From Solemya velesiana gill symbiont (GTDB lineage: Bacteria; Pseudomonadota; Gammaproteobacteria; Chromatiales; Chromatiaceae), in contig NZ_MPRJ01000012.1 in the NCBI RefSeq assembly GCF_002020805.1, forward strand, positions 1-43,781: a DNA stretch of 43,781 nt, in the 5' to 3' direction. Shown piece by piece: positions 1 through 43,781 of the stretch; the first letter of the stretch is position 1; every line of letters starts with the position of its first letter. The notes below the pieces were generated by a model. It ran no database searches. It was not told the origin of the DNA and saw nothing but the letters and a program-made list of their open reading frames with translations. Position numbers and translations under genes: made by a program.

Positions 1-101
1 AACTGGAAAAAGAAAGTAATCTCAGGCCATAATCCGGCTATCTAGGCGGGTCAATATTAGATGCAAAACCTGGGTCAGTTTTAACTGCAAATCAACACGC
101 C

Positions 102-811
<710 letters not shown>

Positions 812-932
812 AATAAATCGATTGTTTACAGCAGCTTATGGGGTCTCGGCCGCAAAACGAATTTGCTCGTGGCCCCGCTGTGTTGAAGACCGCGTAGTTT
901 AACGTGGCCGCCGGGTGGCGTCTACGCAGGGA

Positions 933-962
933 TTCGATTTTTTTGGGGAATATCTGTATACT
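933..962 (+). promoter_or_regulatory. Possible sigma-70 promoter for the cytochrome gene
   Basis: TATACT at 957-962 is a good -10 hexamer. TTCGAT at 933-938 lies 18 bases upstream and is a weak -35. The cytochrome start follows 45 bases downstream. The rest of the 812-1007 gap shows no gene. Confidence 0.4.
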
Positions 963-1007
963 TCGCGCAGTTTTTTAGAGAATTCTGATATACGGAGGGT
1001 TTTCAGG

Positions 1008-1475
1008 GTGAGCCTCAAGCTTGTTTCCTATATTCGTACTATCGCGGTAGCCGGTGCGGCTGCTTTGGTTGTTTCTGCTCAGGCACTGGCTGAGGTGCGC
1101 CCCGAAGTGGTTGAGCGCATCAAGCCGGTCGGCACGGTTGTGGTTGAAGGTGAAGAGAAGGCTGCTGCGCCGGCACCGGCTGCTGAAGCGCCCGCTGCAC
1201 CTGCTCCGGCTGCAGCTCCCGCGGGTGGTGATGCCCAGGCGATCGCCCAGGCCAAGGGTTGCCTGGCCTGCCACCAGGTTGCAGTGAAGGTTGTGGGCCC
1301 TTCCTACACGGACGTTGCTGCCAAGTACAAGAGCGATGCCAATGCCGTGGATACCCTGGTTGCCAAGGTGAAGGCCGGTGGTGTTGGTACCTGGGGCCAG
1401 ATCCCCATGCCTCCCCAGGCACACGTGCCCGAGGCTGATATCCGCACTGTCGTAGAGTGGATCATGACGATGTAA
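1008..1475 (+). CDS. Secreted class I c-type cytochrome (c5/c551-552-like)
   Basis: 155-residue periplasmic electron carrier. I place the start at GTG 1008 because GGAGGG (994-999) precedes it by 8 bases and the signal peptide (hydrophobic core TIAVAGAAALVVSAQALA) then sits at the N-terminus; upstream in-frame codons have no such support. A segment RPEVVERIKPVGTV resembles the N-terminus of cytochrome c5. It is followed by an Ala/Pro-rich flexible linker (about residues 45-72). The haem motif is CLACH (C85, C88, H89), and M134 in IPMPPQ is the likely sixth ligand. Maturation would need the Ccm system encoded further along. The electron partner cannot be told from the sequence. Confidence 0.9.
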   Translation: MSLKLVSYIRTIAVAGAAALVVSAQALAEVRPEVVERIKPVGTVVVEGEEKAAAPAPAAEAPAAPAPAAAPAGGDAQAIAQAKGCLACHQVAVKVVGPSYTDVAAKYKSDANAVDTLVAKVKAGGVGTWGQIPMPPQAHVPEADIRTVVEWIMTM

Positions 1476-1496
1476 GCGAAGCTTCAGCTAAGCTAG

Positions 1497-1531
1497 AAAA
1501 CGCCCGGCGGGAAACCACCGGGCGTTTTTTT
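1497..1531 (+). terminator. Rho-independent terminator after the cytochrome gene
   Basis: AAAACGCCCGG pairs with CCGGGCGTTTT around a GC-containing loop, followed by a run of seven T. It lies 21 bases after the cytochrome stop codon. Confidence 0.9.
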
Positions 1532-1556
1532 GGCCAGGACGGCCTTATGTCGCGAA

Positions 1557-1690
1557 GGGCATGGATGCCCGAGAGCGACTTATGTACAGGATGTACGGAC
1601 AGGAAATTGCTCCTGTATTTACTGCACTTCCGCCATCCATGGCGGTCGTATGCCGCGGGTGTAGGGATGCACACGACTGCATGGATGCAG
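1557..1690. repeat. Cluster of CATGGATG-core palindromes
   Basis: Three near-perfect hairpins share a two-base loop and an ATGGAT-type core: GGGCATGGATGCCC (1557-1570), CCGCCATCCATGGCGG (1630-1645, opposite orientation) and CTGCATGGATGCAG (1677-1690). GTACAGGATGTAC lies between them. No gene is supported between 1532 and 1740. A related palindrome occurs at 10898-10911, so this looks like a dispersed intergenic repeat family. Confidence 0.6.
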
Positions 1691-1740
1691 GAGTTAGAGC
1701 GAAGCAGGATGCCCGAGCCGAGGAACGGCTGGCCAGCTGC

Positions 1741-4248
1741 CTATTCCGGTTCCTTCTGTTTCTCCTTCATAAGACGGTAGGCATCCCTCAGGGCCTGGTC
1801 GCGTTGTTCGAGCGCGGTTCTGATTTCTGGCTGGTCATCTAGAAGATCTTCGAGTTGGGCTCTCTCCAGGATGAAGAGCCTGCAGGGTGTCGTGGTGATA
1901 ACCCCTGTATCAGTCGTACCGTGGCCCATGAGTGCCCGTTCACCGAAGAATTCACCGGCCATCAGGGTACCCAGGTTATGGGTTACGCCTTCTGTTTCGC
2001 GGGTGAACTGGATGACGCCACGGCTGATGAGGTACAGGGCATCACTCACCTTGCCCTGGCGAATCAGGTATTTGTTCTCACTGAGGGTGATGGGTCGCGT
2101 GAGTGCTACGATCAGTTTCAGGTTTGCCTCCTCCATCTCGGCAAACAGCGGAACCTTTTTAAGCAGCACAAGCGGGTCGTCCTGAAGTTGCTGAACTGGT
2201 TGTCCCCTGAGCGCGGCGATCTGTCTCGATACGTCAGCCGCCATGGATTCGGCGATACCCTTGGGTAGCATTCCACGCTCGGCCTGCTCTTCCGTGGCTT
2301 CCAATTCAGCCAGCAGGATCAGCCGCTTGCCGAACCGCTCCTGCATAAGGGTGGCGAATTCCGGAAATTGTTCGCTGACCTGCTGCAACTGCTTGGCCGA
2401 TAGCTTGTTCCAGTTCCTGTACTTTTCGCGTACCTCGTCGACTACGCTGGCCGGTATGGATTGCAGCTTGGCCACTTCATCCAGGGAGGCGAGTACATGG
2501 CCGCTGCCCTGGTAGTGTCCCCACACCTGTTCATAGTCCTTGACGATACGCGACAAGCGCATGTGCTCGGCTATCGGGCCAAGCCACTGTGCGTATTCGG
2601 TCAGGCGGTAGAAGCCCTGCTCCAGCATGCGGCGGAAGCGGTGGGAGTGGACATGCTGAAAGGCGCCAGTATAGCGCAGGGCGTCGATCTGCATATTGAG
2701 TACCAGCAGCAGTTCGCGAAAGGATCCTTCACTCAGGTGCCCCTTCTCGTACATTTCGGTGTAGACCGCCTTCTCTTCGATGAGGGCGCGCAGGTAGCGC
2801 AGGCTGGTCTCCTGGGCCTGGGACATCTCGCTGTCCCTGAGTTCCTGGATGGAGCGGCGCGCCTCTTCGATGGCCCGCTCGCATTCGAGAGCCAGGCGGT
2901 GGGCGATGCGGCTGGAGAAGATGCCACCTTTCTGCAATTCGGGCAGGCGCTCGATTGCGCGCTGCTTCGATATCAGGTCCCGCTCCAGGAATGAAACCTG
3001 GTCGGCCAGTGGTGGGGTGTCCAGTCCCAATCTGTGCATCAGCGGTTCGATGCTCAGTCCCTGGACAAGCAGGGTGAACAGTACGGCACCCATGACCAGG
3101 GCGACGAAAAGTTCAGACTGTTCGAATGCCGGCAGGCTGAGCACGATGGCCAGGGCGATGGCGCCACGCAGGCCGCCCCAGAACATGACGAATTTGTAAG
3201 TGTTGCTGATGGGGTGTGAGCCGGGCAGTCGCCCGACCAGGGGGATCAGGCTGAACATGATGGCGGCGCGGGCCAGTATCATTCCCAGCAGTACCCAGAT
3301 CAGCAGGTCCCAGGACCCCAGCAGGGCAGAGAGGTCCACCTTCAAGCCCACCAGCAGGAACAGCAGGGCGTTGGCGATAAACGCCATCAGCTCCCAGAAG
3401 TGTTCCAGGTAGACCCGTACCGAGGTGGAGATGCGGATGCGGCCCCAGGTGCCCAGTGTCAGTCCGGCGGCCACTGTCGCCATTACGCCGCTCACATGCA
3501 GAACCTCTTCGGCGAGCAGGAAGGAGAGATAGGCGAGGGCCGTTGTCAGACCGATCTCCACGAATGGCTCCGATTCTACCCAGCCGATAATTTTACTGGC
3601 CATGTAACCGAGGGCGGTGCCGACGAGGATGCCGCCCACGAACAGGATGAAGAAATCCGCCACTCCCTGGGTCAGCGCCTCGCCACTGACCATGCCGGTG
3701 GCCAGAATGCCCACCAGGATCTTGGCGATCACGATGGAGGTGGCATCGTTGAGCAGGCTCTCACCCTCAACCAGGATGGTCAGGCGCTGGGGGGCGCCGA
3801 TCTGCCGGAACAGGGCGACCACGGCTACCGGGTCAGTGGCGCTGAGAATGGCTCCCAGCAGCAAGGCGGCTGTGAACGGGATGCCGGTTGCCAGCCACAC
3901 GAGGCCTCCAATCAGCCCGGTGGAGATCAGCAGCCCCGGTACGGCCAGGGTGAGCACGGGTGCCAGGTTATGGCGCAGCTGGCGTGCATCCAGGTTGTAG
4001 CTCGATTCGAAGATCAGGGTGGGCAGGAAGACGAAGAGGATAAGATCCGGCGAGATGGTCAGCTGATCGAGAATCTCCAGTTGATCCGGGTAGTAATTGT
4101 GCAGTTCCGCCAGCCCAATACCCACCAGAACCAATACCACGGTGAACGGCAGACGGGTCCGCTTGGCGAAGACCAGAATGGCAAGGGCGACCAGCAAAAG
4201 GGAGAAAACCGCCCAGATCACTTCGGCAACTTGAGAGGTGTGTTCCAT
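1741..4248 (-). CDS. Na+/H+ antiporter (CPA1/NhaP type) with C-terminal cyclic-nucleotide-binding domain
   Basis: 835-residue inner-membrane protein. Residues ~1-400 carry about 12 hydrophobic segments with the CPA1 signatures SATDPVAVVALF and EGESLLNDATS, so it should exchange Na+ (or K+) for protons. Residues ~420-690 are a long charged cytoplasmic region. Residues ~700-815 form a cNMP-binding fold (VPLFAEMEEANLK..., LIRQG, GEFFGERALMG). The phosphate-binding cassette is unusual: the canonical Arg after GEFFGE-ALL is not seen and the segment reads MGHGTTDTGVI, so ligand binding is uncertain. This domain order resembles plant SOS1. The ATG at 4248 has no competing start. It lies 64 bases downstream of rep on the same strand. 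Confidence 0.92.
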   Translation of the reverse strand: MEHTSQVAEVIWAVFSLLLVALAILVFAKRTRLPFTVVLVLVGIGLAELHNYYPDQLEILDQLTISPDLILFVFLPTLIFESSYNLDARQLRHNLAPVLTLAVPGLLISTGLIGGLVWLATGIPFTAALLLGAILSATDPVAVVALFRQIGAPQRLTILVEGESLLNDATSIVIAKILVGILATGMVSGEALTQGVADFFILFVGGILVGTALGYMASKIIGWVESEPFVEIGLTTALAYLSFLLAEEVLHVSGVMATVAAGLTLGTWGRIRISTSVRVYLEHFWELMAFIANALLFLLVGLKVDLSALLGSWDLLIWVLLGMILARAAIMFSLIPLVGRLPGSHPISNTYKFVMFWGGLRGAIALAIVLSLPAFEQSELFVALVMGAVLFTLLVQGLSIEPLMHRLGLDTPPLADQVSFLERDLISKQRAIERLPELQKGGIFSSRIAHRLALECERAIEEARRSIQELRDSEMSQAQETSLRYLRALIEEKAVYTEMYEKGHLSEGSFRELLLVLNMQIDALRYTGAFQHVHSHRFRRMLEQGFYRLTEYAQWLGPIAEHMRLSRIVKDYEQVWGHYQGSGHVLASLDEVAKLQSIPASVVDEVREKYRNWNKLSAKQLQQVSEQFPEFATLMQERFGKRLILLAELEATEEQAERGMLPKGIAESMAADVSRQIAALRGQPVQQLQDDPLVLLKKVPLFAEMEEANLKLIVALTRPITLSENKYLIRQGKVSDALYLISRGVIQFTRETEGVTHNLGTLMAGEFFGERALMGHGTTDTGVITTTPCRLFILERAQLEDLLDDQPEIRTALEQRDQALRDAYRLMKEKQKEPE

Positions 4249-4312
4249 CCAGCCCCTCCAGGTTATCTGTTGTTATAACCCTAGTATAGAAGTGATGGCC
4301 CACTCGGGTGGA

Positions 4313-6319
4313 TCAGCTCCCAAGCAGGGCGCGCATGTTGGCCAGGTGGGCGTTGCCGCGCTCCTGCTTCTCCTCTTTGGAGAGGTCGCTGTTGCGTCCC
4401 TCCCATTGCAGGTCCTCTTCGGGCAGTTCTTCCAGGAAGCGGCTGGGTTCGCAGGCGGTGATCTCGCCGAATTTGCGGCGTTTCTGGGTGTAACTGATGG
4501 TGAGGGTGCGCTGGGCCCGGGTGATGCCAACGTAGGCAAGTCGGCGCTCCTCCTCGATATTCTCCTCCTCGATGCTCACCTTGTGGGGCAGCAGCTCTTC
4601 CTCCATGCCTACCAGGAAGACATGGGGGAACTCGAGCCCCTTGGAGGCGTGCAGGGTCATCAGGTGGACCTCGTCCTTGCCGCTCTCTTCGTCCTGCCGT
4701 TCGAGGATATCCTGCAGGGTGAGGTGGGTGACGATCTCCGCCAGGCTCTCTCCCACGTGATCCCCCTTGTGCAGTCGGTCCAGCCACTCAACGAGTTCCA
4801 AGACGTTCTCCCAGCGTCGTTCCGCCACCTTGTCGCTCGAGGCCTTCTCGTAGAGCCAGTCTTCGTAATTCAGTTCCTTGAGCATGCCCCGTACGGTCTC
4901 TACCGGCTGGTCCTGCTCGGCCCGGCGATGGAAGTGTTCAACCCAGTGGGCGAATTCCCGAACACGCTCTAAACCACGCCCGGAGAGGGTCTGCTCCAGG
5001 CCCAGCTCACTGCAGGCCGCGAGCATGCCGATGTGGCGCTCGGTGGCGTAGGTGCCCAGTTTTTCCAGGGTGGTCGGGCCGATCTCCCGGCGCGGGACGT
5101 TGCAGATGCGCAGAAAGGCGGCGTCGTCATCCGGATTGGCCAGCAGCCGCAGGTAGGCCATCACGTCCTTTACCTCGGAGCGGCTGAAAAATGAAGTACC
5201 GCCGCTGAGGAAGTAGGGGATGTTGTTCTGGCGCAGGGCGGTCTCGAACAGTTTGGCCTGGTGGTTTCCCCGGTAGAGAATGGCGTAGTCGCCGTGAGTG
5301 GTGCTCTTTGTGAACTTGTGGTGGATGATCTCCGAGATCACCTTCTCCGCTTCGTGCTGCTCGTTCTTGCAGCTCATGATGCGTATGGGATCTCCGGGTC
5401 CCAATTCGCTCCAGAGCCGTTTCTCGAGCACGTGGGGATTGTTGTCGATCAGCTGGTTGGCTGCCTTCAGGATACGGCCGGTAGAACGGTAGTTTTGCTC
5501 AAGCTTGATGATATGCAGGCGGGGGAAGTCCTCTTTCAGGCGCGCCAGGTTTTCCGGGCGGGCACCCCGCCAGGCGTAGATGGATTGGTCATCGTCACCC
5601 ACTACGGTGAGGGCCTGTCGTATGCCCACCAACTGCTTTACCAGTTCGTACTGACTGAGATTTGTGTCCTGGTACTCGTCTACCAGAAGGTACCGGATAC
5701 GGTTTTGCCAGCGCTCCAATGCCTCTAGCGACTGCTGAAAGAGCTGTACCGGTAGCAGGATCAGGTCGTCGAAATCCACTGCATTGTAAGCTTTCAACGA
5801 GCGCTGGTAGTTGGCGTAGACCAGTGCCGCACGCTGTTCCAGGTCGTCCTCTGCCCGGGCGAGTGCCTGCTCCGGAGTGAGCATGTCGTTCTTCCAGTCA
5901 GAGATGCGCCAGCGGTAGCTGGAAACTGCAGCATCGTCACCTGCACCCTTGTGCAGCAGATCCTTGAGCAGGCTCTCGGTGTCCTGGTCGTCGAAAATGC
6001 TGAAGCCCGGCTTGAAGCCCAGGGTCTTGTGCTCCCGGCGCATGATGTTGAGGCCCAGGGTGTGGAAGGTGGAGATGCTCAACCCCTTGGTGCCCTGTCC
6101 CTTGAGCAGGCTGCCCACGCGCTCCTTCATCTCCCGGGCCGCCTTGTTGGTGAAGGTAACGGCAGTGATGTGACGCGGCTCCAGTCCAACCTTGTTGATG
6201 AGATGGGCTATCTTTCGGGTGATAACGCGCGTTTTCCCTGACCCGGCGCCGGCCAGTACCAGCAGCGGTGCGTCAATGAAGGACATGGCATCATTCTGCC
6301 GGGGATTCAGGTCTGACAT
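4313..6319 (-). CDS. rep: ATP-dependent DNA helicase Rep
   Basis: 668-residue superfamily 1A 3'-5' helicase that removes proteins ahead of replication forks. Motifs are clear: Walker A AGAGSGKTR (23-31), LLVDEYQDTN (motif II), VGDDDQSIYAWRGA (motif III), QNYRST (motif IV) and HLMTLHASKGLEF (motif V). Length and the start MSDLNPRQNDAM agree with the Rep branch better than with UvrD or PcrA. It is transcribed away from the LOG-family gene; the 99-base gap between them (6320-6418) is AT-rich and must hold both promoters. Confidence 0.95.
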   Translation of the reverse strand: MSDLNPRQNDAMSFIDAPLLVLAGAGSGKTRVITRKIAHLINKVGLEPRHITAVTFTNKAAREMKERVGSLLKGQGTKGLSISTFHTLGLNIMRREHKTLGFKPGFSIFDDQDTESLLKDLLHKGAGDDAAVSSYRWRISDWKNDMLTPEQALARAEDDLEQRAALVYANYQRSLKAYNAVDFDDLILLPVQLFQQSLEALERWQNRIRYLLVDEYQDTNLSQYELVKQLVGIRQALTVVGDDDQSIYAWRGARPENLARLKEDFPRLHIIKLEQNYRSTGRILKAANQLIDNNPHVLEKRLWSELGPGDPIRIMSCKNEQHEAEKVISEIIHHKFTKSTTHGDYAILYRGNHQAKLFETALRQNNIPYFLSGGTSFFSRSEVKDVMAYLRLLANPDDDAAFLRICNVPRREIGPTTLEKLGTYATERHIGMLAACSELGLEQTLSGRGLERVREFAHWVEHFHRRAEQDQPVETVRGMLKELNYEDWLYEKASSDKVAERRWENVLELVEWLDRLHKGDHVGESLAEIVTHLTLQDILERQDEESGKDEVHLMTLHASKGLEFPHVFLVGMEEELLPHKVSIEEENIEEERRLAYVGITRAQRTLTISYTQKRRKFGEITACEPSRFLEELPEEDLQWEGRNSDLSKEEKQERGNAHLANMRALLGS

Positions 6320-6418
6320 TAAGGGATAAAAAAGGGATCAAAACAGGATTACAACAGTCTGTTATTATGCGGAAGTAGAACAATAATTACAGTCTGGAAT
6401 AACTGAGATAAAAGTGAT

Positions 6419-7132
6419 ATGTCCGGAAACGATGCTTTAGACAATATACCTGTCAGTGGGCAGTTGGAACGTGAATCCTGGAAGGTGTTCCAGATCATGG
6501 CCGAATTCGTGGAGGGTTTCGAACGCCTGGCCCCGATCTGGCCCGCGGTGAGCATCTTCGGCTCGGCGCGAACCCCCCGGGACGATCCCAATTACCTGAA
6601 GGCGGAGGAGATCTCACGCCTGCTGTCGGACAGCGGTTTCGCAGTGATCAGTGGTGGTGGGCCCGGTATTATGGAGGCTGTTAACAAAGGCGGCTACCTG
6701 GGAAGGGCGCCCAGCATCGGGCTTAATATCATGCTGCCCCACGAACAGGCAGCCAACGAGCACCAGGATATTGAACTCAATTTCAGGCACTTTTTCTCCC
6801 GCAAGGTGATGTTTGTAAAGTATGCATCCGCCTACGTCGTGCTGCCCGGCGGATTCGGCACCCTGGATGAACTGGCGGAAATCCTGACCCTGGTGCAGAC
6901 CGGTAAGACCCGGAAGATCCCGATCATTATGGTCAACCGTGAATTCTGGCAAGGTTTACTGGAGTGGTTTCGGTCTACACTTGTAGAAGAGGGCACGATC
7001 GATCCGGAAGACCTGGACCTGATACAGGTATGCGATGAGCCCCAGGATGTGGTGGATGCCATCTTTGCTCACTACGAGACCCGTGGGTTCGAGCCTTCCA
7101 CGGAAGAGAAGGAGATACTGCTGGAACTCTAA
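6419..7132 (+). CDS. LOG-family protein (TIGR00730), putative nucleoside-monophosphate phosphoribohydrolase
   Basis: 237 residues with a Rossmann-like fold. SIFGSART near residue 45, ISGGGPGIMEAVNKG and the family signature PGGFGTLDE (143-151) are present. LOG enzymes hydrolyse the N-glycosidic bond of nucleoside 5'-monophosphates (cytokinin ribotides in plants). The bacterial substrate is often unknown, and the older label lysine decarboxylase is not supported. The N-terminal ~40 residues (ESWKVFQIMAEFVEGFE) match the longer proteobacterial subgroup. Confidence 0.88.
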   Translation: MSGNDALDNIPVSGQLERESWKVFQIMAEFVEGFERLAPIWPAVSIFGSARTPRDDPNYLKAEEISRLLSDSGFAVISGGGPGIMEAVNKGGYLGRAPSIGLNIMLPHEQAANEHQDIELNFRHFFSRKVMFVKYASAYVVLPGGFGTLDELAEILTLVQTGKTRKIPIIMVNREFWQGLLEWFRSTLVEEGTIDPEDLDLIQVCDEPQDVVDAIFAHYETRGFEPSTEEKEILLEL

Positions 7133-7190
7133 CGGTTGTTATGGGCAGGCAGATCATTCGAGTAGATATAAAAAAAATTAAGGAATAGGT

Positions 7191-7517
7191 ATGAAAAAAC
7201 TGGCGTTGTCATTTTCCCTTTTGCTGGCCGCCTCCTCTGCCCTGGCTGATGAGGCGGACCCGGTCCCCGAGCCTCCGGAGATCCCACCCCAGGTCGAAAG
7301 TGGTGAGGTGCTGGAACCCGAGGTGACCATTATCGAGTCCGACAAGGGGAAAATTCACCAGTACAGCGTCAATGGCCGGGTTTACATGGTGAAGATCGTG
7401 CCTGTTTCAGGTGCTCCCTATTACCTGCTCGACAGTGATGGTGACGGTGAACTGGATGTGCGCAGCGATCACCCTACCGATATTGCCATTCCCCAGTGGG
7501 TGCTGTTCAGCTGGTAG
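7191..7517 (+). CDS. DUF2782 family secreted small protein
   Basis: 108 residues. A signal peptide MKKLALSFSLLLAASSALA is followed by an acidic, Pro/Glu-rich segment and a compact domain: YSVNGRVYMVKIVPVSGAPYY, DSDGDGELD and a C-terminal PQWVLFSW, as in DUF2782. The function is not known. The DSDGDGELD loop resembles a calcium-binding loop, but nothing further supports that. A good AGGAAT-type ribosome site precedes the ATG. It stands alone between the LOG gene and the Pho box of phoB. Confidence 0.85.
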   Translation: MKKLALSFSLLLAASSALADEADPVPEPPEIPPQVESGEVLEPEVTIIESDKGKIHQYSVNGRVYMVKIVPVSGAPYYLLDSDGDGELDVRSDHPTDIAIPQWVLFSW

Positions 7518-7556
7518 ACGCCTGCGAAGTTTCTCAACAGTCTGTTTTCGGGGTGC

Positions 7557-7574
7557 ATGTAATCAAATTGTAAT
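7557..7574 (+). promoter_or_regulatory. Pho box upstream of phoB
   Basis: ATGTAAT-CAAA-TTGTAAT is a pair of 7-bp direct repeats with 11-bp periodicity, matching the PhoB half-site pattern (CTGTCAT-like). A third TGTAAT lies at 7586-7591 where a -10 element would be expected. This implies autoregulation of phoBR. Confidence 0.75.
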
Positions 7575-7633
7575 AGTGGTTCTGGTGTAATAGCCGCCAA
7601 TATGACATTGGATAAATTGCGACAACCCTAGCG

Positions 7634-8332
7634 ATGGCAGCGAAACTACTTGTAGTTGAAGACGAACCGGCAGTCCGCGAGATGATCAGTTTCGTGCTGA
7701 AGCAGAGCGATTACGACACGCTGGAAGCGGAGGACGCGGAAGAGGCCAGGGCGCATCTTGCTGAACAGGTGCCTGACCTGATTCTTATGGATTGGATGCT
7801 GCCTGGGATGAGCGGCGTAGAGTTCACACGGGAACTTAAGCAGGATGCCGCAACCCGTGATATTCCCGTGATCATGCTGACTGCCCGTGGCGAAGAGGAT
7901 GACAAGGTGCGTGGGCTGGAGTGTGGTGCCGAGGACTATGTCACCAAGCCGTTTTCACCCCGTGAGCTGGCTGCCCGTATCAAGGCCATCCTGCGCCGGG
8001 TCGCCCCCCATGCCACCGAAGAGATGGTGGAAGTCGGCGGCCTGCAACTGGATCCCACCTCCTACCGGGTCAGTGTCGGTAGCCAGGAGGTCGATCTCGG
8101 GCCTACAGAGTTTCGCCTGCTGCACTTCTTCATGACCCACATGGACAAGGTCTACAGCCGGTCCCGGCTGCTTGACCGGGTGTGGGGTAGCAACGTGTTC
8201 ATAGAAGAGCGTACCGTGGATGTTCATATCAGGCGCCTGCGCAAGGCGCTGGAACCCTATGGCGTGGATGGCCTGGTCCAGACCGTGCGGGGTGCAGGCT
8301 ACCGCTTTTCCGAGCGACAAGTGGCACGATGA
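7634..8332 (+). CDS. phoB: Phosphate regulon response regulator PhoB
   Basis: 232-residue transcription factor. The receiver domain (1-120) has the acidic pocket E9/D10, phospho-acceptor D53 in [13 protein letters not shown], and the conserved VTKPF lysine. The C-terminal winged helix (about 130-228) has [11 protein letters not shown] and [13 protein letters not shown], typical of the OmpR/PhoB class. Phosphorylated PhoB binds Pho boxes at 7557 and 9675. Its stop overlaps the phoR start by ATGA. Confidence 0.96.
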
Positions 8333-9672
8333 ACCTGAGCAAGGCCTGGCAGCAGGAGCTTGCCGGCATTGCTTTGGCAGGGGTGTTCCTGGGACTGGCA
8401 GGTGCAGGGATTGGACACTACACCGCCCTTATCATTGCGGCGCTTCTCCTGTATCTTGCGTGGCACTTTGTTCAGCTTACCCGTCTGACCCTCTGGCTGC
8501 GCAGTCCCAAACGCCACGCCCGGCCTTATTCTGTTGGTCTGTGGCGGGCCATTATCGAACTGGTGGAAGAGCTGCGGGTGCGGGGAAAAAAGCGCAAGCG
8601 CAAGCTCGGCCGCATGCTCAGTGGATTCCGGGAGTCAACCAGTGCCCTCCCGGATGCCACGGTGGTCCTGGATGACCGGGGCGGGGTCGAATGGTGGAAC
8701 AGTGTCGCCGGCCGGGTACTGGGGCTGGAGCGCAAGCGGGACAAGGGGCTGGGCATCTCTGAGCTGATCAGCGACCCGGTCTTTCAGACCTACCTTGCAT
8801 GCGGTGATTACAGCCGTCCCCTGCAGATGCCGGCGCCGGTGGATGACAGTGTCAACCTGGAGGTGCGGATCGTCCCCTACGGCAAGGGCAAGCGCCTGCT
8901 TCAGGCCCGTGATATTACCCGTCTCTCCCAGTTGGAAACGGTACGCAGGGATTTCGTGGCCAATGTCTCCCACGAGATGCGTACCCCCCTGACCGTGGTC
9001 CACGGCTATCTCGAATCAATGAACGACAGCGGCGACCAGGCACTCTCCCCCTGGAGCTATGTGTTGGGCCAGATGCAGCAGCAGACGGTGCGCATGCAGC
9101 GCATCGTTGAGGATCTGTTGCTGCTCTCGCGCCTGGAGAGTCACAACAACATAGAGGAACAGGAAGTTGTCGATATGTCTGCGCTGATGTCCGTCCTGAA
9201 AGAGGGTGCAGAGGGGTTGAGTGCACAGAATCACGAGGTCGCAGTGACCGTCGAGCCCGGTCTGAATCTCTACGGCAGCGTAACTGAACTCGAGAGTGCT
9301 TTCTCCAACCTGGTGTTCAACGCCGTGCGCTATACCCCGACAGGGGGGAGAGTCACCTTGAACTGGGAATGCGGTGATGAGGGAGAGCCGTGCTTCTCTG
9401 TCACCGATAACGGTATCGGTATCGCCCCGGAACATATCCCCCGACTGACTGAGCGTTTCTACCGCGTGGATGTCGGACGCTCCCGGCAGAGCGGTGGTAC
9501 AGGATTGGGTCTGGCCATCGTCAAGCATGTCTTGACCCGGCATCAGGGCAGGCTCCAAGTGAAGAGTGAGCCTGGAAAAGGAAGCACGTTCAGTTGCAGT
9601 TTTCCCGACTCCCGGGCCTGCTGGGAAAGCCTGGAGAATGAGAAAAAACCGCTAACTTCCCGCAGTTTGTAG
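8329..9672 (+). CDS. phoR: Phosphate regulon sensor histidine kinase PhoR
   Basis: 447-residue membrane kinase. Two close hydrophobic segments lie at about 10-50 ([28 protein letters not shown]), followed by a basic linker ([12 protein letters not shown]) and a PAS domain at about 100-200. The HisKA box is [12 protein letters not shown] with H215. The ATPase domain has [20 protein letters not shown] and [10 protein letters not shown]. It has almost no periplasmic sensor region, as usual for PhoR, which reads the state of Pst through PhoU. It is translationally coupled to phoB. Confidence 0.95.
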
Positions 9673-9674
9673 TG

Positions 9675-9730
9675 TTGTAATGCAACTGAAACATTAATCC
9701 AACGCCGCTGTAACAAACCGCCTACATAAT
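9675..9730 (+). promoter_or_regulatory. PhoB-dependent pst promoter with phased Pho half-sites
   Basis: TTGTAAT (9675), CTGAAAC (9686) and CTGTAAC (9708) are spaced by 11 and 22 bp, with a degenerate half-site between them. CATAAT at 9725-9730 is the -10, ten bases after the last half-site. That replaces the -35 element in the classical PhoB promoter layout. Confidence 0.8.
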
Positions 9731-9772
9731 CCCTCCAACAATTATTCCTGTTGACCCTATTGGAGGTTTTCC

Positions 9773-10813
9773 GTGTCTATCAAGCGTACCGTTCTTGCTG
9801 CGGCGCTGGCTGTTGCTGCTACCTCTGCAACCGCTGCTTCCCGTGATTACATCTCTGTCGTTGGTTCTTCCACCGTTTATCCTTTCGCTACCGTTGTAGC
9901 TGAGACTTTCGGTAAGACCACCCAGTTCAAGACTCCCAAGATCGAGTCTACCGGTTCCGGTGGCGGTCTGAAGCTGTTCTGCTCCGGCGTTGGCGTTGAG
10001 CACCCCGATATCACCAACGCTTCCCGTCGCATCAAGAAGTCCGAGGTTGAAAAGTGCGCCAGCAACGGTGTGAACGACATCATCGAGGTTAAGGTTGGTT
10101 ACGACGGCATCGTGATGGCCAACGCCAAGAACGCTCCGCTGTTCAAGATCAGCCGCAAGGACATCTTCCTGGTCCTGGCCAAGGATGTTCCCAATCCCAA
10201 GGCTGCAGGCAAGACCATGCCTAACCCCTACATGACCTGGAAGGATGTAAACTCCAGCCTGCCCAACACCAGGATCGAGGTTCTGGGTCCTCCTCCCACC
10301 TCTGGTACCCGTGACGCTTTCGTCGAGCTGGGAATGGAAGGTGGCTGCAAGAAGATCGACTGGATCAAGGCCATGAAGAAGACTGACAAGAAGGCCTACA
10401 AGAAGCTGTGCCACACCATCCGTGAAGACGGTCACTTCATCGAGGCGGGCGAGAACGACAACCTGATCGTTCAGAAGCTGGAAGCTAACCCCGCTGCCCT
10501 GGGTATCTTCGGTTTCAGCTTCCTGGACCAGAACACCGACAAGGTCAAGGGTTCCGAGGTCGACGGTGTAGAGCCCGCTTTCGAAGCTATCGCCGACGGT
10601 TCCTACCCTGTATCCCGTCCCCTGTTCTTCTACGTCAAGAAGGCGCACATCGGCAAGGTTCCCGGTATCAAAGAGTACCTGGCTGAGTTCACTGCCGAGA
10701 AGGCCTGGGGCGACGAAGGCTACCTGACTGACAAGGGTCTGATCCCCATGCCTGCAGCAGAGCGCAAGAGCTTCGCAGATGCTGTCAAGACCATGAAGAA
10801 CCTGGAGATGTAA
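9773..10813 (+). CDS. pstS: Phosphate ABC transporter periplasmic binding protein PstS
   Basis: 346 residues. The start is GTG 9773 with GGAGG at 9761-9765. Signal peptide: MSIKRTVLAAALAVAATSATA. The mature protein begins near SRDYISVVGSSTVYPF, and GSSTVYPF together with STGSGGG and PPTSGTRDAF form the phosphate-binding loops. Codon use is strongly biased (GGT, CGT, AAG, TTC, GAC), unlike the neighbours, and indicates very high expression during phosphate starvation. A terminator follows directly, so pstS would be made in excess over the membrane and ATPase subunits. Confidence 0.96.
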   Translation: MSIKRTVLAAALAVAATSATAASRDYISVVGSSTVYPFATVVAETFGKTTQFKTPKIESTGSGGGLKLFCSGVGVEHPDITNASRRIKKSEVEKCASNGVNDIIEVKVGYDGIVMANAKNAPLFKISRKDIFLVLAKDVPNPKAAGKTMPNPYMTWKDVNSSLPNTRIEVLGPPPTSGTRDAFVELGMEGGCKKIDWIKAMKKTDKKAYKKLCHTIREDGHFIEAGENDNLIVQKLEANPAALGIFGFSFLDQNTDKVKGSEVDGVEPAFEAIADGSYPVSRPLFFYVKKAHIGKVPGIKEYLAEFTAEKAWGDEGYLTDKGLIPMPAAERKSFADAVKTMKNLEM

Positions 10814-10841
10814 TTCCCGGTTTGGAATTGAGTAGTACCTG

Positions 10842-10873
10842 AAAAGGCGGCCGGTTCAGCTGGCTGCCTTTTT
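10842..10873 (+). terminator. Terminator/attenuator between pstS and pstC
   Basis: AAAAGGCGGCC pairs with GGCTGCCTTTT (one G-U pair) and runs into TTTTT. It lies 28 bases after pstS and inside the operon, so it likely lets only part of the transcription reach pstCAB-phoU. Confidence 0.8.
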
Positions 10874-10897
10874 GCGCAGGGAAGCGACCTTCCTCGA

Positions 10898-10911
10898 GTG
10901 TATGGATGCAC
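10898..10911. repeat. CATGGATG-type palindrome between pstS and pstC
   Basis: GTGTAT-GG-ATGCAC forms a 6-bp stem (one G-U) with a two-base loop, the same design as the three palindromes at 1557-1690. The pstS-pstC gap (10814-10997) otherwise holds only the terminator. Confidence 0.5.
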
Positions 10912-10997
10912 AGAAGCGGGGATAGCTGCAAGGAAGTGCATACGCCGCGTGTGACGGACCTGTTGTTAGCGGCACCTTTTTCAGGATTGAGACATCA

Positions 10998-12386
10998 ATG
11001 CCTAATACAGTACTGATTCTTGTGCTTCTCGGACTGATGGCCGTTGCCTATCAACTGGCCCGCAAGCGCTCCCTTGGCGTGGTTGGTGGTGGCGCTGGCG
11101 TTCGTAAGCTGCATTCGCTGCCGAGTTACTACGGGTTCTATGCCGCGATCTGGTGCGGACTCCCTGCACTGATCGTGTTCGGCCTCTGGAATGCTTTTCA
11201 GTCCACTATCATTACCGACCTCATGGTGGCCGACCTGCCTGCCGAAGTGCGCAGTCTTGGACAGGCTGAACTCGGATTGGTCGTCAACGATATCCGTAAC
11301 TTGGCCGAGGGGAATATCACCTCGGGCGAGGTGAGCCCGGAAATGAGGGCGGCGGCAGACCATTACCTGAGCCTGGAGCAGACAAGTGCAGCGGCGCTTG
11401 CAGTAGTGGTTCTCTCCCTTGCGGTTCTGGGTACAGGGCTGGCCTGGCGTCTTGTGTCCCCCAAGTTCAGGGCCCGCAACCAGGTGGAATTCGTGGTCAA
11501 GGGACTGCTGATTATCAGTTCCACCATTGCAATATTCACAACAATCGGAATTGTCCTTTCTGTACTGTTCGAAGCGATCCGCTTCTTCGAGATGATTCCG
11601 TTCACCGAATTTGTCTTCGGTCTCGACTGGAGCCCCCAGATGGCGATCCGCGAGGACCAGGTGGGTTCCTCCGGTGCATTTGGCGCCATTCCCCTGTTTG
11701 CAGGCACACTGCTGATCTCCTTTATCGCCATGGTGGTGGCGGTGCAGATTGGCCTGATGTCCGCCATTTTTCTGTCGGAGTATGCCGGTAAGAAAATGCG
11801 TGCTTTTGCCAAGCCAGTACTGGAAGTGCTGGCCGGTATCCCCACCGTTGTCTACGGTTTCTTCGCGGCACTGACCGTAGCGCCGTTCATACGTGACAAC
11901 GGCTCATTGATTGGCCTGGATGTCTCATCGGAGAGTGCGCTGGCAGCGGGGCTTGTAATGGGCATCATGATCATCCCGTTCATCTCCTCCCTCTCCGATG
12001 ACGTGATCAATGCAGTGCCCCAGGCCATGCGAGACGCGTCCTACGGTGTGGGTGCCACCCAGTCAGAGACCATTCGCCAGGTGATCATACCTGCTGCACT
12101 GCCCGGTATCGTCGGCGGCGTGCTGCTGGCGGTCTCCCGTGCCATCGGTGAGACCATGATCGTGGTGATGGCGGCGGGCCTGTCGGCCAACATGACCGCA
12201 AATCCCCTGCAGAGCGTGACCACGGTGACGGTACAGATCGTTACCCTGCTGGTGGGTGACCAGGAGTTCGACAGCCCCAAGACCCTGGCGGCGTTTGCCC
12301 TGGGTCTGATGCTGTTTGTCGTCACCCTTGCCCTTAACGTGATCGCACTGCACGTGGTGCGCAAATATCGTGAACAGTATGAGTAA
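10998..12386 (+). CDS. pstC: Phosphate ABC transporter permease PstC (long form)
   Basis: 462 residues, longer than the E. coli protein (~320) because of an N-terminal extension with extra hydrophobic segments (TVLILVLLGLMAVAYQLA, FYAAIWCGLPALIVFGLW) and a ~70-residue hydrophilic insert. The C-terminal half is the permease core with the EAA-like ATPase contact DASYGVGATQSETIRQV. PstC pairs with PstA to form the inner-membrane channel. Its stop overlaps the pstA start. Confidence 0.93.
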   Translation: MPNTVLILVLLGLMAVAYQLARKRSLGVVGGGAGVRKLHSLPSYYGFYAAIWCGLPALIVFGLWNAFQSTIITDLMVADLPAEVRSLGQAELGLVVNDIRNLAEGNITSGEVSPEMRAAADHYLSLEQTSAAALAVVVLSLAVLGTGLAWRLVSPKFRARNQVEFVVKGLLIISSTIAIFTTIGIVLSVLFEAIRFFEMIPFTEFVFGLDWSPQMAIREDQVGSSGAFGAIPLFAGTLLISFIAMVVAVQIGLMSAIFLSEYAGKKMRAFAKPVLEVLAGIPTVVYGFFAALTVAPFIRDNGSLIGLDVSSESALAAGLVMGIMIIPFISSLSDDVINAVPQAMRDASYGVGATQSETIRQVIIPAALPGIVGGVLLAVSRAIGETMIVVMAAGLSANMTANPLQSVTTVTVQIVTLLVGDQEFDSPKTLAAFALGLMLFVVTLALNVIALHVVRKYREQYE

Positions 12387-13677
12387 TCAAAATCAAACCG
12401 AGAAGAGGGCCATTGACCTGGTCAATGCGTCCCTGAAAAAACGCTACGCAAAAGAGCGTCGCTTCCGCCATGTCGGTCAAGCTGCGGTGATCATGGGTCT
12501 GCTGTTCGTCTCCTTTCTGTTCATCAGTATCATCGGTAATGGATATACCGCCTTCGAACATACCTTTGTTCGCTTGAATATCGAATTCAGCGAGCAGGAG
12601 ATCGATCCGGAGGGCAAGCGTGATCCACAGGCCCTATCCACCGCGAATTATGCGGGCCTGGTCAAAGCCGCCATGCGTGCCGAATTTCCCGATGTGAAGG
12701 CACGTAAAGACAAGCGTGCGCTCTATAAGCTGATCAGTAGCGGCGCTTCCCTGGCGTTGCGTGAGATGGTGTTGGCCAACCCCGAGATTATCGGCACCAA
12801 AAAAGAGGTATGGCTTGTTGCCGATGACGACATCGATATGCTGATCAAGGGGCACATAGATCGCAATGTGCCTGAGTCGGATCGCAGGGTCAGCGACAAG
12901 GTGATTGGCTGGGTCGAACAGTTCGAATCGAAGGGGGCTGTCGAAAAGCAGTTCAATACCACCTTCTTTACCAATGGTGATTCCCGTGAGCCGGAGCTTG
13001 CCGGTATCGGTGGCGCCGTGATGGGGTCGCTCTACATGCTGTTGGTGACCCTGGCCTTGTCATTCCCAATCGGTGTGGCCGCGGCAGTCTACCTGGAGGA
13101 GTTCGCACCCCAGAACAGGTGGACTGATCTCATCGAGGTGAACATCAATAACCTGGCGGCTGTGCCCTCTATCGTCTTCGGCCTGCTGGGCCTGGCGATG
13201 TTCATCAACTTCTTTGGGCTGCCTCGTTCGGCACCCCTTGTAGGTGGTCTGGTGCTTACCCTTATGACCCTGCCGACCATCATTATCGCCAGCCGTGCGG
13301 CGCTGAAGTCGGTGCCACCATCCATTCGTGAGGCTGCTCTTGGTATCGGCGCATCCAAGATGCAGATGGTGTTTAACCATGTCCTGCCCCTGGCCATGCC
13401 GGGCATGCTGACGGGCACCATTATCGGTATGGCCCAGGCCCTGGGTGAGTCAGCGCCGCTGCTGATGATCGGCATGGTGGCCTTTATCGTGGATATTCCA
13501 GGTGGGCCTTTCGACCCCGCCACGGTGCTTCCGGTGCAGGTCTACCTATGGGCGGACAGTCCGGAACGCGCCTTTGTAGAGCGAACTTCGGCAGCCATCA
13601 TGGTGCTGCTCGGTTTCCTCTTCATAATGAATTTTCTGGCGATCATTCTGCGCAGACGGTTTGAGCGTCGTTGGTAA
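12379..13677 (+). CDS. pstA: Phosphate ABC transporter permease PstA (long form)
   Basis: 432 residues from ATG 12379; a GTG at 12370 is also in frame, but 12379 gives the usual ATGAGTAA overlap with pstC. One N-terminal membrane segment (AAVIMGLLFVSFLFISIIG) and a hydrophilic domain of ~160 residues precede the permease core, which carries SIREAALGIGASKMQMV for ATPase contact. Like PstC here it is the long version of the family. The hydrophilic insert has no function that I recognise. Confidence 0.93.
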   Translation: MSNQNQTEKRAIDLVNASLKKRYAKERRFRHVGQAAVIMGLLFVSFLFISIIGNGYTAFEHTFVRLNIEFSEQEIDPEGKRDPQALSTANYAGLVKAAMRAEFPDVKARKDKRALYKLISSGASLALREMVLANPEIIGTKKEVWLVADDDIDMLIKGHIDRNVPESDRRVSDKVIGWVEQFESKGAVEKQFNTTFFTNGDSREPELAGIGGAVMGSLYMLLVTLALSFPIGVAAAVYLEEFAPQNRWTDLIEVNINNLAAVPSIVFGLLGLAMFINFFGLPRSAPLVGGLVLTLMTLPTIIIASRAALKSVPPSIREAALGIGASKMQMVFNHVLPLAMPGMLTGTIIGMAQALGESAPLLMIGMVAFIVDIPGGPFDPATVLPVQVYLWADSPERAFVERTSAAIMVLLGFLFIMNFLAIILRRRFERRW

Positions 13678-13689
13678 TGCAGGAGATAG

Positions 13690-14577
13690 ATGATGGACAC
13701 TGCAACAGCTGTTGATGAAATGGGAGGCGATATGAGCCAGACGGTAGCCACCGAGGGTGCCTTCGATCATGAGAAGGCGAGCCAGGCCTTTGTCGGTAAA
13801 GTGGGAGAGATCGCCGTGGACAATCCACGAATGACCGCCCGCAAGGTCAATGTCTATTACGGCGAGAAGCACGCCATCCAGGATGTGAACCTGGATATCG
13901 GCAAAAATGAAGTGATCTCCATGATCGGCCCTTCCGGTTGTGGCAAGTCTACTTTCTTGCGCTGTCTCAATCGCATGAACGACACTATTGATATCTGTCG
14001 TGTTGCCGGCGAGATCAAGCTGGACGGCCAGGATGTCTACGATAAGAAACTGGACGTGGTGCCCCTGCGGGCCCAGGTGGGTATGGTGTTCCAGAAGCCC
14101 AACCCTTTTCCAAAATCGATCTACGATAACATCGCCTACGGCCCCAAGATCCATGGCCTGGTCAGTAACAAGGCGGACCTGGACGAGGTGGTGGAGTCTT
14201 CCCTGCGTCGTGCCGGCCTGTGGAGCGAGGTGAAGGATTACCTGGATCAGCCAGGTACAGGTCTTTCCGGTGGTCAGCAGCAGCGCCTTTGTATTGCACG
14301 CACCATTGCAGTTTCCCCCGAGGTGATCCTGATGGACGAGCCCTGCTCGGCGCTGGATCCCATCGCCACAGCCAAGATCGAGGAGTTGATCGATGAGTTG
14401 CGAGAGAACTACACCATCGCCATTGTCACCCACTCCATGCAGCAGGCGGCCCGTGTCTCACAGCGCACGGCCTACTTTCACCTGGGCAAGCTGATCGAGG
14501 TGGGTAACACGGATGATATCTTTACCAATCCCAGTCACAAGCTGACCGAGGATTACATCACCGGTCGCTTTGGTTGA
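13690..14577 (+). CDS. pstB: Phosphate ABC transporter ATPase PstB
   Basis: 295 residues. AGGAG at 13681 supports the ATG at 13690. About 50 residues precede the ABC domain. Walker [10 protein letters not shown] (80-88), signature [14 protein letters not shown], Walker [14 protein letters not shown] and the H-loop VTHSMQQA are all intact, and [13 protein letters not shown] is typical for PstB. It energises phosphate import through PstCA. Confidence 0.96.
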
Positions 14578-14590
14578 TAGGACGACAGAT

Positions 14591-15325
14591 ATGAGTATGA
14601 ATGAGATGATGGGCGGCCACATTGTCAACCGCTTCAACGACGAAATGAGCCAGCTTCATGGCCTGGTACTGAAACTGAGCGAACTGGCTCGCAGCCAGAT
14701 GCACGATGCGGTCAAGACGCTGGATGACGAGGATTGCGAGGCGGCCCAGGTAGTCATTGAGCGAGACAAGAAACTCAACGATCTCGATATCGAGGCGGAT
14801 GACGAGATCATCCGCCTGATCGCCAAGCGCCAACCGATGGCCAAGGACCTGCGCGACATCATTGCCGTGGGAAAAATCGTCTCCGACCTGGAACGTATCG
14901 GTGACCAGGCACGATGGGTTGCGCGCATGACTATCCATTTCTACGATGGCGACAAACTGCCGCCCAATCACCACCTGCTGGATGATATTCCCAGGATGGC
15001 CGAGATGGTGGATGAGATGATTATTAAGGCCATGGGCGCTTTCGAAAACCTCGACCTGGAGCAGGCCCTGGATGTTATCCAGCTGAACCTGGAACTGGAG
15101 AACGAGTTCAAGTCCGCCCTGCGCCGGCTCTCAACCTACCTGATGGATGATGCGCGTCACGTCGGTCACGTTACGGAGGTGGTGCTGGGTCTGAGGGCCA
15201 TCGAGCGGGCCGGTGGCTATGCCAAGAATATCGCCGGCTACGTGGTGTTCCTGGTGAAGGGCACTGATGTGCGTCATGAAAGTCTTGAGCAGGTTGCCGC
15301 TGAAGTGCGTGCAGAGGCTTGGTAA
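14591..15325 (+). CDS. phoU: Phosphate signalling protein PhoU
   Basis: 244 residues from ATG 14591; an in-frame TTG at 14570 overlaps pstB but is a poorer start. Two three-helix PhoU repeats are visible, each with the metal-binding type motif (DDEIIRLIAKRQPMAKDLR in the first, RAIERAGGYAKNIA in the second). PhoU couples PstB to PhoR and keeps PhoR in its phosphatase state when phosphate is plentiful. It is the last gene of the operon and is followed by a strong terminator. Confidence 0.95.
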   Translation: MSMNEMMGGHIVNRFNDEMSQLHGLVLKLSELARSQMHDAVKTLDDEDCEAAQVVIERDKKLNDLDIEADDEIIRLIAKRQPMAKDLRDIIAVGKIVSDLERIGDQARWVARMTIHFYDGDKLPPNHHLLDDIPRMAEMVDEMIIKAMGAFENLDLEQALDVIQLNLELENEFKSALRRLSTYLMDDARHVGHVTEVVLGLRAIERAGGYAKNIAGYVVFLVKGTDVRHESLEQVAAEVRAEAW

Positions 15326-15428
15326 ACCGGTTCGCGGGATGGATTGGGAAGAGTAAAGCCGGCATCCTTCCGGCTGCTGTGCAGGGCCAGTTTTTTCTCC
15401 CGCTCCATCTCGCAACAGTTAAAAATAC

Positions 15429-15465
15429 AAACCGCCATTGTTCTCTGGAATAATGGCGGTTTTCT
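15429..15465 (+). terminator. Terminator of the pst-phoU operon
   Basis: AAACCGCCATT pairs perfectly with AATGGCGGTTT, followed by TTCTT. It ends only about 25 bases before the thrB start. Confidence 0.85.
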
Positions 15466-15488
15466 TATGCCGTCTGAACTATCCAGCA

Positions 15489-16405
15489 ATGTCAGTCTAT
15501 ACCTCGTTATCTCAACGACAGCTCAATGCCTTTCTAAAAAGCTATGATCTTGGCGCGCTGGTTTCGTACCAGGGTATCGCCGAGGGGATGGAGAATACGA
15601 ATTACTTTGTTACGACAACCGACGGTGAATATGTCCTGACGCTGTTCGAGTCCAAGCAGGCCGGGGAGCTTGCCTATTTTCTCGACCTGATCGGCTTCCT
15701 TGCAGCTGTAGGTGTGCCCTGTGCAGAGCCGGTTGAGAACAGGGAGGCTTTGTTGCTGGATGCGTTAAATGGAAAACCCGCCGTTCTCTTTCAGCGCCTG
15801 CCGGGAGAGTGGGGCAGGCGCTGGGCCGTATACACAGAGCAGGTTCGGGATTTACGCAAAGTCGCGAGAATAACCATAGATTGGCCTGGATGCGAACAAC
15901 GGCATCCCGCCTGTTGTCGAAGCTGGAAGCCGATGAGCAGCGGTTGCTTAATGATGAATTGGCCTGCCAGGAGCAGCAGCAGACAGTATTGCCAGATGGT
16001 GTTATCCACGCTGATCTGTTCAGAGACAATGTATTGTTCGGTGAAGGTCGCCTGATGGGGATGATCGATTTTTACACTGCCAGCAATGGACCGCTGATTT
16101 TCGATCTTGCCGTAACGGTTAATGACTGGTGTGTTGATGAGTCGGGTGAAATTGACCCGTCGAGATACAAGGCGCTGTTGCAGGGATATGCGTCGGAACG
16201 GACTCTTTCCGCACAGGAGCTGGAAGCCTGGCCGATAATGCTGAGAAGGGCGGCATTGCGCTTTTGGCTGTCAAGGCTGGTGGAACTGCATTTTCCGCGT
16301 CCCGGTGAGATGGCGCTGATCAAGGATCCTGGTGAATTCAGACGTATCCTGGAGTTGAGGGTCGCCGGATCGCCATCTCTCCGGATCGCCATCTCTAACG
16401 ATTGA
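15489..16405 (+). pseudogene. thrB: Homoserine kinase ThrB (type II), frameshifted
   Basis: The N-terminal part (MSVYTSLSQRQLNAFL...KPAVLFQRLPGE) is in one frame. The rest (GQALGRIHRAGSGF..., GVIHADLFRDNVLF, MIDFYTASNGPLIFDLA) continues in the next frame from about 15809. In the family about ten residues separate QRLPG from the helix that begins here at GQALGRIH; they are missing, so a deletion of about 30 bases with a frameshift is likely. The kinase motifs HADLFRDN and IDFY are intact in the second half. The gene would phosphorylate homoserine for threonine synthesis. The start is ATG 15489. The C-terminus also carries a 16-bp tandem duplication. Confidence 0.85.
16365..16396 (+). repeat. 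16-bp perfect tandem duplication in thrB
   Basis: CCGGATCGCCATCTCT occurs twice head to tail (16365-16380 and 16381-16396). It alters the last residues of ThrB (SPSLRIAISND) and the reading frame at the stop. Confidence 0.95.
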
Positions 16406-16461
16406 GTGAATTATCCTTTGAATGTCAGTTGGATTTCCGGTAGTGATAATCAAGCGTTTAC

Positions 16462-16818
16462 CTAAAGAATTTGTGGAGGTTCGCTGGTCTGGGTTGTTGG
16501 TGGGCTGGATAGGCGGATCTGTTCGACCAGGTGCGTTTTGATAACCGCTTCGAGTTCAGTATGTGGCGCGCGGAACATGATACCGATGTTGTCCTTGTCG
16601 GCGTGGATCACTAGGCCTTGGATCTGCTGTTTTCGATCGCCTATACGAAGCTCCAGTTCCACCAGGTTACCGCCGGGAATGGTCAGATAGCCGGTCTTCA
16701 GTCCCAGGCCGTGGGAGGTGATGTTGCAGGCATGGGCGGAGAAGTTTCTGCCCCTGTAGATTAGCTGCACGGTGAGGTTAGTCTCTATGCGCTGATGATA
16801 GCGTCTATCTATACTCAT
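16462..16818 (-). CDS. PilZ-domain protein
   Basis: 118 residues from ATG 16818, chosen because an AGGAAAG site lies just upstream and the domain begins immediately; the open frame extends to 16941 without support. RRYHQR matches the RxxxR c-di-GMP-binding motif, and NITSHGLG is close to the second motif (D/N)xSxxG with Thr for Ser. A single PilZ domain of ~100 residues with a polar tail suggests a soluble c-di-GMP effector. Its target is unknown. Confidence 0.8.
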   Translation of the reverse strand: MSIDRRYHQRIETNLTVQLIYRGRNFSAHACNITSHGLGLKTGYLTIPGGNLVELELRIGDRKQQIQGLVIHADKDNIGIMFRAPHTELEAVIKTHLVEQIRLSSPPTTQTSEPPQIL

Positions 16819-17022
16819 CTCTTTCCTCTTTTTCCATTGTCTTCGAGGCGAAGGGTAACCCGCTGTGATTTCAGCGGTTTGTCGGATATGTGAAAGAAAG
16901 ATGACGGGAGGGGTTGTGCTTGTAGGGCTTAAAATGAGCACAATTTATGGTGGCGAGCACCCGCACGGCATCAAGGCGCACCACCCGCAGTAGCGATCAA
17001 TTGCTGTTTAGCTCATTTCCCC

Positions 17023-17048
17023 GTGGGAGTCGCGACCTCGCGGCGATT
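17023..17048. repeat. REP-like element, copy A
   Basis: GTGGGAGTCGCGACCTCGCGGCGATT has the GTGGGAG head and the short imperfect hairpin (CGCGA/TCGCGG) of gammaproteobacterial REP sequences. It lies beside the rdgB stop. Its upstream flank (16950-16990) resembles the flank of copy B at 26359. Confidence 0.55.
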
Positions 17049-17054
17049 AGGATT

Positions 17055-17663
17055 TCAACCGGAGAGAGCGGCGAGCAGTTTTCGCAGCGCCTGACCCCGG
17101 TGGCTCAGGCTGTTTTTCTGGTCGGCACTCAATTGTGCAGAGGTACAGCCCTGGTCGGGAACGAGAAACAGGGGGTCGTAGCCGAAACCGTTCTCACCTT
17201 GTGGTTGACGCAGTATGAGGCCCTCCCAGGTGCCCTGGCAGATGATCGGTGTAGGATCCTCGGCATGGCGCATGTAGACCATGACGCACTGGAATCGGGC
17301 GGTACGCTCGGGGTCTGCAACATCTTCAAGGGCTTCCAGTAGCTTCCGGTTGTTGGCAGTGTCGTCAGAGCCTGCTCCTGCATAGCGTGCGGAATAGATG
17401 CCCGGCGCCCCCTTCAGGGCGTCGACCTCGATACCGGAGTCGTCAGCGATGGCCGGTAGGCCGCTGTGGCGAGCGGCATTGCGCGCCTTGAGGATGGCAT
17501 TCCCAACGAAGGTCAGGCCAGTCTCTTCCGCCTCGGGGATGTCGTACTCCTTCTGGGGAACCACCACGATCTGCTGCTCGGCAAGCAGCTGGTTGATTTC
17601 GCGGATCTTGCCTGGGTTGTTGCTGGCCAGCACGATGTGCTCGCCCCGATGGGTCTGGGTCAT
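17055..17663 (-). CDS. rdgB: XTP/dITP diphosphatase (HAM1 family)
   Basis: 202 residues. It hydrolyses non-canonical purine triphosphates (XTP, dITP) to monophosphate and pyrophosphate to keep them out of DNA. SNNPGKIREI at the N-terminus, ADDSGIEVDAL in the middle, and the C-terminal GENGFGYDPLF and SHRGQALRKL are diagnostic. It is divergent from ccmA across a 159-base gap. Confidence 0.95.
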   Translation of the reverse strand: MTQTHRGEHIVLASNNPGKIREINQLLAEQQIVVVPQKEYDIPEAEETGLTFVGNAILKARNAARHSGLPAIADDSGIEVDALKGAPGIYSARYAGAGSDDTANNRKLLEALEDVADPERTARFQCVMVYMRHAEDPTPIICQGTWEGLILRQPQGENGFGYDPLFLVPDQGCTSAQLSADQKNSLSHRGQALRKLLAALSG

Positions 17664-17822
17664 GGTGACTCTCTCAGAAGGTTTTCGGTTAATCCGATTC
17701 TACCTTCTCGTAGCGATTATGCACAAAGCGCATCATCGATTTTGTTGGAGGCCGGAATCGGTGGGAATGGGGGGCGGGTCTGTGTACAATCAAGCTCTTT
17801 TTGTATTTCTGTAAAGTTGAAA

Positions 17823-18458
17823 ATGCTCGAAGTTGTCGAACTGGAGTGCATGCGGGGCGACCGAAGACTGTTCACGGGCCTCAGTTTCAAACTGGAGCCG
17901 GGCGAGCTGTTGCATCTGCACGGTCGCAACGGCAGCGGCAAGACCACCCTGATGCGCACGGTTTGCGGCCTTATACGCCCTTCTGCGGGGGAGATCCTCT
18001 GGGATGGTGAGGGTATCTGGGACCAGGGCGACGATTTTAATCGCGACCTAGTCTACATCGGGCATAAGAACGGCATCAAGGACGATCTCAACGGTATCGA
18101 GAATCTACGGATCTGCAGTGTTCTGGATGGCGTTCAGATCAACGAGTCCCAGGCCTGGGACGCCCTGGAGAAGATGGGGCTGCGCGGACACGAGGACCTC
18201 CCCGCCAGGGTTCTCTCCCAGGGCCAGAAACGCCGGGTGACGCTCGCGCGGCTGCTGACTCACGACGCCAAGTTATGGGTCCTGGATGAGCCCTTCACCG
18301 CCCTCGACAAGGCGGCAGTGGAGTTTCTGCAGTCGGTGATACGCGATCATGTGGCAAACGGTGGAATGGTGATACTGACAACACACCAGGAGGTGAACCT
18401 GACACGGGGGCACCCCAAGCAGCTGCAGCTGGGCTGGAAGGGGGAAGGCGATGTTTGA
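17823..18458 (+). CDS. ccmA: Haem exporter ATP-binding protein CcmA
   Basis: 211 residues from ATG 17823; the frame is open much further upstream but those codons lie over rdgB and lack ABC sequence. Walker A GRNGSGKTT, signature LSQGQKRRVTLARLL, Walker B LWVLDEPFTALD and H-loop TTHQ are intact. With CcmB it forms the ABC module that, with CcmC and CcmD, releases haem-loaded CcmE. First gene of a complete ccmABCDEFGHI set; overlaps ccmB by 8 bases. Confidence 0.95.
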   Translation: MLEVVELECMRGDRRLFTGLSFKLEPGELLHLHGRNGSGKTTLMRTVCGLIRPSAGEILWDGEGIWDQGDDFNRDLVYIGHKNGIKDDLNGIENLRICSVLDGVQINESQAWDALEKMGLRGHEDLPARVLSQGQKRRVTLARLLTHDAKLWVLDEPFTALDKAAVEFLQSVIRDHVANGGMVILTTHQEVNLTRGHPKQLQLGWKGEGDV

Positions 18459-19119
18459 AGTCTATCGCGCGATTCTGATGCGGGACCTGACCCTGGCATT
18501 GCGCAGGCGGTCGGATGTCTTCATCACCCTGTTCTTTTTCGTTGTTGTGGTCAGCCTGTTTCCCCTCGGCATCGGTCCGGAGATGGATACCCTGCGCATG
18601 ATTGCGCCAGGTGTGGTCTGGGTGGCGGCCCTGCTATCATCCATGCTTGCCCTGGAGAGGCTGTTCACCGTTGACTTCGATGACGGTGCCCTGGAGCAGA
18701 TGCTGCTGGCCCCCCAGCCCATGTTCATACTGGTGCTGGGCAAGGTGACAGCCCATTGGCTGATCACCGGCATACCCCTGGTATTGATGTCACCGCTGAT
18801 GGGTTTGCAGTACGATCTATCCGGGAATGCCCTGCTGGTGTTGCTGGTCTCCCTGTTGCTGGGAACCCCGGCCCTGAGCCTGATCGGTGCCATCGGTGCG
18901 GCTCTGACCCTGGGGCTGCGCGGCGGTGGTGTGCTGGTGTCGCTGCTGGTGCTTCCGCTCTCCATACCCGTCTTGATTTTTGGGGCAGGTGCTGTGGAGG
19001 CGAGTGTTTCGGGCCTGGGTGAGCAAGGCCACCTTTATATGATGGGTGCGATACTTGTGCTGGCGCTGCTGTTTGCTCCCCTGGCCACGTTAGCGGCCTT
19101 GCGGATTTCGGCGGAATAA
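18451..19119 (+). CDS. ccmB: Haem exporter permease CcmB
   Basis: 222 residues with six hydrophobic segments. The N-terminal RDLTLALRRRSDVFITLFFF and central LERLFTVDFDDGALEQML are characteristic of CcmB. Overlaps the end of ccmA. The following 152 bases to ccmC are markedly AT-rich and hold no gene; they may carry a second promoter for ccmC onward. Confidence 0.95.
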   Translation: MFEVYRAILMRDLTLALRRRSDVFITLFFFVVVVSLFPLGIGPEMDTLRMIAPGVVWVAALLSSMLALERLFTVDFDDGALEQMLLAPQPMFILVLGKVTAHWLITGIPLVLMSPLMGLQYDLSGNALLVLLVSLLLGTPALSLIGAIGAALTLGLRGGGVLVSLLVLPLSIPVLIFGAGAVEASVSGLGEQGHLYMMGAILVLALLFAPLATLAALRISAE

Positions 19120-19271
19120 GAAAAATTAACGGTTTCCGATTGTTGTCCTGGGTCAAAGCACAGGAATCGAAAATGGGTATTATTATTGCTTTTTGATGAA
19201 TGTTTGATGTTTTGCGGGAACAAAATCCCTCAACTGCACTCAAATATCCGAAATAGAAGTCTGATAAGTAG

Positions 19272-20021
19272 ATGAGCTCACGAATTCTAAACTGGTTTAA
19301 GTTCTCCTCTCCTGCAACCTTTTACCCCCTGGCTGGGCGGATCGGTGTCTGGTCCATGGTCATCGCCGTGGTGCTGATCGTGGTGGGGCTCTACATGAGC
19401 TTTTTCGTAGCGCCTACCGATTACAAGCAGGGCGAGGGCTATCGCATCATATACGTTCACGTGCCTGCGGCCTGGATGTCGATGTTCATTTACCTGGTAA
19501 TGGCCTTCTGGTCGGTGCTGGGAATTATCTACAACACCCGCCTGTCGGCCATGATGACCAGCGCCCTCGCGCCTACCGGCGCCATGTTTGCCTTCCTTTC
19601 GCTCTGGACCGGTGCATTCTGGGGCAAGCCGATGTGGGGTACCTGGTGGGTGTGGGATGCACGCCTGACCTCGGCGCTGATCCTCTTCTTCCTCTACCTG
19701 GGGTATATCGCTCTGCAGGGGGCTATCGACGATACCCGTCGTTCAGACCGGGCGGGCGCTCTGCTGGTGCTGGTCGGCGTGGTCAACATTCCGATCATCT
19801 ACTTCTCCGTCAAGTGGTGGAATACCCTGCACCAGGGCGCCACCATCAAGATGTCCGGTGAGGCCAGCATGGACCCCGTTATGCTCTGGACCATGCTGAT
19901 CATGACTTTCGGCTTCTGGGCCTACGCCATTGCCACGGCGATGTCCCGGGTACGCAGTATCATCCTGGAACGGGAGCGTGAAACGACCTGGGTCAGCGAA
20001 CTGCCGGAGGTGCGGGGATGA
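19272..20021 (+). CDS. ccmC: Haem-handling protein CcmC
   Basis: 249-residue inner-membrane protein with six membrane segments. The periplasmic tryptophan-rich WWD motif is visible as WGTWWVWDARLT, flanked by the two haem-ligand histidines (YVHVPAAW and NTLHQG). It loads haem onto CcmE. The stop overlaps the ccmD start (ATGA). Confidence 0.95.
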   Translation: MSSRILNWFKFSSPATFYPLAGRIGVWSMVIAVVLIVVGLYMSFFVAPTDYKQGEGYRIIYVHVPAAWMSMFIYLVMAFWSVLGIIYNTRLSAMMTSALAPTGAMFAFLSLWTGAFWGKPMWGTWWVWDARLTSALILFFLYLGYIALQGAIDDTRRSDRAGALLVLVGVVNIPIIYFSVKWWNTLHQGATIKMSGEASMDPVMLWTMLIMTFGFWAYAIATAMSRVRSIILERERETTWVSELPEVRG

Positions 20022-20191
20022 GTGTCGCCGAATTTTTCGATATGGGCGGATATGCCCTCTATGTATGGGGTTCCTTTGGTGCTACCGCCTTGCTGATGAT
20101 TGCCGAACCCATTATTCTGCGTAGCCGTCGCCGCTCTGTGCTGAAGCGTGTGGCACGCATAATCCGAATGAAAGCCGAGGATGCTCGATGA
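20018..20191 (+). CDS. ccmD: Haem exporter small subunit CcmD
   Basis: 57 residues: one membrane helix (YALYVWGSFGATALLMIAE) followed by a basic cytoplasmic tail (RSRRRSVLKR). This is the CcmD pattern, although the sequence itself is poorly conserved. It starts in the ccmC stop and its TGA overlaps the ccmE ATG at 20188. It holds CcmABC and CcmE together. Confidence 0.9.
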   Translation: MSVAEFFDMGGYALYVWGSFGATALLMIAEPIILRSRRRSVLKRVARIIRMKAEDAR

Positions 20192-20628
20192 AAGCCAGAC
20201 ACAAGCGATTTGGATTTATTGTCGTAGGACTGGCGGGGCTTGGCCTGGCCGCATGGCTTACGCTCAATGCCCTGGACAATAATCTCTCCTACTTCTTCTC
20301 GCCTACCGAAGTCACCGAGAACGAGGGGCCGAAGGACCACATCCGTCTCGGTGGCCTGGTGGAGCCCGGCAGCCTGGAGCGTGGAAAAGAGTTGACCGTG
20401 CGCTTTGCGGTTAGTGACAACGCGCACAAGGTGAATGTCGAGTACACGGGAATTCTGCCCGATCTCTTTGCGGAGGGCCAGGGCGTGATTGCCCAGGGCA
20501 AGATGAATGCAAATGGTGTGTTCGTGGCCGACGAAGTACTGGCCAAGCATGACGAGAACTACATGCCTCCAGAAGTGGCCGAGGCCCTGGAGAAAGGGCA
20601 CAACCAGGCAGTGGGGGCCAAGAACTGA
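20188..20628 (+). CDS. ccmE: Periplasmic haem chaperone CcmE
   Basis: 146 residues with an N-terminal membrane anchor (GFIVVGLAGLGLAAWLTL) and an OB-fold domain. H121 in LAKHDENYMPPEV is the histidine that binds haem covalently. A Tyr (125) follows as usual. It is joined to ccmF by TGATG. Confidence 0.95.
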   Translation: MKARHKRFGFIVVGLAGLGLAAWLTLNALDNNLSYFFSPTEVTENEGPKDHIRLGGLVEPGSLERGKELTVRFAVSDNAHKVNVEYTGILPDLFAEGQGVIAQGKMNANGVFVADEVLAKHDENYMPPEVAEALEKGHNQAVGAKN

Positions 20629-22613
20629 TGATACCGGAGATAGGTCATTTCACCCTGATCCTGGCGCTGTGCATGGCGCTGGTGCAGGGTACCCTGCCGT
20701 TGATCGGTGCTCACAAGGGTATCGCCTCCTGGGTTGCGTTGGCGAAACCTGCCGCAAGAGCCCACCTGCTGTTTCTCCTGGTGGCCTACGGCTGCCTGAC
20801 CTACGCTTTCTTGGTACACGACTTTTCGGTGGCCTACGTGGCCACCAACTCCAACACCAAGCTGCCCACCCTCTACCTGATTTCGGGCGTTTGGGGTGCC
20901 CATGAGGGCTCGTTGCTGTTCTGGGCCGTGACCCTGGCGCTGTGGACCGGTGCGGTAACCGTTTTCAGCCGCAGCGTGTCCGAGGTGATGGTGGCCCGGG
21001 TGGTGGGTGTGATGGGCCTGGTGAGTGTGGGCTTCCTGATGTTCATGCTCTTCACCTCCAGCCCCTTCGAACGTTTGCCCAATCCGCCGGTGGAAGGTCG
21101 TGATCTCAACCCGCTGCTGCAGGACCCGGGGCTGGCCATCCATCCTCCCATGCTCTACATGGGCTACGTGGGCTTCTCGGTGGCCTTTGCTTTCGCAATT
21201 GCCGCCATGCTGGGCGGTCGACTTGACGCCGCATGGGCCCGCTGGTCCCGTCCCTGGACCAACGTGGCCTGGGTATTCCTGACACTGGGTATCGCGCTTG
21301 GCAGCTGGTGGGCCTACTACGAGCTGGGCTGGGGCGGCTGGTGGTTCTGGGATCCGGTGGAGAACGCCTCGTTCATGCCCTGGATCGTTGGGACTGCCCT
21401 GATGCACTCCCTGGCAGTGACCGAAAAGCGGGGCGCCTTCAAGGCCTGGACCGTTTTGCTGGCCATCTTTGCATTCTCCCTGAGCCTGCTGGGTACCTTC
21501 CTAGTACGTTCGGGTGTGCTGACCTCGGTTCATGCCTTCGCAACAGACCCCGAGCGCGGTGTATTCATCCTGCTCTTCCTCTGCATAGTCATCGGCGGCT
21601 CCCTGCTGCTCTACTCCTGGCGTGCAACACAGATCCGAAGCAGCGTGAGTTTTGGCCTGGTTTCCCGGGAGACGGGATTGCTGCTGAATAACGTTATCCT
21701 GGTGGTGACTGCCTGCAGCGTTTTGCTGGGCACTCTCTATCCACTGATTCTCGATGCCCTGGGGCAGGGCAAGATCTCGGTGGGTCCTCCCTACTTCAAC
21801 AGCGTATTCATCCCCCTGACCGTGCCCCTGGCGATCCTGGTGGGTGTGGGTGCATTGGCGCGCTGGAAGCAGGATGATCCTGCCGAGTTGTTCAGGAAGG
21901 TGCGTCTCCACATGGTGACGAGCCTGGTTCTTGGACTGGCACTGCCGGCGATATTCGCACCCTTCTACTCCTGGGCGGCTGCCCTGAGCCTGGTGCTGGC
22001 ATTCTGGGTGATATTCACCAGCGGCCAGTGGCTGGTGGAGCGTGCAACCGCCGGGCGCAGCCTCTGGCAGGTGATGCGTACCACCCCCCGGGGCGGTTGG
22101 GGCATGCTCTTCGGTCATGTCGGCATTGCAGTATTCATCATTGGCGTTGCGCTCACCTCTATCTACAGCAGCGAGAAGGATGTGCGCCTGGAGCCGGGTG
22201 AGACCTACAGCCTGGGTGGTCATGACTTCCTGCTGAAGCAGGTCAGCAATGTTCGCGGACCCAATTACGTAGCGGCCCGGGGTACCGTGGAGATCAGCAA
22301 GGACGGAGAGCACCTGGTGACCCTCTATCCCGAGAAGCGCAATTACCTCACCAGCCAGATGCCCATGACCGAGGCGGGCATCGATGCCGGACTGTTCCGC
22401 GACCTGTTCGTGGCCCTGGGCGAACCCCTGGGTGATAAGGGTGCCTGGGCGGTGCGTCTCTACCATAAACCTTTCGTACGCTGGATCTGGCTTGGCGCAA
22501 TTTTCATGTCCCTTGGTGGCCTGCTTGCCGCCAGCGACCGCCGTTACTTCAGGCTGGCACGCAAGGCGCGGCAGGCCGCGGCTGACAACCAGGCGACCGT
22601 GGGGGCTGCATGA
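20628..22613 (+). CDS. ccmF: Cytochrome c haem lyase subunit CcmF
   Basis: 661-residue membrane protein with about 15 hydrophobic segments. The WWD motif reads WGGWWFWDPVENAS, and His-containing loops (GAHEGSLLFW, HPPMLYMGYVGF) are the expected haem contacts. It ligates haem from CcmE to apocytochrome with CcmH. Ends by ATGA overlap with ccmG. Confidence 0.95.
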   Translation: MIPEIGHFTLILALCMALVQGTLPLIGAHKGIASWVALAKPAARAHLLFLLVAYGCLTYAFLVHDFSVAYVATNSNTKLPTLYLISGVWGAHEGSLLFWAVTLALWTGAVTVFSRSVSEVMVARVVGVMGLVSVGFLMFMLFTSSPFERLPNPPVEGRDLNPLLQDPGLAIHPPMLYMGYVGFSVAFAFAIAAMLGGRLDAAWARWSRPWTNVAWVFLTLGIALGSWWAYYELGWGGWWFWDPVENASFMPWIVGTALMHSLAVTEKRGAFKAWTVLLAIFAFSLSLLGTFLVRSGVLTSVHAFATDPERGVFILLFLCIVIGGSLLLYSWRATQIRSSVSFGLVSRETGLLLNNVILVVTACSVLLGTLYPLILDALGQGKISVGPPYFNSVFIPLTVPLAILVGVGALARWKQDDPAELFRKVRLHMVTSLVLGLALPAIFAPFYSWAAALSLVLAFWVIFTSGQWLVERATAGRSLWQVMRTTPRGGWGMLFGHVGIAVFIIGVALTSIYSSEKDVRLEPGETYSLGGHDFLLKQVSNVRGPNYVAARGTVEISKDGEHLVTLYPEKRNYLTSQMPMTEAGIDAGLFRDLFVALGEPLGDKGAWAVRLYHKPFVRWIWLGAIFMSLGGLLAASDRRYFRLARKARQAAADNQATVGAA

Positions 22614-23140
22614 AAGCGCGTTATCTGATTCCACTGGGTATTTTCCTGGTTATCGTCGCTTTCCTGGGTGTTGGGCTGCAGCTCAACCCGCGGGAAGTGC
22701 CCTCGGTGTTGATCGACAAGAAAGCGCCGGAGTTCTCCCTTCCTGATCTGTTCGATCCAACCAAGACCGTTGACTCCTCTTCCATGAAGGGCAAGGTGTG
22801 GTTGCTTAACGTATGGGGCACCTGGTGTCCCGAGTGCTGGCGTGAGCATGACTTCCTGATCTACCTGAGCAAGTACGAGGGTGTGGCTATCGTCGGTATC
22901 GACTGGCGGGATGATCTCGACGAGGCGAGGGCGATGCTGGCGAACAAGGGCAATCCGTTTGTTGCCGTGGGTGTTGATCCCGAGAGCCGGGCGGTGATGG
23001 ACTGGGGTGTCTACGGTGCACCGGAAACCTTCCTGATCGACAAGCAGGGAGTGATCCGCTGGAAACATACGGGTTCTATCACCCCTGATCTGTGGCGCGA
23101 GACCCTTAAACCTTTGATGGCAAAGCTGGAGGAAGGGTGA
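22610..23140 (+). CDS. ccmG: Thiol:disulfide oxidoreductase CcmG/DsbE
   Basis: 176 residues, membrane anchored through one N-terminal helix (IPLGIFLVIVAFLGVGL). Thioredoxin fold with the active site WGTWCPECWREH (C73, C76) and the GVYGAPETFLID cis-Pro region. It keeps the apocytochrome CxxCH cysteines reduced. Overlaps ccmH by ATGA-type coupling. Confidence 0.94.
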   Translation: MKARYLIPLGIFLVIVAFLGVGLQLNPREVPSVLIDKKAPEFSLPDLFDPTKTVDSSSMKGKVWLLNVWGTWCPECWREHDFLIYLSKYEGVAIVGIDWRDDLDEARAMLANKGNPFVAVGVDPESRAVMDWGVYGAPETFLIDKQGVIRWKHTGSITPDLWRETLKPLMAKLEEG

Positions 23141-23604
23141 TGAGACGTTTCTTGCTGTCGATAATGTTGGCACTTCCACTGCAGGTTTTCGCTGCCATCG
23201 ATGCCTATCACTTCGACGACCCTGAGAAGGAGGCACGCTTCCAGGTCCTCATTGAGGAGCTGCGTTGCCTGGTCTGTCAGAACCAGAACCTGGCCGACTC
23301 CAATGCCGAGCTGGCCCAGGACATGCGCAAGCTGACCTATGAGATGGTACAGCGCGGGTCCAGCAACGAAGAGATCGTGACCTACATGGTGCAGCGCTAC
23401 GGCGACTTCGTGATGTACCGCCCGCCGGTGCAGTCGAATACCCTGATGCTTTGGGTCGGGCCCTTTATCATCATGGGTATCGGGCTGGTAATACTGATAG
23501 TCTTCGTGCGCAGTCGGGCCTCTGCCCCTGCCGAGGATATTCCCGAGGCCGACCTGGAGCGTGCCGAGCGCCTTCTGAATCAAAATAAAGACGACCAAGC
23601 ATGA
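23137..23604 (+). CDS. ccmH: Cytochrome c maturation protein CcmH (CcmL-type)
   Basis: 155 residues: signal peptide, redox motif LRCLVCQNQNLADSNA (C44, C47), then a C-terminal membrane helix (LWVGPFIIMGIGLVILIVFV). It lacks the TPR half found in the fused E. coli CcmH; that half is the next gene. Confidence 0.94.
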   Translation: MMRRFLLSIMLALPLQVFAAIDAYHFDDPEKEARFQVLIEELRCLVCQNQNLADSNAELAQDMRKLTYEMVQRGSSNEEIVTYMVQRYGDFVMYRPPVQSNTLMLWVGPFIIMGIGLVILIVFVRSRASAPAEDIPEADLERAERLLNQNKDDQA

Positions 23605-24848
23605 TTATTTTCTGGATTATCGCGGCGCTCCTGATACTGGTCGCCATCTTATTCATCGCCCCCTCGCTGCTGCGCAGCCACCAGACCCTCACTCAGAACC
23701 GCAACCAGCAGAACGTGGTGATCGCTCAGGAGCGGCTGTCGGAGATCGAAACCGACCTGGCAAACGGTGTGATCAGCCAGGAGCAGTTCGAGAAGACCAA
23801 GCTTGAACTGGAGCAGGCCCTGCTTCTGGATCTCTCGGATGATGAGAAGACAGAGTCCGTTGAGGCGCCCAAGGGACCGGGTCGGATGGCAATGGCCGGC
23901 CTGGCGGTCACGGTGCCGGCAATGGCTGTGGGACTCTACCTCTTCCTCGGGACACCACAGTTGCTTGAGGAGGGGGGTGCCAATGCCACGGTCAGCAACG
24001 AGGTGGCCGGTCACGACGGGGATACGCCCTCCATAGACGAGATGATTAACTCCCGGGTGCAGCGCCTGGAGAGCAATCCTGAAGATGCCGAGGGCTGGTT
24101 CATGCTGGGCCGCACCCGGATGGCGATGGGGGAATACTCCAAAGCGGTTCAGGCCTTCGAAAACGTTTACAAGCTGGTGGGTGACCAGACGGTGATTCTG
24201 TTGGCCCTAGCAGACGCCCAGGCCATGCTCCAGCAGAGAGGTATGAGTGGCAGGCCTACGGAACTGATCCGCAAGGCTGTGCAGCTCAGTCCCGAGGACA
24301 CCACCGCCCTCTGGCTGGCGGGCCTGGTGGAACAGCAGGCCGGCAACTATGAGCTGGCCCTGAAGTATTTAAAGCGCTTGGAGACCAAGCTGAGTGATGA
24401 TCCAGGCTCCCTGGCGAAGATCAAGGACCTGATTGCAGAGGTTTCACAAAAACTGGGCAGGGAACCCGTTCAGGACGCTGCGTCTGCCCCGGCTGCTGCA
24501 GTCTCCTCGGTCAAGGTTCGTATAGCGCTGGCGCCGGAATTCCAGTCCGAGGTGAATCCCGAGGAATCGATATTTGTCTATGCCAAGGCACTGCAGGGAC
24601 CACGCATGCCCCTGGCTGCCGCAAGGCACCAGGTGAAGGACCTTCCCCTGGAGCTGGAACTGGATGACTCAACCGCCATGATGCCCGAGATGCGGATCTC
24701 CAAATTCTCCGAGGTGACCGTGGGTGCGCGGATTTCCCGCTCAGGCAACGCCATTGCCCAGAGCGGCGATCTTGTGGGTGAGATTTCACCGGTAAACGTG
24801 GCGGCCAGTGGTGTTACGGAGATCGTGATAAACAGCCGGATGCCCTAA
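23601..24848 (+). CDS. ccmI: Cytochrome c maturation protein CcmI
   Basis: 415 residues. Two membrane segments flank a short cytoplasmic loop (IIFWIIAALLILVAILF near 1-20; about 95-115). TPR-like repeats (GWFMLGRTRMAMGEYSKAVQAFE and following) fill 140-280, and a C-terminal beta domain ends with SPVNVAASGVTEIVI. It binds apocytochrome c for the CcmFH ligase. Last gene of the cluster. Confidence 0.92.
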   Translation: MIIFWIIAALLILVAILFIAPSLLRSHQTLTQNRNQQNVVIAQERLSEIETDLANGVISQEQFEKTKLELEQALLLDLSDDEKTESVEAPKGPGRMAMAGLAVTVPAMAVGLYLFLGTPQLLEEGGANATVSNEVAGHDGDTPSIDEMINSRVQRLESNPEDAEGWFMLGRTRMAMGEYSKAVQAFENVYKLVGDQTVILLALADAQAMLQQRGMSGRPTELIRKAVQLSPEDTTALWLAGLVEQQAGNYELALKYLKRLETKLSDDPGSLAKIKDLIAEVSQKLGREPVQDAASAPAAAVSSVKVRIALAPEFQSEVNPEESIFVYAKALQGPRMPLAAARHQVKDLPLELELDDSTAMMPEMRISKFSEVTVGARISRSGNAIAQSGDLVGEISPVNVAASGVTEIVINSRMP

Positions 24849-24938
24849 AGCCCATATCTCAGAGATGTGTTCTGCCTGGAGTGTAGGGGATGTCGCCCGA
24901 ATGACTGGGCTCCTCCTGCAAGAAGGGTTGAGGCGGGG

Positions 24939-25340
24939 CTAGTGCTGGATGAAGAATTGTTCCATGCCCTCTGCCGCCACCTGGGGCTCGTTGATCTTGC
25001 TCACTTCCAGGGCGCCCCTGCGACGGTCATCTTCAGCGGAGAATACCTCTTTGTGTGATGTTCTTTCCACGAATTGACGGGCGGCGACCAGCTTATTGCG
25101 CAGGCGCTGCCCTTTCACGTGCTTGATAAACCACTCGGCACCGGCGTCGGGCCGGATGACGATGAGGCCGTGATGCTCCTCCACGCCCTTGGCATCGCGA
25201 ATGACCATGATGTCGACACTTTTCAACTCCGGTTGGGTGGTGAAGGGGATTTTTAGCTTTTTCTTCATGACTCCCCCTACAAACTTGCGCAACTCGTGGC
25301 GCGTAGTTGCATTGGGAATTCGAGGAATAATTATTTTCAT
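24939..25340 (-). CDS. Small protein with RRM-like N-terminus
   Basis: 133 residues. The opening MKIIIPRIPNATTRHELRKFV resembles the first strand and helix of an RNA-recognition motif, and HHGLIVIRPDAGAEWFIKHV would fit the later strand-helix. Aromatic RNP residues are poor, so RNA binding is an inference. The C-terminal part is charged. It is convergent with ccmI and about 130 bases upstream of nothing similar; no operon partner is apparent. I do not recognise a characterised family member. Confidence 0.65.
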   Translation of the reverse strand: MKIIIPRIPNATTRHELRKFVGGVMKKKLKIPFTTQPELKSVDIMVIRDAKGVEEHHGLIVIRPDAGAEWFIKHVKGQRLRNKLVAARQFVERTSHKEVFSAEDDRRRGALEVSKINEPQVAAEGMEQFFIQH

Positions 25341-25424
25341 ATGCGAATCTCCATCTTCTTCATCTAAAAAGATAGCCTAAAAATCCGCAAACTGGTGGAA
25401 TCTGGCCGTTCGATACCCGGTAGA

Positions 25425-25447
25425 GGGCAGGACCAGTCAGCCTGCCC
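25425..25447. other. Stem-loop downstream of the pirin gene
   Basis: GGGCAGG and CCTGCCC form a 7-bp perfect stem with a 9-base loop, 30 bases after the pirin stop. No T-run follows on the minus strand, so it is at best a weak terminator. Confidence 0.35.
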
Positions 25448-25476
25448 AGGATGGCGCCAGAATTAAGGATGGGCTG

Positions 25477-26175
25477 TCATGGGAGGTCAAAGAGCAGGAA
25501 CTCCGCTCCGGCACCCCGGTTGGCAACCAATATCGGTTCATCTGTAATCTGTGCCCCATCGCCGGACTGAAGTGTTTCGCCGTTGAGTTGCATGCTGCCC
25601 ATGGCCAGGTGAAGGTAGAGGTTGCGTCCGGTTCCTGGTTCGTAGTGGATATCTTCATTTCCATCGAGAAGCGTAGAGTAGATCGAGGCGTCCTGTTGTA
25701 TGGTGACGGAGCCTTCGCGGCCGTCAGGGGAGGCGATCAGTCTCAGCTTTCCACGTTTTTCGTTTTCATCGAAGCGCGTCTGCTCGTAACCCGGTGCAAT
25801 GCCAAGAGTGTCTGGCTGAATCCAGATCTGCAGCAGGTGTGTGGTCTCCTCCGATGAGTGGTTGTATTCGCTGTGGGTGACACCGCTTCCGGCGCTCATG
25901 CGCTGCACCTCTCCCGGGCGGATTACCCCCTGGTTGCCCATGCTGTCCCGATGCTCCAGGGCGCCATCATGGATGTAGGTAACGATCTCCATGTCCTGGT
26001 GGTCATGGGGAGGAAAGCCCTTGCTGGGCGCTATGCGGTCCTGGTTGATGACCCGCAGCGCTGACACACCCATATGTTCGGGATCGTAATACTGGCCAAA
26101 TGAGAAGCTGTGGTAAGCGTCCAGCCAGCCGTGGTTGGCATGGCCCCGCTCTTCGCTACGGCGCAGGGTAATCAT
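25477..26175 (-). CDS. Pirin family protein (YhhW-like bicupin)
   Basis: 232 residues. The N-terminal cupin has the metal ligands in PPHDHQDMEIVTYI and the later SGVTHSEYN with a Glu/His pair, as in YhhW, which has quercetin 2,3-dioxygenase activity in vitro. The N-terminal motif HGWLDAYHSFSFGQYYDPEHMG is typical. The physiological substrate is unknown. Confidence 0.9.
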   Translation of the reverse strand: MITLRRSEERGHANHGWLDAYHSFSFGQYYDPEHMGVSALRVINQDRIAPSKGFPPHDHQDMEIVTYIHDGALEHRDSMGNQGVIRPGEVQRMSAGSGVTHSEYNHSSEETTHLLQIWIQPDTLGIAPGYEQTRFDENEKRGKLRLIASPDGREGSVTIQQDASIYSTLLDGNEDIHYEPGTGRNLYLHLAMGSMQLNGETLQSGDGAQITDEPILVANRGAGAEFLLFDLP

Positions 26176-26428
26176 CTCGCTCTCCCATTCAAATAGTTTG
26201 AATATTCAAAAGAAGGTTAGAAGTGAAACCTGCTTGGTGATAGCGAAGATATCTGTAGAGTTTAAACAGGATTTTTGAATATCTTCGTGGTGAGCACCCG
26301 CAGGGCATGCAGGCGCGTCTCCCGCAGACTCATGACGGAGTGAGCTCGTCAGTTTTATGTGGGAGGGGCGCACCGCCCCGAAAAAAAGAAGTGCGTTCAG
26401 GGCGGTCGTCAAAGCCTGTCGGGATTAA
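26176..26428. other. Intergenic region between pirin and rph
   Basis: 253 bases with no supported gene. It contains a REP-like element at 26359-26382 and upstream of it a GAGCACCCGCAGGGCATGCAGG stretch related to 16952-16975. The AT-rich left part (26190-26280) probably carries the pirin promoter on the minus strand. Confidence 0.6.
26359..26382. repeat. REP-like element, copy B
   Basis: GTGGGAGGGGCGCACCGCCCCGAA has the REP head GTGGGAG and the perfect hairpin GGGGCG-CAC-CGCCCC. It pairs with copy A at 17023 through both the head and the shared upstream flank. Confidence 0.6.
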
Positions 26429-27145
26429 CTATGAAGCCAGGGCCTCGCGCTGGGCCTGCATGATCTCCTGGATACCCTTTTCAGCCAGATCAAGCATGTT
26501 TTGGAGCTCATCCTTGCGGAAGGCGTGGCCTTCAGCGGTGCCCTGTACTTCGATGAAAGCGCCAGCATCGTTCATCACTACATTCATATCGGTCTCGGCA
26601 CTGGAATCCTCGGCATAGTCCAGGTCAAGCACGGAGGTGCCTTCGTAGATGCCGACGGAGACTGAAGCGACCTGGCCATGGAGGGGTTCTTTCTCCAGTT
26701 TCTCGGTATGTATCAGTCCCTTGATTGCATCGCACAGGGCGACGTAGGCACCTGAAATGGAGGCGGTACGGGTTCCCCCGTCGGCCTGGATGACATCGCA
26801 GTCCAGGGTAATGGTGCGCTCACCCAGGGCGTTGAGATCGACAGCCGCTCGCAGGCTGCGTCCGATCAGGCGCTGAATCTCCATGGTGCGTCCGCCCTGC
26901 TTGCCGCGAGAGGCTTCGCGACCCATACGGCTGCCGGTGGAGCGGGGCAACATGCCGTATTCGGCAGTGACCCAACCCTGGTTGGCGTCTTTAAGCCAGC
27001 GTGGGGTGCGTTCCTCTACGGTGGCGGTGCAGATCACCTTGGTTTCGCCAAACTCTACAAGTACCGACCCTTCTGCATGCTTGGTGTAGTTGCGGGTGAA
27101 TTGGATTTTGCGCATTTGATCAGGGTTACGACCACTGGGTCTCAT
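26429..27145 (-). CDS. rph: Ribonuclease PH
   Basis: 238 residues. Phosphorolytic 3' exonuclease that trims tRNA precursors. Diagnostic segments are [12 protein letters not shown] at the start, [33 protein letters not shown] and [16 protein letters not shown]. Full length and intact. Same strand as the PP2C/kinase pair, 111 bases downstream of it. Confidence 0.96.
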
Positions 27146-27256
27146 ATAGGTACTCCATTGAAGAAAATACGGATAGTGTTAACTGGTTCCAGGGTGCAGA
27201 GCTTACCAAATTAGCCCTGGCAAGGCTCAGGCCCGCCGAATTTTCCCGGCGGCCCA

Positions 27257-28135
27257 CTAGTCTTTGCTGTCGAGTTCCGTCTGAAAGCTGTCAATGGCGT
27301 CCTGCAGGTTTGCAATCGCCTCGCCGAGTTCATCTTTTTTGCTTTTCGGTTTCTCCGGCGGGGCCGGTTTTTTGTCGCTCGCTGGTACGTTTTTGCCCAG
27401 TCGCATGGTCAGCAGGGTCACGTTGTCACTGTCGGGAAAAGCCTTCTGTGCCGCCTCATCGGCTAATGCCTTGGTAGCCTCGGCAAGGGACGTCTCGTCA
27501 AACAGGGCTTCGCTCATCAGGTCCTGGTCGATGCTGCCCCAGAGTCCGTCGCTGCACAGTAGAATGACATCGCCGGGTTCGACACTGTGCTTGCCAATCT
27601 CCACTTCGGGTTGATTGATGTTGCCGCCCAGGCAGCGGGTGACGTAGTTGCGTTGAGGGTGTGACTCCACTTCATGCTTGGAAATGACGCCCTGCTGGCG
27701 CAAGCGTTCCACGTAGGAGTGATCAACTGTTCTGGTTACCAGGCGCCCTCCCCGGAAAATATAGAGTCGGCTGTCGCCTGCATGAGCCCAATAGGCCATG
27801 TTGTCCTGTACCAGGGCAATGACGGCAGTGGTCCGTGGATCGATGGGCGGATCGTTTTTCAGGCCGAAGGTGACGATATCTTCGTGGGCTTTCTGCATGA
27901 TCCGGATCAAAAAGCTGCCGGGGCTTAAGATGGGGCGGGGTGTCTTTTTGAAGTAGTTTCTGCAGGTGTCGGTGACAATCTGGGCCGCAGTCTCTCCCCG
28001 GGGGTGGCCCCCCATGCCGTCTGCCACGGCGAGCAGTACCGATTCGCCACTCTCCACGTGCACACAACGATCCTGGTTGATCTTTCGATCCCCGGTCAGG
28101 CTCATCTCAGCCAATTCGTGCTTATGGCGGCTCAT
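27257..28135 (-). CDS. PP2C-family protein Ser/Thr phosphatase
   Basis: 292 residues. Metal-binding motifs are intact: GDRKINQDR, LLAVADGMGGHPRGE, WAHAGDSRLY and LLCSDGLW with a final DNVTLL. The C-terminus is a Lys/Pro linker (PPEKPKSKKD) plus a predicted amphipathic helix. It starts inside the stop region of the kinase gene (4-base overlap) and should reverse phosphorylation by that kinase, as is common for bacterial kinase/phosphatase pairs. Confidence 0.93.
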   Translation of the reverse strand: MSRHKHELAEMSLTGDRKINQDRCVHVESGESVLLAVADGMGGHPRGETAAQIVTDTCRNYFKKTPRPILSPGSFLIRIMQKAHEDIVTFGLKNDPPIDPRTTAVIALVQDNMAYWAHAGDSRLYIFRGGRLVTRTVDHSYVERLRQQGVISKHEVESHPQRNYVTRCLGGNINQPEVEIGKHSVEPGDVILLCSDGLWGSIDQDLMSEALFDETSLAEATKALADEAAQKAFPDSDNVTLLTMRLGKNVPASDKKPAPPEKPKSKKDELGEAIANLQDAIDSFQTELDSKD

Positions 28136-29076
28136 ACGTCATTCTCCTTGGCCTGCTCTTTGTTTTGTTCCGGCTCGGATGAGTTGGTCTCAAAGGGGCG
28201 TCCCTTGTATTCCACAAGGGCATCCAGCATGGTTCCCGCATCCTGGGGTCGCAGCAGGGGATCCACCTCCATTGCCCAATCGATGACCTCCAGCAAATGG
28301 GCGGGGTAGCGTCGTTTGAACATTTCGGTTGCGGGCTTCATTTGATCTTTTGCGTGTCGTTCAATGGCCGAGGGTGGTGGTTTGCCCTCGATACAGGCAC
28401 GCATGGTGGCACCCATGGCATAGACGTCGCTCCAGGGGCCGACATAGCCGGATGAGTAATACTGCTCTACCGGTGCGAATCCCGGGGTGACAACCTGGGC
28501 ACTCTGTCTGCTGCGGGTGGTTGGGAATTGGTGTACCGCGCCGAAATCCAGCAGCAAAGGGTCCCCGCCGGGACGCAGGTGTATGTTGCTTGGCTTGATG
28601 TCGAGATGGAGTTTTCCCTGGGAATGGATCAGGTTCAGGGCGTCCAGCACTGCCGGGAACACGGTCATGATGAACGTTGTGCTCAGGTATCCCTTGCGCT
28701 TTTTGATATAGGAGCCGAGATTTTTTCCGTGTTCGTAGTCCATCACCAGGTAGGAGGTGTTGTTGGCCAGGAAGAAAGTGCGCACATTCACGATGTTTGG
28801 ATGGCGAAGCGTGGCCAGGGCTTTTACCTCCTGGTAGAAGAGTTTGCGTCCGCTGTTGAATGATTCGCGCAGGCTATCTTCACGAATCTGTACCTGCATG
28901 TGTTCATCGCGCACGGCAAGCTTCTTTGGCAGGTGCTCCTTGATGACTACCTGGTCCTGTGTGTCTTCGTCCGCCGCAAGATAGATAAGGCTGAAACCGC
29001 CACTGCCGATCACCTTGATGATCGAGTAGCAGTCGATAACGGTTCCTGGAGGCAGGCTGTCTCTGGAATACTCCAT
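28132..29076 (-). CDS. Serine/threonine protein kinase (Hanks type)
   Basis: 314 residues. Glycine loop IGSGGFSLIYLA, catalytic Lys in VVIKEHLPK, HLDIKPSNIHL catalytic loop, LLLDFGAV metal loop and GFAPVEQYYS activation segment are all present. There is no membrane segment and no FHA, PASTA or other sensor domain, so it is a cytoplasmic stand-alone kinase. The C-terminal 25 residues are Glu/Gln-rich. Coupled to the PP2C gene; divergent from yicC. Substrates unknown. Confidence 0.93.
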   Translation of the reverse strand: MEYSRDSLPPGTVIDCYSIIKVIGSGGFSLIYLAADEDTQDQVVIKEHLPKKLAVRDEHMQVQIREDSLRESFNSGRKLFYQEVKALATLRHPNIVNVRTFFLANNTSYLVMDYEHGKNLGSYIKKRKGYLSTTFIMTVFPAVLDALNLIHSQGKLHLDIKPSNIHLRPGGDPLLLDFGAVHQFPTTRSRQSAQVVTPGFAPVEQYYSSGYVGPWSDVYAMGATMRACIEGKPPPSAIERHAKDQMKPATEMFKRRYPAHLLEVIDWAMEVDPLLRPQDAGTMLDALVEYKGRPFETNSSEPEQNKEQAKENDV

Positions 29077-29217
29077 ACCTTAGAAAATCGAAGACTCCGG
29101 GTGCAACGGTGTGATTTGCACATTATGATACACCAAAACAACAACGGGACCGGTTTGATACAGGGATTCGGCATCTGCAATCCGGTCTTTTTCCAGCAAC
29201 GAAGCAGGTAATACACA

Positions 29218-30084
29218 ATGACATGTAGCATGACCTCCTATGCGCGCAAGGGCGAGAGCAGTGATTTAGGTGAACTGACCTGGGAAATCAGGTCGGTAAA
29301 TCATCGTTATCTTGAGGTCTCCGTCCGCCTGCCCGAAGAGTTCAGGGTCCTGGAGCCGCTGGTGAGAGAGCGCATGGGCAAGCGCCTGAGCAGGGGCAAG
29401 GTGGACTGCGCCATGCGTTTCACGCCCTCAAAGGGCGGGGAAGCAGGTGTGGTGGTCAACGAGCGTCTGGCCCAGCAGATCATTGAGGCGGCGGGCCAGG
29501 TGGGGCGCCTGTTGCATGAAGCGGTTCCGCCCAGAACCATGGATGTCATGCGGTGGCCCGGTGTACTGGAGGTTGAGGAACGTGATTTCACCCCGGCCCA
29601 GAAGCACGCCACCGAGTTGCTCGATGCGGCCATCGATGACCTGGTGGCGGCGCGGAAGCGAGAGGGCGATCGCCTGGCGGAACTCATCGCTCAACGCTGC
29701 GAGGCGATGCGCGAGCAGGTTGTGAAGGTGCGTGAGTTGATGCCCAACGTGCTGACCAGTGTGCGCGAGCGCCTGCGAGCCAGGCTGGCCGAGGTGAGCG
29801 AGGAGTTGGACAGCGGCAGGTTGGAGCAGGAGATGGCCCTGCTTGCCCAGCGCCTGGACGTGGATGAGGAGATGGACCGGTTATGGACCCATCTCGATGA
29901 AGTTGATGCCGTGCTGAAGCGTGATGAACCGGTGGGTCGTCGGCTCGATTTCCTGATGCAGGAACTCAACCGTGAAGCCAACACCCTCGCTTCGAAGTCC
30001 AATGACGTGGAGACCACCCGGATCGCCGTGGAGCTCAAGGTGCTCATCGAGCAGATGCGCGAGCAGGTCCAGAATATTGAGTAG
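29218..30084 (+). CDS. yicC: YicC family endoribonuclease
   Basis: 288 residues. SMTSYARKGE at the N-terminus, EIRSVNHRYLEVSVRLPEEFR, and the C-terminal GRRLDFLMQELNREANTLASKS are hallmarks of YicC/YloC. A long helical, charged middle part is usual. The ATG at 29218 fits the family MxxSMT start. It precedes gmk by 53 bases, the common yicC-gmk-rpoZ-spoT order. Confidence 0.94.
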   Translation: MTCSMTSYARKGESSDLGELTWEIRSVNHRYLEVSVRLPEEFRVLEPLVRERMGKRLSRGKVDCAMRFTPSKGGEAGVVVNERLAQQIIEAAGQVGRLLHEAVPPRTMDVMRWPGVLEVEERDFTPAQKHATELLDAAIDDLVAARKREGDRLAELIAQRCEAMREQVVKVRELMPNVLTSVRERLRARLAEVSEELDSGRLEQEMALLAQRLDVDEEMDRLWTHLDEVDAVLKRDEPVGRRLDFLMQELNREANTLASKSNDVETTRIAVELKVLIEQMREQVQNIE

Positions 30085-30137
30085 TGGTTTTTCTGCATGT
30101 CGGTAACGGGCCGGCATGCTCGAAGAGAGAGCAAAGT

Positions 30138-30749
30138 ATGAGCGGTACACTGTTTATTGTCTCTGCACCCTCCGGGGCAGGCAAAACAAGCCTCCTGAAG
30201 GCACTGGTGGAGAGCGAGGGGGGGGTGCAGGTCTCCGTCTCCCATACCACCCGGCAGATGCGCCCCGGTGAGGTCGATGGGGTTGACTACCATTTCGTCG
30301 ATGTCGACAGTTTCTCCCAGATGATCGGTGAGGGTGCGTTCCTCGAGAACGCCCAGGTCTTCGACAACTTCTACGGCACGTCCGAGGCGGCTATCCGCGC
30401 ACAGCTGGAACAGGGGATGGATGTTATTCTGGAGATCGACTGGCAGGGGGCGCGGCAGGTGCGTGAGCGCATTCCCGGAGCAATTTCGATTTTCATTTTG
30501 CCGTCTACCCAGCAGGCCCTGCGCCAGCGCCTGGGCGGGCGCGGCCAGGACAGTGATGAGATCATCGAGCGGCGTATGCGCGATGCCAAGTCAGAGATGT
30601 CTCACTACGGCGAGTACGACTACCTGATCGTGAACGACCTGTTCAAGCAGGCCCTGGGTGAGTTGCGTGCAGTGGTCACCAGTCAGCGGTTTCGCCTCGG
30701 GGAGCAGTCGAAAAAACTGGAAAAACAGCTGAAAGCCCTTCTTTCGTAA
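30138..30749 (+). CDS. gmk: Guanylate kinase
   Basis: 203 residues. Converts GMP to GDP. P-loop SAPSGAGKTSL, GMP-binding HTTRQMRPGEVDGVDYHF, ENAQVFDNFYGT and EIDWQGARQVR are intact. The ATG at 30138 is chosen because the P-loop follows at residue 8 as in the family; the frame is open further upstream. Confidence 0.96.
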   Translation: MSGTLFIVSAPSGAGKTSLLKALVESEGGVQVSVSHTTRQMRPGEVDGVDYHFVDVDSFSQMIGEGAFLENAQVFDNFYGTSEAAIRAQLEQGMDVILEIDWQGARQVRERIPGAISIFILPSTQQALRQRLGGRGQDSDEIIERRMRDAKSEMSHYGEYDYLIVNDLFKQALGELRAVVTSQRFRLGEQSKKLEKQLKALLS

Positions 30750-30760
30750 GGAAAATAGAC

Positions 30761-30789
30761 TTGGCTTCCGTGGGGTGATTGGGTTATAT
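30761..30789 (+). promoter_or_regulatory. Probable sigma-70 promoter for rpoZ-spoT
   Basis: TTGGCT (30761-30766), a 17-base spacer and TTATAT (30784-30789) form a good promoter. A CCGGC-GAAGT-GCCGG hairpin follows at about 30799-30813, giving an ~80-base leader before rpoZ; it might be a weak gmk terminator or a leader structure. Confidence 0.55.
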
Positions 30790-30879
30790 TTGCACGTTCC
30801 GGCGAAGTGCCGGTATTTGTGTTTTCTTTGTTCTCCTCGTTGGATGTCGGCGAGGTCTTAAACTCCCGGAGTAAATGGA

Positions 30880-31161
30880 ATGGCGCGCGTTACTGTCGAA
30901 GACTGCCTTGATCACGTAGACAACCGTTTTGACCTGGTTCTGCTGGCTACCAAGCGGGCCCGTCAGCTGGTTAACGGCGTGGATCCGCTGCTGCCCTGGG
31001 AGAACGACAAGCCCACCGTCATGGCACTGCGCGAGATTGCTGATGGCCTGGTGGACGACAACACGGTTGCACCCAAGCAGGAGGAGGTCGAGATCGATCT
31101 CGAGGCCGAAGATATGCAGATGCAGGGAGCAACCATCGAAGCCCAGCCCCCCGTAGAATAA
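30880..31161 (+). CDS. rpoZ: RNA polymerase omega subunit
   Basis: 93 residues. [19 protein letters not shown] and [11 protein letters not shown] are the conserved omega sequence. Omega helps assemble beta-prime and forms a ppGpp-binding site. An acidic, Gln-rich tail follows the conserved part. It stands directly before spoT. Confidence 0.96.
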
Positions 31162-31245
31162 GGGATGGCCGGCAAGGTTTTCCGACCCTGCTACCCGCTG
31201 GCTGTGTCACAAACTGACGCGGTCAGCGCCTACTGAGAGGTGGTC

Positions 31246-33423
31246 ATGGCAAATGGTTCGGCCCACCTCAACAAACAAGACTCAGGCAAACCCCGCTTTC
31301 TGATAAGCGATCTCTGCGCTTATCTCGAATCCTATCTCAAGCCCGATCAGATCCAGGAGGTCTACCGGGCCTACCTGGTCAGTGCTGAAGCCCACGAGGG
31401 GCAGAAGCGCATGACAGGCGAACCCTACGTCTATCATCCCCTGGCGGTGGCACGCATCCTCGCCGACATGCAGATGGACTACAAGTGCCTGATGGCGGCC
31501 ATTCTGCATGACGTGATCGAAGACACCTCCATCAACAAGGAGCGCCTTGCCGAGGAGTTCGACGAGGAGATCGCCGAGCTGGTGGACGGGGTCAGCAAGC
31601 TGACCCAGATCGATTTCCGCACCAAGGCTGAAGCACAGGCCGCCAACGTGCGCAAGATGCTGCTGGCCATGACCAAGGATATACGCATTATCCTGATCAA
31701 GCTGGCCGACCGGCTGCACAATATGCGCACCCTGGGTGTGATGCGCCCGGAGAAGTCCCGCCGCATAGCCCTTGAAACCCTGGAAATTTACGCTCCCATC
31801 GCTAACCGGCTGGGCATTCACAGTATCAAGACTGAGCTCGAGGAACTGGGTTTTATTGCCCATTGGCCCATGCGTTATGGCATCCTCAAGGCCGCAGTGA
31901 AGAAGGCCCGGGGCAACCGCAAGGAGGTCCTGGGTAACATCGAGACCGCTATTCTCCAGCGCCTGGAACAGGAGGGGCTCGGTGGTAGAGTCGAGGGGCG
32001 CGAGAAGCATCTCTATAGCATCTACAAGAAGATGCGGGACAAGAACCTCACCTTCTCGGAAGTGGTGGATGTCTACGCCTTCCGGATCATCGTCGACCGC
32101 CTGGATACCTGCTACCGGGTGCTGGGGGCGGTACACAATCTTTACAAGCCGGTGCCGGGACGGTTCAAGGACTACATCGCCATACCCAAGGCCAACGGTT
32201 ACCAGTCTCTGCACACGGTGCTGTTTGGCCCCCATGGCATTCCCGTCGAGATCCAGATCCGTACAGAAGAGATGCACCGCATGGCGGAATCCGGTATCGC
32301 GGCCCATTGGCAGTACAAGGCAGGCGGCGATCAGAGCAGCCTGGCCCAGGCCGGGGCGTCGGATTGGCTGAAGAACTTGTTGGAACTGCAGAAGGGGGCA
32401 GGCGACTCCATGGAGTTCCTGGAGCACGTCAAGGTCGACCTGTTTCCCGACGAGGTGTACGTGTTTACACCGCGAGGTCAGATCATGGTGTTGGCCAAGG
32501 GGGCGACCGTTATCGACTTCGCCTACGCGGTACATACCGACGTAGGCAACCAGTGTGTCGCTGCGCGGGTGGACCGCCGCATGGTGCCGCTACGTACACG
32601 GCTGTTCAACGGCGCCACGGTGGAGGTGATTACCTCGCCGGGTGCGACGCCCAATGCGGCCTGGCTGAACTTCGTGGTGACCAGTAAGGCCCGGGCCAAT
32701 ATCCGCAGTTATCTCAAAAACCTCAAGCACCAGGAGGCTGCAGAGCTCGGTGGGCGCCTGCTCGAGAAACAGCTCACCCTGCTTGATAAAAACCTCAACC
32801 AGGTCGATCCAGCTCGTCTGCAGGCGCTTTTGGACGAATTCAAACTGAAGACTCTCGACGAGTTGCTCGAGGAGATCGGGCTCGGCAATCGCATGCCCCT
32901 GCTGGTAGCACGGCGTCTCACCGATGCAGAGCCGGAAGAGGTAAAGGAGAGCGAGACGAGCAGCAAGTCTTTGAGCTCGATTCCACTGGCGATCAAGGGC
33001 ACAGAGGGCATGGTGGTCAAATTTGCCAACTGCTGCCGACCCATTCCCGGGGATGAGATCGTTTCCACCTTCAGTCCTGGCAAGGGTGTTGTGGTGCATA
33101 TGCAGGGCTGTCGCAACATGGGTGATTTCCGTAAGACCGGCGATACCTGGCTGGACGTTGAGTGGGCGGATGATCCGTCCGGTGACTACTCCACCGAAGT
33201 GAAGGTCGAGGTAGGCAACAAGCGCGGTGTGCTGGCTACCGTGGCGGCAGCCATCTCAGAGATGGGTTCAAACATCGAACATGTGAGCATGGAGGAGCGC
33301 GACGGTTTGACCTCCACCCTGATATTCATCATGACGGTTCGGGACAGAAAACACCTTGCCAACATCATGCGCCGCCTGCGTTCCCTCCCTGCGGTGCTGA
33401 AGATAGTCCGTAAAACAGGCTAG
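31246..33423 (+). CDS. spoT: Bifunctional (p)ppGpp synthetase/hydrolase SpoT
   Basis: 725 residues from ATG 31246; GAGAGG just upstream supports it over the in-frame GTG at 31240. HD hydrolase domain with LHDVIEDTS. Synthetase domain with LYSIYKKM, RFKDYIAIPKANGYQSLHT and EIQIRTEEMHR; the RxKD form belongs to bifunctional enzymes. TGS domain near FPDEVYVFTPRG. C-terminal zinc-finger region (CCRPIPGD) and ACT domain (VEVGNKRGVLATVAAAI). All parts intact. Confidence 0.95.
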   Translation: MANGSAHLNKQDSGKPRFLISDLCAYLESYLKPDQIQEVYRAYLVSAEAHEGQKRMTGEPYVYHPLAVARILADMQMDYKCLMAAILHDVIEDTSINKERLAEEFDEEIAELVDGVSKLTQIDFRTKAEAQAANVRKMLLAMTKDIRIILIKLADRLHNMRTLGVMRPEKSRRIALETLEIYAPIANRLGIHSIKTELEELGFIAHWPMRYGILKAAVKKARGNRKEVLGNIETAILQRLEQEGLGGRVEGREKHLYSIYKKMRDKNLTFSEVVDVYAFRIIVDRLDTCYRVLGAVHNLYKPVPGRFKDYIAIPKANGYQSLHTVLFGPHGIPVEIQIRTEEMHRMAESGIAAHWQYKAGGDQSSLAQAGASDWLKNLLELQKGAGDSMEFLEHVKVDLFPDEVYVFTPRGQIMVLAKGATVIDFAYAVHTDVGNQCVAARVDRRMVPLRTRLFNGATVEVITSPGATPNAAWLNFVVTSKARANIRSYLKNLKHQEAAELGGRLLEKQLTLLDKNLNQVDPARLQALLDEFKLKTLDELLEEIGLGNRMPLLVARRLTDAEPEEVKESETSSKSLSSIPLAIKGTEGMVVKFANCCRPIPGDEIVSTFSPGKGVVVHMQGCRNMGDFRKTGDTWLDVEWADDPSGDYSTEVKVEVGNKRGVLATVAAAISEMGSNIEHVSMEERDGLTSTLIFIMTVRDRKHLANIMRRLRSLPAVLKIVRKTG

Positions 33424-33459
33424 GGCAACAGGCCCTAATATTTGTCAGGAGCAACAATA

Positions 33460-33843
33460 ATGGCCCGTGAAATAATCCGCACAGACAAGGCCCCCCAGGC
33501 TATAGGAACTTACTCCCAGGCGGTAAAGGTCGGCAGCACTGTCTACATGTCAGGCCAGATCCCCCTGGTACCGGAGACCATGGAGATGGTGGAAGGTGAC
33601 ATCGAGAGTCAGATCCGCAGGGTATTCGACAACCTGCAGGCAGTTGCCCGCGCTGCCGGTGGCGACCTCAAGGATGTCGCCAAGCTCAATATCTTTCTGA
33701 CCGATCTTTCTAACTTCGCTACCGTCAACCAGGTGATGGCCGAGTATTTTCAGGAGCCCTATCCGGCGCGTGCCGCTATCGGTGTCGCCTCGCTGCCCAA
33801 GGATGCCCAGGTGGAGATGGATGCTGTCATGAAGCTCGAGTAG
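33460..33843 (+). CDS. ridA: RidA family enamine/imine deaminase
   Basis: 127 residues from ATG 33460, with AGGAG at 33447-33451. It hydrolyses reactive 2-aminoacrylate-type enamines. [38 protein letters not shown] and the carboxylate-binding [22 protein letters not shown] are present, including the key Arg. It follows spoT by 36 bases. Confidence 0.95.
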
Positions 33844-33846
33844 CGG

Positions 33847-34258
33847 TTACTCTCCCTGCACGGTCACCGTAATCTTGCGGTGATGAGCATGGGTGCGGTG
33901 CTCCCACAGGTAGATTCCCTGCCAGGTGCCCAGGGCACCCCGCCCACCGGTCACCGGGATGGATGGTCAGGTCCATCTTGGTCAGGATCGAACGGATATG
34001 GGTCGGCATGTCGTCAGGGCCCTCCATGCTGTGTTGGTACATGGGGTCGCCGTCAGGCACCAGCCTGGCCATGAAGGTTTCCAGGTCGTGCCGCACCGAA
34101 GGGTCGGCATTTTTGCACAGGGTCAGTGACGCGCTGGTATGGTGAATGAATATATGGCACAGGCCGGAGCTGTTGATGGCCTGCTGGACTTCCCGGGTAA
34201 TCTCCGAGGTTCCCCGTCCACGGGTCTGGAATGAAAGTGTTGTCTGATGGCTTTTCAT
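33847..34258 (-). pseudogene. yjbQ: YjbQ family protein (UPF0047), frameshifted by a 4-bp duplication
   Basis: The first ~98 residues (MKSHQTTLSFQTRGRG..., IFIHHTSASLTLCKNAD, MEGPDDMPTHIRSIL) are normal. At 33957-33966 the sequence GGATGGATGG carries an extra 4 bases. After removing them the other frame reads [36 protein letters not shown] and stops at 33847, the normal family ending. So the true gene ends at 33847 and is out of frame at present. The family has secondary thiamine-phosphate synthase activity. Convergent with ridA with a 3-base gap. Confidence 0.88.
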
Positions 34259-34268
34259 TACACGGGTC

Positions 34269-34583
34269 TCAGGTCGACACTTCGCCGATCTTTTCGCGTA
34301 CAGAGTCCAGTTTGCCCTTGAGCCGGTTCTCCTTGCCTTTCCTGATATCCAGTTTTAGGGAGGAGTAGACCCTGTCGCAACCTGCCTCATCAAGCACGGC
34401 GTATGCCTTCTGCACAATGGCCATCGCCTCTTCCAGTGTCTCACTCTCGATAATGGTTCCCATAGGTGTGAGTTGGTAGCTCGCACCGCTGTCACGAATC
34501 ATTTTGATCACCTGGCTGACATAGGCGCTGACGCTTTCACCCTTGTCGGTTGGGAACATGGAAAACTCGAGAAGCACGGACAT
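34269..34583 (-). CDS. MTH1187/UPF0045 family thiamine-binding-type protein
   Basis: 104 residues from ATG 34583, with GAGG eight to ten bases upstream; a TTG at 34598 is also in frame. MSVLLEFSMFPTDKGESVSAYV, YQLTPMGTIIES and VYSSLKLDIRKGK match the UPF0045 ferredoxin-like fold, which binds thiamine in some members. It sits directly upstream of yjbQ, also linked to thiamine phosphate, which may be meaningful. Confidence 0.88.
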   Translation of the reverse strand: MSVLLEFSMFPTDKGESVSAYVSQVIKMIRDSGASYQLTPMGTIIESETLEEAMAIVQKAYAVLDEAGCDRVYSSLKLDIRKGKENRLKGKLDSVREKIGEVST

Positions 34584-34667
34584 TGGGATTATCCTCAAAA
34601 TGAAAGCTGCATGATAAGAGCAGAAAAGCGTGTATTCAAATGAACGGTGGCTGGAAGCTTACCGGGG

Positions 34668-34943
34668 TCATGAAACCTTGATTCTCACCACGTTCATCAC
34701 TTCGAACGGCATGCCGGCCACTGTTTCTGTTGCGGGATAATAGGTCAGATTTACACGCTGACCGGTCGTATTTTTATACATTTTGTTTCGCTTGTACTTG
34801 AAGGGTACGTCGCAGCCTTCGATCATGATGGCGTTGACGATTCAGTCTCCAGCCTCCCGTTGCACGTGGGAAGTCACTTTGCACATCTCTGAATGAACGA
34901 GGTTTGGATGCTTCTTGACTAGTTTCCCGGGATCAGATGTCAT
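34668..34943 (-). pseudogene. Small conserved-looking protein gene with an in-frame TGA
   Basis: From ATG 34943 the frame reads MTSDPGKLVKKHPNLVHSEM..., then TGA at 34844-34842, then IVNAIMIEGCDVPFKYKR, TTGQRVNLTYYPATETV and AGMPFEVMNVVRIKVS to a TGA at 34668. Both halves have protein-like composition and no other stop, so a single ~90-residue gene is split by one stop codon at codon 34. The function is unknown to me. A nonsense mutation is most likely; many genes here end in TGA, so general reassignment is excluded. Confidence 0.6.
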
Positions 34944-34955
34944 TTCGATTGCTGC

Positions 34956-35552
34956 TCATGTTTCAAGGTTGGCGCCGGCTGCTTCCATTTCGGTCAGCAG
35001 TTTCTTCAATTTAACCTCTGGATTCAACTCCGGATCCGTTATGTGTGACAGGTAGGCTGCCGCGGAGGCATCTATCTCTTCCCCTGTCGCCTGTACCGCA
35101 CCATGGAAGATAAAAGCCGGGAGATAGACCATGCCGATAAGGTTGGCGGTCTGCTGAAGGGGTTTTAGGAGTTCGCTCATGGCGTAGTTGTTGTAGCCCC
35201 CGGCCTGGTAGGCATCCGCTGGCCCGCCGGCAGAGATGGCGGAGATCCACTCCTTTCCTTTCAGGGCAGTGCCACCGGGCCCGTAGGCCCAGGCGTAGGT
35301 AAGAACATCGTCGAGCCACTTTTTCATCAGCGGGGGAGTCGAGTACCAGAAGAAAGGATGCTGGAATACGATGCGGTCATGCTCCAGCAGGAGTTTCTGC
35401 TCTCTTTCGATATCGATGTTCCAGTCTCCGTAGTGGCTGTACTGCCTGTTGACCGTGATATCGCCGTGCTTGTCCAGCTCACTGATCCATCGGCTATTGA
35501 CCCTGGATTGATCCTCCAGGTGGGGGTGGAAAGCATTCACCAGGATTTTCAT
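34956..35552 (-). CDS. NAD(P)H-dependent flavodoxin-fold oxidoreductase (KefF/MdaB/YwrO-like)
   Basis: 198 residues from ATG 35552, preceded by GGGAGG; the frame continues upstream without support. MKILVNAFHPHLEDQSRVN, the FMN-loop sequence IVFQHPFFWYSTPPLMKKWLDDVLTYAWAYGPGG (short excerpts of it are family-typical) and SAGGPADAYQAGGYN show a quinone reductase-type flavoprotein. The Kef regulator role cannot be inferred as no kef gene is near. Confidence 0.88.
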   Translation of the reverse strand: MKILVNAFHPHLEDQSRVNSRWISELDKHGDITVNRQYSHYGDWNIDIEREQKLLLEHDRIVFQHPFFWYSTPPLMKKWLDDVLTYAWAYGPGGTALKGKEWISAISAGGPADAYQAGGYNNYAMSELLKPLQQTANLIGMVYLPAFIFHGAVQATGEEIDASAAAYLSHITDPELNPEVKLKKLLTEMEAAGANLET

Positions 35553-35601
35553 GATATTGAACCTCCCGTTATGTAAAGCTGATGGCGAGACAAATGCTTT
35601 T

Positions 35602-35826
35602 TTACTTTCCTTGCAGGGTCTCTTTGGCTTCTTCGGCTTCCTTGAGGCCATGCATGAGTTCAGGTATCGCTTTCAATATTTGTATGATGCCGAAAATCGC
35701 AATGCCATGATGTGCGCCGATGGATGGCTCTCCAAGGGTCTCTATAATCTCGTTGCCTGCGGTTGCAAGCAGGATCAGGCCGCTAAGAATATTGAGGAAT
35801 GGGCTTTGGGTGATTCGCTTTAGCAT
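35602..35826 (-). CDS. Small membrane protein, two hydrophobic segments
   Basis: 74 residues from ATG 35826 (AGAAAGG seven bases upstream; ATG 35832 also possible). The segments FLNILSGLILLATAGNEII and HHGIAIFGIIQILKAIPELM are separated by a short polar loop, and the tail is Glu/Lys-rich (KEAEEAKETLQGK). I do not recognise a named family. It sits 20 bases after the interrupted methyltransferase on the same strand. Confidence 0.65.
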   Translation of the reverse strand: MLKRITQSPFLNILSGLILLATAGNEIIETLGEPSIGAHHGIAIFGIIQILKAIPELMHGLKEAEEAKETLQGK

Positions 35827-35845
35827 AGTCATCCTTTCTCGATCC

Positions 35846-36757
35846 TTATGGTTTTTTACGGGCCACCACCATAATCTCAATCTCGTCAAGATCGATGGTT
35901 CTTCTGCCCCAGTTACCGGCGGTACCTCCCCAGATATCAGTGACGGTAAGGCCGGCCATGGAGCAGAGCAGGGTGAGTTCCGTCGGGACGCCCCCACGCT
36001 CCCTGGTGCTGATGGGTGGCTCCCCTTCGGCAGGTGGATATTCGGCAGCCTCAACCAGCGTCAATGGATCGAAGCGACCCGCTTCGACGTCCTGGTATCT
36101 GCGTATCATGGCTGCAGCATTGAGGACTGTAAGTATCACCGTGGCACCAGGCTTCAGGCTACGGGAGATGTTCTGCAGTATATTCAGTGGCTGATCTATG
36201 GGGTCGTCTGCTTTTCCAAGCAGGCCGAAAGCACCTTCACAGAGGCAGACGGCGGCATTAAACTGATCGGCAAGTCTGAAGCGTGTGGCATCGGGGTGGA
36301 TCCATTCCACCTCCACCCCCGCCCTGGTTGCGGCTTCCACGGCCTTGGCGAGCATGCCGGAAGAGAGATCCAGCCCTGTCACCTTGTAACCACGCTTCGC
36401 CAGCTCAATGGCGTGACGGCCGGTACCGCATCCGATATCGAGAATGGATTGGCCCTCTGTCAGGGCAAGTTCTTCAAGCAGGAAATCGACCGCTGACCGC
36501 CATGGAAGGCTGGAAGCCGAGGCGGTTAGTCCCCGGTAGCCGTGAGGCCGCACTGCTTACCCGTCGTGTGCGCAGCGCGCCAGAGGGGAAGCAAAGTAGG
36601 CATCCGAACACGGGATGTCCCGAAATCTTTCACGAGGTCGAAGACTCGCTTGTTCATTGAGGGTGTTCCTGGTAAAGATATTCTCTTCGTAATATGGGGC
36701 ATGAACATCAAAGAATTCTTCCCATGTGGATCTTTCCGGCATGCTGATCTCCGTCAC
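35846..36757 (-). pseudogene. SAM-dependent class I methyltransferase interrupted by a 162-bp repeat
   Basis: The N-terminal piece MTEISMPERSTWEEFF...ENIFTRNTLNE (36757-36653) and the remainder VDFLLEELALTEGQSILDIGCGTGRH... (from 36490) are in the same reading frame and would join directly as NTLNE-VDFLLEEL, the normal family sequence. Between them lie 162 extra bases (54 codons) with a TAA at 36559-36557. Motif I ILDIGCGTGRH and the following GLDLSSGML are intact. The downstream part could start again at GTG 36553 within the repeat but would lack the first ~35 residues. Substrate unknown. Confidence 0.88.
36491..36652 (-). mobile_element. 162-bp repeat element, copy 1 (inside methyltransferase gene)
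   Basis: Its limits are set by the break in the methyltransferase protein. On the minus strand it starts CAAGCGAGTCTTCG and ends CCATGGCGGTCAGCG. The 123 bases 36491-36613 match 43649-43771 with 5 mismatches, all transitions. It contains short hairpins (GGCT-GGA-AGCC, GTGTGC-GCA-GCGCGC, CGGGA-CA-TCCCG). No terminal inverted repeats, no open frame for a transposase and no target duplication are visible. The family is unknown to me. Confidence 0.8.
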
Positions 36758-36907
36758 CAGGGTGCTGCTTGGGGTTTATGCAGGATATGAAGAAGATATA
36801 GCAGCATTATGAAGTCGTTGCCGGTGTTGGCATAAGTCGCATCTTGTTCTATAGTTGTTCTACTTTTTATTCCTGAATGTAGCGATTGCGTCCTCCAGTG
36901 AGCCGAC

Positions 36908-39010
36908 TTGAATAGTATCAAACAACAACAAGGGCTTGACCAGGTGCCGGTGACAGCCTTGAAGGGGGTAGGGTCGCGCAATGCCGACAAGCTGGCAAAG
37001 ATCGGTGTGCAGACGGTACAGGACGTGCTGTTTCATCTGCCATTTAGATACCAGGATCGTACCCGGATTACACCCATAGGTGCTTTGCGGCACGGTGACC
37101 AGGTTGTGGTGGAAGGCGAAGTGGAAGCTTCTGATATCCGTTTCGGAAAGCGCCGTTCTCTGCTGGTGCGCATCTCCGATGGCACCGGTGCCATTATCCT
37201 GCGCTTTTTCCATTTCAGCAGTGCCCAGAAGGCGGGTCTATCCCGCGGCGTGCGTCTGCGCTGTTTCGGTGAAGTGCGCAACGGACCGGGTGGTTACGAG
37301 ATGGTACATCCGGAGTATCAGCGGATAGGGGAGTTCGATGACACCGGAATGGAGGAGAGCCTCACGCCGGTCTACCCGACAACCGAGGGAATGCACCAAC
37401 TCACCTGGCGGGGGATGAGCGAAAAGGCTTTGGCGTTGCTTGATACCGACCCGGATGCCCTGCCCGAGTGGCTGCCTGACGAACTATTGAGTCAGTTCAG
37501 CCTGCCGGATCTTGGGCGTGCCATTCGCTATCTGCACCGCCCGCCCCCAGATGCCGCTCAGAATGTCCTGCTGAAGGGAAAGCATCCCGCCCAGCGTCGA
37601 TTGGCATTTGAAGAGTTGCTGGCCCACCAGTTGAGTCTGCGGCTGTTGCGCGAAAAGAAGAATCGCGATGAGGCCCCACCTCTTGAGGCTAGCGGGTCAT
37701 ATACCCGGAAACTGCTTGCAACCCTTCCATTCGAACTGACCCGGGCCCAAGGTCGCGTGATGGGGGAGATACAGAATGACCTCTCCCAGGGGCATCCCAT
37801 GATGCGGCTGGTGCAGGGTGATGTGGGTTCCGGCAAAACAGTGGTCGCGGCCCTGGCAGCACTGCAGGCGGTGGAGGGGGAACACCAGGTGGTGCTGATG
37901 GCGCCTACGGAGTTGCTGGCTGAGCAGCACCTGCGCAGCTTCCAGGCCTGGCTGGAACTCCTTGGGTTGGACGTGGCCTGGCTAACCGGTCGTCACAAGG
38001 GCAAGGCCCGGGAGAGGGTGCTATCGGATATTGCCAGTGGTGTCAGCAAGGTGGTAGTGGGTACTCACGCACTGTTCCAGGAGGATGTGGTATTCGACGC
38101 CCTGGGCTTGGTGATCATCGATGAACAGCACCGTTTTGGCGTGCACCAGCGGATGGCCCTGCGTGAGAAGGGTGCCCGGAGTGGTCGTATCCCCCATCAA
38201 CTGATCATGACGGCAACCCCCATTCCCCGTACCCTGGCCATGAGCGCCTATGCTGACCTGGATGTGTCGGTTATCGATGAGCTTCCCCCCGGCAGAACAC
38301 CGGTAACCACGGTGGTGATCTCGGACAATCGGCGGGATGCCGTGATCGATCGTGTGCGGGCTGCATGCAAGGCCGGACGCCAGGCTTACTGGGTCTGTAC
38401 CCTGATTGAGGAGTCGGAAGTGCTGCAGTGCCAGGCGGCCGAAGATACCGCGGCTCTGCTCACAGAAGCGCTCTCCGAGTTGCGGGTGGGGCTGGTGCAT
38501 GGCCGGCTGAAAGCTGCCGAGAAAGAGGCGGTGATGTCTGCCTTCAAGGCAGGTGACCTGGATCTGCTGGTGGCGACCACGGTTATCGAGGTGGGGGTGG
38601 ATGTGCCCAATGCCAGTCTTATGATTATCGAGAACCCTGAGCGGCTGGGCCTGGCGCAGTTGCATCAGCTGCGGGGACGGGTAGGCCGTGGTACACAGGA
38701 GAGTCACTGCGTGTTGATGTATTACGCTCCGCTTTCTGATAACGCCCAGGAGCGCCTGGCGGTGATGCGCGAAACCAATGACGGGTTTGTGGTTGCCCAG
38801 AAAGACCTGGAGTTGCGCGGGCCAGGTGAGGTGCTGGGTACCCGGCAAACCGGTGAGATGCAGTTTCGTATCGCTGACCTGATGCGCGATCAGCCGATTC
38901 TCGAGCAGGTGCAGAAGGCCGCCATGATGATGCTGGAGCGGTATCCCGAGCGCGTGCCTTCCTTGGTGCGTCGCTGGGTTGGGCACCGGGAGCACTATAT
39001 CAATGCCTGA
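36908..39010 (+). CDS. recG: ATP-dependent DNA helicase RecG
   Basis: 700 residues. Branch-migrating helicase acting at stalled forks. Wedge domain (about 50-170) with PFRYQDRT and FFHFSSAQKAGL; helicase motifs QGDVGSGKTVVA (near 304-313), IIDEQHRFGVHQR, TATPIPRTLAMS, TTVIEVGVDVPNA and QLRGRVGRG are intact. The annotated start is TTG 36908 with no strong ribosome site; the next residues (QVPVTALKGVG) agree with the family, so the true start is close. Confidence 0.94.
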   Translation: MNSIKQQQGLDQVPVTALKGVGSRNADKLAKIGVQTVQDVLFHLPFRYQDRTRITPIGALRHGDQVVVEGEVEASDIRFGKRRSLLVRISDGTGAIILRFFHFSSAQKAGLSRGVRLRCFGEVRNGPGGYEMVHPEYQRIGEFDDTGMEESLTPVYPTTEGMHQLTWRGMSEKALALLDTDPDALPEWLPDELLSQFSLPDLGRAIRYLHRPPPDAAQNVLLKGKHPAQRRLAFEELLAHQLSLRLLREKKNRDEAPPLEASGSYTRKLLATLPFELTRAQGRVMGEIQNDLSQGHPMMRLVQGDVGSGKTVVAALAALQAVEGEHQVVLMAPTELLAEQHLRSFQAWLELLGLDVAWLTGRHKGKARERVLSDIASGVSKVVVGTHALFQEDVVFDALGLVIIDEQHRFGVHQRMALREKGARSGRIPHQLIMTATPIPRTLAMSAYADLDVSVIDELPPGRTPVTTVVISDNRRDAVIDRVRAACKAGRQAYWVCTLIEESEVLQCQAAEDTAALLTEALSELRVGLVHGRLKAAEKEAVMSAFKAGDLDLLVATTVIEVGVDVPNASLMIIENPERLGLAQLHQLRGRVGRGTQESHCVLMYYAPLSDNAQERLAVMRETNDGFVVAQKDLELRGPGEVLGTRQTGEMQFRIADLMRDQPILEQVQKAAMMMLERYPERVPSLVRRWVGHREHYINA

Positions 39011-39093
39011 ATTTATTCAGCAATGGATGATTTAGGTTCAACAACGGCATCCGTATTTGCGATAATAAGCCTTTTGAGCCGGAAACCCTGTCG

Positions 39094-39669
39094 TTGAAAC
39101 ACACACTTCCAGTCTATGCGAATTTGGAGCCCGCCTGGGCCGATTGGCGGCGATTACGCCATGCCCAGGTGCCTGGCAGTGTCTATCATTGGCTGAAGGA
39201 TACCGGTTCACTGACTGCCCGGCTCAAAGGGGCATGCCACGGCGGCTTCAGGGTCAGGGTGCTGAGTCAAGGCTGGGGAAAGCCGCTCTACAGCGAGCGG
39301 CGACTGCTCGGGATGCGCCTGGGTGAGCAGGCCATTGTGCGCGAGGTGGAATTGCTTTGTGGGGGTGCTCCATGGGTATTCGCCCGGACGTTGATACCTG
39401 CCAGCAGCCTGCGCGGCCCGGCCCGGCGACTGACCATGCTGGGTGACCGGCCCCTGGGGGAGGTGCTGTTCTCCGATCCCCACATGCACAGGGGTGCTAC
39501 GGAAGTTGCGCGTCTTCAGCCCCGTCATCCCCTGTTTCACGTGGCTACGGCGAGTTTGAAAGAGCAGCCGGGCGAAATCTGGGGCCGACGCACCCTGTTT
39601 CACCTCTCCCGGCAGCCGCTGTTGGTAAACGAGATTTTCCTGCCTGGACTGCCTGGGGTTTGTGTATGA
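39094..39669 (+). CDS. ubiC: Chorismate lyase UbiC
   Basis: 191 residues. Converts chorismate to 4-hydroxybenzoate plus pyruvate, the first step of ubiquinone synthesis. [12 protein letters not shown], the [19 protein letters not shown] strand with the key Arg, [11 protein letters not shown] and [22 protein letters not shown] are typical. The start is a TTG at 39094; no better in-frame codon is near. Overlaps ubiA by ATGA. Confidence 0.93.
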
Positions 39670-40568
39670 AGGCTGAAGAGAATAGCGCTCCTGTCAGTAT
39701 GGTTGAACGCTTGAAGCGTTATGGCGCCCTGATTCGTTTCGACCGCCCCATCGGTACGCTGCTGCTGATGTGGCCTGCGCTCTGGGCACTGTGGCTCGCA
39801 GGCAAGGGAAGTCCGAGTTGGGATGTGGTGGTGATCTTTGCGCTGGGTACCTTCCTGATGCGCTCGGCGGGTTGCGCGATCAACGATTATGCCGATCGCC
39901 ATATCGACGGGCACGTGAAGCGCACCAGTAACCGGCCAATCGCAACAGGGCTGGTCTCGCCCAGAGAGGCGTTGGCCGTGTTTGCCTTTTTGTCACTTGC
40001 CGCTTTTGGCCTGGTGTTGCTGCTCAACTGGCAGACTGTCGTACTCTCATTCGTGGCCCTTGCCCTGGCGGCGATCTATCCTTTCATGAAACGTTATACC
40101 CATCTGCCTCAGCTGGTGCTCGGTATGGCCTTCGCATGGGCTGTACCCATGGCCTACATGGCGCTGACGGAAAATGTCCCTCCCAACGCCTGGCTGCTCT
40201 ACATTGCTGCCGTGATCTGGGCACTGGTCTACGATACCCAGTACGCCATGGTGGACCGAGAGGATGATCTGAAGATCGGTGTGAAATCCACGGCAATCCT
40301 GTTCGGTGAATACGACATCGTGATGATTCTCCTGCTGCAGCTCTCCATGCTGGGGCTGATGGTGTTGATCGGCGTGAAGGAGGAGTTGAGTCTCTTCTAT
40401 TACCTTGGATTGGCCGCTGCCACGCTGCTCGCGGTTTACCAGCAGATACTGATCCGTAAACGTGAGCCGGCGGGTTGTTTCAAAGCGTTTCTCAACAACA
40501 ACTACTTCGGCATGGTGATCTTTGCCGGATTGTTGGCCCACTACCTGGTAACGCTTAACCCTTCATGA
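39666..40568 (+). CDS. ubiA: 4-hydroxybenzoate polyprenyltransferase UbiA
   Basis: 300 residues from ATG 39666, coupled to the ubiC stop; a GTG at 39660 is less likely. Polytopic membrane enzyme that adds the polyprenyl chain to 4-hydroxybenzoate. The two Asp-rich motifs are present: [20 protein letters not shown] and [16 protein letters not shown]. About nine hydrophobic segments. Confidence 0.96.
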
Positions 40569-40589
40569 GATTTCCGGGATGGGGCTTTA

Positions 40590-41720
40590 TTACTCCAGAA
40601 CCCGGATGTTTCTCTCCGCACAGATTGTCTTGAGCCTCTCCGGCCAGACACTGACGCTCACCTCGCCAAGGTGCGCGGTTCGAAGCAGGTACATGTAGGT
40701 CCTCGACTGCCCTATGCCGCCCCCGATGCTCAACGGAATCCTGTCGTTGAGTATGGCCTGGTGATAGGGGAGCTGCAGAAACGACTCCTGTCCCGACATC
40801 TTCAGTTGAACCTTCAGCGTCTCCCTGGTCACTCGTATACCCATGGAGGTGAGTTCATGGCGTCTTTGGGTGACCGGGTTCCAGACCAGGATGTCGCCGT
40901 TCAGGCCATGGTAGCGCTCTTCGTCAGGGCCAGGGGTTTCGGTCACCCAGTCGTCGTAATCGGCAGCGCGAAGTTCATGGGGATAGCCGTCTTTCAGCGG
41001 TCATCCGATTCCGATAATGAATATGGCCTGGGCAACCTCTTGAAGATAGCGGGTCTCACGCTCTTTTCGCGGAAGATCGGGGTATCGTGCCAGCAACTCT
41101 TCGGCGTGGATGAACTCAAGTTGCTTCGGAAAGTCCGGGTAGCGTGGATCGTCAAGTGCCGGATAGCAGGTCTGGGCAGATTTGCCGGCACGGTATATCA
41201 CCCCCCAAATTTTGCTGACTGTCTCCTTGAGGTAATCGAGATTGCGTTGTTCCGGGGTAATGGCCAGTTCCCAATCCCATTGGTCCACGTAGGCGCTGTG
41301 ATCGTGGTCCAGGAAATAGTCTTTGCGTACCGCCTTCATGTCGGTGCAGATTCCCTCCCCGGGTGCACATTGGAACTGTGCCAGGGCCATTCGCTTCCAC
41401 TTGGTGGCGGCCTGCACCACCTGTGCCGTTATGGGACGATCCAGGCCCAGGCCGCACGGGAACTCCACCGGGGTGCGTGAACCATCGCGATCCAGATAGT
41501 CGTTGACGCCGCTCTCACGGTCCACGATGAGGGGGACCTGGACCATCTGCAGGTTGAGGCTTCTGCACAGCTCCTGCTCGATCTGCTGCTTGATGGAGAA
41601 AAGTGCAGCCATGCGCTCTCTTGTCTCCAGTAGCGGTATGTAGTCCCTGGGCAGGCTTCTGGCTACATCTTCATAGTTGCCGATACCCGGGCCGGCCAGG
41701 TCGTTCACTTTATCAATCAT
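40590..41720 (-). pseudogene. asnA: Aspartate-ammonia ligase AsnA with an in-frame TGA
   Basis: The frame is continuous from ATG 41720 (GAGGA upstream) to 40590 apart from one TGA at 41003-41001. N-terminal part: VPLIVDRESGVNDYL, VDQWDWELAI, FIHAEELLARYPDLP, QAIFIIGIG. Then TGA, then PLKDGYPHELRAADYDDW, GLNGDILVWNPVTQRRHEL, SIGGGIGQSRTYMYLL. In E. coli AsnA the same place reads GIGGKLSDG, so the stop replaces the second Gly (GGA to TGA, one base). The tRNA-synthetase-like active site residues in the second half would be lost. The enzyme makes asparagine from aspartate and ammonia. Confidence 0.9.
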
Positions 41721-41985
41721 GGCCGTTTCTTCCTCAGTTCTTTGCAACTCGCCATGCTCTGAGAATAGGAGAAAAAGCGAGTTGTTGCGGTTGTGGGGAT
41801 GAGCTCTGGGCTACCCGAATGAAAAGTGGCCCAATAGTTGCAACTTGAGTTGCGTGCGTGGCCGTTGCGGTCTCGATGAGATATTGGATGTCTGTTTTTT
41901 GACGCGTAGTGACTGATTGGGTCGCCAAAAAGCACAAAGCAAGCATTGGGTGTGTCAATTTTCTAACCAGTTGCTTGCGGAATAC
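41721..41985. other. Region between asnA and the truncated kinase
   Basis: 265 bases without a recognisable gene. One frame on the minus strand stays open through most of it and fuses to the kinase, but the sequence (VFRKQLVRKLTHPM...) has no receiver-domain character. GCAACT-CA-AGTTGC is a short palindrome near 41840-41853. It must hold the asnA promoter if that gene is transcribed separately. Confidence 0.55.
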
Positions 41986-43648
41986 CATGAAGCGGAAGGT
42001 TTTCAATACCTCGATGCCGTTCTTTTTCGGCATGTTCATATCGAGGATCACGAGATCATGCTTATTCTCGCTATTTGCCAGTACATCCAGGACCTGTTCG
42101 CCGTCATCGACGATTTCGACCACATGTCCTGCGCGCTCAAGAATGCCTCGGATGACTTTCTGGTTAACTATGTTGTCTTCAGCAACCAGGATGTTGAGAA
42201 TGCGGGCGCTGGCATGGCGCTGGCATGGCGCTGGCATGGCGCTGGCATGGCGCTGGTAATGTTGTGCCAGGGTGACCACGTTCTCTTCGGATTCGTGCTC
42301 ACTGCGTGCGGCGTGTAGGGCATTGAACAGCAGTGTCTTGTCCAGAGGATGGGTGAGTATCGAGGAGTAGATTCCTTCGAGGTCCCGTTCCTGGTCAGAG
42401 CCAGGGTTTTTCGATGTCGCAACTACCAGGGAGAGATGTTTCAGGGCATCGTCGTTTCTTACCATCCCTGCAAACTGCTTCGGCGACATATCGAGCAGAC
42501 CTTCGCCTGCGAGAATGATGCTGTATGGTGCACCATGTTCGCTCGCATCAATCATCAGTGAAAACGCCCTGGCAGAGGTACTGACCCAGTCAAACTCAAC
42601 CTGCCAGTCCCTCAGGGCACGGCGTACCGGTGCTACTTGCTTCTCGTCCATCAGCACCAGCACGCGAGTGTTTTCCAGGGATAGTGCCGACGCTTCGTCC
42701 TCGTCTTTCTTCTGCACGGTCAGTGGCAGCTCAAACCAGAAAACCGAACCCTGCCCCGGTTCACTGGTAACACCGATCTTTCCACCCATCAGCTCTACCA
42801 ACTGCTTGGCAATGGTGGTGCCCAGTCCGGTACCACCGTACTTGCGGATTGTGGATGTGTCTGCCTGTGTGAAATCATCGAAAATGATGCCCAGCTTGTC
42901 TGCGGGTATGCCGATGCCGGTATCTTCCACCTCGAAACGGATGACCGGTTTGTAGGATGTGCCGTCTACTGCCCTGGCGCGCAAGGTTACGGAGCCGCTT
43001 TCGGTGAACTTGATAGCGTTTCCTGCCAGGTTGACCAGTACCTGGCGTAGGTGAAGCGAGTCGCCGCGCAGAAGGAAAGGGGTGCTAGGATCAATTTGGC
43101 TGGCAACTGTCACGCCCTTTTTCTGGCCGGACATATCCAGCATCTGGACGGTGCTGTTGATCAGGGCATGCAGATCGAAGTCTGACTGTTCTATGGAGAT
43201 CTTGCCCGCTTCGATTTTGGATATATCGAGCACGTTGTTGATCAGGCCAAGCAGGGTGTGGGCTGAAATATCGACAGTGCGCACCAGGTCATGTTGTTCC
43301 TCGTCCAGGCGTGTCTCTTGGAGCAAGTCGACCATGCCGATAACACCGTTCAACGGTGTTATCAGTTCGTGACTCATGTTGGCCACTTGGCCTGGCTGGC
43401 ATGGTTCGCCTTCATGATGGCTTCGTACAGTTTTCTAAGCAGGATTGCGATATAGGCGGGCAGCAGTATAAGGAGAATGATCAGGCTGATGCCGATCTCC
43501 TCGTGTTCCATCCACCACGCGCTGGTCAGCAGCACAGCGGTGAATCCGGCAATGCTGAAGGCCGTTGAAATGTAAACGTAGCCCTCGCCATAGCGGAAGC
43601 CGTTGCCAACGATAACCCAGAGATAGATGGCGAACAGGGGGGTGCCAT
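41986..43648 (-). pseudogene. RpfC-like hybrid sensor histidine kinase, decayed
   Basis: Membrane part (43648-43390): DGTPLFAIYLWVIVGNGFRYG and four hydrophobic stretches, resembling RpfC-type sensors. It runs to NHASQAK, then leaves frame near 43386; about ten bases (the SEFL of AKSEFLANMSHE) seem deleted. The kinase frame resumes at ANMSHELITPLNG: the phospho-His is present but the conserved Arg is Ile. The ATPase motifs VNLAGNAIKFTESG, DTGIGIPADK and GGTGLGTTIAK are good. A degenerate receiver and then a true one (NILVAEDNIVNQKV, VILDMNMPKKNG) follow. The latter stops being homologous at about 41986, losing its second half. An 11-bp repeat array lies between the receivers. Confidence 0.82.
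42208..42251 (+). repeat. 11-bp tandem repeat, four perfect copies, in the kinase gene
   Basis: GCTGGCATGGC is repeated at 42208, 42219, 42230 and 42241, followed by a partial unit GCTGG. Unit length is not a multiple of three, so each gain or loss of one copy shifts the kinase frame. Four copies keep the following receiver domain in frame. Confidence 0.95.
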
Positions 43649-43781
43649 CGCTGACCGCCATGGAAGGCTGAAAGCCGAGGCAGTTAGTCCCCGGTAGCCG
43701 TGAGGCCGCACTGCTTGCCCGTCGTGTGCGCAGCACGCTAGAGGGGAAGCAAAGTAGGCATCCGAACACGGCGTGTAGTCA
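43649..43781 (-). mobile_element. 162-bp repeat element, copy 2 (cut by window edge)
   Basis: Bases 43649-43771 match copy 1 at 36491-36613 with 118 of 123 identities. The junction end (GGCGGTCAGCG on the minus strand) is exactly the same as in copy 1, here abutting ATGGCACCC of the kinase membrane domain. The last ten bases diverge from copy 1, so the far end may differ or be rearranged. Confidence 0.85.

Follow-up and report, generated by a model that had tools for sequence, protein, structure and literature searches.

In the genome of the Solemya velesiana gill symbiont, a small accessory gene for a predicted OB-fold protein has probably been inactivated by a recent TGG to TGA nonsense mutation at codon 34. 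The gene lies on the minus strand of the window, by which we mean the whole 43,781-nucleotide stretch analysed here (Table 1). According to the proposed mechanism, one G-to-A change would have turned TGG at codon 34 into TGA, and translation would then stop after 33 residues. Because the stop falls before most of the predicted barrel, the product should be non-functional, save for whatever trickle the natural leakiness of UGA would allow. Loss of the gene would have been tolerated if, as we suppose, it is dispensable, and the TGA allele would be real within the population.

Table 1. Positions in the window of the small gene, its parts, its neighbours and asnA.
Feature	Position	Strand	Remarks
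Uncharacterised OB-fold family frame, split at codon 34	34668..34943	-	Terminal TGA 34670-34668
In-frame TGA, codon 34	34842..34844	-	Relatives: TGG 78/80, ATG 2/80
Pre-stop piece, 33 codons	34845..34943	-	Covers the N-terminal helix and strand 1 of an intact relative's model
Post-stop piece, 57 codons	34671..34841	-	Rest of the predicted barrel strands; conserved and open
KefF/KefG-like NAD(P)H oxidoreductase gene, upstream	34956..35651	-	Stop 12 bases before the ATG of the small gene; unmatched in the same-genus genome
MTH1187-type thiamine-binding protein gene, downstream	34269..34598	-	Also in the same-genus genome
asnA (aspartate-ammonia ligase), TGA-interrupted	40590..41720	-	PF03590, 258.9 bits
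In-frame TGA in asnA	41001..41003	-	Relatives: R, W or G

One gene with a single internal stop

Translation of the minus strand from 34943 to 34668 gave an ATG and 32 further sense codons, the TGA at 34844-34842, 57 sense codons and the closing TGA. The initial annotation had described a frame of about 90 codons ending at 34668, protein-like on both sides of a lone stop, and had taken it for one gene. Relatives were collected by searching genome contigs with the 57-residue piece that follows the stop; 130 were found, and the best 80 of these 130 were kept. All 80 align across codon 34 without an internal stop (identity 52-76%), and 52 of them cover the whole of residues 1-91. The described frame, its protein-like character on either side of the TGA and the view that it is one gene are all borne out by these uninterrupted alignments. 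Two arrangements that the annotation had named as contrary evidence were sought, and neither was seen in any of the 80: two separate genes at this place, or homologues that end at the first stop. Judged by these comparisons the frame is a real gene rather than a chance opening, and it is present as a single copy in its own assembly.

The annotation had also proposed looking up the residue that homologues carry at codon 34. Among the best 80 of the 130 relatives this codon is TGG (Trp) in 78 and ATG (Met) in two, and a wider alignment of 92 rows, some of which represent the same genome twice, holds 87 W, 3 M and the two stops of the sequence itself. No stop was seen at this codon in the 80 kept relatives or in the whole-genome matches. 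Given the TGG of these 78 relatives, a single G-to-A change suffices to explain the stop. Of the two origins suggested earlier, CGA or TGG, the second is therefore upheld, whereas the first does not apply to the small gene.

Apart from the stop, the sequence is well kept. The family is about 91 residues long, and across the 80 relatives 11 positions are invariant and a further 23, including W34, are nearly so. Leaving codon 34 aside, 33 columns of the family are conserved to 90% or more, and the interrupted copy has the usual residue at 32 of them (the exception is T38A); by leave-one-out profile score it ranks 42 of 81. By these two measures no decay beyond the TGA was seen. When random substitutions were simulated from the gene's own sequence, 4.6% of the runs with 10 substitutions (3.7%) and 1.0% of those with 14 (5.2%) were free of new deviations and stops. 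Neutral change in the small gene beyond about 3.7% thus appears disfavoured. Since there is no decay apart from the stop, the death of the gene, if it is dead, would be recent. The same lack of decay fits a very recent loss, and equally use of the gene by read-through or a sequence artefact.

A family with a predicted OB-fold

An AlphaFold2 model of an intact relative (L014) shows a small, confidently predicted barrel (mean pLDDT 91.1), five-stranded and with a single helix at the N terminus. The invariant residues S25, H26, Q28 and R29 lie on the first strand, and Trp34 opens the second. VIA-align placed the model nearest to the single-stranded DNA-binding proteins SSB (5odn_G; Z 10.4, rmsd 1.9, 80 aligned, 9% identity) and PriB (1woc_A; Z 10.1, rmsd 2.5, 78 aligned, 12% identity). 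A Foldseek search with the same model returned nothing below E 0.001 (best E 0.011) and listed OB-fold proteins of many functions; because the list is mixed and holds nothing below E 0.001, it shows a common fold, not a function. The family protein is accordingly described here as a predicted OB-fold, and binding of nucleic acid is a guess.

At the level of sequence, a search of NCBIfam at E 0.01 gave no match for any of the 80 members. Pfam gave no consistent family: 18 families were matched at E 0.1 over the 80 members, the commonest in seven of them, and neither an SSB nor a PriB family is among the 18. A PHROGs search with three of the 80 members yielded two matches, both weak, at E 0.03 and E 0.06. 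The symbiont genome has no match to PriB_gamma, for which the E. coli control was positive. No phage record matched the small gene, and among plasmid records there was one match, from Alteromonas. Two other identities were considered and set aside: Ig_J_chain, which the frame matched weakly at E 0.0033 (17.7 bits; cut-off 27 bits), was put down to chance, and matches to ribosomal protein L21 were weak, all above E 0.04.

Patchy distribution and variable neighbourhood

In the family Chromatiaceae, six of 57 genomes hold a match to the small gene, its own included. Among 91 other whole genomes, nine have a match, and the matched stretches are stop-free; in one of the nine (G036) the match is in two pieces. 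Neither the small gene nor the KefF-like gene has a match in the same-genus genome, whose completeness is rated at 100%. By this distribution the small gene is evidently a patchily held accessory gene. In G036, one of the six Chromatiaceae genomes with a match and a single contig, the homologue is split by about 280-290 extra bases after about codon 55; here the gene was lost independently and in a different way. The split copy consists of L011 and L012 (contig C1, about 2299371-2299920).

Downstream of the small gene lie the thiamine-binding protein gene and a YjbQ gene. The same-genus genome carries other sequence between the thiamine-binding gene and recG, and the genus's two genomes differ in this slot (window 34600-36900 compared with L114). 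The GC content of window 34600-36900 is below that of its surroundings. We read the interval as a putative variable insertion slot.

No conserved neighbour of the small-gene homologues was found among the 48 upstream and 47 downstream neighbours scanned, which were hand-picked by strand and closeness from 78 upstream and 77 downstream listed. The commonest neighbour family accounted for six of the 48 upstream and two of the 47 downstream, among the families listed (25 of 67 and 25 of 55, respectively). In Alteromonas macleodii (L188; NZ_OX359244.1 67464-67745) the homologue is flanked by recJ and recO on a plasmid record of 239 kb. In Shewanella algicola (L090) the start of the homologue (2899-3171) overlaps by 4 bases the end of an upstream gene (893-2902) that encodes helicase and RecQ zinc-binding domains. 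A further neighbour, that of L076, had been clustered, like that of L058, with a RecQ gene, and a family scan identified it as a DbpA-type RNA helicase. The recJ-recO setting, taken together with the predicted SSB/PriB-like fold, hints at a role in DNA repair; as clues to function, the recJ/recO and RecQ-type neighbours are suggestive only.

A second interrupted gene and the use of TGA as a stop codon

As noted in the initial annotation, two TGA-interrupted genes lie within about 7 kb: asnA also has one internal TGA, at 41003-41001. At this site the closest relative found has R (CGG; 70% identity), the next has W (TGG; 64%), three further relatives at 42-44% identity have G, and in three solved structures the residue is Y, G or A, one in each; a sixth match within the class covers residues 1-189 only, short of the site. 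Tryptophan is thus possible there but not the rule. Since the closest relative has CGG, an origin of the CGA type is possible, and a change from CGA to TGA could account for the stop in asnA. The gene is rarer than the small one, being found in none of 54 other genomes and in six of 368 other genomes of the class. In another gammaproteobacterium an AsnA match is listed with one TAA inside (L186; G343, C65:48012-48941), and the tblastn match of asnA to L185 runs across two stops. Given the residues seen at its site in relatives, the TGA in asnA does not amount to a changed code.

Stop codons were counted over the window and 20 further stretches (256,899 bases), 300,680 bases in all, in which 298 gene segments were called with 295 ends in view. 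These ends comprise 146 TGA, 92 TAA and 57 TAG, the internal TGA of asnA being counted among the 146, and TGA is the commonest stop in the sampled genome. The release factor gene prfB is intact (498.7 bits against a 370-bit cut-off), and its translation contains SPF and GGQ, which we take to be the RF2 motifs. None of the 45 tRNA matches in the assembly, all read with ARAGORN, has a UCA anticodon or would otherwise read UGA. The tRNA-Trp has a CCA anticodon and a fully paired anticodon stem of 5 bp; a tRNA-Trp with a 4-bp stem is the form linked to UGA decoding in the available text of PMC13092985.

The same 300,680 bases contain 25 adjacent gene pairs in the same frame (11 with TAA, 10 with TGA and 4 with TAG), nine of which were also translated and the rest judged from 30 bases on either side. 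By eye, no interrupted gene besides asnA stood out among these 25, the rest looking like ordinary neighbours, with the short pair at L152 4569 ambiguous. The scan misses the small gene, whose upstream piece scores -2.1, and its sensitivity is therefore limited. Because the assembly is 84% complete, absences from it are not absolute.

Weighing the explanations

The TGA could be an error of the assembly or the variant of a minority strain, such that most cells would carry a sense codon and the TGA would stem from a faulty consensus or an uncommon allele. This is unlikely: the assembly is a draft (128 contigs, 84.13% complete) and the small gene has no other decay, as would be expected of an artefact or rare variant, but asnA also carries a lone TGA. 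A consensus built from short reads seldom contains single-base substitution errors, which counts against an artefact if this assembly was made from such reads. It is quite unlikely that read-through is tolerated here, with the ordinary tRNA-Trp decoding UGA leakily so that the usual residue, Trp, is restored at reduced expression. The residue inserted by leakage would be the very one that 78 of the 80 relatives carry, and the rest of the frame is conserved. In the available text of PMC7918605, UGA leakage in E. coli and Salmonella inserts Trp at very low frequency, in-frame stops are widespread in bacterial genes, many of these stops keep dN/dS < 1, and the vast majority of them are short-lived. 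The reports there of widespread stops and of Trp leakage keep tolerated read-through alive at a modest level. However, no special structure was found downstream of the TGA (z -0.51; nothing in Rfam at E 1 or below), the tRNA-Trp is normal (CCA, 5-bp stem), RF2 is intact, and the stop is shared by none of the relatives seen, so that there is no sign of its being kept.

Both TGA-interrupted genes of the window are compatible with Trp, and we consider it very unlikely that UGA is partly read as Trp through intrinsically leaky termination, leaving TGA at Trp sites with reduced expression. That UGA has been reassigned to Trp in this lineage, or is ambiguously read as Trp, is highly improbable, and a change of genetic code is not supported. 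Trp stands at the TGA position in 78 of 80 relatives of the small gene and, for asnA, in one of the two nearest relatives found, but TGA closes 146 of 295 called segments, RF2 is present, no UCA anticodon occurs in the 45 tRNAs, the stem of the tRNA-Trp has its full 5 bp, the asnA site has R in the closest relative and G in three, and only asnA stood out by eye among the 25 same-frame pairs. It is most improbable that the post-stop piece is made alone by ribosomes that start again at codon 40, an ATG. This ATG is six codons past the stop and within reach of a terminating ribosome, but by eye it has no ribosome-binding site at the usual distance, the piece would be without the first strand and the invariant S25, H26, Q28 and R29, and the short form occurs in none of the 80 relatives.

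Selenocysteine at codon 34 has nothing in its favour beyond the TGA itself; it is not supported, and we regard it as vanishingly improbable. The 80 relatives have W or M at this position and in no case Cys or Sec. No tRNA-Sec exceeded the cut-off (best 46.5 against 47 bits, with 150 of 318 first-look candidates scored), and ARAGORN reads the near-miss of 46.5 bits as a tRNA-Ser. No SelB exceeded its cut-off either in the symbiont's own assembly, which is 84% complete (best 186.4 against 242.25 bits). Folding of the 65 bases from the TGA was no better than that of shuffled sequences (z -0.51; 55 of 200 fold at least as well), and Rfam gave no match up to E 1 over 34500-35100. The initial annotation, which had advised a search for selA, selB and selC, had called selenocysteine unlikely and had judged the weak pairing after the TGA to be no convincing SECIS; these results agree with both views.

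A recent nonsense mutation is the probable cause of the interruption. Two lone, Trp-compatible TGA lesions in one contig are slightly odd; two patchily held genes with one fresh lesion each are what ordinary gene turnover would give.

Comparison with known systems

The small gene is one more young broken gene and of little import in itself; if the read-through explanation were true, it would be a natural low-expression allele. The analysis makes both selenocysteine and a code change unlikely for the Solemya velesiana gill symbiont genome, and it points to an unnamed OB-fold family, present in many gammaproteobacteria, in which one Trp is nearly invariant and for which neither Pfam nor NCBIfam gives a consistent match.

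Bacteria that read UGA as Trp, which in the available text of PMC8629427 and PMC13092985 are the Mycoplasmatales, some insect endosymbionts and a family of Patescibacteriota, resemble the present case in having TGA where relatives have Trp. They are unlike it in that here TGA is the commonest stop, RF2 is present and neither a tRNA-Trp(UCA) nor one with a 4-bp stem was found. Set against the features of such a code, TGA serves as a stop here, RF2 is not lost, and the CCA tRNA-Trp is not of the 4-bp-stem form. The ssDNA-binding OB-fold proteins SSB and PriB are alike in the predicted fold of the intact relative (Z about 10), but unlike in sequence, with 9-12% identity to 5odn_G and 1woc_A and none of the 80 members matching NCBIfam.

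The closest likeness is to the bacterial pseudogenes and in-frame stops that are due to a single nonsense change (PMC7918605), including young pseudogenes (PMC2916853), as far as the available text of these sources goes. Compared with that class, the present case is known from its sequence, in which a fixed pseudogene, a short-lived polymorphism and partial read-through look alike. Homology continues in frame across the stop in 80/80 relatives, and a conserved sense codon, TGG in 78/80, has been replaced. The small gene thus resembles the members of this class in its lone stop at a conserved sense codon, and likewise in being a patchily held gene in which no other decay was seen.

What the first reader, a model, noticed from the sequence alone, without database searches (positions are those of the whole stretch)
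43649..43781. Second copy of the same element interrupts the RpfC-like kinase with the same terminus
Seen: 96% identity over 123 bp, all five differences are transitions, and both copies end at GGTCAGCG right at a junction with coding sequence. Two unrelated genes hit with the same end point argues for a real mobile unit with defined termini, not a shared gene segment. The last 10 bases diverge, which may be the variable far end.
Basis: seen in the sequence. Interest (0 to 1): 0.6.

Follow-up and report, generated by a model that had tools for sequence, protein, structure and literature searches.

The report
Folded noncoding jumping element, seamless insertion
The 133 bases at the contig end are the left end of a roughly 290-base, gene-less, folded mobile element that has spread (up to 150 or more copies per genome) through many gammaproteobacteria, inserting without any scar in step with DNA replication, and none of the four enzyme families tested explains how it moves.

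Summary
Window 43649-43781 is the left end of a ~287-nt noncoding element; the window ends because the contig does. The genome has about 29 left-end and 31 right-end matches. The apparent internal deletions, probably including the window's other copy (36491-36652), look like short-read assembly joins. Relatives occur in roughly a tenth of sampled Gammaproteobacteria. A closed chromosome has at least 150 copies, and Sedimenticola endophacoides 62 sampled copies, 54 identical. Six insertions compared with empty sites in sister species are seamless: no target duplication, no loss. The base 4 before the left end is C in 115 of 117 copies and in nearly all of about 29 diverse genomes; most 3' ends carry the same pattern. 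The element folds into a three-domain structure with strong compensatory covariation, absent from Rfam 15. Copies are co-oriented with replication (101 of 142), so the conserved strand lies in the lagging-strand template, as for IS200/IS605. But Y1 transposase, reverse transcriptase, IS110 transposase and TnpB are each undetected in several carrier genomes. Best reading: a non-autonomous single-strand mobile element moved by an unidentified enzyme; whether its folded form acts as ssDNA or RNA is open.

The parts
43649..43781 (+). Left end (nt 1-133 of ~287) of the element, cut off by the contig end
   Evidence: Matches of the same unit elsewhere in the genome; fixed left end
43644..43648 (+). 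Target motif D-C-N-N-N (GCCAT) directly before the left end; C at 43645
   Evidence: C at -4 in 115 of 117 copies and across diverse genomes
36491..36652 (+). Other copy: left end nt 1-123 joined to right end nt 249-287 plus TTG; the missing middle is probably an assembly artefact
36486..36490 (+). Target motif D-C-N-N-N (TCGAC) of the other copy
35720..36490 (+). 5' part of an ORF (no Pfam match) interrupted by the other copy; the frame is restored for a further ~135 nt when the element is left out
41734..43386 (-). RpfC-like hybrid histidine kinase, C-terminal domains (HisKA, HATPase_c, receiver)
43387..43648 (-). Hydrophobic segment of the kinase in another frame, ending at the element junction

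Best explanation
This is the left end of a copy of a new family of small (about 205-320 nt), non-coding, non-autonomous mobile elements. One strand (the + strand here) folds along its whole length into a conserved three-domain structure. It enters single-stranded DNA on the lagging-strand template at replication forks, directly 3' of a D-C-N-N-N motif. The same motif forms the element's own 3' end in the main branch (D-C-T-T-G), so one enzyme cutting after D-C-N-N-N on one strand would excise and insert it without a scar. Shown: ends, seamless insertion, target base, covarying fold, recent copy bursts, orientation with replication. Inferred: the single-strand intermediate, and an enzyme supplied in trans that is still unidentified.
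For: Fixed ends and many copies. Six empty sites, exact insertion without duplication or loss. C at -4 in 115/117 copies and in nearly all diverse genomes; same pattern at the 3' end. Conserved fold: 38 of 57 pairs with compensatory changes, 233 double-change cells against 70 in shuffles. Recent burst: 54 of 62 copies identical. Co-orientation with replication: 101/142 in a closed genome, p=5e-7, and positive local GC skew in other genomes; enrichment beside the terminus. Same traits are known for IS200/IS605 (PMC5371812). No gene inside any copy seen.
Against: No enzyme found: Y1 transposase undetected in G000, G001, G430, G345. The 5' hairpin starts at nt 2, leaving no room for an IS200/IS605-type guide before it. 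A fold conserved along all 290 nt is more than end recognition needs. One branch ends ACTATCR and does not fit the 3' motif. Orientation bias in draft genomes is weak (p 0.002-0.09).
Confidence: 0.55

Rival explanations
1. RNA-mobile element: the + strand transcript itself (a ribozyme or RNP) is joined into single-stranded lagging-strand template and then copied into DNA, as ORF-less group II introns can do.
For: Strand-specific conserved fold with near-invariant G-U pairs; seamless insertion; + strand lies in the lagging-strand template; variable last base at the 3' end.
Against: No reverse transcriptase (RVT_1) match in G000, G001, G447, G161, G070; no group II or other Rfam match; no excess of sense insertions in ORFs (18 sense, 26 antisense), so no sign of splicing. 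G-U pairs would also be kept if only one ssDNA strand is active.
Confidence: 0.25
2. Derivative of a known element (IS200/IS605 PATE or a RAYT target) moved in trans by a Y1 transposase that was lost from some carriers.
For: Same seamless, same-strand, lagging-strand logic; Y1 genes present in several carriers, e.g. G405, G403, G172.
Against: No PF01797 match in four carriers, including G001 (scored 100% complete), whose copies are nearly identical and so recent; target motif has one fixed base, not a tetranucleotide.
Confidence: 0.15
3. RNA-guided or bridge-RNA element: the fold is a guide RNA of an IS110, TnpB or IscB-type system.
For: Structured RNA-like element tied to mobility; one IS110 gene close upstream in one locus.
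Against: IS110 undetected in G000, G430, G350, G070, G066; TnpB in 1 of 23 genomes; identical elements sit at unrelated targets, so the target is not encoded in the element. IscB not screened.
Confidence: 0.04
4. Not an insertion: an end-of-gene rearrangement or shared gene segment.
For: The contig ends inside the repeat, so the right junction of this copy is not visible.
Against: Copies in unrelated genes and intergenic regions of many genomes with one fixed left end, and exact empty sites.
Confidence: 0.01

Closest known systems
IS200/IS605 single-strand transposons and their transposase-less derivatives (PATEs)
   Same: Seamless insertion 3' of a short motif, same-strand logic at both ends, folded ends, orientation following replication, preference near the terminus (PMC5371812).
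   Different: One fixed target base instead of a tetra- or pentanucleotide; whole element folded; Y1 transposase undetected in several carriers; no room for a left guide before the first hairpin.
ORF-less group II introns (fork-coupled retrotransposition)
   Same: Folded RNA-like strand, seamless insertion, lagging-strand template, non-coding copies (my own knowledge of the introns).
   Different: About 290 nt, no GUGYG/AY ends, no Rfam group II match, no reverse transcriptase in several carriers, no sense bias.
REP/REPIN elements with RAYT, ERIC, Correia and other bacterial MITEs
   Same: Short, multi-copy, gene-less, folded.
   Different: No terminal inverted repeats, no duplication, about 290 nt with a class-wide conserved fold; RAYT belong to PF01797, with no match in G000 and G001.
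HEARO / omega RNA, IS110 bridge RNA
   Same: Structured RNA linked to a mobile element.
   Different: No associated nuclease or DEDD transposase; targets unrelated in sequence; not matched by Rfam HEARO.

Membership tests
IS200/IS605 (Y1) and PATEs | Insertion without target duplication | tested here: met
   Six of six empty sites exact
IS200/IS605 (Y1) and PATEs | Conserved tetra- or pentanucleotide directly left of the element | tested here: not met
   Only C at -4 fixed, non-C at -5, the rest variable
IS200/IS605 (Y1) and PATEs | Y1 (HUH) transposase in the genome | tested here: not met
   PF01797 undetected in G000, G001, G430, G345; a divergent HUH enzyme is not excluded
IS200/IS605 (Y1) and PATEs | Orientation follows replication, active strand in lagging-strand template | tested here: met
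   101/142 in G405
Group II intron | Covariance-model match (catalytic domain V) | tested here: not met
   No Rfam match to the element at E up to 1
Group II intron | Reverse transcriptase available | tested here: not met
   PF00078 undetected in G000, G001, G447, G161, G070
Self-splicing intron (any) | Bias to sense orientation inside genes | tested here: not met
   18 sense, 26 antisense
IS110 / bridge RNA | DEDD transposase in the genome | tested here: not met
   PF02371 undetected in G000, G430, G350, G070, G066
TnpB / omega RNA | TnpB nuclease in the genome | tested here: not met
   PF07282 in 1 of 23 genomes
IscB / HEARO | IscB nuclease in the genome | not tested
Classical MITE (DDE) | Terminal inverted repeats and target duplication | tested here: not met
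   No duplication at six empty sites; ends CGCTG and ACTTG are not inverted repeats

The most novel reading that the evidence does not exclude
A class-wide family of self-contained mobile ribozymes or RNPs: a ~290-nt folded RNA that inserts itself seamlessly into lagging-strand template 3' of D-C-N-N-N and is made into DNA by host enzymes, with no dedicated transposase or reverse transcriptase.
Probability: 0.15. Interest if true: 0.97.

Novelty: new variant of a known kind. Interest (0 to 1): 0.78.

Why it matters
Roughly a tenth of sampled Gammaproteobacteria carry it, one closed chromosome at least 150 times, yet no Rfam family, and no paper found here, covers it. It disrupts genes in animal symbionts and breaks short-read assemblies. 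Its conserved fold, exact ends and single fixed target base make a directly testable system. The missing enzyme would be either a new transposase or evidence for RNA-driven mobility in bacteria. Seamless, fork-coupled insertion with a one-base target rule would also be a useful tool.

Tried and rejected
1) Internally deleted, variable copies as a real feature: in this genome 13 of 17 joined copies have one side of 93-101 nt, the same extents at which contigs end, while other genomes hold intact copies; treated as assembly joins. 2) Longer autonomous version: right ends of relatives lie about 220-260 nt from a left end, none longer within 3 kb. 3) Recurrent neighbouring gene: all-against-all comparison of flanking ORFs found none; most clusters are frames read through the element itself. 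The IS110 gene beside L252 is one case in a mobile-element cluster, and IS110 is undetected in other carriers. 4) Legionella plasmid hits near IS91 and Tn3 genes look like insertions next to or between annotated transposase genes, not partners. 5) Kinase N-terminus: no right-end flank continues the frame convincingly. 6) Known RNA family, plasmid or phage element: none found for the window's element. 7) Literature searches found nothing matching; subscription journals, bioRxiv and ISfinder were not searchable.

Full report
What was reported. The finding is a second copy of a ~130-nt repeat at the contig end, in a kinase gene. The repeat is real: 96% over 123 nt, five transitions, same terminus CGCTGACC. 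The window is contig C14 of a 2.55-Mb, 128-contig genome and ends where the contig does. Searching the genome with the 133 nt gave 29 left-end matches, and searching with the other end gave 31 right-end matches.

The element. Comparing copies shows a fixed left end (CGCTGACCGCC...) and a fixed right end (...GATTTTGGGGACTTGGATGTCCCAAAATCTTTCACGAGGTCGAAGACTCGCTTG). No intact copy is assembled in this genome. Joined copies show one side of 93-101 nt in 13 of 17 cases, and contigs themselves end at the same ~97 or ~190-nt extents, so the short forms are most likely assembly joins. Copies spanning nt 1-190 and nt 89-287 define a 287-nt unit. Relatives contain intact copies of about 281-303 nt, and no version with a gene was seen.

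Distribution. Named carriers include Candidatus Sedimenticola endophacoides, symbionts of Escarpia and Lamellibrachia tubeworms, a Candidatus Thiodiazotropha, several gammaproteobacterial MAGs and one viral contig. Two Legionella antarctica plasmids carry relatives. With a covariance model of the 3' domain, 45 of 369 genomes of the class and 33 of 96 of the family match; the weakest of these may be chance. A phylum-wide sample gave one match beyond the window's own genome, at a stricter cut-off. A closed 4.56-Mb genome (G405) has at least 150 copies. In S. endophacoides 54 of 62 distinct-site copies are identical and 8 differ by one base, so the burst is recent.

Insertion. Flanks of seven Escarpia and Lamellibrachia insertions were sought in sister genomes. 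For six, an empty site aligns around the junction: the whole insert is CGCTG...CACTTG (or CGCTTC), with no duplication and no loss. Removing the element leaves an ORF of 600 nt or more across the joint in 44 of 85 insertions, against 24-32 when the frame is broken by one or two bases. Restored proteins include LpxC, FlhF, a TRAP transporter permease and a NarX-like kinase (names from my own reading of the sequences). Both orientations occur (18 sense, 26 antisense), which argues against a spliced intron.

Target rule. The base at -4 of the left flank is C in 115 of 117 copies, -5 is rarely C, and -3 to -1 vary with T or C preferred at -1. C at -4 holds in nearly all of about 29 diverse genomes, including Legionella and branches with quite different 5' ends. 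The element's own 3' end carries the same pattern in the main branch (D-C-T-T-G; of 139 right ends the last base is G in 129, A in 8, C in 2). One branch ends in ACTATCR and does not fit.

Fold. RNAalifold on 26 diverse members gives three domains: a 5' hairpin starting at nt 2, a central junction closed by CCCCG/CGGGG with two arms, and a 3' hairpin ending a few nt before the right end. Of 57 pairs, 38 show compensatory changes. There are 233 double-change cells against 70 +/- 8 in shuffles and 19-40 when partners are slid. The conserved fold belongs to the + strand: it is the more stable strand in 26 of 26 sequences and its structure contains 199 G-U cells, with near-invariant G-U at pairs 2-43 and 5-40. 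This means one strand acts folded; it does not by itself separate RNA from single-stranded DNA. No Rfam 15 family matches the element.

Replication. In G405 GC skew puts the origin near 0.1-0.2 Mb and the terminus near 2.6 Mb. Of 142 listed copies 101 are co-oriented with the fork (p = 5e-7; 62 of 85 after thinning to one per 20 kb; 63 of 90 outside the dense region). Local GC skew on the element strand is positive at 35/48, 39/61 and 16/23 insertions in three other sets (p = 0.002, 0.04, 0.09). Fork direction equals the 5'-3' direction of the lagging-strand template, so the + strand lies in that template. 52 of 142 copies lie in 2.53-2.99 Mb, beside the terminus. Both traits are described for IS200/IS605, whose transposase works on single-stranded lagging-strand template (PMC5371812).

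Enzyme. Four families were screened in carriers and controls. Y1_Tnp gave no match in G000, G001, G430 and G345. RVT_1 gave none in G000, G001, G447, G161 and G070. IS110 Transposase_20 gave none in G000, G430, G350, G070 and G066. TnpB matched only one of 23 genomes. No single one of these can serve all carriers. G001 is scored 100% complete and has the most recent burst; G000 is only 84% complete. Divergent HUH enzymes, IscB and Y2 transposases were not screened.

Conclusion. By how it works, the closest parallel is IS200/IS605: seamless, motif-directed, lagging-strand, single-strand logic. By membership it is not IS200/IS605: no fixed tetranucleotide and no Y1 enzyme detected in several carriers. 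I file it as a new variant of non-autonomous mobile element, most likely a single-strand, fork-coupled one with an unidentified enzyme in trans. An RNA-mobile reading stays open.

Noticed in passing
window 43374-43400: The kinase reading frame breaks here, beside the near-repeat GGCCTGGCTGGCATGG, separately from the element; either a real frameshift or a sequence error.
   Followed up: no
window 42200-42260: Short tandem repeat of GGCATGGCGCTG inside the kinase gene, seen while reading the sequence.
   Followed up: no
window 37759-38006 (-): Sub-threshold Rfam match to Ysr141 inside the recG-like helicase gene; probably coding similarity.
   Followed up: no
L082 (symbiont of Escarpia laminata): The element splits a gene that reads as lpxC, normally essential; sister symbionts have the empty site. 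The MAG may mix cells with and without the insertion, or a second copy may exist.
   Followed up: partly
G405 contig C1, 2.53-2.99 Mb: 52 of 142 listed copies crowd into a tenth of the chromosome beside the replication terminus.
   Followed up: partly
L271:1012-1279: A CRISPR array (CRISPR-DR4 repeats) lies a few hundred bases from an element copy.
   Followed up: no
L020 (own contig C25, 1-440): The end of an IS1380-like transposase gene (my reading) abuts a left-truncated element copy; an insertion into the element or an assembly join.
   Followed up: no
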